Below are positions 1-64,000 of a stretch of 64,000 nucleotides of DNA, in pieces. Origin of the DNA: an uncultured Geobacteraceae bacterium (lineage in GTDB: Bacteria; Desulfobacterota; Desulfuromonadia; Geobacterales; Pseudopelobacteraceae); NCBI GenBank assembly GCA_903875605.1, contig CAIQWT010000007.1, positions 1 to 64,000 on the forward strand. The letters are read 5' to 3'. Positions within the stretch are counted from its first letter, which is position 1, and every line of letters starts with the position of its first letter. Position numbers and translations under genes: made by a program. The notes under the pieces are model-generated. The model saw nothing but the letters and a program-made list of their open reading frames with translations, was not told the DNA's origin and made no database searches.

Positions 1-141
1 CAACGCCGCTCGTAACATCTTGGCCGCCGGACTGGCGGTGTCAGCCCTTGGAGAATCTGTAAGCCCTGGTGTCACATGCTGACATCAGGCACGACTCAGC
101 GAATTGGGAATCCAACGACTTTAGTCGTGGGAGCAGTCAAC
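1..141 (+). mobile_element. Right end of an IS200/IS605-family element (tnpB tail plus end hairpin)
   Basis: The first 82 bases encode the tail of a TnpB-type protein. After it comes a short untranslated stretch with a small hairpin (about 112-130, arms CGAC and GTCG around TTTA) followed by GGGAGCAGTCAA. This hairpin-then-GAGCAGTCAA layout is the usual right end of IS605-group elements, where it also forms the 3' end of the TnpB guide RNA (omega RNA). The left part of the element lies outside the window. The exact end is inferred to be near base 140, about 20 bases before the htrA start codon. Confidence 0.75.
2..82 (+). CDS. tnpB: TnpB-family RNA-guided nuclease, C-terminal fragment (cut by window edge)
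   Basis: Reading from base 2 gives 26 residues beginning NAARNILAAGLAV and ending at a TGA at 80-82. The N-A-A-x-N-I-L-x-x-G motif is the conserved end of TnpB (OrfB of IS605/IS1341-type elements), immediately after the last RuvC aspartate. TnpB is a programmable DNA nuclease that helps keep the element in place. Only the tail is visible, so it cannot be told whether the gene is intact. The same-strand htrA gene follows at once. Confidence 0.75.
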   Translation, partial: NAARNILAAGLAVSALGESVSPGVTC

Positions 142-162
142 CCGATACAGGTGCTGCTAAAA

Positions 163-1599
163 ATGAAACCGGCATATTCTATTACACACATTCTTTTCGC
201 TATTCTGCTGTCTGCTGTGACTCTGAGCGGATGCAGCGGAAAAAATGAAACTCCGCTGTTTCTTGAGTCAAATCGCAAGGGGGGCGAAGCGGATGCTCCG
301 GTTAAGGATGTACCTACCGACATCCTTTCAACCCAGAAAGCCTTCAGCAATGTATCGAAAAAAGTGACCCCTTCCGTCGTAAACATCTCGACGGTCAGTC
401 GAAAAAAAACCGTACAGCCTTTTTTTGAGGCGAACCCTCTTTTTGAGGATTTTTTCGGCGCACCACAAACCCGGAGAGACAAAAGTCTCGGTTCCGGCTT
501 TATAATCAGCAAGGATGGATATATTGTAACCAATGATCATGTCGTACGCGATGCCGAAAGTATTCAGGTTAAACTTTCCAATGACAAGGTTTACGATGCA
601 AAGGTAGTCGGTGGTGACCAGAAGACCGACATCGCCATCATCAAGATAAATGCTGCGGATCTTCCAACTGCGGTTCTGGGTGATTCTGACAAGCTGGAGG
701 CAGGGCAGTGGGCGATTGCCATCGGCAACCCGTTTGGGCTTGATCGCACCATGACTGTCGGGGTCGTTTCTGCTATCGGCCGATCCAATATGGGCATTGA
801 GACGTACGAGAACTTTATCCAGACTGATGCCTCTATAAATCCCGGTAACTCGGGGGGGCCGCTTCTAAACGTCTACGGAGAGGTTATCGGCATTAACACG
901 GCTATTGTGGCCGCCGGGCAGGGAATCGGCTTCGCCATTCCGATTAACATGGCCAAGCCGGTATTTGCCCAGTTGATCAAGAAAGGCAATGTCAGTCGCG
1001 GATACATGGGGGTTACAATCCAGCCGGTAACCGAGGAACTGGCGCAATCATTCGGCTTGAAGCAGGCCAAAGGTGCGCTGGTCAACGACGTCATAAAAGG
1101 CGGCCCTGCTGACAAGGCCGGTATCCGTCAGGGTGATGTCATCACTGCCCTTAACGGCACCGAAGTTAAAGATCCATCCCATCTCCAGCGCCTGGTTGCC
1201 GAGGCAGGCATCGGCACAGCCGCAAAAATCACCATTTTTCGTGACGGCAAAACACTTGAGCACAGCTTAACCCTTGCAAGTGCCGACTCCGCTCCAAAGC
1301 AGCGGCAGCGCGAAGAGCGTCGTGGCCGACAGCAGGATGGCGAGGCTGATCTTCTCGGATTGATTGTCGAAAATAGCGAATCTGGCGAAGGCGTCGTAGT
1401 GGCTGAGGTCGCAAGCGGCGGAGTGGCCGCTGAGGCCGGTATGAAACGTGGAGATATTATTGTATCGATAAACCGTACACGGACGCCGACCACTTTGGAA
1501 TATACCCGCATCATCAAGAACTCCGGCCGCTCTGGAAATCTGACGATTCTTGTCCGCCGCGGTGATGCAAGCATCTACTTTGCATTACGCTTAAAATAG
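163..1599 (+). CDS. HtrA/DegP-family serine protease, lipoprotein type
   Basis: Envelope protease and chaperone that degrades misfolded exported proteins. The 478-residue product starts with a lipoprotein signal (LSGC, Cys24 would be lipidated). The trypsin-like domain has the triad His126 (TNDHVV), Asp156 (KTDIAI) and Ser230 (GNSGGP), followed by two PDZ domains (about 280-370 and 400-475). The Gln/Arg-rich linker between the PDZ domains is typical of DegP/DegQ. I chose ATG 163 because the signal peptide starts there; the open frame runs further up to 76 but that part overlaps the insertion-sequence end. No good ribosome site precedes 163, and the IS end sits about 20 bases upstream, so its native promoter may have been displaced. 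Confidence 0.92.
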   Translation: MKPAYSITHILFAILLSAVTLSGCSGKNETPLFLESNRKGGEADAPVKDVPTDILSTQKAFSNVSKKVTPSVVNISTVSRKKTVQPFFEANPLFEDFFGAPQTRRDKSLGSGFIISKDGYIVTNDHVVRDAESIQVKLSNDKVYDAKVVGGDQKTDIAIIKINAADLPTAVLGDSDKLEAGQWAIAIGNPFGLDRTMTVGVVSAIGRSNMGIETYENFIQTDASINPGNSGGPLLNVYGEVIGINTAIVAAGQGIGFAIPINMAKPVFAQLIKKGNVSRGYMGVTIQPVTEELAQSFGLKQAKGALVNDVIKGGPADKAGIRQGDVITALNGTEVKDPSHLQRLVAEAGIGTAAKITIFRDGKTLEHSLTLASADSAPKQRQREERRGRQQDGEADLLGLIVENSESGEGVVVAEVASGGVAAEAGMKRGDIIVSINRTRTPTTLEYTRIIKNSGRSGNLTILVRRGDASIYFALRLK

Positions 1600-1671
1600 T
1601 GTACGATGTCTAACCATAGAAACTTGTCAGACGTGCTATATGCACCGGATGATACTTGAGGGTCCGTATCC

Positions 1672-1935
1672 ATGAACATGATAGATAATCCAGATCAAGC
1701 GCGACGATTGGCCAGAGCCATTCTCTCCGATGTGGCCATGTACAACAAGGAAAAGGTCGAGAACGGCATCAAGAATGATAATATTTTTGATGTTCTTAAG
1801 GATGAACTTGAAGAAGGACGGCAGCATTTTTTTTCCAGGGTATCCACCGACATCAACCCGGAAGTTGTTTACGGAACCGCTGTTGTTGATGTGTTGATCA
1901 AACGGGCCGGGAAAATTGAATCTTCAATCTGGTAA
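1672..1935 (+). CDS. Conserved hypothetical protein, 87 residues
   Basis: A small, mostly helical, charged protein beginning MNMIDNPDQARRLARAIL. The pattern 'ARRLARAI-x-D-hydrophobic-x-Y' followed by an acidic helix resembles small cytoplasmic proteins found in Geobacter-type genomes, but I cannot assign a function. No signal peptide, no cysteines. It lies between htrA and rluD on the same strand, 72 bases before rluD, and a weak terminator-like hairpin separates it from rluD. An alternative start is the ATG two codons later. Coding status is supported by good codon structure and the absence of a competing gene on the other strand. Confidence 0.6.
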   Translation: MNMIDNPDQARRLARAILSDVAMYNKEKVENGIKNDNIFDVLKDELEEGRQHFFSRVSTDINPEVVYGTAVVDVLIKRAGKIESSIW

Positions 1936-1960
1936 CTAACCACCATACTACTATTTCTGC

Positions 1961-1987
1961 AAGGCGCGCCTGCTTCGGTGCGCCTTT
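1961..1987 (+). terminator. Weak intrinsic terminator upstream of rluD
   Basis: Arms AAGGCGC and GCGCCTT flank a 12-base loop. Only a short T stretch follows, so termination is probably partial. Confidence 0.35.
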
Positions 1988-2007
1988 GCTGTTTGTTGAG
2001 GAACTCT

Positions 2008-2955
2008 ATGAACCATTTTTCAATCACTTTTTCCCCCGAAAATGAACCAGCCAGAATTGATCTTTTTCTCAGCCGCGAGATGGAGGGTGAATCGCGGGCG
2101 GCCATCCAGAGATACATTGAAACGGGCTGCGTACTGATAGATGGTATGCCGGTACGAACTTCACTGAAACTGAGAGGGGGGGAGCAGATCGAGATAGACA
2201 TCCCGCCTCCGCTGCCGGCCCAACCGCTTGCTGAGGCGATCCCGCTGGATGTGTTGTATGAGGACGGCGATCTGATTGTGATCAACAAAGCTGCCGGCAT
2301 GGTGGTACACCCCGGAGCCGGCAATACAAGCGGTACTCTGGTAAACGCACTGCTTGCGCATTGCAGTGACCTTGCCGGCATTGGCGGAGAGCTGCGCCCC
2401 GGCATCGTCCACCGCCTGGATAAGGGGACATCAGGAGTGCTGGTTGCAGCCAAGCACGATCGGTCACATCAGGCTCTTTCAGAACAGTTTAGTGCCCACA
2501 CTGTAAAGCGTATCTATCAGGCACTTGTCTTCGGCTCCCCTCCGGAGGATACCGGAAAAATTGAAGGGATCATCGGGCGGCATCCGACCGAGCGACTGCG
2601 TTTGTCAGGCAAAGCAAAAAACGGGAAACACGCAGTAACACGATGGAAGGTGAAAGAGCGTTATGGCAGGATTTCACTGGTGGAATTGAGACTGGAGACC
2701 GGGCGTACCCACCAGATCAGAGTACACCTGACAGAAGCCGGATTCCCGCTGCTGGGGGATCCGTTATATCCGGACGGCGGGCGCGGTAACAATATTCCAG
2801 ACACTCAACTGCGCGGTATGATCAACCGTCTTGGCCGTCAGGCTCTCCACGCCCGTTGCCTTGGTTTTATTCATCCTTCAAGTGGTGAGTATATAGAATT
2901 TACGACTGAGCCACCTGAGGATATGCAGGAACTACTGGCGTATCTGAGGAAGTAG
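2008..2955 (+). CDS. rluD: RluD-type 23S rRNA pseudouridine synthase
   Basis: Converts uridines of 23S rRNA (helix 69 in the best-known member) to pseudouridine. The 315-residue protein has an N-terminal S4 RNA-binding domain (about 15-75) and a RluA-family catalytic domain with the motif HRLDKGTSG, in which Asp138 is the catalytic aspartate, and the later GRTHQIRVH motif. I chose ATG 2008 (GAGGAA upstream, start MNHFSI) rather than the TTG/ATG positions further up. Its last 56 bases overlap the convergent HAD-phosphatase gene. rluA, rluC and rluD are hard to separate by sequence alone; length and the S4 domain favour RluD. Confidence 0.88.
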   Translation: MNHFSITFSPENEPARIDLFLSREMEGESRAAIQRYIETGCVLIDGMPVRTSLKLRGGEQIEIDIPPPLPAQPLAEAIPLDVLYEDGDLIVINKAAGMVVHPGAGNTSGTLVNALLAHCSDLAGIGGELRPGIVHRLDKGTSGVLVAAKHDRSHQALSEQFSAHTVKRIYQALVFGSPPEDTGKIEGIIGRHPTERLRLSGKAKNGKHAVTRWKVKERYGRISLVELRLETGRTHQIRVHLTEAGFPLLGDPLYPDGGRGNNIPDTQLRGMINRLGRQALHARCLGFIHPSSGEYIEFTTEPPEDMQELLAYLRK

Positions 2956-3595
2956 ATTTAATTAGCAGCGCTTCCAGTCTCAGCAGCTGTTCCAGTGTCC
3001 GGCTTAGATACACAGGGCAGCCAAGCTGTTCCGGCACGCGCAGATCAACGTCATAGCGATCCCCTACAAAAAGGGCCTCATTTGCTGCAAGTCCGATTTT
3101 ACCGAGAACGCCCCTCACCAGGCCCTCATCCGGCTTACCTCTCCAGCTGTCATTGATAGTAAAAACATCTCGCACCAAACCATCCAACCCGAGATAATCC
3201 ATGATACGGGCCGTCAGAACACGATTGTTATTCGTATAAATGTACAGGCTGTAATTCTCCGCCAAGCGCTCCAACATCGCTGTTACACGCTCGTCACGCA
3301 CAAGAAATGCTTCGGGTCGCAGTTTCTGTTCAAAGAAACGATGTAAATCCTGAACATTCCCCCCCAACGTAGTGCAGACCGCAGAGATAGTCTGTGTTAT
3401 GCCGCTCTCTTGCGAGAGTTTCTGCCGGGTTGCGGCCATCTCGACGCCCGCTTCGTCCAGACTGATCTGCATGACCCCCGCAATATATTCCACAGAAGCA
3501 TTCTGGATTTCTGCGGCAAAGCGCTTACAAACGTACAGAGTACCGTCCAGGTCAAACACAATCCCTCGTATTTCAGCAGGCATGAATTGTGACAT
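2900..3595 (-). CDS. HAD-superfamily hydrolase (phosphoglycolate-phosphatase-like)
   Basis: A 231-residue HAD-family phosphatase. Motif I is FDLDGTLY (nucleophile Asp15, general acid Asp17); motif II is the IYTNNN segment; motif III/IV includes KPDEGL and VGDRYDVD. The helical cap lies between about 20 and 95. The substrate is not evident from sequence. Its start codon follows directly on the stop codon of the upstream methyltransferase gene, so the two are co-transcribed, and its 3' end overlaps rluD tail to tail. Confidence 0.82.
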   Translation of the reverse strand: MSQFMPAEIRGIVFDLDGTLYVCKRFAAEIQNASVEYIAGVMQISLDEAGVEMAATRQKLSQESGITQTISAVCTTLGGNVQDLHRFFEQKLRPEAFLVRDERVTAMLERLAENYSLYIYTNNNRVLTARIMDYLGLDGLVRDVFTINDSWRGKPDEGLVRGVLGKIGLAANEALFVGDRYDVDLRVPEQLGCPVYLSRTLEQLLRLEALLIKSTSSDTPVVPAYPQVAQS

Positions 3596-4744
3596 TCACC
3601 CCCCTATCCTGCGCCGACACAGCAGCTGAGGAGAAGTCACGCCTTTGGACTGAATCAGCACCCTGAACGTGTCACCCATACCACCATCAGGCAGGATCAG
3701 CTTTTTAAGAGTCAAGCGGAGGCGCAGCTTTTCCTCAGCAGAAATGGCAGAGCGCTCAATATCTTCAATCTCTTCAACAATACCGGCTGACATCAGGAAG
3801 CGATACTGCTCGCCAAAATAGTCGTTCTCCAGCCCCAGCGCCGCACCACAGTTCAGCATCGTGGTAAAATCAACGTGAGTGGTAATGTCCTGCAAACCCA
3901 GACGGAGATAGGGATTTTCTTCGGTTTGATGGCGATAATAGCAGAGCAGCGTTCCCAGCTTGCGCCGTGGCGTGTAAAGTTCAGCTGCGGTGTAGCCATA
4001 ATCGATAGTCAGGACAAAGCCCTGCTGGAGTGCCGTGGCGGCAGATGCCAGCCACTTCGGCGCATTCAGGTTAACTTCGGCCTGTTGGGCGGGATGCAGC
4101 ACCACACCAATCCGCAGCAGATATGCCTCAAGCTCCGGCGTTGATGGCTCGCCGGCCTCTTCGGCAAATTCGCCATCCGTACAGGTTACATATATTTCCT
4201 TCAGGCCGTCAGAGGTCATAACGACACGATGTACCGGCAGGGCATCTAGAAGTTCATTGGAATAGAGGCAGCCGCTGAATGTGAAAACTCCGGAAGCGAA
4301 CTCCGCCGGCGAAAGCCAGCTGAGTCGGTCTACATGTGCTGACAGCATCTCCCGTTGTGCTGACTCAAGTGTCGGCTCCTGCTCGACCAGTACCAGGCGC
4401 AGTGCGCCATACATCTCCGGCTCACGTTCGGCGACATAGTCCATGATGTCGCACGCCAGGCGACCATTACCGGCACCGCACTCCACCAGAGTAAACACAG
4501 CAGGATTGCCCATACTGCGCCACATCTGGGCAATCTCGCGGGCAATCACCCGTCCGAATGCAGCATGTACGGTAATACTGGTATAAAAATCCCCCTCGGC
4601 ACCGACTTTGCGCCCCGGAGATGTGTAGTAACCAAGCCCGGGTTCATAAAGGCAGGCAGCCATGAATTCGGCAAATGTTATGCGCCCCTGCTCGGCTATG
4701 CGTGTGGCAATGATGGCGTTTAGCGGTGTAGTTTCGGTTATCAT
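3596..4744 (-). CDS. MidA/NDUFAF7-family SAM-dependent protein arginine methyltransferase homolog
   Basis: A 382-residue protein of the DUF185 (MidA) family. The SAM-binding motif is ECGAGNGRLACD (about 88-99), preceded by the family-typical FTEFM-like N-terminal segment (here TFAEFMAACLYEPGLGYY). The mitochondrial member NDUFAF7 methylates a complex I subunit; bacterial substrates are mostly unknown. The start ATG at 4744 lacks a strong competitor. It is the first gene of a two-gene unit with the HAD hydrolase; the spacer between their stop and start codons is zero. Confidence 0.82.
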   Translation of the reverse strand: MITETTPLNAIIATRIAEQGRITFAEFMAACLYEPGLGYYTSPGRKVGAEGDFYTSITVHAAFGRVIAREIAQMWRSMGNPAVFTLVECGAGNGRLACDIMDYVAEREPEMYGALRLVLVEQEPTLESAQREMLSAHVDRLSWLSPAEFASGVFTFSGCLYSNELLDALPVHRVVMTSDGLKEIYVTCTDGEFAEEAGEPSTPELEAYLLRIGVVLHPAQQAEVNLNAPKWLASAATALQQGFVLTIDYGYTAAELYTPRRKLGTLLCYYRHQTEENPYLRLGLQDITTHVDFTTMLNCGAALGLENDYFGEQYRFLMSAGIVEEIEDIERSAISAEEKLRLRLTLKKLILPDGGMGDTFRVLIQSKGVTSPQLLCRRRIGG

Positions 4745-4811
4745 CTGACTCGGTGCTCCCCATTACAAAGAAAAATTAAAAAGCCTGTTTTACTTTCGAC
4801 AAGGTTCCCGC

Positions 4812-4839
4812 TTGCCGAAATGTATTTTTTCGCTACAAT
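4812..4839 (+). promoter_or_regulatory. Candidate sigma-70 promoter for the yqaA-recD unit
   Basis: TTGCCG, 16-base spacer, TACAAT. The start codon of the next gene lies about 45 bases after the predicted transcription start. Judged by eye only. Confidence 0.4.
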
Positions 4840-4893
4840 GTCCGCAATATAACAACTTGTCTAACAGCTGATACAGGGAGGCATTGTAGCGAT

Positions 4894-5385
4894 TTGAATC
4901 ATTTTGACAATCAATTTTTGGCATACACTGTCATGCTCCACGACTGGCTCAATCAACCCGGCTACCTATCACTGTTCTTTATGAGTTTTCTCGCTTCCAC
5001 TCTGCTGCCACTTGGTTCGGAGTGGTTACTTGTAATGATGCTTGTGGGGGGCTATGATCCAACCTCAACTGTTGCTACTGCCACTGTTGGAAATTACATG
5101 GGAGCTGTCGTAACCTACCTGATCGGCATTGGCGGGGGAAACTGGCTGATTGAGAAGGTTATGCGAGTAGCACCCCGACAACAGGAGCGTGCCCGAAGCT
5201 ATTACCAGCGTTTCGGAGTTTATTCATTACTCTTCTCCTGGCTGCCGGTATTAGGAGACCCGCTCTGCCTGGTCGCTGGCGTGCTGCGCATCAACTTTGG
5301 GCTTTTTACCATACTGGTTGCCACCGGAAAGCTTGTACGCTATGTCATAACCGCAGTGATCACGCTGACGGCTGCAAACATGTGA
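4894..5385 (+). CDS. YqaA/DedA-like (SNARE-associated) inner-membrane protein
   Basis: A 163-residue integral membrane protein with four to five hydrophobic segments and the family motif region 'STLLPLGSEWLLV' near residue 35, followed by a glycine-rich turn (GNYMGAVVTYLIG) and a C-terminal 'FSWLPVLGDPLCLVAGVLR' segment. This is the layout of the YqaA branch of the DedA/VTT superfamily, implicated in membrane lipid or envelope homeostasis. It starts at TTG 4894, with GGGAGG 11 bases upstream; no ATG fits. It is followed by recD after 45 bases. Confidence 0.75.
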   Translation: MNHFDNQFLAYTVMLHDWLNQPGYLSLFFMSFLASTLLPLGSEWLLVMMLVGGYDPTSTVATATVGNYMGAVVTYLIGIGGGNWLIEKVMRVAPRQQERARSYYQRFGVYSLLFSWLPVLGDPLCLVAGVLRINFGLFTILVATGKLVRYVITAVITLTAANM

Positions 5386-5430
5386 GGGGCTATGCACGGT
5401 ATTTTTTAGCAGACAAAAAGATATTCCACT

Positions 5431-7152
5431 ATGAGTGATTCCATAAAACTTACACCTCTCGACATTCATTTTGCCGATTTTATCGTTCGCATCGACCGAA
5501 ACCCCTGCGACGAACTTTGGTGGGGTGCTGCATTTGCCAGTAATTCCGCCGGGCGCGGGCATACCTGCTACAATCTCTTTGATCTGCCGGAGACCACTCT
5601 GCTGCCGCAACTGCAAACTGCACGCAACCCGCCTCCGGCAGATCTTGTTCAGTGGCGCGAAGCTCTGCAACCTTGTGATACCGTAGGCACTCCGGGAGCA
5701 TATACCCCGCTGATACTGGATCGAACCGGCCGACTGTATCTCCACCGTTGCTGGGGATATGAGCAGCAGGTCGCAGCAGGAATTATGTTGCGAAGCCAGA
5801 CTCCCGCAGTTGAGGATAGTCATCTTGAAGCTGCACTTAACCGCTATTTTCCGGTTCAATGTGGAGCTGTTGACCTGCAACGCACTGCCGCGCGCATGGC
5901 GCTGACGCACCGGTTTTCTGTTATTTCGGGGGGCCCGGGTACCGGCAAAACCGCTACAGTAGCCCGTATTTTGGCATTACTACTCGATGTGGCCGGCGAT
6001 TCTCCCCTGGAGATTACGCTCGCTGCACCAACCGGCAAAGCGGCTATGCGCCTTCATCAGTCAATATTACAAGCCACCGACCGCCTGGAGCTGCCGGATG
6101 GAATCAAACAGTTATTACCATCCGGAGTGAGCACTATACATCGACTGCTTGGCGTAAGGGTTCGTAGAGGTGGTTTCCGTCATAATCGCGACAACCGGCT
6201 TTCCTGTGATGTTCTTGTTGTTGATGAAGCCTCTATGGTTGATCTTCAACTGATGGCCAGCCTTTTGGAAGCGCTGCGTGATGATGCCAGGGTTATTCTG
6301 CTGGGGGATCGAAATCAGTTAGCCTCAGTGGAAGCCGGAGCGGTGCTGGCTGATATTTGCGACAACGCAAACAAGGCAGCAGTTCCGGTCACGCAGTTGA
6401 CTAAAAGTTATCGTTTTGGTGATGACAGCGGCATTGCGGCGCTGAGCCAACGGATTAACAGCGGTGAGAGTGCTGCCGCCTTTGAATTGCTGCAATCAGG
6501 GCGATACGCAGACATCCTCTGGCGGCCTGTCCAGAGCGGTAATGCTTTTGAGAAGGATTTCTGCCTTGCTGCAAGCAACGGCTATGACAGCTATACAAGG
6601 GCGACATCACCAGTAGAATCACTTGCAGCACTAAACTCGTTCAGGGTGTTATCTCCGCTTCGTTCAGGCCCTCGTGGCATAGAAAACCTCAACAGACTTT
6701 GCGAGAAAACCTTCTCTTCTGAACACAAAAAAAACCCCCACAGCTCCCCGCCGATGCCGATCATGATCACCGGAAACAACTACGAACTGGGCTTGTTTAA
6801 TGGTGATACCGGGGTGGTTATGGATAACTACGGCGTGACGACCGTCTGGTTTGAAAACCCGGAGGGGGGCTTGCGCCACTTTTCCATTCACCGCCTGCCC
6901 CCCGGAGAAACTGCTTTTGCCCTGACTGTCCATAAAAGCCAGGGATCGGAGTTTGACCGGGTGTTGCTGATTCTGCCGGACCAAATGTCGGAAGTTCTCA
7001 GTCGCGAACTGCTCTACACCGCCGTCACCCGAGCTAAAAGCCATATTGAAATCTGGGGATCGGAGGAGGTGTTTCGTCAGACTATCGAACGACGCATACT
7101 CAGAACATCGGGGCTTGGCGAACAACTCGCAGCGGGAGACCAGCATGATTGA
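5431..7152 (+). CDS. recD: RecD, exodeoxyribonuclease V alpha subunit (superfamily 1B helicase)
   Basis: The 5'-3' helicase subunit of RecBCD, which processes double-strand breaks. The 573-residue protein has the RecD1-type N-terminal domain (LTPLDIHFADFI), Walker A GGPGTGKT at about 167-174, Walker B VVDEASMVD, motif V 'VHKSQGSEFD' and motif VI 'YTAVTRAK'. The short N-terminus without the helix-hairpin-helix array argues against RecD2. No recB or recC is visible next to it: upstream is yqaA, downstream the oxidase cassette, whose first gene overlaps it by 8 bases. recBC are therefore expected elsewhere. Confidence 0.88.
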   Translation: MSDSIKLTPLDIHFADFIVRIDRNPCDELWWGAAFASNSAGRGHTCYNLFDLPETTLLPQLQTARNPPPADLVQWREALQPCDTVGTPGAYTPLILDRTGRLYLHRCWGYEQQVAAGIMLRSQTPAVEDSHLEAALNRYFPVQCGAVDLQRTAARMALTHRFSVISGGPGTGKTATVARILALLLDVAGDSPLEITLAAPTGKAAMRLHQSILQATDRLELPDGIKQLLPSGVSTIHRLLGVRVRRGGFRHNRDNRLSCDVLVVDEASMVDLQLMASLLEALRDDARVILLGDRNQLASVEAGAVLADICDNANKAAVPVTQLTKSYRFGDDSGIAALSQRINSGESAAAFELLQSGRYADILWRPVQSGNAFEKDFCLAASNGYDSYTRATSPVESLAALNSFRVLSPLRSGPRGIENLNRLCEKTFSSEHKKNPHSSPPMPIMITGNNYELGLFNGDTGVVMDNYGVTTVWFENPEGGLRHFSIHRLPPGETAFALTVHKSQGSEFDRVLLILPDQMSEVLSRELLYTAVTRAKSHIEIWGSEEVFRQTIERRILRTSGLGEQLAAGDQHD

Positions 7153-8002
7153 CAAGGTTCTCCAGAACATCGCGGCACCATTTACAGTGCGTTACGCAGT
7201 ATCACTTTCGGTGCTGCTGATGCTGCTGTTCTATTGTCATGATGGACACTGCACCGGGAGAGTCTCAGATTTCACTAAAGCTCGTGCGGAAGAAACAACC
7301 ATCGACGTAACAGAACAACTCGGCACCAGGCTTCCACCTGACATTGTCTTCCGGGATGAAGTCGGCACACCGATCAGGCTGACAGAACTGCTAAATGGAC
7401 CTACAATTATTCTTCCGGTATATTACAGCTGTACAAATATCTGCTACAATCTTCAGTGGGGATTGGCGCAGGTGCTGCCAAAAATCAAAAACAGCAAGGG
7501 TGAAGCGTACCGGGTTATCTCCATCAGCTTTGACGAACAGGACACACCACAGCTTGCAGCCAAGTTCAAGCGGGTCTACCTTAGTTCGATGCACACCCCT
7601 TTCCCCGGGGACAGCTGGCGTTTCCTGACCGGTGACGCCGAAAACATTAGAAGATTTACCTCGGCAATTGGATACGGTTTCCAGCGTCGAGGGCGGGAGT
7701 TCCTCCATCCGGTGGCCAGTCTCATAGTTACCGGAGATGGCACTATCGTCCGCTATCTGTACGGCACAACATTTCTTCCCAAGGATCTGGCACTGGCGCT
7801 GATCGAGGCGCGTGACGGCACATCCGGTATCACTATACGTAAAATGATGGATTATTGTTTTACCTTTGATCCGAAGCAGAAAACGTATGCCTTTAATATC
7901 CTGAGAGTTAGTGCTACTGTCGTCATCATCTGCACGGGAGGCTTTCTGGCTTTTCTGTTTATGACCGGCAGAAAACGTGACCAACAACATTCGAGGAAAT
8001 AA
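7145..8002 (+). CDS. SCO1/SenC-family copper chaperone for cytochrome oxidase
   Basis: Delivers copper to the CuA site of cytochrome c oxidase. The 285-residue product has an N-terminal membrane segment (about 15-31), a thioredoxin-like domain with the copper-binding pair Cys96-x3-Cys100 (YYSCTNIC) and the conserved histidine in FLHPV, then a C-terminal membrane segment (about 255-277). The C-terminal anchor is an addition seen in some SCO proteins of oxidase operons. ATG 7145 overlaps the end of recD by 8 bases; the gene ends in a TAATG overlap with ctaD. First gene of the oxidase cassette. Confidence 0.88.
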   Translation: MIDKVLQNIAAPFTVRYAVSLSVLLMLLFYCHDGHCTGRVSDFTKARAEETTIDVTEQLGTRLPPDIVFRDEVGTPIRLTELLNGPTIILPVYYSCTNICYNLQWGLAQVLPKIKNSKGEAYRVISISFDEQDTPQLAAKFKRVYLSSMHTPFPGDSWRFLTGDAENIRRFTSAIGYGFQRRGREFLHPVASLIVTGDGTIVRYLYGTTFLPKDLALALIEARDGTSGITIRKMMDYCFTFDPKQKTYAFNILRVSATVVIICTGGFLAFLFMTGRKRDQQHSRK

Positions 8003-9627
8003 TGGATTCGCTAGAACCTACACAACCTTTAAACAACAGTTTCTGGAACGATACCGGAAAAACCGGAATTACCTCCTGGATCTTCTCCACCGACCACAAA
8101 CGTATCGGACTCCTCTACTTTTATGTCACTTTCGGATTTTTCCTGACCGGAGTACTGCTTGGATTGTTGCTGCGCATTGAACTGATGGCTCCCGGAAGAA
8201 CTATCATGGGGCCGCAGACGTACAACGCTCTTTTTACCGTGCATGGCGTGGTAATGATCTTCCTTTTTATCATCCCTGGCATACCTGGCGCTTTCGGAAA
8301 TCTGGTCATGCCGATACAGGTCGGTGCCCGCGATGTGGCTTTCCCACGGCTGAATCTGCTTTCATGGTGGCTCTATATTATCGGCGCTCTGATCGTACTT
8401 ACTTCGCTTTTCAGCGGTGGCGGTGCACCTGATACCGGCTGGACTTTTTACGTCCCCTTCAGCTCCCGCACCGGCACCAATGTTTCTCTGGCGGTATTCG
8501 GTGTTTTCATTGTCGGTTTTTCATCAATCCTGACCGGAGTCAACTTTGTCACAACCATTCACCGCCTCCGGGCCGAAGGGATGTCCTGGGGGCGGCTGCC
8601 GCTCTTCACTTGGTCCCTGTATGCCACCGCCTGGGTTCAAATTCTGGCAACACCTATTCTGGCAATCACCCTCGTGCTTATCATGGCCGAACGTCTGCTC
8701 GGCACCGGCCTTTTTGACCCATCAAGAGGCGGTGATCCGGTGATGTATCAGCACTTGTTCTGGATTTACTCTCATCCGGCGGTATACATCATGATACTTC
8801 CGGCGATGGGCATAATTTCAGATATTATCCCGGTTTTTTCCCGCAAGCCGATCTTCGGTTATAAAATGATCGCTTTTTCCAGTATAGCGATTGCTGCCGC
8901 CGGATCGCTGGTCTGGGGGCACCACATGTTTACCAGCGGCATGAGCGACACGGCCGTCATGGTATTTTCATTTTTAACCTTCATCGTTGCCATACCCTCC
9001 GCCATTAAGGTATTCAACTGGATTTCAACCCTTTACAAAGGTTCCATTTCGTTAGAAGCACCTATGCTTTTCGCCCTCTCCTTCATCCTGCTTTTCTCCA
9101 TCGGTGGGTTAAGCGGTCTGATTCTTGGAGCGGCCGCAACCGATGTGCATGTTCATGACACTCATTTTGTCGTAGGGCACTTTCACTACGTAATGTTCGG
9201 CGGTACCGGCTTTGCCATCTTTGCCGCGATGCACTACTGGCTGCCCAAGTTCTACGGTCGCCGTTATGCCGAAAAGCCGGCTGTTGTTGCCTGGGCCCTT
9301 ATGTTTACCGGTTTCAACGTACTCTACTTTACCATGCAGGTACTGGGGATGAAGGGAATGCCGCGCCGTTATTATGATTATCTGCCTGAGTTTGCCAACC
9401 TCAACCTGGTCGCCACAATCGGCAGCTGGATACTGGCTGCAGGGCTGGTAATTATGGTGGTTAACCTGTTTAGGGGCCTGTGGTGGGGAGTGCCTTTCGA
9501 GGGCAACCCATGGGGCGGGGCCTCGCTTGAGTGGACCGTTCCCACGCCGCCTCCGACGGAAAACTTTATTGAGGAACCGGTTGTGACCCACGGCCCCTAC
9601 GATTTCAGCAATACGGAACGATCATGA
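8002..9627 (+). CDS. ctaD: Cytochrome c oxidase subunit I (heme-copper oxidase, A2-type)
   Basis: The catalytic, proton-pumping subunit in the inner membrane. The 541-residue, twelve-helix protein carries the low-spin heme ligand in FTVHGVVMIF, the CuB histidine in IYSHPAVYI, the CuB pair in WGHHMF, and the two heme ligands in THFVVGHFHYV. In place of the helix-VI glutamate of A1-type enzymes (HPEVY) it has YSHPAVY; the Tyr-Ser pair is the mark of A2-type oxidases such as caa3 of Thermus. It is followed by ctaE with an ATGA overlap. Confidence 0.94.
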   Translation: MDSLEPTQPLNNSFWNDTGKTGITSWIFSTDHKRIGLLYFYVTFGFFLTGVLLGLLLRIELMAPGRTIMGPQTYNALFTVHGVVMIFLFIIPGIPGAFGNLVMPIQVGARDVAFPRLNLLSWWLYIIGALIVLTSLFSGGGAPDTGWTFYVPFSSRTGTNVSLAVFGVFIVGFSSILTGVNFVTTIHRLRAEGMSWGRLPLFTWSLYATAWVQILATPILAITLVLIMAERLLGTGLFDPSRGGDPVMYQHLFWIYSHPAVYIMILPAMGIISDIIPVFSRKPIFGYKMIAFSSIAIAAAGSLVWGHHMFTSGMSDTAVMVFSFLTFIVAIPSAIKVFNWISTLYKGSISLEAPMLFALSFILLFSIGGLSGLILGAAATDVHVHDTHFVVGHFHYVMFGGTGFAIFAAMHYWLPKFYGRRYAEKPAVVAWALMFTGFNVLYFTMQVLGMKGMPRRYYDYLPEFANLNLVATIGSWILAAGLVIMVVNLFRGLWWGVPFEGNPWGGASLEWTVPTPPPTENFIEEPVVTHGPYDFSNTERS

Positions 9628-10226
9628 GCCATCCCGAACACAAAGACGACATTGGCGCCAAGCTTGGCATGTGGCTGTTTCTCTTTACTGAACTACTACT
9701 CTTCGGCGGGCTGTTTCTCCTCTATGCAGTGTATCTAAAACGCTACCCACACGAATTTGCAACAGGGGGAACACAGCTGAACTGGGTGCTCGGCTCAGCA
9801 AACACCGCCATTCTTCTTACCAGCAGCCTTTGTGCCGCTATGGCGCTTACCGCCCTGCAGCGGCACGAAATGCGCCGCGCCATGGCTCTGCTCGGTGCTA
9901 CTATATTCTGTGCAGCCGGTTTCATGGTCATCAAGTATGTCGAATGGAGCGCCAAGATAGGACACGGCATCTATCCCGGCTCTGAACATCTTAAAGCCGG
10001 CCCACCCGGAGAATCAATTTTCTTCAGTCTCTATTTCCTCTCCACCGGCATCCACGGGCTTCATGTGCTTATCGGCGCGATACTTCTGGCCTGGATCACT
10101 GTGAAGATTAAAAGTGGCGAGGTCAACGGCGATAACTATATTCTGCTTGAGAACGGGGCACTCTACTGGCATCTGGTTGATCTGATCTGGATTTTTATCT
10201 TCCCGCTGTATTACTTAATTCTGTAA
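9624..10226 (+). CDS. ctaE: Cytochrome c oxidase subunit III
   Basis: A 200-residue membrane protein with five hydrophobic segments, the short form of subunit III that lacks the first two helices of the mitochondrial type. Family features include the N-terminal 'KLGMWLFLFTELLLFGGLF' segment, the glutamate-containing 'FMVIKYVEW' region and the C-terminal 'LYWHLVDLIWIFIFPLYYL'. The start codon overlaps the ctaD stop codon (ATGA) and a GAGGAGGT ribosome site for the next gene follows its stop, so the genes are translationally coupled. Confidence 0.92.
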   Translation: MSHPEHKDDIGAKLGMWLFLFTELLLFGGLFLLYAVYLKRYPHEFATGGTQLNWVLGSANTAILLTSSLCAAMALTALQRHEMRRAMALLGATIFCAAGFMVIKYVEWSAKIGHGIYPGSEHLKAGPPGESIFFSLYFLSTGIHGLHVLIGAILLAWITVKIKSGEVNGDNYILLENGALYWHLVDLIWIFIFPLYYLIL

Positions 10227-10244
10227 AGAGGAGGTAAGCCGGCC

Positions 10245-10523
10245 TTGAGTGAACAACATATCGTAAGTAACAAAAAACTGACCTGCATCTGGCTGATTCT
10301 TCTGGTATTGACCACCTTGACCGTGGCGATCACCCGAGTGGATCTTGGCGGGTACAAGGTATTTGGGGCATTAACCATCGCCTGTGTCAAGGCCGGTCTC
10401 GTTATCGCCGTCTTCATGCACATGAAGTACGAAGGAAAACTGCTTCGCTGGTTGCTGTTCCTGGCGCTGGTAACCCTTGCTATCTTTATCGGCCTTACCT
10501 TTTTTGATGTACTCTACCGCTGA
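10245..10523 (+). CDS. Cytochrome c oxidase subunit IV (caa3/CyoD-type small subunit)
   Basis: A 92-residue protein with three hydrophobic segments, of the prokaryotic subunit-IV family. The mid-protein motif 'VKAGLVIAVFMHMKYE' (about 47-62) is diagnostic for this small subunit, which stabilises the complex. It begins at TTG 10245 with a strong AGAGGAGGT site 10 bases upstream. It sits between ctaE and ctaC, an order (I-III-IV-II) different from the common II-I-III-IV. Confidence 0.85.
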   Translation: MSEQHIVSNKKLTCIWLILLVLTTLTVAITRVDLGGYKVFGALTIACVKAGLVIAVFMHMKYEGKLLRWLLFLALVTLAIFIGLTFFDVLYR

Positions 10524-10535
10524 GGGAATGTCCAG

Positions 10536-11453
10536 ATGAACACACAGCAGCTCTTATCCACCACAGCGGCCATAGACCCGCTCTTCATGTATATCTTTGG
10601 CGCCTGCCTGCTGCTGCTGCTCGGCATTACACTGGTAATGTTGTTTTTTGTGTTTCGCTACCACCGTTCACGAGCACCGCAACCGACTTCGCAGGTTGAG
10701 GGGAATCTCTGGCTGGAAATAATCTGGATTGTGCTGCCGAGCCTGTTGGTACTGGCCATGTTCTGGTATGGCTGGAAAGAATATCTTGTACTGCGCAGCG
10801 TACCGCAGGGGGCTCTTCCAGTGACCGCAACGGCACGCATGTGGTCGTGGGAGTTCACATATGCAAACGGCAAATCCAGCCCCAAACTGTATGTACCGAT
10901 AGGTAAGCCGGTGCGGGTGGAGTTGGTATCCAAAGACGTTATCCATGGTTTTTTTCTGCCCGCTTTCCGCGTAAAACGTGATGTTGTACCCGGCATGGCC
11001 AATTACGTCTGGTTCGTGGCGACGCAGTCGGGTAGCTACGATCTGTTCTGCTCCCAGTACTGCGGCACCCAGCATTCAGCAATGGTGACAACCGTTGAGG
11101 CGGTATCGGAAGAGCAGTTTGCCGTTTGGCTTAATCAAACTAAGACAGGAAACGCCGGTGCCGGAGTTGATGGTCGGAAACTTGCGACAGAGAAAGGGTG
11201 TCTCGGTTGTCACTCACTGGACGGCAGTAGCGCTGTCGGCCCCACATTTAAAGGGCTATTTGCCAGCCAGGTCAAGGTTATGAAGGAAGGAAAGCCGCTG
11301 GTAGTAACCGCAGATGAAGCTTATCTGAGGGAATCTATTCGCCTGCCGGGCGCGACAATTGTTGATGGGTTTCCGCCTATCATGCCGGGCAATCCGGACT
11401 TACCGGAGGAAGAGGTTTTGGCACTGGTCGAATTTATCAAGGGTCTGAAATGA
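10536..11453 (+). CDS. ctaC: Cytochrome c oxidase subunit II with C-terminal cytochrome c domain
   Basis: Accepts electrons and passes them to subunit I. The 305-residue protein has two N-terminal helices, the cupredoxin domain with CuA ligands in CSQYCGTQHSAM, and a fused C-terminal cytochrome c with CLGCH and a distal methionine (PPIMPG). The covalent heme makes this a caa3-type enzyme. The usual glutamate between the CuA cysteines is Gln (CSQYC); as that residue binds copper through its backbone, function is probably kept. It overlaps ctaB by ATGA. Confidence 0.93.
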   Translation: MNTQQLLSTTAAIDPLFMYIFGACLLLLLGITLVMLFFVFRYHRSRAPQPTSQVEGNLWLEIIWIVLPSLLVLAMFWYGWKEYLVLRSVPQGALPVTATARMWSWEFTYANGKSSPKLYVPIGKPVRVELVSKDVIHGFFLPAFRVKRDVVPGMANYVWFVATQSGSYDLFCSQYCGTQHSAMVTTVEAVSEEQFAVWLNQTKTGNAGAGVDGRKLATEKGCLGCHSLDGSSAVGPTFKGLFASQVKVMKEGKPLVVTADEAYLRESIRLPGATIVDGFPPIMPGNPDLPEEEVLALVEFIKGLK

Positions 11454-12277
11454 TAAGCGTTGTTGCGGCATTGTTCCGACTGAAATTATCGTTTCTGAAC
11501 GGTATAACCGCGCTTGCCGGCTACCTCCTCTTTCCTGCAAATATTGATTTTTTATCAGCTTTGTCTGCCTTTGTGGGCGTCTCCTTGCTGGCTGCCGGCG
11601 GTTCAGCGCTTAATCAGGTACTGGAACGGGATCTTGACTCCAGAATGAACCGGACCAGTATGCGCCCGGTACCACAACAGGTGCTGACTCCGACAGGTGC
11701 CGCCTTAACGGGCTTAACCGCAATTATGTCCGGCCTCCTGCTACTGGCGGTAGCGGGGGGTATGGTAACAACACTGCTCGGTGCAGTGGTTCTCATTTGG
11801 TATCTGGCTGTCTACACTCCGTTAAAAATCCGCACCTCTCTGGCTCTTCTAGTCGGAGCGATCTGCGGCGCATTTCCACCTCTGATCGGCTGGTGTCTTG
11901 CCGGTGGCCCCCCTGATGATTACCGCATCATCACTCTGGCGGGACTGCTGTTCATGTGGCAGGTGCCCCATTTCTGGCTTTTCCAGCGGCGACATGCAGA
12001 AGATTACCGCCGTGCCGGCATTCCGCTGTTCAGCAGCCACGGAAGTATTTCCGGTTACAGCCACTTTTTCTGGCTGTGGCTCGTTGCCCTCTCTGTCGGT
12101 GCGATGCTGCTCCCAGTCTTCGGCATGATAGAAGGCCCTGCTGCATTATGGTACATACTGTTTCCTGTGCCTATCGTGTTTCTCACAACCTTCCGCTCTG
12201 GAAACCTCCTCTTCCCTTATATCAACTGTTTTCCACTGCTGGTGACTTTGCTGCTGCTGATACAAAAGCATACCTGA
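11450..12277 (+). CDS. ctaB: Protoheme IX farnesyltransferase (heme O synthase)
   Basis: Adds a farnesyl group to heme B to give heme O, the precursor of heme A. The 275-residue polytopic UbiA-family protein has the motif NQVLERDLDSRMNRTSMRP (about 56-74), which binds the prenyl diphosphate with magnesium, and a second, weaker aspartate motif later. No heme A synthase (ctaA) is visible in the cassette, so heme O may be the final heme, or ctaA is elsewhere. Confidence 0.92.
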   Translation: MISVVAALFRLKLSFLNGITALAGYLLFPANIDFLSALSAFVGVSLLAAGGSALNQVLERDLDSRMNRTSMRPVPQQVLTPTGAALTGLTAIMSGLLLLAVAGGMVTTLLGAVVLIWYLAVYTPLKIRTSLALLVGAICGAFPPLIGWCLAGGPPDDYRIITLAGLLFMWQVPHFWLFQRRHAEDYRRAGIPLFSSHGSISGYSHFFWLWLVALSVGAMLLPVFGMIEGPAALWYILFPVPIVFLTTFRSGNLLFPYINCFPLLVTLLLLIQKHT

Positions 12278-12301
12278 CGCGAGTACCGAAGAGGAGATGC
12301 C

Positions 12302-13186
12302 ATGAAAATATTTGTTGCCGGAGGAACAGGTTTTGTCGGGGAACATCTGGTCAGAGAGTTGCTGAAGTGTGGTCACTCTGTACGCACTCTGGCGCATAAC
12401 CGCACCGCAAACCGGGGGGATATTGAGCAAGTCACCGGAGATATAACCCGCGTAGAAACCTTTGAACAGAGTGTCGGGGGGTGTGATGCCGTGATTAATC
12501 TGGTCGGTATTATCAGGGAATTTCCTGCTCGCGGCACAACCTTTGAGATGCTGCATTTTCAGGCAACAAAAAATCTGCTTGAGGCCGCCACCATCAATGG
12601 TGTCAGCCGCTATCTGCAGATGTCTGCACTTGGAACGAGAAAATCAGCCGTTTCTCTCTATCACCAGAGCAAGTGGCGGGCAGAGGAAGCCGTGCGAAAA
12701 AACGGCCTGGAGTGGACGATCTTCCGCCCGTCACTGATATTCGGTCCGCACGATGCCTTTATTAATATGCTGGCTGCTCAGCTGCGACTCGCTCCGGTCA
12801 TCCCTGTCATCGGCAGCGGCAGCTATCGTCTGCAGCCGATTCACGTCGATGATGTGGTCCGCTGCTTTGTGCTGGCCCTCAAAATGCCTGAAACGATCGG
12901 TCAAACGTATGAATTGAGTGGAAAAGATCGTCTCAGCTATGAAGAGTTACTTGATATGATTGCTGCAGCTCTTGGCAGATCACAGCCATTTAAACCGCAT
13001 TTACCTCTGGCGCTGATGAAGTTGATTATCCCGATTATGCAGAAGGTCCCGCAGTTTCCAATCACAATGGATCAACTTCAGATGCTGCTGGAAGAGAGCA
13101 TCTGCAGCAGTGAATGGCAACAAGCGTTTGGATTTGAACCACGTGGTTTGCGGGAAGGGATCGCTGAATATTTGAGCAAAACTTGA
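12302..13186 (+). CDS. NAD(P)-binding epimerase-like protein (NDUFA9/complex I-type SDR)
   Basis: A 294-residue atypical short-chain dehydrogenase with the Rossmann motif GGTGFVGEHL near the N-terminus. The sequence 'GTTFEMLHFQATKNLLEAA' and the later 'FRPSLIFGP' are typical of the NDUFA9-like / complex I-associated epimerase group. The precise reaction is unknown. It has AGGAG upstream of ATG 12302 and follows ctaB by 24 bases, so it may be co-transcribed with the oxidase genes. Confidence 0.75.
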   Translation: MKIFVAGGTGFVGEHLVRELLKCGHSVRTLAHNRTANRGDIEQVTGDITRVETFEQSVGGCDAVINLVGIIREFPARGTTFEMLHFQATKNLLEAATINGVSRYLQMSALGTRKSAVSLYHQSKWRAEEAVRKNGLEWTIFRPSLIFGPHDAFINMLAAQLRLAPVIPVIGSGSYRLQPIHVDDVVRCFVLALKMPETIGQTYELSGKDRLSYEELLDMIAAALGRSQPFKPHLPLALMKLIIPIMQKVPQFPITMDQLQMLLEESICSSEWQQAFGFEPRGLREGIAEYLSKT

Positions 13187-13217
13187 CCGGATTCTTCTTA
13201 CATTGTATAAGGGGAGT

Positions 13218-13709
13218 ATGAACCGATTGTATTTCAATATGATAGCTATATGCATCGCCTTGCTATCCGGGCTGTTAATGCCGCCTGGCATTCAAGCAGA
13301 TGAGATACCAACAGGTGACCAATCCCTGTTGCATGAACTCTCCGCGCCGGTGCAGACTAACCTTGAAGAACTGGTCCTGAAGAGCAGCTCGTTTGAATCC
13401 GTTGAAGGGGTGGCATCATATTATGCCCGCCGTTTTGAGGGGCGCCGTACCACTTCAGGCCACCGTTACAACCCTGAAAAGCTTACCGCCGCCCACGAAA
13501 GTCTGCCGCTCGGTACGGTGGTGCGGGTCGTTAATCCGGAAAGCAAACAGGAAGTCCACGTAACAATAAACGACAGGTGTGCTTCAAAACCATTCCATTT
13601 CATTGATCTTTCTCGCGCCGCTGCTAAAAAAATCGGACTGTGGGGCAAGGGGAAGATCAAAGTCGTCATCATTCCCCTCCTCGATGAAAATCTGAAAGAA
13701 CCGGCTTAA
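13218..13709 (+). CDS. rlpA: RlpA-family septal/peptidoglycan lytic protein
   Basis: A secreted protein of the RlpA double-psi beta-barrel family; characterised members cut peptidoglycan strands lacking stem peptides. The 163-residue product has an N-terminal signal peptide ending near AIQA-DE (no lipobox, unlike E. coli RlpA) and the core motif 'GVASYYARRFEGRRTTSGHRY', 'LPLGTVVRVVN', 'VTINDRC' and 'IDLSRAAAKKIG'. There is no C-terminal SPOR domain. The start is uncertain: ATG 13218 has GGGGAG only one base upstream; a TTG at 13203 is the alternative. Confidence 0.8.
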   Translation: MNRLYFNMIAICIALLSGLLMPPGIQADEIPTGDQSLLHELSAPVQTNLEELVLKSSSFESVEGVASYYARRFEGRRTTSGHRYNPEKLTAAHESLPLGTVVRVVNPESKQEVHVTINDRCASKPFHFIDLSRAAAKKIGLWGKGKIKVVIIPLLDENLKEPA

Positions 13710-13736
13710 CGTACTCCCAACGTGAGAACAGGAAAA

Positions 13737-16700
13737 TCACCCCAGTAAAAAGTCAAAATCCTCTCGCGTCAGTCCCGCACCTCCACCACTCGCTCCATCC
13801 TCCAGAATCGCTTTATAAAGTTGTGTTTTCTGTGCCTTCAGTGCCATCATTTTTTCTTCAATGGTATGGCGCATAATCAGACGGGTTATGGTGACCTGCT
13901 CGGTCTGGCCGATGCGATGGGCACGGTCCGAGGCCTGGTTCTCCACCGCTGGATTCCACCATGGATCCATGTGGTACACATAAGTGGCGCGTGTCAGATT
14001 AAGCCCTTTACCGCCCGCTTTGAGGCTGATCAGAAAGACGGTCGGTTCCACTGATTTCTGGAAGGTATCAACCAGCTTTTTCCGGTGAGGGACCGGTGTT
14101 GAACCATCCAGGCGCAAACAGGTGAATCCCTGTTCTAGCAGCCCCTTTTCGATCAGATCAAGGTAACCGGTAAATTGGGAAAACACCAAAGCACTGTGCC
14201 CTTCGTCACGTAATTCGGCCAACTGCTCTGCCAAAAACTCCAGTTTTGGCGAAGCGCTGCTGGCACCGGGTGAAGCAAGTGCCGGGGCAAGACAGATCTG
14301 GCGCAGGCGCAAAATTGCGGTCAGGGCAATGATTCGGGCCTGAGCAGGAGCGTGACTTTCGTAGGCTTCTTTGATTTTTCCACGAACCTCTTCCACAGTA
14401 CGCTGATAAAAAGCGCTCTGCTTTGTCGTCAACTCCAGCGGTATGTCCATCTCGATTTTGGGCGGTAACTCCTCGGCGATCAGTTGTTTCGTCCGTCGCA
14501 GCACAAACGGGCGCGTGCGTCCGATCAAACGTGCCGTGCCGGCAGGACCATCCTTACTGATTTTACGACTGAACTCTTCCCGCGTCCCAAGTAATCCCGG
14601 CAGGCAGAGATCCATAATGGCAAAGTATTCACCCAGATGGTTTTCAACCGGCGTGCCGGTTAGTGCCAGAGTAAAAGAGCCTTTCAGCTTACGAACGGCA
14701 TTAGTGGTCGCAGCCTGCAGATTTTTTACCACTTGAGTCTCGTCGAAAATCAGAACATTGAAAAGTTGATCGGCCAGAATATCGCAATCGCGCTGGATGA
14801 TTCCGTAGCTGGTGATAATGACATCGTGCTGAGCGAATTCAGCCGTGCTGCGGCTGCCACCGCTATAAATCATAACCCTCGCCCTCGGGAGAAACCGGGC
14901 AAGCTCCGCTTCCCAGTTGAAAAGCAGTGACGGCGGCGCGACCACCAGATGCGGTGTTCCCAAAGGTGCGGCAGAGATAATTTCACCTGAAATTATGCCT
15001 GCCAGCAGAGTGATCCCCTGCACTGTTTTGCCCAAACCCATGTCGTCGGCAAGGCAAGCGCCGAAGCGGTGCTCATAGAGAAAGGCCAGCCAGTGCCAGG
15101 CATCAACCTGATAATGGCGCAGGGTAGCATTAAGCCCAACGGGCAATGACCTTGGCGCTATGGATGAAAAGTTGAGCAGATTTTCCAGAATGCGGGCATC
15201 GTCCGCTGAGAGCTTGACCTCTACACCATGACTACGGAGCTGCAGCCAGTCTAAAATTTGCAGGCGCGGCACACGTACAAGATCCTGCTCTCCTTTTTTC
15301 TTCTTTTTACTCGTAGGCATGGCGCCGGTGAACATGGCCAGCACCTGAGCGCTGATCTCATCCAGCATCATAAGTTTGCCGTCGCGGCGCAGCATGCCAC
15401 TGCCATCCATCAAGCTGCGCAACTCTTCTTCCGTTAACATCTCGCCGTTGCAGCGGATCTCCGGCTTCAGCTCAAACCAATCGTGACTACTGCGTGTAGC
15501 GTCCAGTGAAAATTCCCATGAAGCTGCAGTCAGCGGCTCGCTGCCGATGCGCAGCGAAAACCCTCCTTTTTGTAGTTGTTCCGTTAACAACGGTAACACC
15601 TTCAGCAATTTGTCGGTGGCAATCTCGATTTCTCCCGGCGCACTGCCCGTCGTAAACGCTTCCAGGCCGAATAGTTCGTAGAGAATTTTCAGCATTCGAG
15701 CCTGACTACGATGATCATCGTTCAGAAAATGCCAGCCGGCAGACGTTGCCATGACAATATTCATACCCTGATCCCACGAATCTGCCAGAAACGTAAGTAG
15801 CAGCTTGGCCTCGCGCTTTACATCCCTTTTTAAAAAATCGGAGGACCCGGTTACAGAACGGAAAATAGTGTTTCGTGCCGTGGCTTTGGTCTCATCAAGC
15901 AGAGCAAATGCTGCCTCAATAACCGCCCGTATCCGCTTTTTTGTTCTCATTGGCGATGAAAGAATTGTGCGGCGATCAGGGTTGAACAATCCAAAAGCGG
16001 AATTGGAAAAAACAAACGTATGGTGTTCATAGAAACTTGCCGGCTGTAGACAAGTTGTGCTCCCTGCCAAACCCTTTGGAATATCAAGCAGGTAAGTTTG
16101 AGCATGTGCCGGGTTTAAATCTCGGGAAACGCCATTCAGCAGGAAGTAGCAGTTGTGTTTCGGATTATCTATGACCTCCGGTAAAAGCCTAATGGCCGCG
16201 CCATTGAAAAAATCAAGTGGAACTATAACCGTATGATTGAGACGTGTTAGTTCAGTACTGCCCGCTGCACGTTCCGCAATGTCTTCATCATCCCAGTCGT
16301 CTTCAGCCTGATCCTCATAGAATTCGTCAGAATCATTAATTACTCCGTCCAGCTCCTCGAAAATCGCTTCCCAACACTTCCAGGCATCATTATTTGCCAC
16401 CGGCACGACTTCCCCGGCAGCAATATCAAACAGCATCTGTCCATGCACAACGGCGGAGGCTGGAAGTGGCGTACCATCTGCGTAAGAGCGTGAGATATAA
16501 ACTTCAGCGCCCTTAATTTCAAAGGTGATGCCAGCGGTCAGTGGCTCATCACGCTTGTAGACAAGCGTTGTTTCAAGGCCCTCATAGTCACGAAATACGA
16601 TTGGATAGGCACCACCGGTGGCATGCTGAAACATCTCGAAATAACGTTTCGTTGAATCATAGAAGTAGTGTGATGCGAGAAAGCGGGCAAGATCCGTTGG

Positions 16701-17267
16701 CAAGCCGTGTGCTGTCCAGCCATAAACCGCCTCATCACCCCGCTTTATACCCCCCTTAATGCTTGAGCTATGCCCGCTTTGCTCCAGCAGCATCCGGTAT
16801 TTTGAGGAACTTGTTTTGCCTGCTGACGGAGTCTGCTGGTCTCTCAGCATCTGTTGTTCCACTTTTGAATTTCCGGAGGCAGGTTCCCGCTCGATATAAT
16901 TTTTCATATCGAGAAGCATCTGCCGGTTGAAGTGAATGTGCGATAAGGAGTCCGGCGAAACGACCCTTTTAATCGTTGCCCAGGCTATTACAACATGTGG
17001 GCAGTTGCGTGCCGGCTGCCATTGATAACAATTACATTTGGTCATTAACCGGTAACCGTCGACCAACAGAGTTGCCTGTACTCCACTGGCAAAGGTAACA
17101 ACTAAAGCCGATTTATCCATGTTCCAGACAGCATTTTTCAAGGTATTTGCCTTGCACTCTTCAAAGCCTGACATCAGGTGAACTTTGGCAGCAGCATCGT
17201 GAATATCACCAGGACGATAGCTTTTGAATTTTTCCAGGAGAGGTGAAGTTACTTGTGGTGTGATCAT
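13737..17267 (-). CDS. SNF2-family helicase with N-terminal SWIM zinc finger
   Basis: A very large (1176-residue) DNA-dependent ATPase. Near residue 75-90 is a SWIM zinc finger (CNCYQWQPARNCPH). A long central region of unclear function follows (about 100-690, with an acidic patch near 320), then the Swi2/Snf2 motor: Walker A as DDMGLGKTVQ, motif II as FDETQ in place of the common DEAH/DEAQ, and the C-terminal motif 'SDRAHRIGQT'. Such proteins are thought to move or remodel nucleoprotein; bacterial partners are unknown. It stands alone, convergent with rlpA. Confidence 0.85.
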   Translation of the reverse strand: MITPQVTSPLLEKFKSYRPGDIHDAAAKVHLMSGFEECKANTLKNAVWNMDKSALVVTFASGVQATLLVDGYRLMTKCNCYQWQPARNCPHVVIAWATIKRVVSPDSLSHIHFNRQMLLDMKNYIEREPASGNSKVEQQMLRDQQTPSAGKTSSSKYRMLLEQSGHSSSIKGGIKRGDEAVYGWTAHGLPTDLARFLASHYFYDSTKRYFEMFQHATGGAYPIVFRDYEGLETTLVYKRDEPLTAGITFEIKGAEVYISRSYADGTPLPASAVVHGQMLFDIAAGEVVPVANNDAWKCWEAIFEELDGVINDSDEFYEDQAEDDWDDEDIAERAAGSTELTRLNHTVIVPLDFFNGAAIRLLPEVIDNPKHNCYFLLNGVSRDLNPAHAQTYLLDIPKGLAGSTTCLQPASFYEHHTFVFSNSAFGLFNPDRRTILSSPMRTKKRIRAVIEAAFALLDETKATARNTIFRSVTGSSDFLKRDVKREAKLLLTFLADSWDQGMNIVMATSAGWHFLNDDHRSQARMLKILYELFGLEAFTTGSAPGEIEIATDKLLKVLPLLTEQLQKGGFSLRIGSEPLTAASWEFSLDATRSSHDWFELKPEIRCNGEMLTEEELRSLMDGSGMLRRDGKLMMLDEISAQVLAMFTGAMPTSKKKKKGEQDLVRVPRLQILDWLQLRSHGVEVKLSADDARILENLLNFSSIAPRSLPVGLNATLRHYQVDAWHWLAFLYEHRFGACLADDMGLGKTVQGITLLAGIISGEIISAAPLGTPHLVVAPPSLLFNWEAELARFLPRARVMIYSGGSRSTAEFAQHDVIITSYGIIQRDCDILADQLFNVLIFDETQVVKNLQAATTNAVRKLKGSFTLALTGTPVENHLGEYFAIMDLCLPGLLGTREEFSRKISKDGPAGTARLIGRTRPFVLRRTKQLIAEELPPKIEMDIPLELTTKQSAFYQRTVEEVRGKIKEAYESHAPAQARIIALTAILRLRQICLAPALASPGASSASPKLEFLAEQLAELRDEGHSALVFSQFTGYLDLIEKGLLEQGFTCLRLDGSTPVPHRKKLVDTFQKSVEPTVFLISLKAGGKGLNLTRATYVYHMDPWWNPAVENQASDRAHRIGQTEQVTITRLIMRHTIEEKMMALKAQKTQLYKAILEDGASGGGAGLTREDFDFLLG

Positions 17268-17590
17268 GACCTTATTCCCCGAATTTTCTGCATTTAAATC
17301 GCCTGCCAGCAGATATTCATCGACAATATCAAGCGGTGTATTTAGCGGTTACAGAGGATAAGCCGAGCTGCATTGTTGTCCTTGTGAGAGTAAGAGACCC
17401 CATCCTGATTTGCTAAAAACGCCTATGTCTTGCAGGAGGGGCGGTAGGAGGCAAGGATTTTAGTCTTTATTCCGCCAATATATATACGAAAACATGCGTG
17501 GAATACAGCGAAAGAATGATGTCAGCAACCCCTCCTGACAATCGGCTGGAGAGATCGGCTATAGATTTGATGGAACTACTGCGTGGAGTG
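17268..17590. other. Intergenic region, 323 bp, no gene recognised
   Basis: Holds the upstream region of the SNF2 gene and the downstream region of the rhomboid gene. No frame of useful length. It contains a 9-bp inverted repeat CAGGAGGGG / CCCCTCCTG (17433-17441 and 17529-17537) 87 bases apart, plus AT-rich sequence between; its role is unknown. Confidence 0.4.
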
Positions 17591-18523
17591 CTATGAAATA
17601 GCCGCCCACCAGGCCCCAACAACCGCAGCAGCACTTATAAGTGCAAGCAGAACATTCGCAATTGCGCCCGGACGTCCGTATTTTCCGACCAGAAACTCCG
17701 CGCCCATTCCCGATAACACGCCAACGCTAAACCCGAAAAAGTGAGCACCAAGGTCGGTGTTTTTCCCTTCTGTACCCAGTATCGTCAACAGTGCCAAACC
17801 GGCAGCAACCGGTATAAACCAGCGTCGCTGCAGATGATGTCGATAACGCACCATACTTATGGCAGCCAGAATACCGACGGCACCAAAGACAGCGGTGGAT
17901 GCTCCAACCGAGCGATGATACGGTGATTGTACCCAGGCATTGATCAGGTTGCCGCAAGTCCCTGAAACCAGCAGCAGACTCCAGGCCAGTCCCGAGCCTA
18001 GTTCACGACAAAGCAGGATGATAAAAACGCCCCCTATCGTAACATTACTGAGCAGATGTGTCAGGTCACTATGCAAAGTCAGGGCAGTGACGCATTGCCA
18101 CCATTCTCCGCCAAGAATTTTCTCAGCATGAGCAGTGCCTAGCTCTTTCAGATCGACAAGCCCCCGTCCCGGCAGTGATACGCCAATCAGGTTCAGATTA
18201 TAAAAAATTGCCAGGAGAAGCAGAATTGAAGCCGTAGGCAGGGTGTTTTCTATCAGTGGCCTTGTTGTCGGTAATGGCGGAGGCCAGTTCAGATTGGCTT
18301 CCTCGTAAAGCAGCAGCTCTCTGCGGGCACTCTCCAGATGTTGCTCCGGCACCAACAGCAGCCAGTCCGGTCCGATGGACTCGATACAGCAGGGAATAGA
18401 CCTTGAGTCCAGCACCAACGCTAACGTACGCGCCCTGCTCTTTGTCAGAAAGACGCCATTTTTCGAGTTTAGCGTTATCCAGGCGTTGCGCAACTCGTCA
18501 TGTTGCTCCACTGAAAAGTCCAT
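17591..18523 (-). CDS. Rhomboid-family intramembrane serine protease
   Basis: A membrane protease cutting transmembrane substrates. The protein has a soluble N-terminal domain (about 80 residues) followed by six or more hydrophobic segments. The catalytic serine lies in GASTAVFGAVG and the histidine in GAHFFGFSVG. Start chosen at MDFSVEQHDE; the frame extends 20 codons further up (to a TTG at 18583), but the extra part has no good ribosome site. It is divergent from the ANTAR regulator, sharing about 165 bases of upstream DNA. Confidence 0.83.
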   Translation of the reverse strand: MDFSVEQHDELRNAWITLNSKNGVFLTKSRARTLALVLDSRSIPCCIESIGPDWLLLVPEQHLESARRELLLYEEANLNWPPPLPTTRPLIENTLPTASILLLLAIFYNLNLIGVSLPGRGLVDLKELGTAHAEKILGGEWWQCVTALTLHSDLTHLLSNVTIGGVFIILLCRELGSGLAWSLLLVSGTCGNLINAWVQSPYHRSVGASTAVFGAVGILAAISMVRYRHHLQRRWFIPVAAGLALLTILGTEGKNTDLGAHFFGFSVGVLSGMGAEFLVGKYGRPGAIANVLLALISAAAVVGAWWAAIS

Positions 18524-18645
18524 GAATGTCACTATAAACACTAAAACGCAGAAATGCCATACAGGCATTAACACAAAGTTCAATAATGCTGACTTCGTGG
18601 CCGAATGCGGCCCTGCAACGAAACTTGAGCACTCTCTCCATCAAG

Positions 18646-18661
18646 TGGCACACCTCATGCT
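18646..18661 (+). promoter_or_regulatory. Sigma-54 (-24/-12) promoter of the ANTAR regulator gene
   Basis: TGGCAC-ACCTC-ATGCT, with GG and GC exactly 10 bases apart as the -24/-12 consensus demands. Predicted start near 18672, about 18 bases before the ATG. There is no hairpin or terminator between promoter and gene, unlike the four nif leaders. Confidence 0.75.
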
Positions 18662-18689
18662 AACTGATTCAATTCGGAGGTAAACAACA

Positions 18690-19253
18690 ATGACTAAATC
18701 CATACTAATTTGTGACGATGAACCGCTTATCCGAATGAGCCTGAAAAGCATGCTGTCAGATCTGGGCTTTGATGAAATACTGGAGTGCGGTGATGGCGAA
18801 AAGGCCGTAGAACTTGCATTGGCGAGTTTTCCTGATATGGCAATTCTGGATGTTTCCATGCCGGGTATGGACGGAATAACCGCAGCTGTTGAAATCAGAA
18901 AAAAGTTGAAGATCCCGATTATGCTCCTGACAAGTGCCTGCGACAGTGCGACTGTAAAACGGGCATCCGCAAGCGGTATTGCCGCTTTTTTAACCAAACC
19001 ACTCCGTCAGCAGGATCTGTTGCCGGCCATCGAAATAGCTCTGCAGCACGTTGAAGAGATTGAAAACTTGAAAGAAAAAATTGACGATCTGCGGGAACTT
19101 ATCGAGAACCGCAAAATCATTGAAAAAGCCAAAGGGGTTCTCATGGAAAAAAACTGCGTATCAGAGGCGGAAGCCTACCGCATCATGCAGAAAACAGCCA
19201 TGGACAAGCGCAAATCACTACTGCAGGTAGCTAACATTATATTGAAGGGCTAA
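18690..19253 (+). CDS. gnfR: Response regulator with ANTAR RNA-binding domain (GnfR-like antiterminator)
   Basis: A two-domain regulator of 187 residues. Receiver domain at 3-115 with acidic pair Asp9-Asp10, phosphoacceptor Asp54 (AILDVSMPG) and Lys in FLTKPL; coiled linker rich in Glu/Lys (about 117-140); ANTAR three-helix domain at about 125-185 (IEKAKGVLMEKN, then AYRIMQKTAMDKR). ANTAR proteins bind hexaloop RNA hairpins and prevent termination. In Geobacter sulfurreducens GnfR does this at nif genes after phosphorylation by GnfK. Here the gene is next to draG/nifB and is sigma-54 driven, and four nif leaders carry matching hairpins. No histidine kinase gene adjoins it. The symbol is by context. 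Confidence 0.85.
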   Translation: MTKSILICDDEPLIRMSLKSMLSDLGFDEILECGDGEKAVELALASFPDMAILDVSMPGMDGITAAVEIRKKLKIPIMLLTSACDSATVKRASASGIAAFLTKPLRQQDLLPAIEIALQHVEEIENLKEKIDDLRELIENRKIIEKAKGVLMEKNCVSEAEAYRIMQKTAMDKRKSLLQVANIILKG

Positions 19254-19266
19254 ATCCAGAGGGTTG

Positions 19267-19299
19267 AGGGGTTAGGTGATCTATTCACCCCTCACCCCT
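19267..19299. terminator. Bidirectional hairpin between gnfR-like gene and draG
   Basis: AGGGGT...AGGTG pairs with CACC...ACCCCT, with a small internal bulge, between the two convergent stop codons. No long T run; probably a shared terminator. Confidence 0.5.
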
Positions 19300-20203
19300 A
19301 AAACATCCTCCCTACAGGACTGGCAGCAACCAATCTTTCAACCATAATTTCTATCTCGGCAATCACTTTTGTATCCATCTTCTTTATCCAGCGCTTAGGA
19401 ATCGCCTCCAAGCCATAATAAGCGCCTGCCAGCATACCGCAGATGGCACCTGTCGTATCGGCATCTGCACCCTGATTCACTGTCCCTATCAGACATTCTT
19501 CAAAGTTCCTGCCCCGAAAAAACCAGTGAAACACCGTCTGCATGGTATCTACGACATAACCGGTGGCCAGACCGCGATACGGAACAAAGGCAAAGGTTGG
19601 CAACCTGGCCACCAAACCATCTACATGGCGGAGCATACGGCTTTTTTCGGCCCCGCAGAGAGCCATGTGCAGGAGCTGCCCCAGACAGAGACATGCGGCA
19701 TCTGAAACCGGATTATTATGGGTAATGTGAGCTTGCTCGATTACATATTTTTTAAGCAGTTCACCGTCAGGAAGTGAAAAAATAGCCGCCGGTAACAGGC
19801 GCATGGCTGCACCGTTACCGGCGTCCCATTCATTTGGCGGTGATTCCAACTGCCCGTGCAATAGATAGGCACGGATACCTTTACGGCAGGTATCTCCGCA
19901 ATCAACCGGTCGGGATTTAAGCCAGGCGGCAAAATTATCCGCTACCGCCTCCAGCGACCAGGTCTGGCTTTTGACAATAGCGCGAGCTATACACAGCGCC
20001 ATTTCAGTGTCATCAGTCACCTGTCCGGATTTCAACCGCAACCAACCACCACCGATAATATCCCGAAATGTACCGTATTTTGCGGCAATTTCTGATGCGG
20101 TCATAAATTCTACCGTCGCGCCGAGGGCATCACCGATCGCCATACCGATGAAGGCAGCACGGGCGCGATCGCGTATTTCTTCAAGGTTGTACTGATTGAA
20201 CAT
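19298..20203 (-). CDS. draG: ADP-ribosyl-dinitrogenase reductase hydrolase (DraG-like)
   Basis: Removes ADP-ribose from the arginine of NifH and so reactivates nitrogenase. The roughly 301-residue protein has the ADP-ribosylglycohydrolase fold with its metal-binding motifs: 'AFIGMAIGDALGATVEF' at the N-terminus, 'SGQVTDDTEMAL' (about 60) and 'NQGADADTTGAICGMLAGA' near 245. The aspartates of TDDTE and DADT hold the two metal ions. Start chosen at MFNQYN (20203; AGAAGG upstream) because the predicted -24/-12 promoter would start RNA near 20232, at the alternative ATG 20230. draT lies about 35 kb away at the other end of the nif region. Generic ADP-ribosylglycohydrolases look alike; context decides the call. 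Confidence 0.82.
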   Translation of the reverse strand: MFNQYNLEEIRDRARAAFIGMAIGDALGATVEFMTASEIAAKYGTFRDIIGGGWLRLKSGQVTDDTEMALCIARAIVKSQTWSLEAVADNFAAWLKSRPVDCGDTCRKGIRAYLLHGQLESPPNEWDAGNGAAMRLLPAAIFSLPDGELLKKYVIEQAHITHNNPVSDAACLCLGQLLHMALCGAEKSRMLRHVDGLVARLPTFAFVPYRGLATGYVVDTMQTVFHWFFRGRNFEECLIGTVNQGADADTTGAICGMLAGAYYGLEAIPKRWIKKMDTKVIAEIEIMVERLVAASPVGRMF

Positions 20204-20242
20204 AAGATACCTTCTTGCAGAATTAAACACTCGTTGCGGTCA

Positions 20243-20258
20243 TGCAATTCACAATCCA
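20243..20258 (-). promoter_or_regulatory. Candidate sigma-54 promoter for draG
   Basis: On the minus strand TGGATTGTGAATTGCA: GG and GC are 10 bases apart and the -12 half (TTGCA) is perfect, while the -24 half (TGGAT) is weaker than at the other nif promoters. Predicted start near 20232. Confidence 0.5.
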
Positions 20259-20297
20259 CATCTTGTGCCCAAATAATATGCAGATTTGTGGTGTAAA

Positions 20298-20355
20298 CCG
20301 ATAAAAGTATTTGGGTGACAATATCCTTATTACGTCACAAAAGCCCATTTATCGG
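20298..20355. repeat. Nested inverted repeats upstream of the nifB promoter
   Basis: Outer arms CCGATAAA (20298-20305) and TTTATCGG (20348-20355); inner arms GTGAC (20315-20319) and GTCAC (20334-20338). The element lies 36-93 bases upstream of the -24 box of nifB, where an enhancer-binding protein would be expected. It shares no obvious sequence with repeats upstream of the other nif units. Confidence 0.4.
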
Positions 20356-20390
20356 CGTTTGTGCGCCTCTCTGCACAATTGAAACAAGGA

Positions 20391-20406
20391 TGGCATATTC
20401 TATGCT
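20391..20406 (+). promoter_or_regulatory. Sigma-54 promoter of nifB
   Basis: TGGCAT-ATTCT-ATGCT with correct GG/GC spacing. Predicted RNA start near 20417, only about 7 bases before the ANTAR-type hairpin. Confidence 0.75.
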
Positions 20407-20423
20407 CTATCAACTTCAGCAAA

Positions 20424-20464
20424 GGCAACGACGCCTGTGGGATTTTTCCTACGGGCGTTTTTTT
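20424..20464 (+). promoter_or_regulatory. ANTAR-type hairpin overlapping an intrinsic terminator, nifB leader
   Basis: GGC-AACGAC-GCC (20424-20435) is a 3-bp hairpin with a six-base loop whose first base is A and fourth is G, as ANTAR proteins require. Its 3' half is also the 5' arm of a terminator: ACGCCTGTGGG pairs with CCTACGGGCGT (20431-20458, 11 bp with two G-U pairs), followed by seven T. The two structures exclude each other, so binding of the ANTAR protein would allow read-through into nifB. Only one hairpin fits between the RNA start and the terminator. Confidence 0.75.
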
Positions 20465-20483
20465 ATTTTTGAAGGAGCAAACT

Positions 20484-21353
20484 ATGGCAACAGCTTGTGA
20501 TATGAAGAATAAAATTCAGGGACATCCATGTTTCGGCGGCAACCACCACAAAAACGGACGAATGCATCTGGCTGTGGCGCCGAAATGCAACATCAAGTGC
20601 GGCTACTGTTCACGCAAACATGATTGCGCCAACGAGTCCCGCCCCGGTGTCACCAGTCGCCTACTGACACCTGAGGAAGCGATCATAAAGGTGCGCGAGG
20701 TCATGGCAAGCCCGATAGTCGGCCCTATCGTCAAAGTAGTCGGCATTGCCGGCCCGGGAGACCCGCTTTTCAACGAAGAGACCTTTGAAACATTTAAAAT
20801 GGTGAAAGAGGAATTTCCCCACCTGATGCTCTGCTTGAGTACCAACGGACTGCTGCTGCCTGAATCGATTGACCGCCTCTATGAACTTGGCCTGCACAGC
20901 CTGACGGTGACTATTAATGCGATAGACCCGGAAGTAGGGGCGTATATTTACCGTCATGTGGTCTATCACGGTAAGCACTACACCGGCGTTGAGGGTGCCG
21001 GAATATTGATAGCCAACCAGCTTGAAGGCCTCAAACGTGCCGGCGAACTCGGGCTGACAATCAAGGTAAATACGGTTTTAGTACCGGGTGTAAACGACGA
21101 CCAGCTGCCACTCATCGCCGCTCGGGTAAAGAAACTGGGGGCTTTTGTCATGAACATAATGCCGATCATCCCTCAGGCAGAACTGGCTCACATCGTGCCA
21201 CCAAGTGAGGAGCGAGTGACCGCGCTCCGCAAAGCTAACGAAAGCATTATCGGCCAGTTCGCCCACTGCAAACAGTGTCGCGCTGATGCCATCGGACTTA
21301 TCGGTCAGGATTTGAATATGTCTGTTGCAGAGCCCGCCAGCCCGGTATCATGA
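20484..21353 (+). CDS. nifB: NifB, FeMo-cofactor biosynthesis radical SAM protein (short form)
   Basis: Fuses two [4Fe-4S] clusters and inserts carbide and sulfur to make NifB-co, the core of FeMo-co. The 289-residue protein has HPCFGG near the N-terminus, the radical-SAM triad Cys35-x3-Cys39-x2-Cys42 (CNIKCGYC), NESRPGV, and AGPGDPL. It ends after the SAM barrel with a 'HCKQCRADAIGLIGQD' segment and lacks the C-terminal NifX-like domain of long NifB proteins. ATG 20484 has GAAGGAG eight bases upstream; the open frame further up runs through the promoter and terminator and is not coding. First gene of a six-gene unit; its stop overlaps the next start (ATGA). Confidence 0.95.
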   Translation: MATACDMKNKIQGHPCFGGNHHKNGRMHLAVAPKCNIKCGYCSRKHDCANESRPGVTSRLLTPEEAIIKVREVMASPIVGPIVKVVGIAGPGDPLFNEETFETFKMVKEEFPHLMLCLSTNGLLLPESIDRLYELGLHSLTVTINAIDPEVGAYIYRHVVYHGKHYTGVEGAGILIANQLEGLKRAGELGLTIKVNTVLVPGVNDDQLPLIAARVKKLGAFVMNIMPIIPQAELAHIVPPSEERVTALRKANESIIGQFAHCKQCRADAIGLIGQDLNMSVAEPASPVS

Positions 21354-22174
21354 TAATCGAGCCGTTCCGCACAGCTGATATCGCCCATTTTCTCGCCCTG
21401 GCGACAACGGAAAACTGGGTTGCAGAATCCTGGGAGTTCGAGTTTTTACTCTCTACTTTTGCTCAGGGATGTTTCGTTGCCCGTGAAGATAGCGGGGAAT
21501 CGATCGGCTTTGTGACCTCCATGCGTCATGAAAGAAGCGGCTGGATCGGCAACCTGATCGTAAAGAGCGAATATCGGGGAATAGGAATCGGCGACAAACT
21601 TTTTATCAGAGCCCTAGAAGCGCTGCGGTTATCCGGAGTGGAAACATTCTGGCTGACCGCTTCCAAGTCCGGTCGGTCACTCTATGAAAAGTATGGTTTC
21701 AGCGACATTGACAATATCATCCGCTGGGTTGGGAGTGGCCGCCAGCGGACTGGATATAACAGAGGAGCAGTCGGACACGAAATGGTGGCTGAATCGTCGC
21801 ATAAGCTTGATACTCAAGCCTGGGGCGATCGCCGGGAGATATTATTTTGCAAAACCGCACACCGCGGGGTGATCCTGCAGAATGAATCAGGATTTCTCGT
21901 GCTGCAGCCATGCGGTAATGCCGTGCAGTTTGGCTCTTTTTCAGCATTAAATGACGGTACAGCAGAAAACCTTTTTGATGAGGCTGCTAAAACAATCGCT
22001 TTTGGAACCAGATTTTTACTGGATGCTCCTGTTTCCAATCAAACGGCACTGCGACTCTTTAACAGAAAAAAAATGAGGATAGCCGGCAGTAATTCACTAA
22101 TGTATGCCGGCATTAAACCCGGGTTTCGCCCCGATTTAATCTTTGGCCTGGCCACCATGGGGAGCTGTGGATGA
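21350..22174 (+). CDS. GNAT-family N-acetyltransferase in the nifB operon
   Basis: A 274-residue protein with a clear GNAT domain in its N-terminal half: acetyl-CoA-binding motif 'KSEYRGIGIGDKLFIRALE' at about 73-91 and 'LYEKYGFSD' afterwards. The C-terminal half (about 150-270) looks like a second, degenerate acetyltransferase-type domain of the kind that follows GNAT in some two-domain enzymes. Substrate unknown. It is translationally coupled to nifB and followed by nifV, so a role linked to nitrogenase maturation or to an acyl-CoA step is inferred from place only. Confidence 0.75.
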   Translation: MIIEPFRTADIAHFLALATTENWVAESWEFEFLLSTFAQGCFVAREDSGESIGFVTSMRHERSGWIGNLIVKSEYRGIGIGDKLFIRALEALRLSGVETFWLTASKSGRSLYEKYGFSDIDNIIRWVGSGRQRTGYNRGAVGHEMVAESSHKLDTQAWGDRREILFCKTAHRGVILQNESGFLVLQPCGNAVQFGSFSALNDGTAENLFDEAAKTIAFGTRFLLDAPVSNQTALRLFNRKKMRIAGSNSLMYAGIKPGFRPDLIFGLATMGSCG

Positions 22175-22203
22175 AAAACAACGAATAACTGCGGGAGGTG
22201 ACC

Positions 22204-23349
22204 ATGACAATAAATCACGAAATCATAATCGACGATACCACCCTGCGCGACGGTGAACAGACCGCAGGGGTTGTCTTCTCAAAACGGGAAAAGATCGCTA
22301 TTGCCCGCATGCTCGACTCCATCGGTGTGGGTGAGATAGAGTGCGGTATTCCTGCCATGGGTGCCGAGGAACAGGCGAGTATACGAACTTTGGTTGATCT
22401 GGGATTGAACGCGCGGCTTATTACCTGGAATCGGGCCCTGGTGCCTGAAATTAAGGCAAGTATTGCCTGTGGTGTGCAGGCGGTAGATATATCTCTCTCT
22501 GTTTCCGACCAGATGATCGTGCATAAACTGCGTAAAGATCGCAACGCGGTTAAGGAACAGTTGAAGATCGCGCTCGGCTTTGCCAAGCAGCACAATCTTT
22601 ATGTTTCCGTTGGCGGTGAAGATGCCAGTAGAGCCGATATGGCCTTCCTTGTTGAATTGATGGAAATCACTCGCGCACTTGGTGGTGATCGCTTCCGTTT
22701 TTGCGATACGCTAGGGATTCTTGATCCATTTACCATGTTCGAAAAAGTGGCGTTCTTGCGTAAATCTGTCCCTGATATTGATATTGAAGTACATACCCAT
22801 AACGATCTGGGAATGGCTACCGCAAATGCCATCGCCGGTATTCGTGCCGGAGCAAAGTTTGTCAACACCACCATTAACGGTCTTGGAGAGCGTGCCGGAA
22901 ATGCCGCTTTAGAAGAGGTTGTCATGGGATTGAAGCACGCCTGTGGCGTTGAAACCGGCATCTACACCCACCGCTTTCGTGAGATGTCACTCTTTGTCGC
23001 CAAAGCATCTGACCGTCCGCTCTCCGTTTCCAAGCCGGTCGTGGGATCCAGGGTCTTTGCCCACGAGTCAGGCTTGCACGCCGACGGAGTCATCAAAGAT
23101 CCGCATAATTATGAAGGATTCGACCCGGCGGAAGTCGGTTTAACTCGCAGCATTGTGGTAGGCAAACATTCCGGTACGGGAGGTTTGATTGAACGTTATC
23201 GCAGTATGGGGATTGTCGTGAACCGGAAACAGGCCGATCCGTTGCTGGAACGGACACGAGCCATGTCATGCCGGCGCAAACGGGAGCTGACAAACCGGGA
23301 GCTAATGGCCATATATCTTGGCGAAGAAGCGCTGCCTAAGGCAGCCTGA
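22204..23349 (+). CDS. nifV: Homocitrate synthase NifV
   Basis: Condenses acetyl-CoA and 2-oxoglutarate to homocitrate, the organic ligand of FeMo-co. The 381-residue protein is a DRE-TIM metallolyase: DTTLRDGEQTAGVVF at about 11-25 (DxTLRDGEQ motif) and the metal-binding 'EVHTHNDLGMATANA' near 200. Its position behind nifB separates it from leucine-pathway isopropylmalate synthase. ATG 22204 is chosen for its GGGAGG five bases upstream; GTG 22198 is part of that site. Confidence 0.92.
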   Translation: MTINHEIIIDDTTLRDGEQTAGVVFSKREKIAIARMLDSIGVGEIECGIPAMGAEEQASIRTLVDLGLNARLITWNRALVPEIKASIACGVQAVDISLSVSDQMIVHKLRKDRNAVKEQLKIALGFAKQHNLYVSVGGEDASRADMAFLVELMEITRALGGDRFRFCDTLGILDPFTMFEKVAFLRKSVPDIDIEVHTHNDLGMATANAIAGIRAGAKFVNTTINGLGERAGNAALEEVVMGLKHACGVETGIYTHRFREMSLFVAKASDRPLSVSKPVVGSRVFAHESGLHADGVIKDPHNYEGFDPAEVGLTRSIVVGKHSGTGGLIERYRSMGIVVNRKQADPLLERTRAMSCRRKRELTNRELMAIYLGEEALPKAA

Positions 23350-23364
23350 TAAAAGGAGCGTATC

Positions 23365-23601
23365 ATGTGTGAAGCAGGAACTAATTTTGTACCAATTGCT
23401 GAAGCGGCTCTGCTTCTGGAAACAACCGAAATGCGGGTGTTGATGATGCTCAAGAAAAATGAGCTGCAGGGGAAAACGGTGGATGAAGCCTGGTACGTAG
23501 ACAAGTCATCGCTAAATATCTGCGACAAGCCGAAAGCCGCTGATATCGTTAAAGCCGGTGGCTGCGGTGGTGGATGTGGCAGTGGATGCGGCGGGCATTG
23601 A
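23365..23601 (+). CDS. Small protein with HTH-like N-terminus and Cys/Gly-rich tail, nifB operon
   Basis: A 78-residue protein. Residues 8-52 (EAALLLETTEMRVLMMLK ... AWYVDKSSL) resemble an excisionase/MerR-type winged helix, where a strand 'WYVDKSSL' follows the recognition helix. The tail is GGCGGGCGSGCGGH, three closely spaced cysteines and a terminal histidine, which could hold a metal or Fe-S cluster; other cysteines are at 2 and 53. It has AAAAGGAG before its ATG and sits 15 bases after nifV. I do not recognise a named family. A DNA-binding metal sensor or a cluster carrier are both possible. Confidence 0.65.
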   Translation: MCEAGTNFVPIAEAALLLETTEMRVLMMLKKNELQGKTVDEAWYVDKSSLNICDKPKAADIVKAGGCGGGCGSGCGGH

Positions 23602-23624
23602 TCCCCATAAAGGAGTGTGATCCC

Positions 23625-23912
23625 GTGATTATCGTCAAAGCATCCGATTTCAAGTTTAAATATCCACGGGACATTGCAAACCGTAATGAACCCAAATTTA
23701 GTGGCTTGCCGGATCCTGCCCCCTTCAACCGCGATGACCTCTACGATATTCTGCCTATGATGTCAGCTGTTATGGACGAATTGGGGAGCGTTGATGGCGA
23801 AGTACTGAATCTTCTGGAAGACCTCCTGAACCAGATGCCGCGTTTTGTCACCAGTCGTGGTGAAGTATTTGATTATCTGTACGGATCGGCCAGAGAATGC
23901 TTGAGAGGGTAG
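23625..23912 (+). CDS. Hypothetical protein, 95 residues, nifB operon
   Basis: Starts at GTG 23625 (AAGGAG ten bases upstream). The sequence begins MIIVKASDFKFKYPRDIANRNEPKFSG and ends in a helical segment with acidic residues (LLEDLLNQMPRFVTSRGEVFDYLYG). Its 3' end overlaps the macro-domain gene by 16 bases, so the two are translated together. No motif known to me. The constant association with nif genes in this operon suggests a supporting role; nothing more can be said. Confidence 0.6.
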   Translation: MIIVKASDFKFKYPRDIANRNEPKFSGLPDPAPFNRDDLYDILPMMSAVMDELGSVDGEVLNLLEDLLNQMPRFVTSRGEVFDYLYGSARECLRG

Positions 23913-24322
23913 GAAACATTTGGGATTACAGCAACCAGGGCGTTATTGTTATTACTACCAACGGCTCGCTGACCCGCGACGGACGCGCTATATTCGGGCG
24001 TGGTGTAGCGCGGCAGGCTGTCGCCAGATTTCACGGGCTTGCTGAAAAATTAGGCATACTTCTGGCGGAGAGGGGTAACCATGTCTATGATCTCGGCAAT
24101 GGTATCGTCACCTTTCCAGTAGAAGAGACCCCCTGGTCACTTCCGGATTTACGCATTATCCGTCGCTCGGCTCAGGAACTACGGGCACTGGTGGACCATA
24201 GAAAATGGGGTATAATTTTAGTTCCCCGACCGGGCTGCGGTGGCGGAGGTCTTGCATGGAAGGATGTGCAGCCGCTTCTTGAACCGTGGCTTGATGATCG
24301 ATTTATAGTTATCAGCCTTTGA
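23897..24322 (+). CDS. Macro-domain-like ADP-ribose-binding protein, end of nifB operon
   Basis: A 141-residue protein resembling the Appr-1''-p/phage-type macro-domain family. The match is in two places: 'TTNGSLTRDGRAIFGRGVARQA' (about 20-41; family pattern N-G-x-x-x-x-G-x-A-x-x-G-R-G-V-A) and 'LVPRPGCGGGGLAWKDVQPLLE' (about 106-127; family pattern P-x-G-C-G-x-G-G-x-x-W). These form the ADP-ribose phosphate-binding loops. It lies in a unit controlled by the nif leader and near draG. Binding or hydrolysis of ADP-ribose or its derivatives in the Dra cycle is an inference. Confidence 0.7.
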   Translation: MLERVGNIWDYSNQGVIVITTNGSLTRDGRAIFGRGVARQAVARFHGLAEKLGILLAERGNHVYDLGNGIVTFPVEETPWSLPDLRIIRRSAQELRALVDHRKWGIILVPRPGCGGGGLAWKDVQPLLEPWLDDRFIVISL

Positions 24323-24395
24323 CTGGAACAAAATAATACCACTGTTTTAAAATAATATGTATAGTCAACCAAAACCATGTACAAAGGAGTGCGCC

Positions 24396-25841
24396 ATGTA
24401 CAATGCCGGTATTCAGGGAAGTAAACCCCGCACCCCCTACCACGAGTTCTACGCCGATGATTTCACCCCCCGCGACCATTACCGACTGCTGTGGGACCAC
24501 ATAAAGGCCACCGGCAACAGTGCTCTGGAGGCTAAGGCTCACGAATCCCAACTGGCACTTCAGGCTGAAGGGGTTACCTTCACCGTATATGGTGAAAGCG
24601 AAGAGGGGATCGAGCGCATCTGGCCCTTCGATCTGATTCCGCGCATCATAACCGCTCCTGAATGGGTCAAGATTGAATCCGGCTTGAAGCAGCGGGTGCG
24701 TGCCCTGAATCTGTTTCTTGGGGATCTTTACGGAGAACAACGCATTATCAAGGACGGAGTTATTCCTCCGGAGCTGATTTACCAAGGGCGCGATTTCCGG
24801 CGCGAGATAGTCGGTATCGTGCCGCCACGCGGCATCTACACTCATGTCAGCGGCATTGACATAATCCGCGATGAAAAGGGTGAGTTCCTGATTCTGGAGG
24901 ACAACCTGCGCACCCCGTCAGGTGTTTCCTACATGATCGAAAACCGGGTCATAGAGCGCCGCATCCTTCCGGAGTTTTTCAATAAATACCGCGTGCGCCG
25001 CGTCGAACACTATCCTTCCCTGCTGCTGGCCGCCCTGCGAGCGCTCTCACCGCGTGGCAAAGACAATGCAGAAATTGTATTGCTCACACCCGGCATCTAC
25101 AACTCCGCCTATTTCGAACATACTTTTCTTGCCAAGGAGATGGGTGTGGAACTGGCTGAAGGGCGCGACATGGTTGTTGTCAATGACATTGTCTACCTCA
25201 AAACCACCACCGGTCTGCAGCGCATCGACGTGATATATCGCCGCATCGACGACGACTTCCTCGACCCTCTCGTATTCCGTTCCGATTCATCCCTTGGCGT
25301 AGCCGGAGTCATCAACGCCTGGCGTGCCGGGAATGTCGCCATTGTCAATGCTCCGGGGAGCGGCATCGCCGATGACAAAGCGGTTTATCCGTACGTACCT
25401 GATATCATCCGTTATTATCTCGGTCAGGAGCCGATTCTCAACAATGTCCCGACGTATCAGATGACCAATGTCCAGGATCGTGAGTACGTGTTTGACAACA
25501 TGGAACGTATGGTGATCAAAGCGGTCAGCGAATCCGGGGGATACGGCATGTTGATGGGGCCATCGTCTACACCCGCCCTGCGCAAAGAGTTTGTCGATCT
25601 GGTGACGGAAAACCCCCGTAATTACATTGCCCAGCCGGTGGTCTATCTGTCGCGTCATGTCTGCTACATGGATGGCGAACTGGAAGCGCGACACCTGGAT
25701 CTGCGCCCCTATGTCATTTACGGCGAGGACATCGAAGTCGTGCCGGGTGGCTTGACACGGGTGGCCCTGCGCAAAGGATCGCTGGTAGTTAACTCGTCAC
25801 AGGGTGGTGGAAGCAAGGACACCTGGGTACTGGCCGAGTAG
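24396..25841 (+). CDS. Circularly permuted ATP-grasp protein (type 2)
   Basis: A 481-residue member of the circularly permuted ATP-grasp family (DUF404/DUF407). Visible blocks: the N-terminal 'YHEFYADDFTPRDHYRLLW', the permuted nucleotide-binding part 'FLILEDNLRTPSGVSYMIENR' (about 163-183) and the later 'MVIKAVSESGGYGMLMGP' glycine-rich loop. ATP-grasp enzymes join a carboxylate to an amine or thiol via an acyl phosphate. Comparative work links this family with alpha-E and transglutaminase genes in predicted peptide-synthesis or peptide-tagging operons. ATG 24396 has AAAGGAG; an upstream ATG is not preferred. A terminator-like hairpin follows. Confidence 0.85.
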   Translation: MYNAGIQGSKPRTPYHEFYADDFTPRDHYRLLWDHIKATGNSALEAKAHESQLALQAEGVTFTVYGESEEGIERIWPFDLIPRIITAPEWVKIESGLKQRVRALNLFLGDLYGEQRIIKDGVIPPELIYQGRDFRREIVGIVPPRGIYTHVSGIDIIRDEKGEFLILEDNLRTPSGVSYMIENRVIERRILPEFFNKYRVRRVEHYPSLLLAALRALSPRGKDNAEIVLLTPGIYNSAYFEHTFLAKEMGVELAEGRDMVVVNDIVYLKTTTGLQRIDVIYRRIDDDFLDPLVFRSDSSLGVAGVINAWRAGNVAIVNAPGSGIADDKAVYPYVPDIIRYYLGQEPILNNVPTYQMTNVQDREYVFDNMERMVIKAVSESGGYGMLMGPSSTPALRKEFVDLVTENPRNYIAQPVVYLSRHVCYMDGELEARHLDLRPYVIYGEDIEVVPGGLTRVALRKGSLVVNSSQGGGSKDTWVLAE

Positions 25842-25843
25842 TG

Positions 25844-25866
25844 GCGCATTGCATGCGCGCTTTTTT
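25844..25866 (+). terminator. Intrinsic terminator or attenuator after the ATP-grasp gene
   Basis: GCGCAT-TGC-ATGCGC hairpin followed by GC and six T. The alpha-E gene follows after about 90 bases on the same strand, so this may reduce rather than abolish downstream expression. Confidence 0.55.
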
Positions 25867-25953
25867 ACATCGGAGAACTTTTATATTTGCCGATAAAACC
25901 TGAGCCGGAAGCACTCCACAGATGAGCATCTACGAAAAAAAAGGAATGAAACC

Positions 25954-26895
25954 ATGCTAAGCCGCATTGCTGATTCGATGTACTGGATGGCCCGTTACCT
26001 TGAGCGTGCCGGTGAAACAGCCCGCTTGATGGAGATCAATCTGCTGTATATGGTCGAGGCTGAAGAGGATATGAGTGAGAATGACAAGTGGCAGCCGATC
26101 CTGCAGATAAACTCGTCTGAACCGCTTTATGACGAGCAGTTCGGCGGCGGCAACATAAGTACCCCGCGCGTACTGCAATTCATCAGCGCCGGCCGTAACA
26201 ACCCCAGCTCCATCCGCACCTGCCTGCGGCTATTTCGGGAAAATGCCAGGGTGGCCCGTGACAGGATTTCCAAGGAGATGTGGGAAGCGGTCAACGAAGT
26301 CTGGATGAAATTTGATGAACGGCTGCGCGGACCACTCTCTGCTGAGAGGGCCGGCGCCCTTTTTGTCGAACTGCGTAATCAGGTGGCTCGCTTTAACGGT
26401 TTGGTTGCCTCAACCATGATGCGCGGGGAGGCGTACTCCTTCTACCAGCTGGGTGGGTGCTTTGAACGTGCAGATATGACCTCGCGGACTCTTGACGTCA
26501 AGTATCACATCATTCTGCCTGACATCTCTATGGTTGGTTCAGCTCTCGACTATTACCAGTGGGCTGCCCTGCTCAAGTCGCTCTCAGGCTTTGAAGCTTT
26601 CCGGCGCACTTACCACTCCGGTTTCATGGCGGCAGATGTAGCTGAATTTGTTGTGCTCAACCGTGCTTTTCCGCGCTCTATCGCATTTTCAATTCAGCAC
26701 ATGGGGGGCGCGCTTCAGACTATTGGCCTTGATAACAAAGAGATGACACGGACAGCTTTTGCAGCTCTCTCAGCATTGCTTTGCAGCACTTCACAACAAC
26801 AGATTTTTGACGACGGACTGCATGAATATCTTGAAAGTCTACTTGAGAAACTATCATCGTTTCATGCTGCTCTGGCCGAAGAGTTTTTCCAATAG
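25954..26895 (+). CDS. Alpha-E domain protein (DUF403)
   Basis: A 313-residue, almost wholly helical protein. It starts MLSRIADSMYWMARYLERAGETARLMEINL, the hallmark N-terminus of alpha-E proteins, and includes 'ARVARDRISKEMWEAVNEVW' in the middle. In many bacteria an alpha-E gene lies directly behind a circularly permuted ATP-grasp gene and before a transglutaminase, exactly as here. It is thought to act with the ATP-grasp enzyme; no catalytic residues are known. AAAAAAGGAA precedes the ATG. Confidence 0.87.
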   Translation: MLSRIADSMYWMARYLERAGETARLMEINLLYMVEAEEDMSENDKWQPILQINSSEPLYDEQFGGGNISTPRVLQFISAGRNNPSSIRTCLRLFRENARVARDRISKEMWEAVNEVWMKFDERLRGPLSAERAGALFVELRNQVARFNGLVASTMMRGEAYSFYQLGGCFERADMTSRTLDVKYHIILPDISMVGSALDYYQWAALLKSLSGFEAFRRTYHSGFMAADVAEFVVLNRAFPRSIAFSIQHMGGALQTIGLDNKEMTRTAFAALSALLCSTSQQQIFDDGLHEYLESLLEKLSSFHAALAEEFFQ

Positions 26896-26966
26896 TGATT
26901 CCAGCTTTTAATCAAAGATGACATCAAGGCGACAAGCGGTACTATCCCGTACGCTGAGGAGACGGA

Positions 26967-27833
26967 ATGCGTTATCTTATAGAGCATGAGACGGTACTTG
27001 AGTACCCACGGTCAGTACGTGAGCATCACATTGAGTTACGCCTTGCCCCCCGTTCGGATGGACACCAGAAGGTTCTTTCCTGTATAATAGAAACGGAGCC
27101 GGCAGCAGAACTGGCTTCCTATAATGACTATTTTGGGAATCGGGCCGATTATTTTTGCGTGATTCAGCCACACAACAGGTTGGTGACCCGGTTGAGAAGC
27201 GAAGTAGAAACACTGAAGGAAAACCCCTTTAATTTTGAAACAATTCCGCCTCTTGAAGAATTTGAATGGCTGCATAAAGCGATACGCCTTGCGCCGCCGG
27301 TTAATGACTTTGTGCTTCATCGCAGCATGTTGACCCCTACCGCCATGAAGCTTGCCGAGGCCATTGAGTGTGCTTTCCCCAGGAGGGACAAAGACCGTCC
27401 ATTGCTGGATTCACTTCTCGAGTTACTGGCCTGGGTACCGACTGTACTAACCTATAGTTCCGGTTCAACGGAAGTCCACGGAGCACTGACAGCTGCAGTA
27501 CGCCAGGGTAGCGGTGTGTGCCAGGATTTTGCCCATCTTTTTATCACCGTGGCCCGTTCATGGGGAATTCCTGCACGCTACGTCATGGGATATCTGGATC
27601 CGGGTATCAGCAAAGTCGGAGAAACTCTGGCGACTCATGCCTGGGCCGAAGCTCTCGTGCCGGGTGCAGGATGGATCGGTTTTGATGCAACCCACAATCT
27701 GCTGGCAAATGACCATTATGTAGCGGTTGCCGTCGGCAGGGACTCCTATGATGCCGCGCCACAGCGGGGCAGTTTTAAAGGTGATTATGCCGGTGAACAG
27801 CCATCGGTCACGGTGACGATGCAGGAGCAATGA
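26967..27833 (+). CDS. Transglutaminase-like cysteine protease
   Basis: A 288-residue bacterial transglutaminase-like protein. The N-terminal beta domain (about 1-90, 'MRYLIEHETVLEYPRSVREHH') precedes the papain-like core with Cys near 185 (SGVCQDFAHL), His near 224 (ATHAWAEALV) and Asp near 240 (IGFDATHN). No signal peptide or membrane segment, so it is probably cytoplasmic. Third gene of the ATP-grasp/alpha-E set, in which it would cleave or transfer peptide-amide bonds. GAGGAGACGG precedes the ATG. Confidence 0.87.
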   Translation: MRYLIEHETVLEYPRSVREHHIELRLAPRSDGHQKVLSCIIETEPAAELASYNDYFGNRADYFCVIQPHNRLVTRLRSEVETLKENPFNFETIPPLEEFEWLHKAIRLAPPVNDFVLHRSMLTPTAMKLAEAIECAFPRRDKDRPLLDSLLELLAWVPTVLTYSSGSTEVHGALTAAVRQGSGVCQDFAHLFITVARSWGIPARYVMGYLDPGISKVGETLATHAWAEALVPGAGWIGFDATHNLLANDHYVAVAVGRDSYDAAPQRGSFKGDYAGEQPSVTVTMQEQ

Positions 27834-27873
27834 TGAGGGAAGAGCTTCATCAATTATACAAGAAAGGCCAATG

Positions 27874-28848
27874 ATGTCCGCACCACCATTCATGAAAACG
27901 GAAACTTTTTTCACTATAGAAATGCCTTACCGCGAGCGCATGGAAACGCGCCGCACCGTCTTTACCGGGGGTAAAGGGCCACGGTGTGCTGTTATTGCCG
28001 GTATACATGGTGATGAACTGGAAGGACTTTATGTCTGTCATCTACTGACTGCCTGGCTGGAGAAACTGCTCCAGACCTCTCCGGAAAGCCTCCTCGGCAG
28101 TGTTGAACTTTACCCTGCGGTTAATACTCTGGGGCTTGATACCTTGACCCGCGGACTGCCGGTATTTGATACCGATCTGAACCGGGCTTTCCCCGGCTCC
28201 TCTGCTGGACCGCTTCCCGACAGGCTGGCTGCGGCACTTATGACCGCACTTTCCGGATCTGCTTTGGTGGTCGATATTCATGCAAGTAATATATACCTGC
28301 GTGAAATTCCTCAAGTACGTATTAATCAGGAGTTTGATAATCTGTTGGTTCCTATCGCCCGCCGTATGAACCTGGATCTGATCTGGCTGCACGGCGCCGC
28401 TACAGTACTGGAAACAACCGTAGCTCACAGCCTCAACAGTTGTGGCACGCCCTGTCTGGTTGCCGAAATGGGCGTCGGCATGCGTATTACCCCTGAATAC
28501 TGCGACCAACTGGTCGCCGGTATCCTGACCGTCTGGAAGGATATTGGTGTTCTGGCGCCTGACGCCATTGTTCCGGAAACGCTGCACACTCCGTTCATCG
28601 CCGATGACAGCAATGTTCATTATCTAAACGCCCAGACATCCGGAATGTTCATCCCTGCGACAGCCCACTGGACCGATGTTCGCCGTGGAGAACTCCTCGG
28701 CACGATTGTTTCCCCATTCCGTGGTGATATTTTATCGGAAGTCCGCTCACCGGTTGATGGCATTCTCTTTACCCTGCGTGAATATCCTCTGGTCTACGAA
28801 GGTTCTCTGATGGCCCGCGTCATGTCGCGAAAAGGAGGCAGGTCATGA
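27874..28848 (+). CDS. Succinylglutamate desuccinylase/aspartoacylase-family zinc hydrolase, copy 1
   Basis: A roughly 324-residue M14-type deacylase. The zinc site is His45-x2-Glu48 (GIHGDELEG) and the His of VDIHAS near residue 132; the substrate arginine is in DLNRAFPG; the catalytic glutamate is in LVAEMGVG near 200. The C-terminal 90 residues form the beta barrel typical of this family (SPVDGILFTLREYPLVYEGS). Members remove acyl groups from amino acids (N-acetyl-Asp, N-succinyl-Glu) or trim gamma-glutamyl-like bonds. It is coupled to copy 2 by an ATGA overlap. ATG 27871, three bases up, is an equal alternative start. Confidence 0.8.
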   Translation: MSAPPFMKTETFFTIEMPYRERMETRRTVFTGGKGPRCAVIAGIHGDELEGLYVCHLLTAWLEKLLQTSPESLLGSVELYPAVNTLGLDTLTRGLPVFDTDLNRAFPGSSAGPLPDRLAAALMTALSGSALVVDIHASNIYLREIPQVRINQEFDNLLVPIARRMNLDLIWLHGAATVLETTVAHSLNSCGTPCLVAEMGVGMRITPEYCDQLVAGILTVWKDIGVLAPDAIVPETLHTPFIADDSNVHYLNAQTSGMFIPATAHWTDVRRGELLGTIVSPFRGDILSEVRSPVDGILFTLREYPLVYEGSLMARVMSRKGGRS

Positions 28849-29789
28849 TACGCGATCTTCTCTGCATGACCGCTCCGGTGCGTGAAGGATTTGATATACC
28901 CTGCCATGAAATCGGCCCGGCATCATCTCACCCGGCCGCAGCACTGGTTGCGGGTCTTCACGGAGACGAAATTAACGGCATTTTTATTCTCTCCCGGCTG
29001 GCTGATTTTTTAAATAGTGTAGAAGACGGAAAATATCCCGAACTAAAACTGTGCAAGAAGGTTCTTATCATCCCTGCGGTCAACGTGCTGGGGGTCAACC
29101 TGCGTACCCGCACCTGGCCTTTCGACAAATCTGACATTAATCGCATGTTCCCCGGCAGTACCAATGGTGAGACCACGCAGCGCATTGCCTACAACGTGCT
29201 GGAGGCAACAAAACGCGCTAATTATCGTATTGACATCCATACCGCCAGCGTGGACTTCGAAGAGGTCCCACAGGTGCGCCTCCATGGCCCGAGTGAGGTT
29301 GAGCGCGCCACCGCAAGGATGTTCGGTCTTCAGGCAATTATGGAACGCTCGCTTTCTCCGGTTTTTACAACAACCATGATGCATTCCTGGAAAGTGTGGC
29401 CGGGCCAGAGTTTTGTCCTGCGGGTTGGACAGGGAGGTACCGTGCAGCTCAATCATTGTCAAAGAGTCTTCCGCGCCCTCGTTTCCTTCCTGGGGAGGGT
29501 AGGGATCTTAGAAGGGGTGCAGATCGCTATAGAGGATGAGGAAATCTGCAGTTTTGATAAACCAAGCGCTTTCCGCGTCTATGCAGAAAAAGCCGGCACT
29601 TTTGTTTCCGACCGTCAGGTGGGTCGCTGGGTGCGGGCCGGGGAGGAGCTTGGTTACATCTATGACAGCTTTGGTGGCAGCGTGATCGAAAAAGTAGTGG
29701 CACCGGTGGCAGGCTTATTAACCGGAATCCGCCGGCACCCGCTACTGTTCGAGGGTGATCTGATCCTGCGGGTTAACAGAAAAGGATAA
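28845..29789 (+). CDS. Succinylglutamate desuccinylase/aspartoacylase-family protein, copy 2 (catalytic Glu replaced)
   Basis: A 314-residue paralogue of the preceding gene. It keeps the zinc ligands (GLHGDEING near residue 39 and RIDIHTAS near 127) and the arginine motif DINRMFPGSTNG. Where copy 1 has LVAEMGVG, this copy has FVLRVGQGG: arginine stands at the place of the glutamate expected to act as catalytic base. The C-terminal barrel is present (APVAGLLTGIRRHPLLFEGD). It may be a regulatory partner of copy 1 in a mixed dimer, or act on a different bond. Last gene of the operon. Confidence 0.78.
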   Translation: MIRDLLCMTAPVREGFDIPCHEIGPASSHPAAALVAGLHGDEINGIFILSRLADFLNSVEDGKYPELKLCKKVLIIPAVNVLGVNLRTRTWPFDKSDINRMFPGSTNGETTQRIAYNVLEATKRANYRIDIHTASVDFEEVPQVRLHGPSEVERATARMFGLQAIMERSLSPVFTTTMMHSWKVWPGQSFVLRVGQGGTVQLNHCQRVFRALVSFLGRVGILEGVQIAIEDEEICSFDKPSAFRVYAEKAGTFVSDRQVGRWVRAGEELGYIYDSFGGSVIEKVVAPVAGLLTGIRRHPLLFEGDLILRVNRKG

Positions 29790-29890
29790 TACGCCTGGCC
29801 CACAGGTACTCACCAAACAACTAAAAAATAATTCCCGACACTGCACCTTTCAGAAGATTTTCTCTTAGTGACCGACGCAGGAGGTCACTA

Positions 29891-32020
29891 TCACGGCAGA
29901 AGCTCCGCATTACCGAGCAAAACGCCCGAACATTCCAACCGGATCATGCGCGTGATACATGCAACCATGTCAGTAACCGCCGATTCCGGTTTTTTACCTC
30001 TGCTGTTTATGCTGCATATTGCAGTTGTACAGGAATGATCCAGCTCGGGACGCCAGCGAAATGTACCGTACGCATCCTTTCCGTACGTCATATAGGCGGA
30101 AAGTTGATTCAGTCCGGTCCCGGGCCTCTCTCCGATAAGGTGAATCAGGATTTCCGGCTCAATGATCTGCGCGGCATGATAGCCTGCCCTGACACGTCCG
30201 TTGGTTATTATGATATCACTGACACCCACACGAAAACCCCCTTCCTTGAGTAGATATTTCAACAGAGGTAGAACATTCCTCAAGTTTTCATTTACCGCAT
30301 CGGCATTTAAACCATCGGAAATGATACAGAGAATTTGAGGTGGAACCGCATAGAGATTTCTCAATGCATCAGCATCGGCACTTACAATAAATTCTCCCGA
30401 AGATGGGTGGGCAAGGTAATCCTCCCTGTCGACGGAACAGCTCGCAACAGCGAAATGATGCGGAGAACAATCGCGTATAACAGCTGTGTCAATCTTAGCA
30501 TAAAGGGCACTGCGCGCGTGCCGGTACATCGTATCAAGCCGTGCAGATACCGATAACGGCACGGCATAGTCCGGAGCGGGGCCGATACCGTAGCCGAGGT
30601 CGCACCCTTTTTCCTGCAGAGCTGCTATCTTTCTCAGCCCCTCCTCCGTCAGCCTGGCCATCGTACGACGATCGCCCCCTTCACGCATGTACCTGGCATA
30701 AAGAATCGCACTTTTTGCCGGAGCACCGGTGGCTTCGCCGTCTGAGTCAACAACTCCGAGGGCTGTAAGCCTTTCCTTCATAGCGCTTGAAATCTGCTTT
30801 CCTGCCAGTTTCCTGAGGCGCGGGTGCTCACGGTATGACGTTGTAAGATAGCCGAGCATCGGGTCGGCATTGCCGGCGACAGACATGAGATAGGCGGGGG
30901 CTGCCATCTGTACGATTGTTCCGGTAAGGGCATGAAGCTCAGACGGATCGATACCCATATGAAAGGTAGAACAGACGTCAAGCCCCATGGTTATGCCATG
31001 TAGCTTTGCCATAACCGTATCTTCAAGGCACGCTCTCACCAGTTGACTACCGGTTTTAAACACTTCCGGACCGATAAAACCGGCGACATCGTTCACAATC
31101 AGCCATTTTCCGCCGCACTGCTGCCGCAGGTATCTGGCAAGACCATAACAGCGCGCTTCCAGTGTTACCATGTCAACGCCCTCTGCCGCTCCGTTTGTAA
31201 CCTCGGAACCCTGACCCGTTTCAAAATAAAGACCGTTAAAGCCCTTTGCCAGCTCCAGCAATCCCTCAACATCAACTCCCAGCATACCGACAAGAGATTT
31301 TGACGTTCCGGCAAGGCTCTGGAAACCGACGTCGACTTTCGTCTGCAAACGTGCAGTTGACTGTTTTATCATATCGGAAAGCACAGCATACCGGGTCGGC
31401 AGCTGTAGTCTTTCAACAACGCTTTGCAGGATTTTTTCTATTCTGACGACCGTTGCCAGATCGTCACTTGCGGGATTAAGCCCTATAATTACGTCACCGC
31501 AGCCAAAGGCGAGCCCTTCGAGGATTGAGAGGAGTATTTCTTCGTCATTATCACCGGGGCTGTTCGGCTGAATACGACTGCCGAAATGTTTACCAGAGCC
31601 GACCACGATCGTATCGCTACCTGTTTTTCCCGGCAAAGCATGGAATAATGAGCGTGATACGTAAGAAAGTTCTTCGTTGTTCATAATCTTGACAACCGCC
31701 GCCATGACCTCGCTCGGCATGCCGTAGCAATAGGTATTGGCCCATTTGGCGCAGTTGTCACTGAGAAGTATGGTTTTCAACTCTGCTATTTTCAGCTGCG
31801 CAATTTCATTCAACAATGGCCTGCTGACGCAGCCGGAAATTGCCAGAGTAATTGCGTCATCAACGAAAACCACTTCGGCAATTTCACCAATTTTCATGGC
31901 GGCAATCTCCTGCTTTGCATCAAGCCTGAGAACATCATCGACCGTTCCGCCGACAGCAAGATCGCCCTCTTTGAATTCGTTTGCCCGGGCAAACAGCTGC
32001 CTGGCTTTTTCTCTCTCCAT
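29891..32020 (-). CDS. Ethanolamine ammonia-lyase, fused large and small subunits (EutB-EutC)
   Basis: A B12-dependent enzyme that splits ethanolamine into acetaldehyde and ammonia. The 709-residue protein is EutB in its first 430 or so residues (IQPNSPGDNDEE, FETGQGSEVTNGAAEG, FIGPEVF, GLDVCSTFHMGID) and EutC in the last 220 or so (ALRNLYAVPPQILCIISDGLNADAVN, DIIITNGRVRAGYHAA, LIGERPGTGLNQLSAYMTYG). No stop or frameshift separates them. In known systems these are two genes. No other eut gene (shell, EutA reactivase, aldehyde dehydrogenase) is visible here. AGGAGG precedes ATG 32020. It would supply ammonium from ethanolamine, fitting a nitrogen region. Confidence 0.88.
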   Translation of the reverse strand: MEREKARQLFARANEFKEGDLAVGGTVDDVLRLDAKQEIAAMKIGEIAEVVFVDDAITLAISGCVSRPLLNEIAQLKIAELKTILLSDNCAKWANTYCYGMPSEVMAAVVKIMNNEELSYVSRSLFHALPGKTGSDTIVVGSGKHFGSRIQPNSPGDNDEEILLSILEGLAFGCGDVIIGLNPASDDLATVVRIEKILQSVVERLQLPTRYAVLSDMIKQSTARLQTKVDVGFQSLAGTSKSLVGMLGVDVEGLLELAKGFNGLYFETGQGSEVTNGAAEGVDMVTLEARCYGLARYLRQQCGGKWLIVNDVAGFIGPEVFKTGSQLVRACLEDTVMAKLHGITMGLDVCSTFHMGIDPSELHALTGTIVQMAAPAYLMSVAGNADPMLGYLTTSYREHPRLRKLAGKQISSAMKERLTALGVVDSDGEATGAPAKSAILYARYMREGGDRRTMARLTEEGLRKIAALQEKGCDLGYGIGPAPDYAVPLSVSARLDTMYRHARSALYAKIDTAVIRDCSPHHFAVASCSVDREDYLAHPSSGEFIVSADADALRNLYAVPPQILCIISDGLNADAVNENLRNVLPLLKYLLKEGGFRVGVSDIIITNGRVRAGYHAAQIIEPEILIHLIGERPGTGLNQLSAYMTYGKDAYGTFRWRPELDHSCTTAICSINSRGKKPESAVTDMVACITRMIRLECSGVLLGNAELLP

Positions 32021-32511
32021 GATGAGCCTCCTTGGCGAGCTTCGCTTATTGCATTACCGCATCAAGTACTATACTGCTGTGAATAAATGCAATTTTGTAT
32101 GCCGCAATGCATTGTTATGTAGCAGCTTATACATTGTCCTAATCATGAAATGAATAATGCTATATATTTCAGTATATTGCAGTATTTATTTTTTGGCACA
32201 AATTCTGTAGCTGAATATGTGGCTCCGTTGATTCTTAAGCCAGGTATATGCTCATCACTTTTTCCATGCACGTTACAGCAGCTATAGCGATTGCTGTGCT
32301 CAATTTCGGTATAACTAACTTTACATAACGTTTTTGACTGGTATATTGTTGATTATATTGGAACGCCTGCCAAATAGCTCAGAAAGCCTCAATATCTCGA
32401 TAAATGTAACCGGATTGACCGGATTCTTTCATCCCCGCCGCATGTAACGGGGGCTTCCGGCATGATCATCGGCGTCAACTGATAGAATCGGCCACTGAAA
32501 GGAAAGCTATC
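32021..32511. other. AT-rich intergenic region between divergent eutBC and modA
   Basis: 491 bp. It holds the upstream regions of both genes. I see no convincing -24/-12 promoter for modA: TGGCAC at about 32195 is followed by GC three bases too far away. The near match on the minus strand, GGCAT...TTGC at about 32092-32110, has one base too many. A palindrome-rich stretch just before modA is listed separately. No ORF. Confidence 0.45.
32419..32460 (+). promoter_or_regulatory. Structured leader upstream of modA
   Basis: Nested complementary arms CCGG (32419-32422) with CCGG (32457-32460), and CCCCG (32433-32437) with CGGGG (32448-32452). No T run follows, so it is not a terminator. It may fold into a hairpin in the modA leader RNA. 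I could not match it to the molybdenum-cofactor riboswitch consensus. Confidence 0.35.
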
Positions 32512-33282
32512 ATGAAGCTCTTCAAGCTGTTATTTGCCTCTATTGCTATATTGATAGCCACCAACGTCCATGCTGAAAAAATTACAGTTGCGGCAGCGGC
32601 TGACCTCAAGTTCGCCATGGATGAGATTGTTACCGGCTTTAACAAAAGTCATCCCGGCGATGAAGTACAAGTGGTTTATGGTTCTTCCGGCAAGTTTCAC
32701 ACCCAAATTCAGCAAGGAGCACCGTACGACCTGTTTTTTTCTGCTGATATTAGCTATCCTCTTGAACTTGCCAAACAAGGATTGGCAGCATCCGATGTCA
32801 AGCCCTACGCAGTCGGCCGGATTGTAATCTGGAGCAACAGTTTGGATGCCTCAATAATGACAATGAAGAGCCTGACTGATCCAAAGATCACCAGGATTGC
32901 AATTGCCAACCCGAAACATGCCCCCTACGGCAAACGGGCAGAAGAGGCGCTGAAGGCATCTGGCATGTTGGATAAAGTGCAGAGCAAGCTGGTTTTTGGA
33001 GAGAATATTGCCCACACCACGCAGTTCGTGCAAACCGGCAATGCCCAGGTGGGGATTATTGCACTATCGCTGGCGGTAAACCCCGAATTAGCCCGGAAAG
33101 GGGGATATTACCTCATCCCTGAAAACCTTCACAAGCCTCTGGAGCAGGGATACGTCGTCACCAGGCTGGGAGGTAATAAACCCTTAGCGAAGCTCTTCGC
33201 CGTTTATATTGCCTCGAAACAATCCCGCGGAGTCATGGCAAAATACGGTTTTGTACTTCCAGGGGAGAAGACGGGAAAGTAA
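32512..33282 (+). CDS. modA: Molybdate-binding periplasmic protein ModA
   Basis: The solute-binding part of the molybdate ABC importer. The 256-residue product has a cleavable signal peptide ending at VHA-EK and the ModA core: '[16 protein letters not shown]', 'VVYGSSGKF', '[11 protein letters not shown]', '[17 protein letters not shown]' and '[14 protein letters not shown]'. The serine in YGSSGK and the alanine-proline-tyrosine segments form the oxyanion pocket. GAAAGGAAAG precedes the ATG. First gene of modABC, five bases before modB. Confidence 0.93.
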
Positions 33283-33286
33283 AGAT

Positions 33287-33976
33287 ATGGTCCTGACCGA
33301 TAGCGATATCCAGTCAATCTGGCTTACCATCAAACTGGCCTCAGTTGTTACAGTCGTTCTACTTGTTCTTGGGACCCCTGTTGCATGGTGGCTGGCCCGA
33401 TCCAGGTCGCCTCTAAAAGGGATACTGGGGGCGGTGGTGGCACTGCCGCTTGTGTTGCCGCCTTCAGTGCTCGGCTTTTACCTTCTGCTGGCCATGGGTC
33501 CCGACGGTCCGATCGGGAACCTCACCCGATCGCTGGGGATCGGAGCGTTACCGTTCACCTTCTGGGGACTGGTGATCGCTTCGGTCTTTTACTCGCTGCC
33601 GTTTATGGTGCAGCCTCTCCAGAATGCCTTTGAGTCAATTGGTGATAGACCACTGGAGGTTGCAGCCACACTTGGAGCCTCACCGCTGGATGCCTTTTTT
33701 ACTGTAGTACTTCCGCTGGCCCGTCCCGGTTTTTTGACCGCTGCAATTCTCACTTTTGCCCATACTGTGGGTGAGTTTGGCGTGGTGTTGATGATCGGCG
33801 GTAACATTCCGGGGGTCTCCCGGGTTGCATCGGTGCAGATTTATGATCATGTCGAGGCGCTGGAGTACAGCCAGGCTCACCGTATGGCCGCAGTCATGCT
33901 GATATTTTCATTCGTTGTACTGCTGTCGCTCTACGCATGGCGTCCCGGTAGCCTGAAAATGGTACGGAAAGGCTGA
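33287..33976 (+). CDS. modB: Molybdate ABC transporter permease ModB
   Basis: Inner-membrane channel of the molybdate importer. The 229-residue, five- to six-helix protein has the ABC-contact loop '[25 protein letters not shown]' (EAA motif) near 140-165. ATG 33287 follows the modA stop by four bases; the open frame extends further up into modA but that part is not coding. modC begins one base after its stop. Confidence 0.92.
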
Positions 33977-33977
33977 C

Positions 33978-35054
33978 ATGCAGCTCTCAATGGCGGTACA
34001 TAAAAGTTTCGACACATTTACCATATCAACCGACTTCAGCGTAACTGGAGATTGTGTTGGGGTCTTCGGTGTATCCGGCAGCGGTAAATCTACCTTAGTG
34101 AGTATGCTGGCAGGTTTGGTGAAGCCGGACAGCGGCGAAATAGTACTGGATGGAGACTATCTTTTCAGCAGTGCCAAAAAAATAAACCTTCGTCCCGAGA
34201 AGCGGAGGATCGCCATGGTCTTCCAGCAGCATGGGCTCTTCCCGCATCTGAATGTAAGAAATAACCTGCTCTACGGCTATAAAAGGTGTCCGGCAGAATT
34301 CCGTACCATCAACTTTGACACCCTCGTGGCAGTGCTGAAACTGGATGAACTGCTGCACCGTGGCGCCAACAATCTCTCAGGAGGCGAAAAACAGCGGGTT
34401 GCCCTGGGGCGGGCCATACTGGCAAATCCACGCTTGTTGCTGATGGACGAGCCACTTTCGGCGTTGGATGATACTCTTCGTTTTCAGATCATTCCGTATT
34501 TGAGAAGTGTCAGCGAGCAGTTTGGCATTCCATACCTGTTCATTTCGCATTCCCTGGTGGAGATGCGCCTAATGACTGATACGGTGCTTGCCTTTGACAA
34601 GGGAACCATGATCGGGCAGACGACCGGCGAGCAGCTGGCCAGGATCCGCATGGGGCAAAGCCAGATCGGCTATATCAATCTGTTGGAATTGGACAGCATG
34701 ACAGAACGCGCCGGCATGTGCGCATATCACTGGAAAGGCGGCGAACTGCTGTTGTCAGCCGGTAACCGCGATACAATCAGTGGTCTGTTTGAGCTTTCTT
34801 CCAAGGATATCATGCTCTTCAAAAAACACCCTGAAGCGATCAGTGCACGTAATCTGCTGCATTGTACAGTTGCAGGACTTTTTGAGAGTGCTTCAAAAAT
34901 TGGTGTGGAGTTAAAATGTGGCGATGGGATGCTGGTTGCCGAGATTGTCCCGGAAGCGGTACGAGAGCTGGAGATAGAGAAGGACTGTCTTGTCTATGCA
35001 GCAATAAAAGCCTCGGCTTTCCGTCGGCTGGCTGCAGGAATGAGCCACAAATAG
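33978..35054 (+). CDS. modC: Molybdate ABC transporter ATPase ModC
   Basis: The ATPase of the molybdate importer, 358 residues. Walker A GVSGSGKST (about 31-39), signature LSGGEKQRVALGRA, Walker B LLLMDEPLSALD, and a C-terminal MOP/TOBE-type domain (about 290-350) that binds molybdate and allows feedback control. The transporter feeds nitrogenase, whose structural genes follow downstream in the same direction. Confidence 0.92.
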   Translation: MQLSMAVHKSFDTFTISTDFSVTGDCVGVFGVSGSGKSTLVSMLAGLVKPDSGEIVLDGDYLFSSAKKINLRPEKRRIAMVFQQHGLFPHLNVRNNLLYGYKRCPAEFRTINFDTLVAVLKLDELLHRGANNLSGGEKQRVALGRAILANPRLLLMDEPLSALDDTLRFQIIPYLRSVSEQFGIPYLFISHSLVEMRLMTDTVLAFDKGTMIGQTTGEQLARIRMGQSQIGYINLLELDSMTERAGMCAYHWKGGELLLSAGNRDTISGLFELSSKDIMLFKKHPEAISARNLLHCTVAGLFESASKIGVELKCGDGMLVAEIVPEAVRELEIEKDCLVYAAIKASAFRRLAAGMSHK

Positions 35055-35085
35055 CAGAAACCACTGGCCTTTCACCAAGCTCACT

Positions 35086-35117
35086 CCCCTCTCCCACTAG
35101 GGGAGAGGGGACTTTTT
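35086..35117 (+). terminator. Intrinsic terminator of modABC
   Basis: Perfect 10-bp stem CCCCTCTCCC / GGGAGAGGGG with a five-base loop, followed by ACTTTTT. Confidence 0.85.
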
Positions 35118-35338
35118 ACATCGCTGCTAATTGTGTGGCGTCCTGCTTATCCAATAGAATATCCGGCACATCCATATCAAACACCCTGAGAAAAAGATCC
35201 CTGTCGACATACTGTGACTAAAAAAATGGCAGTTGTCTTACTCTCAGGGCAATAATTTATCTAAATATGCTTGTTACTTCCACCTCCATTTTTTGGGCAT
35301 ACTAACAAACTCGCCGATATTAAACGTAATTTACTTGT
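35118..35338. other. Intergenic region upstream of the nifH promoter
   Basis: Contains a 7-bp inverted repeat CCCTGAG (35184-35190) / CTCAGGG (35243-35249), a possible enhancer-protein site 90-155 bases upstream of the -24 box. On the minus strand, 35119-35219 reads through without stop and gives YVDRDLFLRVFDMDVPDILL, which looks like a piece of a real protein, but I cannot name it; it may be a gene remnant. Confidence 0.35.
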
Positions 35339-35354
35339 TGGCACGGGCAGTGCA
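35339..35354 (+). promoter_or_regulatory. Sigma-54 promoter of nifHD(K)
   Basis: TGGCAC-GGGCA-GTGCA, the closest match to the -24/-12 consensus in the window. Predicted RNA start near 35365. Confidence 0.85.
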
Positions 35355-35361
35355 AAGATAA

Positions 35362-36378
<1,017 letters not shown>

Positions 36379-36390
36379 GTAAAAAATACC

Positions 36391-36419
36391 ATCTCACCAC
36401 AGAACTTTTGTGGTGAGAT
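36391..36419 (+). terminator. Stem-loop between nifH and nifD
   Basis: Perfect 10-bp stem ATCTCACCAC / GTGGTGAGAT with a nine-base loop, then TTTTAAAGGAG. It overlaps neither gene. It probably stabilises the nifH part of the message or terminates partly, giving more NifH than NifD. Confidence 0.65.
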
Positions 36420-36434
36420 TTTAAAGGAGTTTAT

Positions 36435-37880
36435 ATGTCAGAAAAAATTCGAAAAATTGACGGTATAACTAAAGAATCCACCCAGGCTATGATTGACGAT
36501 GCCCTCTCTGTGTATCCAGAGAAGGCCAGAAAAAAACGCGCGCCACACCTGGCACCCAATGACCCGTCATCCGGCTGCGCCAGCGTCAAATCCAACAAGA
36601 AAACTGTTCCGGGTGTCATGAGTGCTCGCGGCTGCGCCTATGCAGGTGCCAAAGGCGTTGTTTGGGGGCCGATCCGCGATATGGTTCATGTTTCCCACGG
36701 TCCGGTCGGCTGCGGCTGGTACTCCTGGGGCACACGCCGTAACCTGATGAGCGGTATCAACGGCGTCACTCAGTTCGGTATGCAGTTCACGTCTGATTTT
36801 CAGGAAAAGGACATCGTCTACGGTGGCGATAAGAAACTGAAAACGCTGCTTCATGAGGCTCATGAACTTTTCCCCCTTGCCAAAGGAATTTCGGTTCTTT
36901 CTGAATGTCCGGTAGGACTGATCGGCGATGATATCAACTCTGTGACAAAGAGTGTTTCCAAAGAGTTGGAAATCCCGATAATCCCATGCAACTGCGAAGG
37001 ATTCCGGGGTGTTTCACAGTCACTTGGTCACCATATTTCCAATGACTCGATTCGTGATTACATTATTGAGACCCGCGAGTTCGCAGAGCCTTCGACACCA
37101 TATGATATAGCTTTGATCGGTGATTATAATATCGGCGGCGACGTCTGGTCAGCCAAGGCTCTGCTTGAAGAGATCGGCTTGAACGTAAAATCTGTCTGGA
37201 CAGGCGATGGCGAATTAGAAAAAATTGCCGCGACCCATACTGTCAAACTGAATCTGATCCACTGCTATCGTTCGATGAACTATATGTGCAAAGTGATGGA
37301 AGAAAAATACGGTATCCCCTGGTTGGAGTTCAACTTTTTTGGCCCGACCAAGATCAGAGAGAGCCTGCGGGCCATCGCCGAGCGTTTCGACGACACAATC
37401 AAGGAAAAGGTCGAACTGGCCATCGCCAAATACGAGCCGATCATGCAGGCTATTATCGATGAATACAAACCACGCCTTGACGGCAAGAAAGTAATGCTTC
37501 TGGTCGGAGGACTTCGCCCACGCCACACCATCGGCGCTTATGAGGATCTGGGAATGGACTGTGTTGGCTCCGGTTACGAATTTGCCCACACCGATGACTA
37601 TGACCGTACCGCCCCGGAAATGCCGGAAGCAACCGTTGTTTATGACGACCCCTCCGAGTACGAATTTGAAAAGTTTGCTCATGCACTGAAACCTGATCTG
37701 ATCGGATCCGGCATCAAGGAAAAATATGTATTCCAAAAAATGGGTATTCCGTTTCGCCAGATGCACAGTTGGGATTATTCCGGACCTTATCACGGCTATC
37801 AGGGCTTTGAAATCTTTGCCCGCGACGTTGATATGGCGGTCAACAGCCCGACCTGGAAATTGGTAAAGGCACCATTTTAA
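36435..37880 (+). CDS. nifD: Nitrogenase molybdenum-iron protein alpha chain NifD
   Basis: Carries FeMo-co, the site of dinitrogen reduction. The 481-residue chain has the P-cluster cysteines in [18 protein letters not shown] and [11 protein letters not shown], the cofactor cysteine in [10 protein letters not shown] and the cofactor histidine in [17 protein letters not shown]. There is no vanadium/iron-only signature and no anf/vnfG-type small subunit gene. AAAGGAG precedes the ATG. Confidence 0.97.
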
Positions 37881-37890
37881 TCTGTCTAAA

Positions 37891-37973
37891 CACTAAGGTA
37901 CAGAGAGACGAAAAGAATCTACCCTTAACCATATTGGGACTAAACTTAGTTTTTCTACCTCTGTTCCTCAGTG
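37891..37973 (+). repeat. Imperfect long stem in the nifD-nifK spacer
   Basis: CACT, AGG and ACAGAG (37891-37905) pair in order with CTCTGT, CCT and AGTG (37959-37973), with small bulges. This is in the 156-base spacer between nifD and nifK. Possible RNA processing or stabilising element; no T run. Confidence 0.4.
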
Positions 37974-38036
37974 TCTCACTGTTTAAATATAATCGGTTGT
38001 GCGACAGATTGGTCGCCCGCCCAAAAGGAGTACAAA

Positions 38037-39506
38037 ATGGCAAACTTATTAGGACTTGAAGTCAAGAAAGTTACTGAAACCCCACCAGAAGAGGTGGAGC
38101 GAGTTAAAAACTGGATCGACAGTGAAGATTATAAAGAGAAGAATTTTGCCCGCCAGGCGTTGGTTATCAACCCTGCTCATGCCTGCCAGCCGTTGGGAGC
38201 ACAGCTTTGTGCACACGGCTTTGAAGGCACACTGCCGTTTGTGCACGGATCACAGGGATGCGCTTCCTATTATCGCTCGACCCTTAACCGCCATTTCCGA
38301 GAACCTGCTCCGGCCGTATCGGACTCCATGACTGAGGACAGTGCCGTATTCGGAGGACAGAACAATCTCCATGAAGGTCTCGAGAATGCTGTTGCTCTCT
38401 ACAAACCGAAAATGATCGCCGTGTTCACCTCATGCATGCCGGAAGTTATAGGTGATGACCTGACTGCCTTCATCAAGAATGCCCGTCAGAAAGGGCATAT
38501 TCCCAAGGAACTGCCGGTTCCATACGCCAACACACCCAGCTTTAACGGTACTCATATTCACGGCTATGATTCCATGCTGGTTTCTATTCTGCAGAATCTG
38601 ACCGAGGGTAAACAGATCGAAGGGCGCTGCACAGGCAAACTTAACCTGATTCCAGGCTGCGACTTCAACATCGGTGACTATCGCGAATACAGACGTATAC
38701 TCAAGGAGTTCGGCATACCCTATACGATTCTGGCAGATATTGGCGATACCTTTGATTCACCATGTGACGGCACCTATAACATCTACGCCGGCGGCACTAA
38801 ACTAGAAGATGCCGCTGACTCGATCAACGGCAAGGCTACCATCGCAATCGGGCCATACGCCACTCCAAAAACCTTTGGCTGGATCAAGGACAATTATTCC
38901 GGCAAGCACGTTTCCATGGCCATGCCGATGGGTATCGAAAAGACGGATGCCCTGATCATGAAAATCGCTGAACTGTTTGGCAAGGAAGTGCCGGCATCTC
39001 TGAAAAATGAGCGTGGCCGTGCGGTTGATGCCATGACTGATTCACAGCAGTATATGCATGGTAAGAAGTTCGCTGTTTATGGCGACCCGGATTACCTGAC
39101 CGGGTACATATCATTCCTGTTGGAGATGGGTGCCCGCCCGCATCACATTCTCTGCAGCCGTGGCAGCAAAAAGGTGGAAAAAGAGATTCAGGCGCTGCTA
39201 GACGGCTCTATGTACGGCGCAGGGTGCAAGATTTATATGAATAAGGATCTTTGGCATCTACGCAGCCTGGTGGTAACCGATCCAGTCGATGCCATCATCG
39301 GCGATACTCACGGAAAGTTTGCCGCCAGAGACGCAAAGATACCGCTGTTTCGCTTCGGCTTCCCGATTTTTGACCGCGTCAACAAACACCGCTATCCGAT
39401 CATAGGGTATCAGGGTGTGGTCAATATGGTAACGGAAATTTGTAACAAGTTTATCGACATTAAGGACGAAACTTGCGAAGACCGTTTCTTCGAGATGATG
39501 CGCTAA
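38037..39506 (+). CDS. nifK: Nitrogenase molybdenum-iron protein beta chain NifK
   Basis: Partner of NifD; shares the P-cluster. The 489-residue chain has cysteines in NPAHACQPLGAQL, HGSQGCASYYRS and TSCMPEVIGDDL, and the serine/threonine-rich region after them. ATG 38037 has AAAAGGAG seven bases upstream; the frame continues further up but that part overlaps the spacer. The 156-base gap after nifD is unusually long for nifDK. The protein is of the shorter type that lacks the N-terminal extension of the Azotobacter beta chain. Confidence 0.96.
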   Translation: MANLLGLEVKKVTETPPEEVERVKNWIDSEDYKEKNFARQALVINPAHACQPLGAQLCAHGFEGTLPFVHGSQGCASYYRSTLNRHFREPAPAVSDSMTEDSAVFGGQNNLHEGLENAVALYKPKMIAVFTSCMPEVIGDDLTAFIKNARQKGHIPKELPVPYANTPSFNGTHIHGYDSMLVSILQNLTEGKQIEGRCTGKLNLIPGCDFNIGDYREYRRILKEFGIPYTILADIGDTFDSPCDGTYNIYAGGTKLEDAADSINGKATIAIGPYATPKTFGWIKDNYSGKHVSMAMPMGIEKTDALIMKIAELFGKEVPASLKNERGRAVDAMTDSQQYMHGKKFAVYGDPDYLTGYISFLLEMGARPHHILCSRGSKKVEKEIQALLDGSMYGAGCKIYMNKDLWHLRSLVVTDPVDAIIGDTHGKFAARDAKIPLFRFGFPIFDRVNKHRYPIIGYQGVVNMVTEICNKFIDIKDETCEDRFFEMMR

Positions 39507-39840
39507 CTACTTGTAACTATTAACTTTTTATACGAGAAGAAATTAGAGTGATTTATGCAGTTTTTTACATTCTAAAACATTACACTAATCTACAGACGTC
39601 CGGTGTACTTGCGGTGTAGTTGCCGGGGTACTTCGAACTCACTCGATAAAGCTTTGATTTTCCAGTAGTTAGAATATATTCTGAAGGACAAAGTGTACAG
39701 TGTTTTTAAAAGATGGGGACTCGAAAGAGTCCCCTTTTCTCGTTTTGCCCGTTAATTGACAGTTTTTCTCCTGCCGACCGGGATTTATTACCCCGATAAC
39801 GACCGGTTGGGAACCACACGGGTCATTTGCTGTTCTTTTT
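39507..39840. other. Region after nifK, without a gene
   Basis: 334 bp with AT-rich sequence, three loosely repeated copies of GGTGTACTTGC-like sequence near 39601-39630, and a strong terminator at 39715-39738. No ORF of note. Confidence 0.4.
39715..39738 (+). terminator. Intrinsic terminator of nifHDK
   Basis: GGGGACTC-GAAA-GAGTCCCC followed by TTTTCTCGTTTT. Perfect 8-bp stem with a GAAA tetraloop, 209 bases after the nifK stop. Confidence 0.85.
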
Positions 39841-40065
39841 TCATCGACGATCACGCCAGATGATATTCATGCCAGCAAGGGAACTGGCAATCTCATTCCA
39901 TTCCGGCGTCGCTATTTTCGATCGAGATGAGATGATGGAACGCTTACCATCATCGTTAACAAGTTGTACATGGAGGAATACTCGGTCGTCATTATCAATA
40001 GCGACCGCTTTTGCAAAAATAACTTTTTCGGCCTTGCTACCCGAAACTGTGACGGCTTGAGGCAA
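39841..40065 (-). CDS. Hypothetical protein, 74 residues or more
   Basis: Last of three small minus-strand genes. The frame is open up to about 40151, reading LSTEGSEVLRSRLGLNGYRCE before the annotated TTG start, but no ATG or GTG lies in that part, so the true start is unclear. The core 'KVIFAKAVAIDNDDRVFLHVQLVNDDGKR' is a beta-rich stretch. Not recognised. It may be a truncated gene. Confidence 0.4.
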   Translation of the reverse strand: MPQAVTVSGSKAEKVIFAKAVAIDNDDRVFLHVQLVNDDGKRSIISSRSKIATPEWNEIASSLAGMNIIWRDRR

Positions 40066-40184
40066 TAATACGGTCTCACAGCGGTAGCCATTAAGGCCGA
40101 GTCTGCTTCTAAGGACTTCGGAACCTTCTGTTGATAGTGGCTATTCGTTTCGACCTTTGGTTGTTCAGGGTGACGTCTCGACTC

Positions 40185-40457
40185 TCAGGCAGCAACAGCG
40201 GCGATGTGTTCCGGCGTTTCTTTGCTGTCAGGTTGGAGGTGGAAACCTTCAACAGGTTTTGGTGCAGCTGGATGGCCGGTGCATACACTGTGACCGGCAT
40301 ATTTCTCAAGGTCAGGTTTAGCACAGTACACGTTCTCACCACAAATGCACTCTACTTTCCAGATAACCCGTTTAGATGAATCGCGCTTTTCATTCGGCTC
40401 AATGATTTTCAACGTGCCTGCGATAAGTCCTGCCAGATTTTGCATTTCTTTTGCCAT
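40185..40457 (-). CDS. Hypothetical protein, 90 residues, four-cysteine
   Basis: Starts at ATG 40457 with GGAG ten bases upstream. The middle reads WKVECICGENVYCAKPDLEKYAGHSVC: CxC, C and C plus a histidine at spacings that could bind zinc. The C-terminal tail is Pro-rich. Family not known to me. It lies between the 39841 and 40561 genes on the same strand, probably one operon of accessory origin inserted after nifK. Confidence 0.5.
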   Translation of the reverse strand: MAKEMQNLAGLIAGTLKIIEPNEKRDSSKRVIWKVECICGENVYCAKPDLEKYAGHSVCTGHPAAPKPVEGFHLQPDSKETPEHIAAVAA

Positions 40458-40560
40458 GGTATTTCTCCTTTTTGTTTGGTGTTGGTTAGTAGGTTTGGCG
40501 CAGGCGGAGGGAAGCGATACAAGATCTCGCACGTTTCCTCGGCCAGCGCCGGTTTCAGTA

Positions 40561-40965
40561 TCAATCTTCTGTGGGCAACATAATAGTGAGGCATGGTGTC
40601 GAATCGTCAAAACCGACAGGGCCGGAAACCATTTTCAACTTCTTTTCCGGAGTGCCAAGTGGCAGGCATACTTTGAAATACAGTTCCGGGCGACCAGCAT
40701 CTTTCATTGCATTGATCGCCAGATGGGACATAAAGCAAACGTCCCAGACGATGACGGCAACTTCTTCGTTACTGGATTCAGCGGCACACTCAATCAACGT
40801 CCAGACAGAATCGGTACAACAGACGTTCCAGCTATAGATTCTGGTCTCATTCGGGAATGAACTGCTGAGGTCAATTAGCACTCCGTCAGAAATCGCTTGA
40901 GCACGTGTATATGTATGCACAATTTGGAAACCTGCCCAGGGGCCGTCTTTTAGAACTTCTTTCAT
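40561..40965 (-). CDS. DUF6573-like protein, plasmid/phage-type
   Basis: A 134-residue protein starting MKEVLKDGPWAGFQIVHTYTRAQAISDGVLIDLS. The 'YTRAQAISDGVLID' segment near residue 20-35 is the hallmark of the DUF6573 family, which is common on plasmids and integrative elements; its function is unknown. ATG 40965 (GGAGATATAACC upstream) is chosen rather than the ATG seven codons up. First gene of a minus-strand set of three. Confidence 0.6.
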   Translation of the reverse strand: MKEVLKDGPWAGFQIVHTYTRAQAISDGVLIDLSSSFPNETRIYSWNVCCTDSVWTLIECAAESSNEEVAVIVWDVCFMSHLAINAMKDAGRPELYFKVCLPLGTPEKKLKMVSGPVGFDDSTPCLTIMLPTED

Positions 40966-41194
40966 GGTTATATCTCCTAATATCAAGTAGTTACCTGGAA
41001 ACAGTATATTAGATGCTACGAATAACGAACAACGTTATTTGCACTTTATTTGCAATAATATCCAATAGTTACACTATTTAAGTTCGTGTTAATATTTGTG
41101 ATTAGACGTGCCATAACATGACAGTCCAGCAAAAAAGTGGATTGATATGTATGATTCATAGTGTTATAGTTTCCGTGTAGCAATGGAGGGGGAT

Positions 41195-41578
41195 GTGCGG
41201 ATATTCAAAACAAAGTGGTTTGTCCGGTATGTACGACAAGAGCACATTAGCGATCATGGTTTGCGTGATGCGATTGAACGTGCCGAGCGTGGTCTTATCG
41301 ATGCTGACTTAGGCGGAGGAGTCATCAAGCAGCGAGTGGCGCGGACGGGACAGGGGCGCTCCGGTGGTTACCGGATGTTGATTGCTTACCACTCCGGCAA
41401 TAGAGCTGTTTTCATGTACGGTATTGCTAAAAATGATCGGGGTAATATTGACGAAGACGAGTTGGCAACACTGCGAGAGATCGGGGCGGCATGGCTGGCG
41501 GCACAAGCGGAAGAGCTAGACCACGCCATTACAGAAGGTATTTTGGAGGAAATGAACGATGACAACAAAAGCAAATAA
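41195..41578 (+). CDS. RelE/HigB-type toxin of a type II toxin-antitoxin pair
   Basis: A 127-residue RelE-superfamily toxin, predicted ribosome-dependent mRNA endonuclease. The core has 'FVRYVRQEHISDHGLRDAIERA', 'KQRVARTGQGRSGGYRMLIAY' and 'FMYGIAKNDRGNID', matching the HigB-2/YgjM-partner type. GTG 41195 follows GGAGGGG by four bases; ATG 41183, in frame, is an alternative. It overlaps the antitoxin gene by 20 bases, toxin first, as in higBA operons. Confidence 0.83.
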   Translation: MRIFKTKWFVRYVRQEHISDHGLRDAIERAERGLIDADLGGGVIKQRVARTGQGRSGGYRMLIAYHSGNRAVFMYGIAKNDRGNIDEDELATLREIGAAWLAAQAEELDHAITEGILEEMNDDNKSK

Positions 41579-41894
41579 AAATAGCCCGTTAACACAGGCA
41601 CTGCTTGAAACTGCCAACGATATGCACAGTGTCGGAATTCTGGGGAACGATGCTTATAAAAAAATCACTATGCGGCACTTAGGAACGAAAAAACCGGAGA
41701 TTGAGCCGTTGTCTGCTGAAGAAATCCGTAAGATTCGGGAACAAACTCACATGAGCCAATCAGTATTTGCTCATTGCCTCAATGTGACGGTAGGGTACAT
41801 ATCACAATTGGAGCGCGGCGCAAAACGCCCAACGGGTGCAGCGCTTATGTTGTTAAATGTCATTCACCGCAAGGGGATTGAAGCGATTCTGTAA
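41559..41894 (+). CDS. HTH-type antitoxin (HigA/NadS-like)
   Basis: A 111-residue XRE-family protein; the helix-turn-helix is in the C-terminal half (IRKIREQTHMSQSVFAHCLNVTVGYISQLERGAKRP, about 62-97). It would neutralise the toxin encoded just upstream and repress the operon. The N-terminal part (1-55) is the likely toxin-binding region. A perfect 8-bp inverted repeat CAGACTCG/CGAGTCTG follows it at 41939-41968. Confidence 0.85.
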   Translation: MTTKANKNSPLTQALLETANDMHSVGILGNDAYKKITMRHLGTKKPEIEPLSAEEIRKIREQTHMSQSVFAHCLNVTVGYISQLERGAKRPTGAALMLLNVIHRKGIEAIL

Positions 41895-41938
41895 CGCTCA
41901 CACTTACAAACTGTTTATGGCGTCCACCCGTTTCCTCG

Positions 41939-41968
41939 CAGACTCGATGAAGCGGTTAACCGAGTCTG
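41939..41968 (+). repeat. Inverted repeat after the toxin-antitoxin genes
   Basis: CAGACTCG / CGAGTCTG, 14-base loop, no T run. Possible weak terminator of the higBA-type operon. Confidence 0.4.
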
Positions 41969-42094
41969 TTCCGCTCTTGGAATACGTCTGACTGCCAAAC
42001 CTATTCATGTATAGGGTGACTTGGAATAATAATGATGAGCTGGAATTCAAGCCACTAATAAAAAAGCGACATTGATGCAAATTCGCTCACTTCC

Positions 42095-42661
42095 TTAATG
42101 TGTGACCCCTTCTTTCTTCAGCACCTTAATAAAAGTCATGACAATGATATTCAGATCCAGGACAAATGACCGATTTTGAAGATACCACTCATCAAACTCA
42201 ACCTTAACCGGAACCGGCAGTTCGTCACGTCCATTGATCTGCGCCCAACCGGTTAACCCCGGCGTAAGCTCGTGAACACCTTTATCCGTACGGAAAGCAA
42301 TTAAATCCTCCTGATTAAATAAGGCCGGTCGCGGACCCACAATACTCATGTCACCGGTGATAATGCTGAATAACTGTGGGAGTTCATCAAGGCTTGATTT
42401 ACGAAGGAATTTACCAATCGGGGTCAGCCAGCTATCCGGATCACCAAGCAGGTGCGTGGCGACAGCAGGGGTATCTGTTCGCATGGTGCGGAATTTTGGC
42501 ATTTTGAAGATGATATTGTTGCGGCCGACACGATCTGACCAGTAAAGGATGGGGCCGGGTGATGTTAACTTAACGGCCAGGGCAACTGCCAGCATCGGAA
42601 TAGCGAGGAAAATAAAAGCAGTAAATGAACAGATGAAGTCGAAGGGGCGTTTTAGAATCAT
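42095..42661 (-). CDS. Bacterial sugar transferase (polyprenyl-phosphate phosphosugar transferase)
   Basis: A 188-residue protein of the PglC/EpsL/WcaJ-C family that starts glycan assembly by moving a phosphosugar to undecaprenyl phosphate. It has the re-entrant hydrophobic N-terminus (MILKRPFDFICSFTAFIFLAIP), 'DRVGRNNIIFKMPKFRTMR', the Asp-Glu catalytic pair in 'KSSLDELPQL', and 'GPRPALF'. Start chosen at MILKRPFDF, the family start; the longer frame begins in a TTTTGGATTTTGGATT repeat. It stands without other glycan genes except a fragment of an rfbB-like gene at 44881-44979. Confidence 0.8.
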   Translation of the reverse strand: MILKRPFDFICSFTAFIFLAIPMLAVALAVKLTSPGPILYWSDRVGRNNIIFKMPKFRTMRTDTPAVATHLLGDPDSWLTPIGKFLRKSSLDELPQLFSIITGDMSIVGPRPALFNQEDLIAFRTDKGVHELTPGLTGWAQINGRDELPVPVKVEFDEWYLQNRSFVLDLNIIVMTFIKVLKKEGVTH

Positions 42662-42945
42662 GGCGTAGGTCTCTATTTCCAGTTTTGGATTTTGGATTAA
42701 CTGTTTCATACATCCGAGTTAGCTTGAGGATAAAGCCTAGGGCAAATTGCGCAATCACTGCCAGATCAAACACGGCTGTCAACACCCGCAAAGGCCTGTT
42801 CGTTTGTCGCATATCTGGACTGATTGACAGGAACATTATTGATGGAGATCTTTACAATTAATTGCCTTCCAGACTTTCAATCCAAAGTTCAAATCTCAAA
42901 ACTTTTTTATTTGCGCCGGACGTTTTCACAATCAAGATTCCAGCA
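42662..42945. other. Intergenic region between hipA and the sugar transferase gene
   Basis: 284 bp. It has a TTTTGGATTTTGGATT short repeat at 42681-42697 and AT-rich sequence. No gene recognised. Confidence 0.35.
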
Positions 42946-44163
42946 TCAATGACTTTTATTTGTTAGATCGGAAACACCAGTGTTCCATGCTTTCAACATT
43001 TTCTCACCAATATCACTGAACTCCGGGTGTTCGGCAGTATATGCCGAAAGTAGCTCTCTTGTGCTGGTTACAGCCTCAGCAACTTCCTCGAATATCTGTC
43101 CTACTCTACCTATCGGCAATGAAAGGTGCGCTACAGCGAACTTCTCCATCATTTTGCGAGGCCACCATTTCTTTGTTCCTGCGAGCGTCAATGCTGGCAC
43201 GTCTTTATCGAGATACGCAACCGTTGTGACTATGTCATATGTTGGAGCAATAGTAACCGGGGATCCAGGTTGTTCGTATAATACCCCAAAGTTTTTCAAA
43301 TGCCCGTCACCGTTTCGCACCATAGTGGAAAGTACAAGGGAAACAAAGAATTCTTCCCGGGCCTTTTGCAGGTATTCATGGGAAACAAAATCCTTGATGC
43401 TCCGGGCTACTCTTTCATACGAGCTATTATACTTCTGGGATGTGTTTAGAGCCTGAAGAGAACACATATCTTCAAACCCGATTGGCAACCCGTTTGGAGT
43501 GATGTCGAACCGTTTCATAACGAACAGGCCACTGTTGTCTGACACATGGAATTCCGGCACTAATAACCCGGATCGTTTTGCTGCAGTCATACAGAAATAT
43601 TCGTTAGCAGCCAACTGTGGATATTCGCTACCCCACGATTTGACAATATAACCGCCGATAGCTGCAGTCCCTTTTTCTGTAGCGGCTAACATGACTTTAG
43701 GCTGAACTCCGGAAACTCCTGAACGGAGCGCGTATTTCGACACTAGATCGCGGAACAGTTCTTCCGTGTCCGGATATGACAGCATATCTTCAAGAGATTC
43801 CCTTGTCTCTACGATACCTGGAGTTTTATCTGTCGGAAGAGAAAACCTGTTTCTGCCGATCTGATTCCCCCCCGTTACTCTGAGGAGTGTCAGGTCGTCT
43901 TCACCAGTGATCTTCGCTATAGCTCGTCTGATTGCTTCAAGCAGCGCCCCTTCGGGCAGGTTCATTTGGAAGATGGGGTGTACGTCTCTACTACTCCAGC
44001 TTTCCAGACGTATCGGCATTGTAAGAGATATTTGGGAATCGGGTCGAGCTGCGGTTGGATCATAGGCGAAGATATACTGGCGCTGGTCAGTCGATCTACT
44101 CAAAAGACCGGCACGATTTTCTTCTGCCCAGACTGCTAGTGATTGCTGAAGAGGTGCTTCCAT
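42946..44163 (-). CDS. hipA: HipA-family serine/threonine kinase toxin
   Basis: Kinase toxin of a HipBA module; E. coli HipA phosphorylates glutamyl-tRNA synthetase. The 405-residue protein has the HipA N-terminal couple domain (about 1-95), the Gly/Ser-rich loop 'RSGVSGVQPKVML' near residue 147-159 with the autophosphorylation-type serine, the catalytic 'MVRNGDGHLKNFG' (about 285-297; Asp in GDGH) and the metal-binding Asp of 'APTYDIV'. It follows hipB by four bases. Confidence 0.9.
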   Translation of the reverse strand: MEAPLQQSLAVWAEENRAGLLSRSTDQRQYIFAYDPTAARPDSQISLTMPIRLESWSSRDVHPIFQMNLPEGALLEAIRRAIAKITGEDDLTLLRVTGGNQIGRNRFSLPTDKTPGIVETRESLEDMLSYPDTEELFRDLVSKYALRSGVSGVQPKVMLAATEKGTAAIGGYIVKSWGSEYPQLAANEYFCMTAAKRSGLLVPEFHVSDNSGLFVMKRFDITPNGLPIGFEDMCSLQALNTSQKYNSSYERVARSIKDFVSHEYLQKAREEFFVSLVLSTMVRNGDGHLKNFGVLYEQPGSPVTIAPTYDIVTTVAYLDKDVPALTLAGTKKWWPRKMMEKFAVAHLSLPIGRVGQIFEEVAEAVTSTRELLSAYTAEHPEFSDIGEKMLKAWNTGVSDLTNKSH

Positions 44164-44167
44164 GCAG

Positions 44168-44404
44168 CTATTGTTCCTTTAGTTCGTCAAGAGTTGGAGG
44201 TGCGCCTGCGGGCCTTATTCTGAGCTCCAGGCCGAGGTGGTCTAATATCCTGATCAGCTTGCGGATTCCAATGTCTTGCACTATGCCAGATTCTATCTGG
44301 CTGATGGTAGAACGACTCATTCCTAAAGTCTTCGCCAAGCTGCCCTGAGAGATTTTCTGGCGTTTCCGTTCTTTACGGATATTTTCACCTATTTCGAATA
44401 GCAT
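44168..44404 (-). CDS. hipB: HipB-type HTH antitoxin
   Basis: A 78-residue XRE-family repressor: IGENIRKERKRQKISQGSLAKTLGMSRSTISQIESG gives the helix-turn-helix at about 5-40. It would bind HipA and autoregulate the operon; an inverted repeat CATATA-N7-TATATG lies across its start codon on the upstream side. Confidence 0.87.
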   Translation of the reverse strand: MLFEIGENIRKERKRQKISQGSLAKTLGMSRSTISQIESGIVQDIGIRKLIRILDHLGLELRIRPAGAPPTLDELKEQ

Positions 44405-44420
44405 ATATGTACCCTATATG
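44402..44420. promoter_or_regulatory. Candidate HipB operator
   Basis: CATATA (44402-44407) and TATATG (44415-44420) form an inverted repeat with a seven-base centre at the very start of hipB. Position fits autoregulation. Confidence 0.45.
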
Positions 44421-44492
44421 AAACATACACGCATGTCAACGGCATTTTGTTTTATATGCGATACCTTTATTGTCACACTTTACTGGACTTTA

Positions 44493-44654
44493 TCAGCCCC
44501 ACAGTAAAACATCGTGGCGTTTGCATTCTCCCGCGATAAATGAAAGATAGGAAATCCGGTCGTCATCGGAGTTGAAAACAACCATAGAACGGACAACGCG
44601 TTGCGTTATGTGGTGTGGATAATTGACAGCTATGATTCGTGCAATTCGTGGCAT
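44493..44654 (-). pseudogene. REP-associated tyrosine transposase (RAYT), N-terminal fragment
   Basis: Starts MPRIARIIAVNYPHHITQRVV and stops after 53 residues at LLWG. The PHHIT motif is the HUH site of Y1 (IS200-like) RAYT transposases; in full-length proteins LLWG is followed directly by the conserved 'YxxMxNHVH'. The rest, including the catalytic tyrosine, is missing. Confidence 0.65.
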
Positions 44655-44684
44655 GGAACAAATAAACATCAGAAATGGAGGCAC

Positions 44685-44880
44685 TGCAACAAAAAATATG
44701 GGGAGTGTCCCTATTTATCCTCGTATTCCACTGAAATCACGGAAACCACGGAAAATAGACTTTAAGAAGGTTGAGACAAACCTCCTACAGAATCATCTGA
44801 TTTATCAAGATTCTAACCAAAGACCCTCTTAGATTTTCTTCCGTGTTCTTCCGTGTTCTTCCGTGCCTTCAGAGGACAAA
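44685..44880. other. Non-coding stretch in the accessory patch
   Basis: No gene. It contains three tandem copies of TTCTTCCGTG (44836-44865), listed separately. Confidence 0.4.
44836..44865 (+). repeat. Three tandem copies of TTCTTCCGTG
   Basis: Exact 10-base unit repeated three times, next to gene fragments. Probably slippage or part of an extragenic repeat family. Confidence 0.8.
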
Positions 44881-44979
44881 TTATTTGCTTTTAAACCATC
44901 CTGCTGTTTCCCGCAATCCATCTTCCATCGTAAATGTGGGGTTCCAACCAAGCTCCTGCCGAATCTTCAAAACTATCAA
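44881..44979 (-). pseudogene. C-terminal fragment of a dTDP-glucose 4,6-dehydratase-like gene
   Basis: The minus strand reads KIRQELGWNPTFTMEDGLRETAGWFKSK and a stop. This is the typical C-terminus of RmlB/RfbB and related sugar-nucleotide epimerases. The remainder of the gene is absent; the frame closes at 44980 and an antitoxin gene abuts. With the nearby sugar transferase it points to a lost polysaccharide locus. Confidence 0.6.
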
Positions 44980-45272
44980 CTAATAACATGCACTGCTTCG
45001 GCATGTAGCCTTACTCCCAGCGCACGAACGGCTTTCATTATTGTGCCATACCTTGGTTGTGCTCCGGGGGCAAGTGCCTTATAAAGACTTTCTCTACCCA
45101 AGCCAGTATCTTTCGCCAACCGAGTCATACCACGTGCACGTGCAACATCCTTAACTGCTCCGAGAAACATATCTGTATTCGTGTCTTCCAATGCAGCGGT
45201 CAGATATTCTGCAATAGTTTCCTCGTCGGTAAGATAATCTGCAGCAGCAAATGGTGCGATCTCTATTTTCAT
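44976..45272 (-). CDS. Addiction-module antidote protein (HigA/Gp49-partner type)
   Basis: A 98-residue antitoxin: 'FAAADYLTDEETIAEYLTAALEDTN' at the N-terminus and 'GMTRLAKDTGLGRESLYKALAPGAQPRYGTIMKAVRALGVRL' as the HTH part, the exact pattern of the 'putative addiction module antidote' family. GGAAGGAG precedes the ATG. Its toxin, which should lie just upstream, is only a fragment (45273-45429), so this is an orphan antitoxin. Confidence 0.82.
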   Translation of the reverse strand: MKIEIAPFAAADYLTDEETIAEYLTAALEDTNTDMFLGAVKDVARARGMTRLAKDTGLGRESLYKALAPGAQPRYGTIMKAVRALGVRLHAEAVHVIS

Positions 45273-45429
45273 AATGCGACTCCTTCCTTAAAACACGGGC
45301 CAACGCTATGGCTTGTTTGATGTCACGTGACTGGGACGATTTATTTCCACAAAGAAGCAGTAAATAGATAACATCTCCTATGCGATTGTAGTAAACCCTG
45401 TAAATTCCCCCAAAGTTTGGTTGCCGCAG
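45273..45429 (-). pseudogene. 5'-truncated RelE/Gp49-type toxin remnant
   Basis: The minus strand reads FGGIYRVYYNRIGDVIYLLL, then CGNKSSQSRDIKQAIALARVL, which matches the C-terminal half of addiction-module killer (Gp49) toxins ('GYRVYF...LLCGGDKSTQ...DI..A...A'). A TAA at 45430-45432 closes the frame upstream, so the N-terminal half is missing. Confidence 0.65.
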
Positions 45430-45738
45430 TTATTTCGCAGGCATCGCTACTTGAGAAGAGGAGAATTATCATCTCGTTTAAAACAAGTCACTAATATTAA
45501 TAGATTAAGAGAAAAACGGAACGGCGGAAGAATACACATTTTCAAGAGGCGAGGAAAAAGGTTATTTCACGACATCAGCAACGACTTGTGGTTATGTAGA
45601 TTGTCCAGGATTCCGCAACAATTAAACTGCTCTCGCCATGGGCGGATATGCCCATAAATTAAGCATAGATCACAACCATATAGGTATGTAGCACGCTTAT
45701 ATAGCTGAAATAACAGACATTGGAGGGCGTTGGAAACT
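45430..45738. other. Intergenic region upstream of the nifEN promoter
   Basis: 309 bp. Contains a perfect 6-bp inverted repeat ATGGGC-GGATAT-GCCCAT (45638-45655), about 85-100 bases upstream of the -24 box, a suitable place for an activator site. No gene. Confidence 0.4.
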
Positions 45739-45754
45739 TGGCATAGCATCTGCT
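45739..45754 (+). promoter_or_regulatory. Sigma-54 promoter of nifEN
   Basis: TGGCAT-AGCAT-CTGCT with correct spacing. Predicted RNA start near 45765, 20 bases before the ANTAR-type hairpin. Confidence 0.78.
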
Positions 45755-45784
45755 TTTACAAATCGTACGAAAATATTTCTCACT

Positions 45785-45834
45785 GGCAACGGCGCCACCA
45801 AAATTCATCTCGTATGAAATGGGGCGCCGTTTTT
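45785..45834 (+). promoter_or_regulatory. ANTAR-type hairpin overlapping an intrinsic terminator, nifEN leader
   Basis: GGC-AACGGC-GCC (45785-45796) has the A1/G4 hexaloop. The terminator pairs AACGGCGCC(A)CCA with TGGGGCGCCGTT (45788-45831), the loop holding a further small stem TTCAT/ATGAA, and is followed by five T. Antiterminator and terminator exclude each other. Confidence 0.78.
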
Positions 45835-45878
45835 CGTTACCGGCAGCAGAAAACGAAGAGCATTACAAGGAAACTACC

Positions 45879-48686
45879 ATGGCGAAACCTGATTATTACG
45901 ACGTTACCGACTGCGAAACCAACGACAAGGGCGCTCCCAAGTTCTGTAAAAAGTCCGAACCGGGAGAGGGGACTGAGCGCTCCTGTGCCTACGACGGCGC
46001 GCGAGTTGTATTGATGCCGATTACTGATGTTATTCATCTTGTACATGGCCCTATCGGCTGTGCCGGCAATTCCTGGGACAACCGTGGTGCCCGTTCCTCG
46101 GATTCCCAACTATACAGACGCGGTTTTACTACTGAGATGCTCGAAAATGACGTTATTTTCGGCGGCGAGAAGAAGCTTTACCGGGCTATAATCGACCTGG
46201 CAGAACGCTATAAGGATCAGGCCAGAGCCATCTTTGTCTATGCCACTTGTGTAACCGCCATGACCGGTGATGATGTTGAGTCGGTCTGTATAGCGGCGCA
46301 GAGCAAAGTCGCCATCCCGCTCATCCCGGTTAACACACCCGGTTTTATCGGTGACAAGAATATCGGCAACCGCCTTGCCGGAGAGATTCTTTTCAAGTAC
46401 GTAATCGGCACTACAGAACCACCTATTCTGGGTGAATACCCGATCAACCTAATCGGTGAGTACAATATCGCCGGAGATCTCTGGGGCATGCTGCCGCTTT
46501 TTGACAGGCTGGGAATCCAGATCCTTTCCTGCTTCAGCGGTGATTCAAAATTCGAAGAATTGCGCTACGCTCACAGAGCCAAGCTGAATATCATCATCTG
46601 TTCCAAATCATTGACGAACCTTGCAAAAAAAATGCAGAAAACCTATGGCATGCCTTACCTGGAAGAATCCTTCTACGGCATGACTGATACCGCCAAGGCG
46701 CTGCGCGACATCGCACGGGAACTGGATGATATCGTAAATGGTCTGGAGAAACGGGTGATGCAGGACCGGGTAGAGCGCCTGATTGAAGAGGAAGAGGCAA
46801 AATGCCGCGCGGCGATTGCTCCCTACCGCACTGCTCTGGAAGGCAAGACAGCCGTACTTTTTACCGGTGGTGTCAAAACCTGGTCGATGGTTAACTCCCT
46901 GCGCGAGTTGGGTGTGGAAATACTGGCTGCGGGCACACAGAATTCGACCTTGGAGGATTTCTACCGTATGAAGGGCCTTATGCACAAAGATGCCCAAATC
47001 ATCGAAGATACCTCCACTGCAGGATTGTTGGCTGTTATGGCCGCTAAACTTCCGGATCTGATTGTTGCCGGAGGCAAGACCAAGTTTCTGGCGCTTAAAA
47101 CAAAGACCCCTTTTCTGGATATCAATCATGGCCGTTCCCATCCATACGCCGGCTATGAAGGGATGGTGACGTTTGCCCGGCAGTTGGATATGACCGTTAA
47201 CAACCCGATCTGGCCTGCTCTGAACGCCCCGGCACCGTGGGAAAAAACCGCAGTACCCGCTTCTAGATCCGCTCTTGATGCAATTGCCGGCAAATCAGGT
47301 GTAATCAGAGAAGATTATGTGGGCACGGCACTGCACCACGCTGAAAACTTTCTTGCCGAGGACATCTCCCTTTCACGCGTCAAGGTTTCATCAAAAAGCG
47401 CCATAGTCAACCCGCAGAAGAACTCGCCGGCCCTGGGTGCGACAATGGCCTATCTGGGTATCGACAAAATGCTCGGGCTGCTGCATGGTGCCCAGGGCTG
47501 TTCAACCTTTATAAGGCTGCAGCTGTCACGGCATTACAAAGAGTCAATCGCCCTTAACGCCACCGCCATGAGCGAGGACAGTGCCATTTTTGGTGGCTGG
47601 GAAAATTTGAAAATAGGTATCGGACGGGTGATAGAGAAGTTCAATCCTGAAGTAGTGGGGGTGATGACAACCGGCTTGACTGAAACCATGGGCGATGACA
47701 TCAGCAGCGCCATCAAGCAGTTCAGAGAGGAACATCCGGAGCATGATTCCGTCCCTGTTATCTGGGCGTCTACACCTGATTATTGCGGATCGCTGCAGGA
47801 AGGGTACGCAGCTGCGGTTGAGGCAATCGTCTCCAGCCTGGCAGATGGTGGAACGACCGTGCCTTACCAGGTAAACCTGCTTCCGGGAGCGCATCTTACC
47901 CCTGCCGATGTGGAAGAATTGAAGGAGCTGGTCGAGTCTTTTGGTCTGACGGTGCTGACAATACCGGATATTTCCAATGCCATGGACGGTCATATAGATG
48001 ATGTGGTTTCGCCTTTGTCAACCGGCGGGATAACAGTGGAACAGATAAGGAAAGCCGGGTGCAGCAGTGCAACTCTCTATGTCGGGGACAGTCTGGCCAA
48101 AGCCGCACTTAAACTGAAGGATACTTTCGGTATTCCTTCGTACGGCTTTACCTCACTGACCGGGCTGACTGAGACCGACCGTTTTATGGAGGTTCTTTCG
48201 GCGATAAGCGGCCGGCCGGTTCCGGAAAAGCATCGACGCTGGCGGAGTCGTTTGATGGATGCCATGGTTGACAGCCATTACCAGTTCGGCACAAAAAAAG
48301 TGGCCATCGCCCTGGAGTCGGACAACTTGAAGACGATTGCAGGTTTTCTCTCAGGAATGGGTTGTGAGATCCAGGCTGCGCTTTCTGCCACGAGGACACG
48401 GGGCCTAGATAGCCTGGCATGTGACAATGTTTTTGTCGGGGATTTGGAGGATCTGGAAGAGGCGGCAAAAGGTGTCGAACTTATCGTAGCCAACTCCAAT
48501 GGCCGTCAGGCAGCTAACAAACTCAAAATCGGCGCGCATCTTCGGGCAGGCTTGCCGGTATTTGATCGTCTCGGGGCACATCAGAAGGTGTGGGTCGGCT
48601 ACCGCGGCACCCTGAATCTGGTATTTGAAACGGCCAACCTGTTCCAGGCTAACGCCAAAGAAGCGCAGAAACTGGCGCATAACTGA
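45879..48686 (+). CDS. nifEN: NifE-NifN fusion, FeMo-cofactor scaffold protein
   Basis: The scaffold on which NifB-co is matured to FeMo-co. One 935-residue protein: NifE-like part at 1 to about 470 (SCAYDGARV, GPIGCAGNSWDNRG, ATCVTAMTGDDVE, DINHGRSHPYAGYEG) and NifN-like part from about 495 (NSPALGATMAYLGIDKM, HGAQGCSTFIR, TTGLTETMGDD). ATG 45879 is chosen (AAGGAAACTACC upstream); the ATG at 45819 lies inside the terminator. Each half has about the length of the normal separate protein. NifEN fusions are known in Geobacter and some other lineages. The linker (about 470-495) has no domain signature. Confidence 0.95.
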   Translation: MAKPDYYDVTDCETNDKGAPKFCKKSEPGEGTERSCAYDGARVVLMPITDVIHLVHGPIGCAGNSWDNRGARSSDSQLYRRGFTTEMLENDVIFGGEKKLYRAIIDLAERYKDQARAIFVYATCVTAMTGDDVESVCIAAQSKVAIPLIPVNTPGFIGDKNIGNRLAGEILFKYVIGTTEPPILGEYPINLIGEYNIAGDLWGMLPLFDRLGIQILSCFSGDSKFEELRYAHRAKLNIIICSKSLTNLAKKMQKTYGMPYLEESFYGMTDTAKALRDIARELDDIVNGLEKRVMQDRVERLIEEEEAKCRAAIAPYRTALEGKTAVLFTGGVKTWSMVNSLRELGVEILAAGTQNSTLEDFYRMKGLMHKDAQIIEDTSTAGLLAVMAAKLPDLIVAGGKTKFLALKTKTPFLDINHGRSHPYAGYEGMVTFARQLDMTVNNPIWPALNAPAPWEKTAVPASRSALDAIAGKSGVIREDYVGTALHHAENFLAEDISLSRVKVSSKSAIVNPQKNSPALGATMAYLGIDKMLGLLHGAQGCSTFIRLQLSRHYKESIALNATAMSEDSAIFGGWENLKIGIGRVIEKFNPEVVGVMTTGLTETMGDDISSAIKQFREEHPEHDSVPVIWASTPDYCGSLQEGYAAAVEAIVSSLADGGTTVPYQVNLLPGAHLTPADVEELKELVESFGLTVLTIPDISNAMDGHIDDVVSPLSTGGITVEQIRKAGCSSATLYVGDSLAKAALKLKDTFGIPSYGFTSLTGLTETDRFMEVLSAISGRPVPEKHRRWRSRLMDAMVDSHYQFGTKKVAIALESDNLKTIAGFLSGMGCEIQAALSATRTRGLDSLACDNVFVGDLEDLEEAAKGVELIVANSNGRQAANKLKIGAHLRAGLPVFDRLGAHQKVWVGYRGTLNLVFETANLFQANAKEAQKLAHN

Positions 48687-48732
48687 GAGCAATAATCTGA
48701 ATTATCGGGAGAGGGCTTAGCGTCCGGTTTTT

Positions 48733-51700
48733 CTAAATAGCTGCCAGGTGAGTAAATTCTTCCAGTTCATCTTTAAGCTTCTGCAGCAGTTCCGCCGCTT
48801 CTTCCAGCCTTTGGTCCCGGCCATGACTTTCCATGGCCGAGGCGGTTTCCAATAATCTAGCTGCGGATATATTTCCGGCGGCACCCTTGATGGCATGGGC
48901 CTGAATGCGGACCTGTTCGCAGTCTCCCCGTTTGATGGCCGATTCGAGCGTTTCCATGTAACCGGCAACGTTTCTGGAAAACATGCCGACAAAACGCCCG
49001 AGCATCTCCTCCCGGCCACCAAGCCTTTCCAATAATTCGCTCCGGTTAAACACCGGATTGATTACGGACAGCGCAGCCCGGGGCTCTTCTGGCATTGCTT
49101 CGGGCTCTTTACTGCTGACCGTGGTACTTTTTGAAACGTGCATGCTCTGCTCCGGTATCAATTTGCAGAGTGTCGCGATGATATCCACAGGTCTTGCCGG
49201 CTTGGAAAGATAGCCATCCATCTGTGACGCAAGACATTTTTCACGATCACTCTCCATGGCGTATGCGGTCATGGCGACTATCGGAGTCCTTGCTGCATTT
49301 TTTTCTTTTTCAATTTCCCGAAGCTCCCGAACAGCACCAAAGCCATCCAGTACCGGCATCTGCATATCCATGAAGATAATATCAAACTTACATTGCGAGA
49401 ATTGTGCTACCGCCTCCCGGCCGTTCTTTACCATCGTAATCCGATGTCCCTGCTTTTCGAGTGTTAAACGGAGAAGTTCGCGATTAATTTCTACGTCGTC
49501 CACCACCAAGACAGAACAGCGGGACTGCTCCTCCCGCACAGTGTGACGGGTCACCAGCTCAGTCCCTTTGATTTCATATCCACCAATAACGGCAGCCAGA
49601 GCATCATGGAATTCTTCCTGAATCACCGGCTTGGTCAAATACCCTTCGATTCTTAGATCTTTGCAGCGTTCGGCATCGCCGCGCATTCCGGCACTTGGCA
49701 TAATCAGAATCTGCATTGAGTCATATTCCTGCTGCTGGCGCAGCCTGGCCACCAACTCCCAGCCATCCGTGCCAGGCATATAAACATCCGTCAACAGCAA
49801 CCGGGGAAGGGTGCCTGCTTCGTGCATCCTGGCTAGCTTCGCGACCGCTTCGTCCGCATCGGAGGCAAGATATACTGCCATCCGCCACCGCGCAAGCAAT
49901 CCACTCAGCATCTGGCGGTTAATAGCGTTATCATCTACGATCAGCACTGAGACCCCTGCCAGAGTTTCAGCAGCCGGTGCATCAACAGCAACTGTATTCT
50001 GCAGGCCGAGATGGGAGGTAAAACTAAAGCAGCTTCCTTTTCCCTGCGTGCTGGTAACAGTTAATTCTCCGCCCATCAAGACAACAAGTCTCTTTGAAAT
50101 AGCTAGGCCGAGGCCGGTGCCGCCAAATTGTTTGGTGGTGGAAGCGTCACCCTGCTCGAATGATTCAAAAATACGTTCGAGTTGTTCCGGGGCAATGCCA
50201 ATGCCTTTGTCACTGATATCAAACCTGATAAGCATACCTTCGGGCGCCTCACGTACCAGGCTGACAATAACGCTTACATCCCCCTTTTCAGTGAACTTCA
50301 CTGCATTACCTGCAAGATTGATTAATACCTGTCGTAGTCTGCCGGGATCACCCAAAACCGCATCCGGCACATTCTGCTCAACGTTAAAGACCAACTCAAG
50401 CCCTTTTTGGTTAGCCCGCTCGGAAAGTGTCCGTAATGTTTGTCCAAGCATGCTGCGCAATAGAAAAGGAGATTCATAAAGGTCAATACGCCCCTCCTCA
50501 ATCTTTGAAAAGTCCAGAATATCGTTGATTATCGAAAGAAGGTTATCGCCAGAGATTTTGATAGAGTTGATGTACTCCCGCTGCTCTCGATCAAGATTTG
50601 TATCTATCATCAGGTCTGTCATACCGATAATCCCGTTCATAGGGGTGCGGATTTCGTGGCTCATGTTAGCTAAAAAGAGACTCTTTGCTCTGCTTGTCGC
50701 CTCTGCCATGACAATGGATACCCGCATATTTTTCATATAGCGACCGATTCCGGAGAAAAGAAGAATGATGGCCGCCCCGGAAATAAAAACCAGAATGGTG
50801 AATTGATATTTCACTGTGTTTAGTTGTTCGACATTCGCCAGCTTTAAGTAGGAAAAGAGAGTGTAGCCATCCTTACCCGGCTTGCTGCGTTCCAACATAT
50901 AGTTGGTGTCGCTTCCCGGGATGGTGATTGTCTGATAAGAGGAAAACTGTTCGCCAAGAGTACCCATGTTCAGCATGGGAAAATTGTGACGTTTGTACTG
51001 TTTGTCTTGATCCGCAACAGACATTTGGTATACAGGGGCATCAATAATTGCATGGAGGTCAAAATTTTTATCGCTGGAAAGGATTACTACACCGGCTGTA
51101 TCGGTAATAAAGCAGTTGAAACGCTTAAACCATTGTGAAAGTGTTGTCACATCTATCTTGACTGTCACTACACCAATAATACTTTCACCATAATATACGG
51201 GGGCGGAAAAGAATAATCCGGGAATATTTGTCTGACGCCCAACCGCGTATTGCTTTCCTCGCATACCTTCAATTGCACTCTTGAAGTACACCCTGTCGCT
51301 GTAGTTGGTTCCGACAAATGATTCTGGACGGTCATAATTACTACTTGCAATGCAGTCACCATTAGCCGCCAGGACCCAGATAACATCTACATTCAAATCC
51401 TTCTTTTCTGATGCCAGATGGTGATTGAGTTCCGTCACGTCATGTCGGGAGTTAAGGAGTGCAAGCTTGTCTACCAGTGCGCCTTTTTTCCAGGAGGATT
51501 GCCGGTCAAGTGAACGCAGGGTGTTTATGACGGCCATATTATCGGCAACTGTTTCCGGCATTACATTCAAAAATGCCAGGGCTCGCTCAAAATGATACGT
51601 AACGGCTTCCGCGGTCTGATTCAGTTCCGTGGCATGCTGTTGAAGATCTGCGGTAAGTCGTTTATTTGCAAAATAAGAGACCACGAGGAACGATATGGTA

Positions 51701-51819
51701 AGCCACGCGCCCAGCAATAGCAGGATAAAAGCAGACGGGCGGGGAAAGAGAAAAGTAGGCATGTGCAATTCGGGTTTATTTGGTTGGTGCCGATTCCCGC
51801 TCATATTGTGGCGCTCCAT
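48733..51819 (-). CDS. Hybrid sensor histidine kinase with two receivers and an HPt domain
   Basis: A 1028-residue membrane kinase. Order: transmembrane helix (about 29-52), periplasmic double-Cache-like sensor (about 53-335), second helix (about 337-358), HisKA with His near 386 ([11 protein letters not shown]), ATPase domain ([20 protein letters not shown]), receiver 1 (Asp near 678, [10 protein letters not shown]), receiver 2 (Asp near 816, [10 protein letters not shown]) and C-terminal HPt (His near 976, [11 protein letters not shown]). Such BarA-like proteins run a phosphorelay to a separate regulator, which is not encoded nearby. It lies between nifEN and nifX on the opposite strand. 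A link to the ANTAR regulator is possible but unproven. Confidence 0.9.
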
Positions 51820-51881
51820 TAGTGTCCAGGTAAAAGTCCGGCAATATCACTATTTTCTGTAAAGCCCTGCACACCGTCCTC

Positions 51882-53528
51882 TTAGATTTTAAACTGCCTC
51901 ACTAATCGCTGTAACTCTTCCGCATTGCCGTTAAGCTGCGCTGCAGCAGTTGCTGACTCATGTGCACCCTGTGATGTCTGCTGCACTACATCGGTGATCT
52001 GCAGCATATTACTGGATATTTCACTGGTGGTAGCGGTCTGCTCTTCCGCTGCAGTTGCGATCTGGTTAACCTGCATGGCGACATCGTTTACCTGCAGCAG
52101 AATATCGCGCAATGCCTCACCGGAACGTGCTGCTTCTGTTGTGCCGGCTTCCACCTGATGGACACCCTGCTCCATAGCGACTACAGCGCCTTTGGTTTCT
52201 TTCTGGATAGACTTGATCATTTCGCTGATCTCGCGGGTGGCTCTCGTTGTCCGCTCTGCCAGGGCGCGAACTTCGTCAGCAACGACGGCAAAGCCCCGTC
52301 CCTGTTCGCCCGCGCGGGCAGCTTCAATGGCAGCGTTCAAGGCAAGCAGGTTGGTCTGGTCGGCAATGTCTTCGATAGTGCCTATGATGGCACCGATCTG
52401 GTCGGAGCGCTCGCCCAGGCTTTCGACCGTTCTTGCTGACTCCTGAACTTTGGCGGCTATCTGTCCCATAACAGTAACGGTTCTCTCCACAACCTCTGCA
52501 CCATCACTGGCCGCTTGCGAAGCGCGTTGTGCTCCCTCGGCGGCCATCTGGCAGTTCTGTGCGATGTCACTCGATGTCGCAGACATTTCCTCTCCTGCAG
52601 TTGCCACTGTTCCTGTTTGAGCCGCAACCTCTTCTGCACCGGTGGCAATTCTTTCTGCTGTGCACTGCACCTGGTTTGCTGCCGCCGAAACCTGTGTGGC
52701 GCTTTCTGCCACTTTTTTCAGCGCCTGACTGAATGAATCCGCCATCTCATCAAATGATCGGCCAATGGTTCCAAATTCATCCACGCTTGTCAGCCGAACC
52801 CGTTGAGACAGGTCACCTCCGGCCATAGCAGCACTGACACCAATAAGTGCTGATGCTGCGGTCGATATGGAGCGGATTATCATGAATCCTAGTACCAGCG
52901 ACACGAGGAACGAGACAATAATGGCACCTATAACAAGCGCAAGGGTTGTGTGATATCTGCTGACAGCCTCTTCATGGGTCTTTTTGGCAATTTTTATTTC
53001 ATTATCAAAGAGTTTTTGGGCCGGTTCGTTCGCAGCCTTAAATAGTGGATTCATCTTTTTAATGGTGTGTTCAGTCGCTCCCTGATAATTGCCTGTATGA
53101 ATCATGTCACGCACTGGCAACACACCTTCTTTGATAAATTTTCCGCGCTTTTCGGCAAAGTCATCTGCCAACAGTTTTTCATCAGCATTAAGCGAACCGC
53201 TTGTGTATTCTTTCCAGATGGTGCCGATATCTTCGATATTTTTCTCTACGGTGTTTAGATGTTGTTCTGTAGCATGGTCGTGGAGTTTCGCGATTTCCGG
53301 ACTCTCGGGGTTATGCTGAAGGGCAAGCAGCAACTGAACTCTGTTATCACGCATAAGTGCCATGATCTGGCTCATCTGGCTGACGTTAGTCAAATTTTCC
53401 TTATACAACTCTTCAATGGATTCATTGGCGGACTTCATCCCCGCCAGACCGAGTAACCCAGCTACAATGACCGATATACATCCTACCAGCAGGATGATGA
53501 TTATTTTTGATTTGATGTTCAAGTTCAT
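51882..53528 (-). CDS. Methyl-accepting chemotaxis protein
   Basis: A 548-residue chemoreceptor: N-terminal helix (about 8-30), four-helix-bundle periplasmic sensor (about 35-190), second helix (about 197-220), HAMP, and a cytoplasmic signalling domain with the hairpin tip '[36 protein letters not shown]'. No CheR/CheB-tethering pentapeptide at the C-terminus. The gene is upstream of, and in the same direction as, the hybrid kinase (63 bases apart), so both may sense related signals. Ligand unknown. Confidence 0.92.
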
Positions 53529-53838
53529 GAATTACTACTCCTTATGATTTGGTGATGATTTTGCTGTCTGTTATTTAAGGTAAATACCCTGTCCTTACTG
53601 CAGAAACTCTGTGAAAGTTAAACACAAATTATTAGCGCGCCTAATGTGAATCGCTTATTCTACCCTTCAACAGTGAGTAGTCAAGCAGTTAGATAAAAAA
53701 ATAAAATTAAAATTATTTTTTCAGCGTTTATGGCAGCACCGGCTTCCATATATACATCTGCATAAAATATATGCAGATAGGGCGCTGTAATAAAAGCCGG
53801 CTAGACAGACTATCCAATGATTCCTGCAGGTTAGTATT
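53529..53838. other. Intergenic region between the chemoreceptor and the nifX unit
   Basis: 310 bp, AT-rich, no gene. It includes the nested inverted repeat at 53739-53800. Confidence 0.4.
53739..53800. repeat. Nested inverted repeats upstream of the nifX promoter
   Basis: Outer arms CCGGCTT (53739-53745) and AAGCCGG (53794-53800); inner arms ATCTGCATA (53756-53764) and TATGCAGAT (53770-53778), perfect 9-bp stem with a five-base centre. It lies 39-100 bases upstream of the -24 box. Could be an activator site or a cruciform/terminator-like element. Confidence 0.55.
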
Positions 53839-53854
53839 TGGCATGCAATGTGCT
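53839..53854 (+). promoter_or_regulatory. Sigma-54 promoter of nifX-fdx-nifX2-draT
   Basis: TGGCAT-GCAAT-GTGCT with correct GG/GC spacing. Predicted RNA start near 53865. Confidence 0.77.
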
Positions 53855-53907
53855 AAATTTCTGTCAGCTGCAGATGGCCACACGGCAATCTTAAATATTC
53901 GAAGACC

Positions 53908-53946
53908 GGCAAAGACGCCACCATAGTTATAATGGTGCGTCTTTTT
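53908..53946 (+). promoter_or_regulatory. ANTAR-type hairpin overlapping an intrinsic terminator, nifX leader
   Basis: GGC-AAAGAC-GCC (53908-53919) has the A1/G4 hexaloop. The terminator pairs AAGACGC(C)ACCAT with ATGGTGCGTCTT (53912-53943) and is followed by a T run. Same architecture, including a single bulged base at the same place in the 5' arm, as in the nifH and nifEN leaders. Confidence 0.78.
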
Positions 53947-53967
53947 GTTTAAAGGGAGGGGAGAACA

Positions 53968-54360
53968 ATGAAAATCGCATTTACGACATCAACCGGTGAA
54001 ACTATCGACCAGCACTTCGGCCAGTGTCAAAGTTTCCACATCTGGGAGGTGGGGCCGGACGAAGCATCTTTCCTGGAAGCGGTCAGCGTAGGAGAACATG
54101 GCAGCGACGAGGAAGATCGTATTGCCGCACGGGCGGTGCTGCTGTCAGATTGTGCCATCGTCTACACCATGCAGATTGGCGGTCCGGCGGCGGCTAAACT
54201 TGTCGCTCAGAAAATCCATCCCATGAAGACCAATACGGAAGTCAATCTAAGAACAACTGTTGAGCGTTTTCAGGAGGTACTGAGAGGTAATCCGCCACCC
54301 TGGCTACGCAAGGCAATGAATGCAGGGAGTAACAATTTTAATTTTGAATCTCAAAATTAA
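53968..54360 (+). CDS. nifX: NifX, FeMo-cofactor carrier protein
   Basis: A 130-residue protein of the dinitrogenase iron-molybdenum cofactor-binding family; carries NifB-co or the VK-cluster between NifB and NifEN. It begins MKIAFTTSTGETIDQHFGQCQSF, with the family 'DQHFG' motif, and ends with RGNPPPWLRKAM, the C-terminus typical of true NifX. GGGAGGGGAG precedes the ATG. A perfect hairpin overlaps its stop codon. Confidence 0.9.
   Translation: MKIAFTTSTGETIDQHFGQCQSFHIWEVGPDEASFLEAVSVGEHGSDEEDRIAARAVLLSDCAIVYTMQIGGPAAAKLVAQKIHPMKTNTEVNLRTTVERFQEVLRGNPPPWLRKAMNAGSNNFNFESQN
54338..54360 (+). repeat. Hairpin at the nifX stop codon
   Basis: TTAATTTTGA-ATC-TCAAAATTAA, perfect 10-bp stem with a three-base loop; the last TAA is the stop codon of nifX. 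AT-rich and without a following T run, so it may affect message decay between nifX and the ferredoxin gene. Confidence 0.6.
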
Positions 54361-54401
54361 CTCTGAAACAATAATCCTGAAAAAGAAAAGGAGGATAAAA
54401 A

Positions 54402-54665
54402 ATGGCATACATTACCGGATTGACACGCAACAAGCAGGAGTGGACCCCACAGTTTGTAAAAAGTATTGATGAGGAGCTATGTATCGGTTGCGGGCGCTGC
54501 TACAAAGTCTGTGCCCACAATGTCCTGGAGTTTGAGGAGCTGGATGGTGAAGATTCCGCCAAGATGTACATGCGGGTGGCAAATGCCGATAACTGCATTG
54601 GTTGTCAGGCCTGTGAACGCACCTGTTCCAAAAAATGCTTCACATTTGAGCCAGTTGTCGCATAA
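54402..54665 (+). CDS. fdxB: Nif-specific 2[4Fe-4S] ferredoxin (FdxB type)
   Basis: An 87-residue electron carrier with two cluster motifs: CIGCGRCYKVC (about 26-36) and CIGCQACERTCSKKC (about 66-80), separated by a 30-residue segment, as in ferredoxin III of nif clusters. It would serve electron transfer in cofactor synthesis or to NifH. AAAAGGAGG precedes the ATG. Cytoplasmic. Confidence 0.88.
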   Translation: MAYITGLTRNKQEWTPQFVKSIDEELCIGCGRCYKVCAHNVLEFEELDGEDSAKMYMRVANADNCIGCQACERTCSKKCFTFEPVVA

Positions 54666-54682
54666 AGCGCAGGGGGTGACGT

Positions 54683-55012
54683 ATGCTGATAGCGGTCGCG
54701 TCTAAAGATGGTAAAGAGATCAACCAGCACTTTGGTCATGCAGAGCGTTTTCTGATTTATGAGGTAGAAAACAGCAGTGCAAAGCTGGTTGACGAACGTA
54801 CGGTTGAGCGTTATTGCAGCTTTGATCCTGAACATCCTTTACGCGGACACCTGCTGAAGAGTATTGCCGATGCCCTTGAGGGATGCAGAGCTGTAGTGAC
54901 TGCTCAGATGGGTGAGCATCCGAAAGGCGAACTGGAAAAACTCGGCGTCGAGCCATATGTAACGAGCGGTCCGATCAAGCAGACTCTGGTTGAATTGGCA
55001 AAAATCCTTTAG
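54683..55012 (+). CDS. Second NifX/NafY-like cofactor-binding protein
   Basis: A 109-residue protein of the same family as NifX, starting MLIAVASKDGKEINQHFGHAERFLIYEV, with the 'NQHFGHA' motif. It lacks the RGNPPPWLRK tail and is closer to the C-terminal domain missing from the short NifB. It follows the ferredoxin by 17 bases. Likely role: binding of NifB-co or storage of cofactor intermediates. Confidence 0.82.
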   Translation: MLIAVASKDGKEINQHFGHAERFLIYEVENSSAKLVDERTVERYCSFDPEHPLRGHLLKSIADALEGCRAVVTAQMGEHPKGELEKLGVEPYVTSGPIKQTLVELAKIL

Positions 55013-55045
55013 AAAAATCATGTCACAACGAGGTGATGGCCCGCC

Positions 55046-55849
55046 ATGCAAAACGGTTCCTTCAACAACTGCAACCTGCCGCCTTGGGTCATCGCCTCTC
55101 GCCATTTCAATGACAATCCCCATACACTAGAAATCCAGGGAGTCAAGGAGGGCAATCGATTCTTTTTTGACAAGCTTGCCACACTCGATCATCAGGAAGA
55201 ACGGGCCGTCACCTTTAATGATTATATGTCGGTTAAGTTTCAACTGCACCAATGGCAGAACCAGACTGAAACCGCCCGAAGAAGCTTGAAGAACAGTTAT
55301 CTGCGCTACCTGCGCGGCTGGATGATGGATTCAAATTCCATCGAAGGTGCCGTTCTCAAGCGATGGGTGGAAAGCCGCATGGGAATCACCCCCACTTTTC
55401 ACAATTCCCGTATTGACAGTATTCACAGCCAGGCATATTTCGACTATTCTGTTGCTGTTATGAAAGGGAGCGCGCGCACAAACGCCATTCAATCGCAGCT
55501 CGATATTCTCTACGTATACTGTCAGTACGAACTTATCAAAAAGTACGGGCACACCGTCACAATTCCCTTATTTCGCGGCACCTACGACGCAAGTGAACAT
55601 GAGCTTATCGAGCAGATCGACAAGCGCACTCAGATTGTCCGCCTGAATAACCTGGCATCATTCACATCTGATGAGGAGCGTGCCTGGGAATTCGGCTCAA
55701 CCGTTTGGGAGGTTCAAGTACCGCTCTGCAAGATTTTTTTTTACAACGATCTGCTGCCGGGCAGCATTATGAAGGGGGAGGGGGAATATCTTGTCATCGG
55801 GGGAGAATATCGGATCAGACGGGTGATGTGTACCGTTTCCAGGAAATAA
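55046..55849 (+). CDS. draT: NAD+-dinitrogenase reductase ADP-ribosyltransferase (DraT)
   Basis: Transfers ADP-ribose from NAD+ to the arginine of NifH and switches nitrogenase off when ammonium or low energy is sensed. The 267-residue protein has the DraT features 'NLPPWVIASRHFNDNP' near the N-terminus, 'FMxVKFQLHQW', 'SYLRYLRGWMMDSNSIEGAVLKRWVESRMGI' and 'LFRGTYD' (R-G NAD site), and 'PGSIMKGEGEYLVIGGEYRIRRV' with the catalytic E-x-E-like segment near the C-terminus. It ends the nifX unit, so its expression follows nitrogen fixation. draG lies 35 kb away under its own putative sigma-54 promoter. Confidence 0.88.
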   Translation: MQNGSFNNCNLPPWVIASRHFNDNPHTLEIQGVKEGNRFFFDKLATLDHQEERAVTFNDYMSVKFQLHQWQNQTETARRSLKNSYLRYLRGWMMDSNSIEGAVLKRWVESRMGITPTFHNSRIDSIHSQAYFDYSVAVMKGSARTNAIQSQLDILYVYCQYELIKKYGHTVTIPLFRGTYDASEHELIEQIDKRTQIVRLNNLASFTSDEERAWEFGSTVWEVQVPLCKIFFYNDLLPGSIMKGEGEYLVIGGEYRIRRVMCTVSRK

Positions 55850-55860
55850 TCGTGTATGGT

Positions 55861-55889
55861 GCCCCCCTCCTTTTAGTATGGAGAGGGGC
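55861..55889. terminator. Bidirectional terminator between draT and the phosphate transporter
   Basis: GCCCCCCTCC pairs with GGAGAGGGGC (one mismatch) between the two convergent genes. Confidence 0.6.
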
Positions 55890-55896
55890 GGCTAAA

Positions 55897-56898
55897 TTAT
55901 TTTCCCAACAGAGGATTCATGACTTGATAGGTGAGATAGGCCATCAAACCTGATGCCGGGATAGTGAGAATCCAGGCTATCAAAATCCGCTTGGCAACAT
56001 TCCAGTTTACGGCAGTTAAACGCTTGGAGAGTCCGACTCCCAGAATAGTCGAGGTTATAACGTGGGTAGTACTGGTCGGCATACCAAAAGCTGAAGCTCC
56101 CAGTATGACGCCGGCTGAGGCGGTTTCCACGCAAAAACCGTGAACCGGCTGCAGCTTTACAAAATCACGGCCGACTGTTTTGATGATGCGCCAACCGCCG
56201 GCTGCTGTTCCAAGCGCCATTGCCGTCGCGCAGGACACCATGACTTCCCATGGCACGACAAAAGTTTTCAATGTCCCATAACTGACCAGAGCCATGGTTA
56301 TGACCCCCATCGATTTCTGGGCATCAGCAGTGCCATGTGAGAACGCCATCAAGGCCGCTGATGCTACCTGCAACCGACGAAAGTTTTTGTTGAGGCCGCT
56401 CGGAGCGCTGTTGCGGAAGATCCGGTACAGGACCAGCATGAAGATAAAACCGATGGCAGTCCCTAGAATTGGGGAGAGTACAAGCGCCATGATTATTTTT
56501 TTAAGGCCCGCCCATTTCAAGGCACTGAGTCCGGCGTGGGCAAACACCGCACCCGAGATACCACCTATGATGGCATGCGAAGAAGAGGATGGCAGACCGT
56601 AATACCAGGTGATCAGGTTCCATATAATTGCACCGGCTATACCGGCCAGCACCACCGTTTGTGTCACGTTAGATGCGTCTACGATCCCTTTACCAATGGT
56701 TGTAGCTACTTTGGTAGATATCATGGCACCCGCAAAATTCAGTACTGCTGCCATCATTATGGCAGATTTGACCGAAAGGGCCCGGGTTGATATACAGGTC
56801 GCTATTGCGTTGGCCGTATCATGAAAACCGTTGATGTAGTCAAATACAAGTGCCGCCAGGATAACCAGGCAAAGCATCAAGAAGGCCGGATCAAGCAT
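55897..56898 (-). CDS. Low-affinity inorganic phosphate transporter (PiT family)
   Basis: A 333-residue membrane protein of about ten helices. It has the duplicated PiT motif: 'FDYINGFHDTANAIAT' near residue 18 and 'MAFSHGTADAQKSMGV' near residue 188. It imports metal-phosphate with protons. Its start overlaps the end of the upstream DUF47 gene by eight bases, the usual pairing of PiT with its PhoU-like regulator. Confidence 0.93.
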   Translation of the reverse strand: MLDPAFLMLCLVILAALVFDYINGFHDTANAIATCISTRALSVKSAIMMAAVLNFAGAMISTKVATTIGKGIVDASNVTQTVVLAGIAGAIIWNLITWYYGLPSSSSHAIIGGISGAVFAHAGLSALKWAGLKKIIMALVLSPILGTAIGFIFMLVLYRIFRNSAPSGLNKNFRRLQVASAALMAFSHGTADAQKSMGVITMALVSYGTLKTFVVPWEVMVSCATAMALGTAAGGWRIIKTVGRDFVKLQPVHGFCVETASAGVILGASAFGMPTSTTHVITSTILGVGLSKRLTAVNWNVAKRILIAWILTIPASGLMAYLTYQVMNPLLGK

Positions 56899-57511
56899 TC
56901 TTTACCACCACGCTTTCAAGAATGTTGGATGCGTCTTCGCACCGGTCGGTCGCTTTTTCGAGCGTTTCATAAATCTCTTTCCATTTAATAAGCTGGATTG
57001 GATCTTTTTCCTCGTCAAATAATCGGCTGATCGCTTCGCGAGAAACACGATCAGCTTCATTCTCCAGCGAGTTTATTTCTATGCAGGCTTCAAATATCTG
57101 CTCGTTGGTTTTCTTGCCCAGCATGGCTACGGCCTTGTCCACGGCATGACAAGACTGCAGAATTATAAACCCAAGTGATTTGGCTTCAGGGGGAATGGCT
57201 TCGACATTGTACATAATGATCCGCTGTGCGGAGGCGTCAATCAGGTCAAGAATATCATCCAACTTGGAAGCAAGAGCGTAGATATCTTCGCGATCAAGGG
57301 GCGTAACAAACGTTTTGTTCAGTTTTTGGATAACTTCGTGGGTCAGCGAATCGCCCTTATGCTCAATATCCTTAATCCGGCGCTGACTTTCAGCCGGGTT
57401 CTCAAAGTTATCAAGCATCTCTTTAAGCAGCTTGGCCCCTTCAATAATATTTTCAGTCATCTGTTTGAAAAGTTTGAAGAATTTTTCTTCCTTAGGTATT
57501 AATCCGAACAT
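56891..57511 (-). CDS. DUF47/PhoU-like phosphate transport regulator
   Basis: A 206-residue, all-helical protein. 'FGLIPKEEKFFKLFKQMTENI' at the N-terminus, 'DIEHKGDSLTHEVIQKLNKTFVTPLDREDIYALASKLDDILD' (about 47-88) and 'LENEADRVSREAISRLF' are the DUF47 hallmarks. Its ExxxD-type motifs would bind metal. The function is control of the adjacent PiT transporter. GGAGGCG lies upstream of the start. Confidence 0.9.
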   Translation of the reverse strand: MFGLIPKEEKFFKLFKQMTENIIEGAKLLKEMLDNFENPAESQRRIKDIEHKGDSLTHEVIQKLNKTFVTPLDREDIYALASKLDDILDLIDASAQRIIMYNVEAIPPEAKSLGFIILQSCHAVDKAVAMLGKKTNEQIFEACIEINSLENEADRVSREAISRLFDEEKDPIQLIKWKEIYETLEKATDRCEDASNILESVVVKNA

Positions 57512-57680
57512 TAGGTACGCCTCCGTTAATTTTCGTACAGACTACATTCTAAACGTGAGATTTGTAGCACACTTTTGTCTTTGTTCACAGAGTAAATTTG
57601 CTCACACCCACCTATTGCCGGATTGCCTTTACCGGTTAATTACAGTATTGTAAATTTTTTAAATAGCAAAGGAGTATAAT

Positions 57681-58502
57681 ATGAATCTGTTCCATGCCGC
57701 CGTTCTTGGCGCTCTGCAGGGTTTTGCCGAAGTGCTTCCAATCAGTAGTTCGGCGCACCTTATTCTGATACCGTGGCTGTTAAAATGGCCTGAATCCGGG
57801 CTTACTTTTGATGTTGCACTGCACCTGGGGACTTTTCTGGCACTGTCACTTTATTTCTGGCGCGACATCATTGAAATGGTAGTCTCTTTTTTCGATGCCC
57901 TGGCAGCACGCAGGCTGAATACACCCGCAAGGAGATTGCCGTTTCTTATTATTGCCGCAACAATACCGGCCGGTGTCGTCGGCAAACTGTTCGAACATCA
58001 GATTGAGGCAATCTTCCGCTCAAACCAGTTGCTGATCGCAGTATTTCTGGTTGTGTTCGGGCTTATCCTGGGGGCGGTAGACCTGTTTGGCCGCAAGCGC
58101 TTGATTCTCGACGAGATTAAACCGACCAGCGCCCTTACTATCGGCTTGATGCAATGCCTGGCGCTAATACCAGGCGTTTCCCGTTCCGGTATAACAATCA
58201 CAGCCGGCCTGATGCTCGGTTTTACTCGTGAGAGCGCCGCACGCTTCTCATTTTTAATGTCATTGCCGATTGTAGCCGGGGCTGCACTGCTCAAAACAGT
58301 GCATCTGCTCAAGCATGGTATTCCTGCCGGGGAGGGCATGCCGATGCTGGTCGGGATCGTCTTTTCAGCGGTTACCGGCTATATAAGCGTTGCCTTTCTG
58401 CTCCGTTTTGTACAGAAAAAGAGTCTTTCTCCGTTCGTCTGGTACCGGGTTATTATTGGTGGCGGCTTGATAGTTGCCATTCTGGCAGGCTTCAAAGGGT
58501 AG
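57681..58502 (+). CDS. uppP: Undecaprenyl-diphosphatase UppP (BacA)
   Basis: Recycles the lipid carrier of cell-wall synthesis by removing a phosphate from undecaprenyl diphosphate; confers bacitracin resistance. The 273-residue, eight-helix protein has 'GFAEVLPISSSAHLIL' near the N-terminus and 'LIPGVSRSGITITAGL' near 160, the two motifs of the active site. CAAAGGAG precedes the ATG. radC follows after 24 bases. Confidence 0.95.
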   Translation: MNLFHAAVLGALQGFAEVLPISSSAHLILIPWLLKWPESGLTFDVALHLGTFLALSLYFWRDIIEMVVSFFDALAARRLNTPARRLPFLIIAATIPAGVVGKLFEHQIEAIFRSNQLLIAVFLVVFGLILGAVDLFGRKRLILDEIKPTSALTIGLMQCLALIPGVSRSGITITAGLMLGFTRESAARFSFLMSLPIVAGAALLKTVHLLKHGIPAGEGMPMLVGIVFSAVTGYISVAFLLRFVQKKSLSPFVWYRVIIGGGLIVAILAGFKG

Positions 58503-58526
58503 TATTAAAGGGCGGGGTACAACCGT

Positions 58527-59216
58527 ATGCAGGGTGGCATAAAAGAGTGGCCAGAGGACGAACGACCGCGCGAAAAGATGCTCAGACAAGGTGCTGCCAC
58601 CCTCTCCGATGCTGAATTACTGGCGCTGATAATAAGAGTTGGCGATTCAAGTTCACGTCAGAGTGCCATTGACCTTGGTCGGGGATTAATCACCCACTTC
58701 AGCGACAACCTTCGTGAACTTGGAGGAGCAAACATCGCCGAGCTTTGTGCCATTAAAGGGGTTGGCCTGGCAAAAGCGACCAGCATCAAGGCAGCTTTCA
58801 CCCTGGCTTCCCGCTTTCAGTCCCGCAAACTGGAACGCCTCGACCGCTTCACTTCACCCCGGCAGGTATTCGACTATTTTCATCACGAATTCCGTGACAG
58901 CCGCAAGGAATATTTTCTTATCCTGCTGTTGGACGGCAAAAACCGAATTATCAGGCGTGTCCAGATCTCTGAAGGCAGTTTAAACCAATCAATTGTCCAT
59001 CCGAGAGAGGTTTTCAGCCCGGCGGTGAAGGAGTCAGCCGCAGCTGTGATACTGGTTCATAACCACCCGACCGGTGATCCAACCCCCAGTAATGAGGATA
59101 TCGCCATTACCCGCCGCCTGAAAGAGGCCGGCGAGATAATGGGAATCAAGGTGCTCGATCACATTATTGTGGGAGACGGTGAGTACCTGAGTTTCGTGGA
59201 GCGGGGACTGCTCTAA
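58527..59216 (+). CDS. radC: RadC-family JAB-domain protein
   Basis: A 229-residue protein. The N-terminal helix-hairpin-helix region (KEWPEDERPREKML, then 'ELCAIKGVGLAKATSIKAAF') precedes a JAB1/MPN-type metalloprotein domain with 'VILVHNHPTGDPTPSNEDIAITRRL' (H-x-H-x10-D zinc site). The name comes from an old E. coli repair locus; the actual function is unsettled. The whole family length is present. Confidence 0.92.
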   Translation: MQGGIKEWPEDERPREKMLRQGAATLSDAELLALIIRVGDSSSRQSAIDLGRGLITHFSDNLRELGGANIAELCAIKGVGLAKATSIKAAFTLASRFQSRKLERLDRFTSPRQVFDYFHHEFRDSRKEYFLILLLDGKNRIIRRVQISEGSLNQSIVHPREVFSPAVKESAAAVILVHNHPTGDPTPSNEDIAITRRLKEAGEIMGIKVLDHIIVGDGEYLSFVERGLL

Positions 59217-59234
59217 AACGCAACAATCATTTTC

Positions 59235-60650
59235 TCAGTTTTTGGCTGCCACTTCCATCGCCTCATTTGCCGCACGCTCAGCTGCAGCCACACAGTCATT
59301 CAGTCCGATGCCTCGATAGGAATTACCGGTCAGGATCAGCCCAGGATGTGATTTAAGCGAGTCATCCAGTGCCTGAAGTCTTGCGCCATGTCCCACGGTA
59401 TACTGCGGGATGGCCTGCGGATGGCGAAACACCCTGACAAATTCCGGTTCACTATCAATTCCCATCGTCACCGCCAGATCCTGCCTGACACGCGCTATTA
59501 CTTCATTGTCACTAAGCGTGGCGTATTCCGGAAAACACGCTCCACCCATCATACTACGCAACAGCACTTTCCCCTCCGGGGCACGCTCATCGAACATACT
59601 TGAATCCCAAAGAGTCCCGAGTGTATTGCGCCCCTCTTTTTTTGGAATCAGGTAACCGAATCCATCCAGTGAGTGCCTGATCTGTTCACGCCCGTAGCCG
59701 AAGCAGATAACAGTCATACTGGCGTAAGGAATCTGACAGAGTGTCGCTGTCATAGCGGGATCAAGAGCACTGAGCATACCAGCCGCAGCAAAAGCCGGAG
59801 AGGCGACGATAACGATGTCGGCGTCCAGCTCTTTGCCGTCTTCGCAGAGCACTCGATACGGAGTTGACTGGCTCTTCTCTACGGCCACGACATGACAATC
59901 CGTAGTTATGATCGGCTCCAGCGAGGTGGTCAGTGCATCGGAAAGATACTGTATCCCCTCACGGAACGACGTCAGCACCCCTCCAGGTCCGGCTGCGCTG
60001 GATACAACCTTTCCAGCGGCCTGCTCCCGTTTTTTCTTTTTGGCCAGCATGATCATGGCACGGATTAACCCGCCGTATTCCCTCTCCAACTCGGCAATAC
60101 GCGGGAAACAGGATATCAGTGACATTGTTTCAGGATCACCGGCGAAGATACCGGAAACCATTGGTGCAATAAGCTTATCTAAAGCCTCTTTGCCCAGACG
60201 GCGCCTACCGAAGTCAGCCAGAGTTTCGTCAACGCCGACCGGAGCCGACGTAATAAACGGGGTCGGTTCCAGCGCCAGACGCAACTTGCCCGGCCACGAA
60301 ATCAGCTGACTGCGGAGAAAAGCAGGCCCACCATCCGGCAACGAGTGAAGTTTGCCGCCTGAAAAGATAAAGCGCTTGCGGGCATTATCGTTACTGCGAT
60401 GCAGGTTATTCTCAACGCCAATAGCCCTGCAGAGATCCAGTGTCTGCGGCTTGCTGTCCAGAAAGCCGTTCGGCCCCCATTCACAGGTGTAGCCGTCCGC
60501 CTTGATGCTCCTGATCTTACCTCCCGGATACTGTTCCTTCTCCAAAATAGTTATATGAAGCTCTTTTCCGGCAGCTTGGCTCTTATCTCTCAGCAGCCAG
60601 GCTGTAGCCAGACCGGAGATGCCGCCACCGATTATGACGATTTTTTTCAT
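59235..60650 (-). CDS. hemG: Oxygen-dependent-type protoporphyrinogen oxidase (HemY/HemG)
   Basis: Oxidises (copro)protoporphyrinogen IX in heme synthesis. The 471-residue FAD protein has the dinucleotide motif MKKIVIIGGGISGLATAWLL at its N-terminus, 'PGGKIRSIKADGYTCEWGPNGFL' near 45, and the C-terminal 'GLILTGNSYRGIGLNDCVAAAERAA' FAD segment. Start chosen at ATG 60650 (GGAGGC upstream), which fits the FAD motif; the open frame extends 20 codons further. It may act as the coproporphyrinogen III oxidase of the other heme branch; this cannot be told here. Confidence 0.9.
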   Translation of the reverse strand: MKKIVIIGGGISGLATAWLLRDKSQAAGKELHITILEKEQYPGGKIRSIKADGYTCEWGPNGFLDSKPQTLDLCRAIGVENNLHRSNDNARKRFIFSGGKLHSLPDGGPAFLRSQLISWPGKLRLALEPTPFITSAPVGVDETLADFGRRRLGKEALDKLIAPMVSGIFAGDPETMSLISCFPRIAELEREYGGLIRAMIMLAKKKKREQAAGKVVSSAAGPGGVLTSFREGIQYLSDALTTSLEPIITTDCHVVAVEKSQSTPYRVLCEDGKELDADIVIVASPAFAAAGMLSALDPAMTATLCQIPYASMTVICFGYGREQIRHSLDGFGYLIPKKEGRNTLGTLWDSSMFDERAPEGKVLLRSMMGGACFPEYATLSDNEVIARVRQDLAVTMGIDSEPEFVRVFRHPQAIPQYTVGHGARLQALDDSLKSHPGLILTGNSYRGIGLNDCVAAAERAANEAMEVAAKN

Positions 60651-60748
60651 AGATATGCCTCCGAACAGATGGTGTAAAGCGCGGCTGATATTACGTGCGG
60701 TTACCTCCACCTGTCAAGGTATACACAGTTGCCGGAGTGTTGACGGAG

Positions 60749-60777
60749 TTGACACTGTCGGACGAAGAGCCTACATT
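60749..60777 (+). promoter_or_regulatory. Sigma-70 promoter of the DnaJ-like gene
   Basis: TTGACA, 17-base spacer, TACATT. Predicted start near 60784, about 24 bases before the ATG. Confidence 0.6.
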
Positions 60778-60807
60778 GTCCCCAAATAATGAAGTATGGA
60801 GAACGCT

Positions 60808-61707
60808 ATGGCTCAAGCTGATTATTACAAGGCGCTAGGAATCGAAAAAGGCACCTCTGCAGAAGATATCAAAAAAGCTTTTCGCAAACTGGCCGTCAAG
60901 TATCACCCCGACCGTAATCCGGACAATAAAGTCGCTGAGGATAAATTCAAGGAGATAAACGAAGCTTATGCCGTACTCTCTGATCCTGAGAAAAAACAGA
61001 AGTATGACACCTTCGGCTCTAACGGCTTCCACCAGCAGTACAGCCAGGAAGATATCTTCCGTGGTTTCGATTTCGGCAATGCCTACAAGGATATGGGGGG
61101 CGGAGGTGGAGGAGGCGGTGCTGATGATATTTTCTCGCGCCTGTTTGGGCGTGGAGGTGGACGTGGCGGTTTCCGTTCGGCACCGCAGAAGGGGGGCGAC
61201 CATGAAATGGAGCTTACCGTCAGTTTCCGCGATGCAGCGCAGGGTGCAGAAAAACAGATTGCTTTCCGGCGCAATGGACAAAGGGAAGAGCTAAAGGTAA
61301 AAATCCCGTCCGGCGTAGATAACGGCAGTAAAATCCGAATTTCCGGCAAGGGTGCACAAGGCGACGGTGGCGGATCCGCAGGTGATCTGTTTCTCATTAT
61401 ACACGTTCTGCCTGACCCGGTCTTTACCCGCGATGGCGGTGACCTGTTCGTCGAACGCTCTATTTCATTCAGTGCTGCCTGTCTGGGAGTTTCACTGGAT
61501 GTGCCCACACTTGAGGATGGTAAACGGATAAAGGTACCGCCAGGAATACAGCCGGGCACCAAGATCAGATTAAAAGGTTGCGGAATCAAGTCGCTGGGCT
61601 CAAACGCTAAGGGCGACCTGTATGTTAAAATAGGGGTACATATTCCGGAGGCTCTGAACAGTGAACAGAAGAAACTCGTGGAGGAGCTGGCGGAAAAGGG
61701 GCTGTAG
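60808..61707 (+). CDS. cbpA: DnaJ-family co-chaperone without zinc finger (CbpA/class II type)
   Basis: A 299-residue co-chaperone that stimulates DnaK. J domain at about 3-68 with HPD in KYHPDRNPD; a Gly/Phe/Arg-rich linker (FDFGNAYKDMGGGGGGGG and FGRGGGRGGFRS, about 84-125); two C-terminal substrate-binding beta domains (about 130-290, 'GVDNGSKIRISGKG'). The central CxxCxGxG zinc repeats of true DnaJ are missing. ATG 60808 has GGAG six bases upstream; ATG 60796 four codons earlier is also possible. Confidence 0.9.
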   Translation: MAQADYYKALGIEKGTSAEDIKKAFRKLAVKYHPDRNPDNKVAEDKFKEINEAYAVLSDPEKKQKYDTFGSNGFHQQYSQEDIFRGFDFGNAYKDMGGGGGGGGADDIFSRLFGRGGGRGGFRSAPQKGGDHEMELTVSFRDAAQGAEKQIAFRRNGQREELKVKIPSGVDNGSKIRISGKGAQGDGGGSAGDLFLIIHVLPDPVFTRDGGDLFVERSISFSAACLGVSLDVPTLEDGKRIKVPPGIQPGTKIRLKGCGIKSLGSNAKGDLYVKIGVHIPEALNSEQKKLVEELAEKGL

Positions 61708-61712
61708 AAAAA

Positions 61713-61747
61713 GCAGGGGGAGGCAATACCTTACTTGCTCCCCCTGC
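61713..61747. terminator. Hairpin between convergent cbpA and ispF
   Basis: Perfect 10-bp stem GCAGGGGGAG / CTCCCCCTGC, 15-base loop; no T run on either side. Likely shared transcription end. Confidence 0.6.
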
Positions 61748-61799
61748 GGCAATAACCAGTGCAGTTGTAGCTGACGGGATTTAGATTTAACTATAATAT

Positions 61800-62276
61800 T
61801 TATTTTACTGTGACCATTAGTACCACCGCATGAGACGCGATTCCTTCACCTGTCCCACTGAAACCAAGTCCCTCTTCCGTAGTAGCTTTGACATTGACCT
61901 GGCTGACATCAGTATTCAGAACCTGCGCAATATTTTCCCGCATGCTCTGAATATGTGGAGCCATCTTCGGCATCTGGGCGATGATGGTGGCATCCAGGTT
62001 TCCAAGTTTGTAGCCACGTTCTGCTGCCAGACCGGCCACATGAGCCAGTAGCTTTAAGCTGTCGGCTCCCTTGTATGCCGGATCAGTGTCTGGGAAGTGC
62101 CTGCCGATATCTCCTTCGCCAATTGCACCCAAAATACCATCGGCAATGGCATGCAGCAGTACGTCAGCATCGGAATGCCCTAGCAGTCCCTTCTCCCACG
62201 GAATATCGACTCCGCCCATAATGAGTTTTCGTCCTTCAACTAACCGATGGACATCATAACCGTGCCCTATGCGCAT
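61800..62276 (-). CDS. ispF: 2-C-methyl-D-erythritol 2,4-cyclodiphosphate synthase
   Basis: A step of the MEP isoprenoid pathway; releases CMP and forms the cyclic diphosphate. The 158-residue trimer subunit has the zinc ligands in GHGYDVHRL (Asp8, His10) and [14 protein letters not shown] (His42), and the '[13 protein letters not shown]' and '[17 protein letters not shown]' motifs. No ispD adjoins. GGAGAG precedes the ATG. Confidence 0.96.
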
Positions 62277-62340
62277 AAATTTCTCTCCTGATATCTCATC
62301 ATTGTCTTACTGCAATTATGCGGATTACGCACCGCATTGG

Positions 62341-64000
62341 TCAAATACTCTCTGGCTGATACGCTTCCTCAGCTGCTTCTTCATCGTCATCTCCAGGCAG
62401 ACTAATCGGAAGTAAAGCGGTAACTTCTCCGGCGGGTAGTTCCTGAACGTCTTTGAGTTTCCTCCCGACGGCTCTTGACCTCATTTTTGCCTTCTCGATT
62501 GTGTCAGAGGCCTGGTGCAGTTTTTTCTGTACTGCATCAAGAACATCACCATATTTCGTCCATTCTGTTTTAACCGCCGCAAGCAGGTTCCATACTTCAC
62601 TGGAACGCTTTTGGATCGCAAGCGTACGGAAACCCATCTGAAGGCTGTTCAATATAGACCAGAGCGTCGTCGGACCGGCAATTACCACGCGGCATTCTCT
62701 CTGAATTGTCTCAGTAAGACCGGTCCTGCGGATAACTTCTGCAAAGAGACCTTCAATTGGCAGGAACAGAATACCAAAATCTGTCGTGTCGGGTGGATTT
62801 AGATACTTGGAGCTGATATCATTTGCACAAGCCTTGACCCTGCTCTCCAGCTGCTTGCCTGCTGCTTCCACACCTTCGATGTCTGCTCTCTCTTGCGCCT
62901 CTATCAGACGTTGGTAGTCTTCTATCGGGAACTTGGCATCAATCGGCAGCCAGACCGTTTCATCCCGATCAGTGCCTTGTCCTGGCAGCTTTACCGCAAA
63001 TTCAACGCGTTCACCGCCACCCTTTGTGGCAACGTTAGTGGCGAACTGATCCGGATTAAGAACCTGCTCCAGCAATGCTCCAAGCTGTACTTCACCCCAT
63101 GTCCCACGCGTCTTAACATTTGTCAGCACTTTTTTAAGATCACCTACACCCGTGGCAAGAGATTGCATCTCCCCAAGCCCTTTGTGTACCAGTTCCAGGC
63201 GCTCACTTACTTGTTTGAATGATTCGCCCAGACGTTTTTCCAAGGTTCCCTGGAGTTTTTCATCGACTGTCTGCCGCATCTGTTCAAGCTGCTTGGCGTT
63301 GTCGGTCTGCATACTCTGAAGTTTTGCTTCTACAGTAACTCTGACCGCTTCCAGTTTTTTCTCATTTGATTCTGAAAGATTCCCTATCGCTAACGACATT
63401 GCTTCCAATTGAACCTTCTGGAGATTAGCCAACTCACCCATGGTATTAGTCGTGGCTTCCGTAATTCCCTTGAGTGCCGCGATGACCTCTTCACGCAGCT
63501 GTTTAGCACCGACCGCAGACTCTGTTCTGATCCCATCTAGCTTCTCGCCACTGCTCTTTGTTAGTGAAGCAATCTGTCCGGAAAAAGACTCGAGCTGGGC
63601 TTTTTCAGCGACAGACAAATCAATCATCGTCTTTGCCATGGTCTCCGAAATGCTTTTAAGAGTTGTCACTACTTCTTCACGTAGCTGTTTAGCACCGGTA
63701 GAGGACTCGGCACGAACAGCATCCAGCTGCTCTGTACTTGCTTTAGCAAAAGAGGCAAGCTGTCCGGAGAAGGTTTCCAGTTGTCCTTTTTGAACCCCGG
63801 CAACATCTGATATCCGTTGAGTCACCGATTCGCTGAATGTTTTAAATGCTTCCGTTAGCTCCTGGCGCTGCTCTCTTGTCGTTTTTCCCAATTCGTCCCG
63901 ACTCTGGGCAATTTCCTCCCTAACTGCTCTTTCAGTCCTTTCCTGCGCTTTCTCTAAAGAATCAAGCCGGGATGGAAGCGCCGATAGGGTGTCTGAATGA
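62341..64000 (-). CDS. rmuC: RmuC-family DNA recombination protein (5' end outside window)
   Basis: The frame is open to the window end (last bases read SDTLSALPSRLDSLEKAQERTERAVREE), so the N-terminus is missing. The visible 553 residues comprise a long coiled coil, then the nuclease-like RmuC domain: 'GTWGEVQLGALLEQVLNPDQF', 'VWLPIDAKFPIEDYQRL' and 'GILFLPIEGLFAEVIRR'. The coiled coil contains two near-identical units of about 53 residues ('QLESFSGQIASLTKSS...GAKQLREEV...LK.I.E...TM'), suggesting a tandem duplication. RmuC limits inversion at short repeats in E. coli. Confidence 0.9.
   Translation of the reverse strand, partial: HSDTLSALPSRLDSLEKAQERTERAVREEIAQSRDELGKTTREQRQELTEAFKTFSESVTQRISDVAGVQKGQLETFSGQLASFAKASTEQLDAVRAESSTGAKQLREEVVTTLKSISETMAKTMIDLSVAEKAQLESFSGQIASLTKSSGEKLDGIRTESAVGAKQLREEVIAALKGITEATTNTMGELANLQKVQLEAMSLAIGNLSESNEKKLEAVRVTVEAKLQSMQTDNAKQLEQMRQTVDEKLQGTLEKRLGESFKQVSERLELVHKGLGEMQSLATGVGDLKKVLTNVKTRGTWGEVQLGALLEQVLNPDQFATNVATKGGGERVEFAVKLPGQGTDRDETVWLPIDAKFPIEDYQRLIEAQERADIEGVEAAGKQLESRVKACANDISSKYLNPPDTTDFGILFLPIEGLFAEVIRRTGLTETIQRECRVVIAGPTTLWSILNSLQMGFRTLAIQKRSSEVWNLLAAVKTEWTKYGDVLDAVQKKLHQASDTIEKAKMRSRAVGRKLKDVQELPAGEVTALLPISLPGDDDEEAAEEAYQPESI

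Follow-up and report, generated by a model that had tools for sequence, protein, structure and literature searches.

A small winged-helix protein with a cysteine tail, encoded among nitrogenase genes, looks more like a metal-bearing switch adaptor than a classical DNA-binding regulator

The 64,000-nucleotide stretch of DNA analyzed here, hereafter called the window, is part of a 3.58-Mb draft genome whose relatives belong to the Geobacteraceae/Desulfuromonadales, for example Pelotalea, Trichlorobacter and Geomonas. Its forward strand carries, in this order, nifB, a GNAT protein gene, nifV, a small gene that we name HTHCys, ORF95 and the macrodomain-like ORF141 (table 1). HTHCys starts with ATG 15 bp after the nifV stop codon, with AAAGGAG upstream, and its 78-residue translation ends in GGCGGGCGSGCGGH; the spacing to ORF95 is 23 bp. 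The gene for DraG lies some 3 kb upstream of HTHCys on the minus strand, while nifH and DraT are found at 35509 and 55046, respectively. HTHCys is a real, conserved gene and more than a chance reading frame, because a search with the single protein retrieved relatives in 53 of 58 genomes and in all nine genera (9/9).

Table 1. Features of the window discussed in the text, with the evidence for each
Feature	Position	Strand	Evidence
HTHCys, small winged-helix protein with Cys tail, 78 aa	23365..23601	+	Translation; relatives in 53/58 and 116/146 genomes
HTHCys winged-helix core (predicted), residues 8-50	23386..23514	+	AlphaFold2; Foldseek and VIA-align matches to Xis and BldC
HTHCys Cys/Gly tail, residues 66-78	23560..23598	+	Sequence; conserved ligand pattern
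HTHCys putative tail ligands C67, C71, C75, H78	23563-23565, 23575-23577, 23587-23589, 23596-23598	+	
NifV, homocitrate synthase	22198..23349	+	TIGR02660, 523.5 bits, over cut-off
NifB	20361..21353	+	TIGR01290, 331.2 bits vs cut-off 343.65 (slightly under), E 8.9e-99
DraG, ADP-ribosyl-dinitrogenase reductase hydrolase	19298..20230	-	PF03747 E 1e-63; TIGR02662 449.8 bits, over cut-off
DraT, dinitrogenase reductase ADP-ribosyltransferase	55046..55849	+	PF07357 E 2.5e-111
nifH, then nifD and nifK	35509..39506	+	nifH over TIGR01287 cut-off; nifD and nifK by size and position alone
ORF95, 95-aa protein, most frequent partner gene of HTHCys	23625..23912	+	In 114/146 genomes
ORF141, macrodomain-like protein	23897..24322	+	NCBIfam DarG E 3.4e-7, under cut-off; PHROG 335 E 9e-14
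GNAT acetyltransferase-like protein between NifB and NifV	21350..22174	+	Pfam GNAT families over cut-off
Response regulator with ANTAR domain	18690..19253	+	Pfam Response_reg and ANTAR
Terminator-like hairpin and T run, leader of nifB (ahead of its likelier start)	20430..20467	+	13-pair stem

The genes surrounding HTHCys are of interest in themselves. The ORF95 protein matches no family in Pfam or NCBIfam, and its profile finds no relative among solved structures; its model is confident and all-helical and resembles no known fold clearly, the top matches reaching E 1.1 in Foldseek and Z 4.0 in VIA-align. For the relative of ORF141 encoded at locus L150, the match to macrodomain structures has an E of 5e-5. 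Sharing a cluster with DraG, such a protein might bind or hydrolyze ADP-ribose and could be, after DraT and DraG, a third protein that deals with it. Many of the loci examined retain the GNAT-like gene, placed either next to nifB or, as in the window, between nifB and nifV. The likelier start of nifB is the ATG at 20484, which is preceded by AAGGAG, and the leader before it (20290-20470) folds with a z-score of -4.6, its hairpin lying 1.2 kb past the gene of the ANTAR response regulator. Antitermination control is known in Geobacter from GnfR, and the combination of leader hairpin and ANTAR gene suggests antitermination control of the nifB operon. No RpoN-type site was found upstream of HTHCys in nine loci, and a search of positions 18000-26000 against Rfam found no RNA family.

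The original prediction had read residues 8-52 of HTHCys as an excisionase-like winged helix followed by a metal-binding tail, and the structural part of this reading is borne out by modelling. AlphaFold2, run with 52 sequences, places a strand-helix-helix-strand-strand-helix succession in residues 8-50, with pLDDT mostly at least 90 in this region (ten-residue means of 89-95 from residue 11 to residue 50), followed by a disordered tail; no dimerisation helix is present within the 78 residues. Foldseek gave no match at E 0.001, its best matches being Pukovnik Xis (4j2n, E 0.055, probability 1.00), CbpM (3ucs, E 0.099, probability 0.99) and BldC (6ama, E 0.17, probability 1.00). VIA-align likewise placed BldC (Z 6.8) and Xis (Z 6.6) on top, both under the Z of 8 deemed safe. 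The window protein itself exceeds no family threshold in Pfam, NCBIfam or PHROGs, having no Pfam match at E 1 or below and MamR as its best NCBIfam match (0.13), so that the family is one for which neither database has a model that recognizes this protein. Because of this, the helix-turn-helix assignment rests on the model and on the relatives, among which 10 of 22 match HTH_17 weakly (best 1.5e-4) and 15 of 22 match the excisionase family TIGR01764, also weakly (best 6.1e-5). Sequence searches of solved structures with the HTHCys protein and its profile returned nothing, a single phmmer match at E 4.5 being attributable to chance. Taken together, the fold is confidently predicted as a small winged helix with BldC and phage Xis as its nearest neighbours. 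The partner integrase expected beside a true excisionase is not seen in the window, where the Pfam-scanned neighbouring proteins between 18.7 and 25.8 kb include no recombinase family.

The surface with which such a fold would contact DNA was then compared, against the family profile, between 115 distinct HTHCys relatives (identical sequences collapsed, and one of 116 dropped as excisionase-like with fewer than three tail cysteines) and 19 excisionase-family controls of the same class, the remainder of 30 loci after filtering on alignment to the HTHCys profile. Positions 26, 27, 38 and 44, which we take to be DNA contacts in the excisionase and MerR families, are occupied in the controls by Tyr26 (17/19), Arg or Lys27 (15/19), Arg or Lys38 (19/19) and Arg or Lys44 (16/19). 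The HTHCys family instead has Leu26 in 110 and Met27 in 107 of the 115 sequences, a mixture of Glu, Met, Leu and Gln at position 38, and mostly Tyr, Phe, Leu or His at wing position 44; its core carries a mean net charge of -1.6 (sd 1.6), against +1.8 (sd 1.2) for the controls. To judge from these sequences, the typical excisionase-type DNA surface is lost in HTHCys. Some DNA binding may persist, because 105 of the 115 relatives retain Lys30 and position 47 stays basic.

These data bear directly on the proposal that HTHCys is a DNA-binding sensor, in which the winged helix would occupy the promoter of a nif or dra gene, its binding being tuned by a Cys tail that carries a metal or cluster. We regard this as rather unlikely: the nearest folds belong to DNA-binding proteins, the relatives weakly match HTH_17 and excisionase profiles, two basic residues are retained and the gene lies inside nif operons, but the contact positions of both recognition helix and wing are replaced, the core is acidic and the 78 residues include no dimerisation helix. 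The original prediction of a sensor of Fe-S or cofactor status acting on DNA is not supported in the form in which it was put, since the contact residues are replaced family-wide and the core is acidic.

The distribution of HTHCys was followed with a 22-row profile in 146 genomes drawn from one class, which we take to be the Desulfuromonadia. HTHCys is present in 116 of them, ORF95 in 114, and nifH over the cut-off in 117. HTHCys and nifH occur together in 112 genomes and are both missing from 25, with HTHCys alone in four and nifH alone in five (Fisher p 3e-19, kinship among genomes being ignored, and the family counts taking in many close relatives); the expected tie to nitrogenase is hence visible in the genomes. 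DraG is a slightly better partner, being found together with HTHCys in 115 genomes and absent with it from 26, while HTHCys stands alone in one and DraG in four, as counted for over-cut-off genomes alone (119 of the 121 with a DraG match). The steadiest partners of HTHCys are ORF95, DraG and nifH. Since seven genera (g1, g14, g190, g197, g203, g205 and g208) mix genomes having both HTHCys and nifH with genomes having neither, the two are missing together more than once. Among the four HTHCys-only genomes, G181 and G047 match nifH in part, where the contig ends or the sequence is gapped, while G328 and G405 keep HTHCys, ORF95 and DraG with no nifH over the cut-off. The locus of G328 (L292) also carries nifB, nifV and modABC. 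Conversely, HTHCys is absent from the draT/draG stretch of G302, G335 and G382, of which the first has nifH in that same stretch and the other two have it from the class-wide nifH search; HTHCys is not indispensable, because these three genomes keep draT, draG and nifH without it.

Beyond the class, a phylum-wide sample gave matches to the HTHCys profile in 20 of 247 genomes, those outside the class being weak and mostly confined to the HTH part; the aligned ones resemble ordinary excisionase-type proteins and were not accepted as family members. ORF95 has one weak match beyond the class (G096, 1.1e-9).

Gene order across the relatives extends the same association. In 97 of the 113 genomes having both, ORF95 follows HTHCys at its 3' side on the same strand, separated from it by 3-495 bp. 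The placement of HTHCys after nifV, in the company of NifB as originally proposed, is true of the window, its family and a few others, and is one of several arrangements, the others involving draT, draG, ORF95, the macrodomain gene and nifHDK. In 42 of 115 genomes the neighbour of HTHCys on its own strand is DraG, which immediately precedes it in 34 and follows it within 1.5 kb in eight; these eight have the order HTHCys-(ORF95)-draG, with a divergent nifB in most such loci examined. DraG lies on another contig in 26 of the 115 genomes and far from HTHCys in 20. Of the 34 genomes with DraG immediately ahead, 27 (from the 44 chosen for this test) have the order draT-draG-HTHCys, DraT lying on that strand 0.9-1.9 kb upstream, with ORF95 usually next and nifHDK often thereafter. 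Loci examined in full read draG-HTHCys-ORF95-(macrodomain)-nifH-nifD, and an ANTAR gene frequently precedes the series, as in L289 (ANTAR-draT-draG-HTHCys-ORF95). In the Geomonas loci examined, the HTHCys/ORF95 pair has no adjoining nif gene from the reference set. At L150 (1483-2643, minus strand) DraG and HTHCys are fused in a single reading frame of 386 residues, which keeps an internal AAGGAG and ATG, so that separate translation is possible. This neighbourhood of draT, draG, ORF95, macrodomain and nifHDK genes points to control of nitrogenase activity and not to cofactor status. Two genomes have second, diverged copies of HTHCys (L034 3653-5250 and L032 4795-5031), the former adjoining apparent tyrosine-recombinase fragments.

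The tail of the window protein has the three cysteines and one histidine noted originally, and their conservation extends throughout the family, at least four Cys or His residues being present within the last 22 positions in 111 of the 115 distinct relatives. The two outcomes that the original prediction named as refuting it, namely unconserved tail cysteines and a fold unrelated to helix-turn-helix proteins, were both looked for and neither was found. The commonest spacing is C-x3-C-x3-C-x2-H (32 sequences), and C-x3-C-xn-C-x1/2-C is found elsewhere; the spacers are elastic while the ligands remain constant, and the fourth site alternates between Cys and His. Both cysteine codons are in use at each of the three tail cysteines (43 sequences). 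Such a pattern would be the trace expected of a metal or cluster site. A precursor peptide consisting of leader and Cys core was also considered and set aside, since the tail ligands are class-wide and no accompanying maturation enzyme was seen.

A tail of this kind could belong to a metal or cluster carrier, which would hand over iron or an Fe-S unit to NifB or NifH, with the winged helix as its docking handle. Four conserved ligands on a flexible tail would suit this role, as would the gene's position, which is beside nifV and nifB among the window's own family and ahead of nifH elsewhere; yet nifH persists without HTHCys in G302, G335 and G382, G328 and G405 retain HTHCys without nifH over the cut-off, and co-inheritance is slightly better with DraG than with nifH, all of which makes a carrier improbable. 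A thiol switch working without metal, in which the cysteines would form reversible disulfides or adducts reporting oxidation, is very unlikely, for the elastic spacing and disordered tail would allow it but the Cys/His alternation at the fourth position is the habit of metal ligands rather than thiols, and the hosts are mainly anaerobes.

The explanation that we tentatively favour is that HTHCys is a metal- or cluster-bearing protein adaptor of the DraT/DraG nitrogenase switch. In this adaptor, an accessory part of the on/off switch, the excisionase-like winged helix would have given up its DNA contacts and would most likely dock on DraG, ORF95 or NifH, while the flexible C-terminal tail would offer four thiol or imidazole ligands to a metal ion (Fe or Zn) or Fe-S cluster, so that docking might answer to the iron or redox state. 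We infer the metal binding, the docking partner and the direction of the effect. The adaptor is supported by the co-inheritance and co-location of HTHCys with draT, draG and nifH, by the loss of the DNA-contact residues, by the conserved tail ligands, by the joint DraG-HTHCys frame of L150 and by the precedent of CbpM. Against it count the position of DraG on the opposite strand in the window, where HTHCys follows nifV, the genomes in which DraG is distant or on another contig, the three that keep draT, draG and nifH without HTHCys, the retained Lys30 and basic residue at 47, and the restriction of the DraG-HTHCys frame to one genome. The original prediction named the right parts, and the function moves from transcriptional control by cofactor status towards a switch of nitrogenase activity, because the steadiest partners are ORF95, DraG and nifH and because the HTH surface is atypical for DNA. 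A more specific version, to which we give little credence, would have HTHCys and ORF95 supply the DraT/DraG switch of these bacteria with its missing sensor arm: a labile cluster in the tail would read iron or redox state, the DNA-blind winged helix would signal to DraG, and energy or redox stress would switch nitrogenase off.

Among known systems, the excisionase and HTH_17 proteins such as BldC and phage Xis are like HTHCys in predicted fold and size, while differing from it in the DNA-contact residues, which are replaced in HTHCys, in the acidic core and in the Cys tail. FeoC also combines a small winged helix with a Cys cluster, and one of 22 relatives matches the FeoC profile PF09012 (E 0.066); in HTHCys, by contrast, the cysteines sit in the C-terminal tail, and no feoAB was found among the Pfam-scanned neighbouring proteins of the window. 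A parallel in the loss of DNA contacts is CbpM, the regulator of the co-chaperone CbpA, which is reported to have a MerR-like fold binding a protein, its DNA-contact Tyr and Arg being changed to Ile and Trp (PMC4063869). CbpM dimerises via a long coiled coil, whereas HTHCys ends in a Cys tail and lies in a different gene context. With respect to the DraT/DraG ADP-ribosylation switch, HTHCys is co-inherited and in many genomes stands in operon-like order with its genes, while being neither of the two enzymes. For Rhodospirillum rubrum, redox status or membrane potential has been proposed to act on this switch through an unnamed partner, and the abstract of that account names no part resembling HTHCys (PMC6067124). 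Our search of the literature on nif, DraG, macrodomain and Geobacter, with subscription papers mostly outside its reach, found no description of HTHCys, and the gene is unnamed in the consulted parts of PMC10746287 and PMC2725144.

HTHCys is a directly testable candidate for conveying energy or redox signals to DraT and DraG in Geobacter-type bacteria, being small, nearly always co-inherited, accompanied by the same genes and provided with a probable metal site. If true, it would stand beside CbpM as a transcription-factor fold that has come to serve as a protein adaptor. Downstream of nifHDK, at 41183-41894, the window also carries a pair resembling a RelE-like toxin (PF06296) and an HTH_3 antitoxin.
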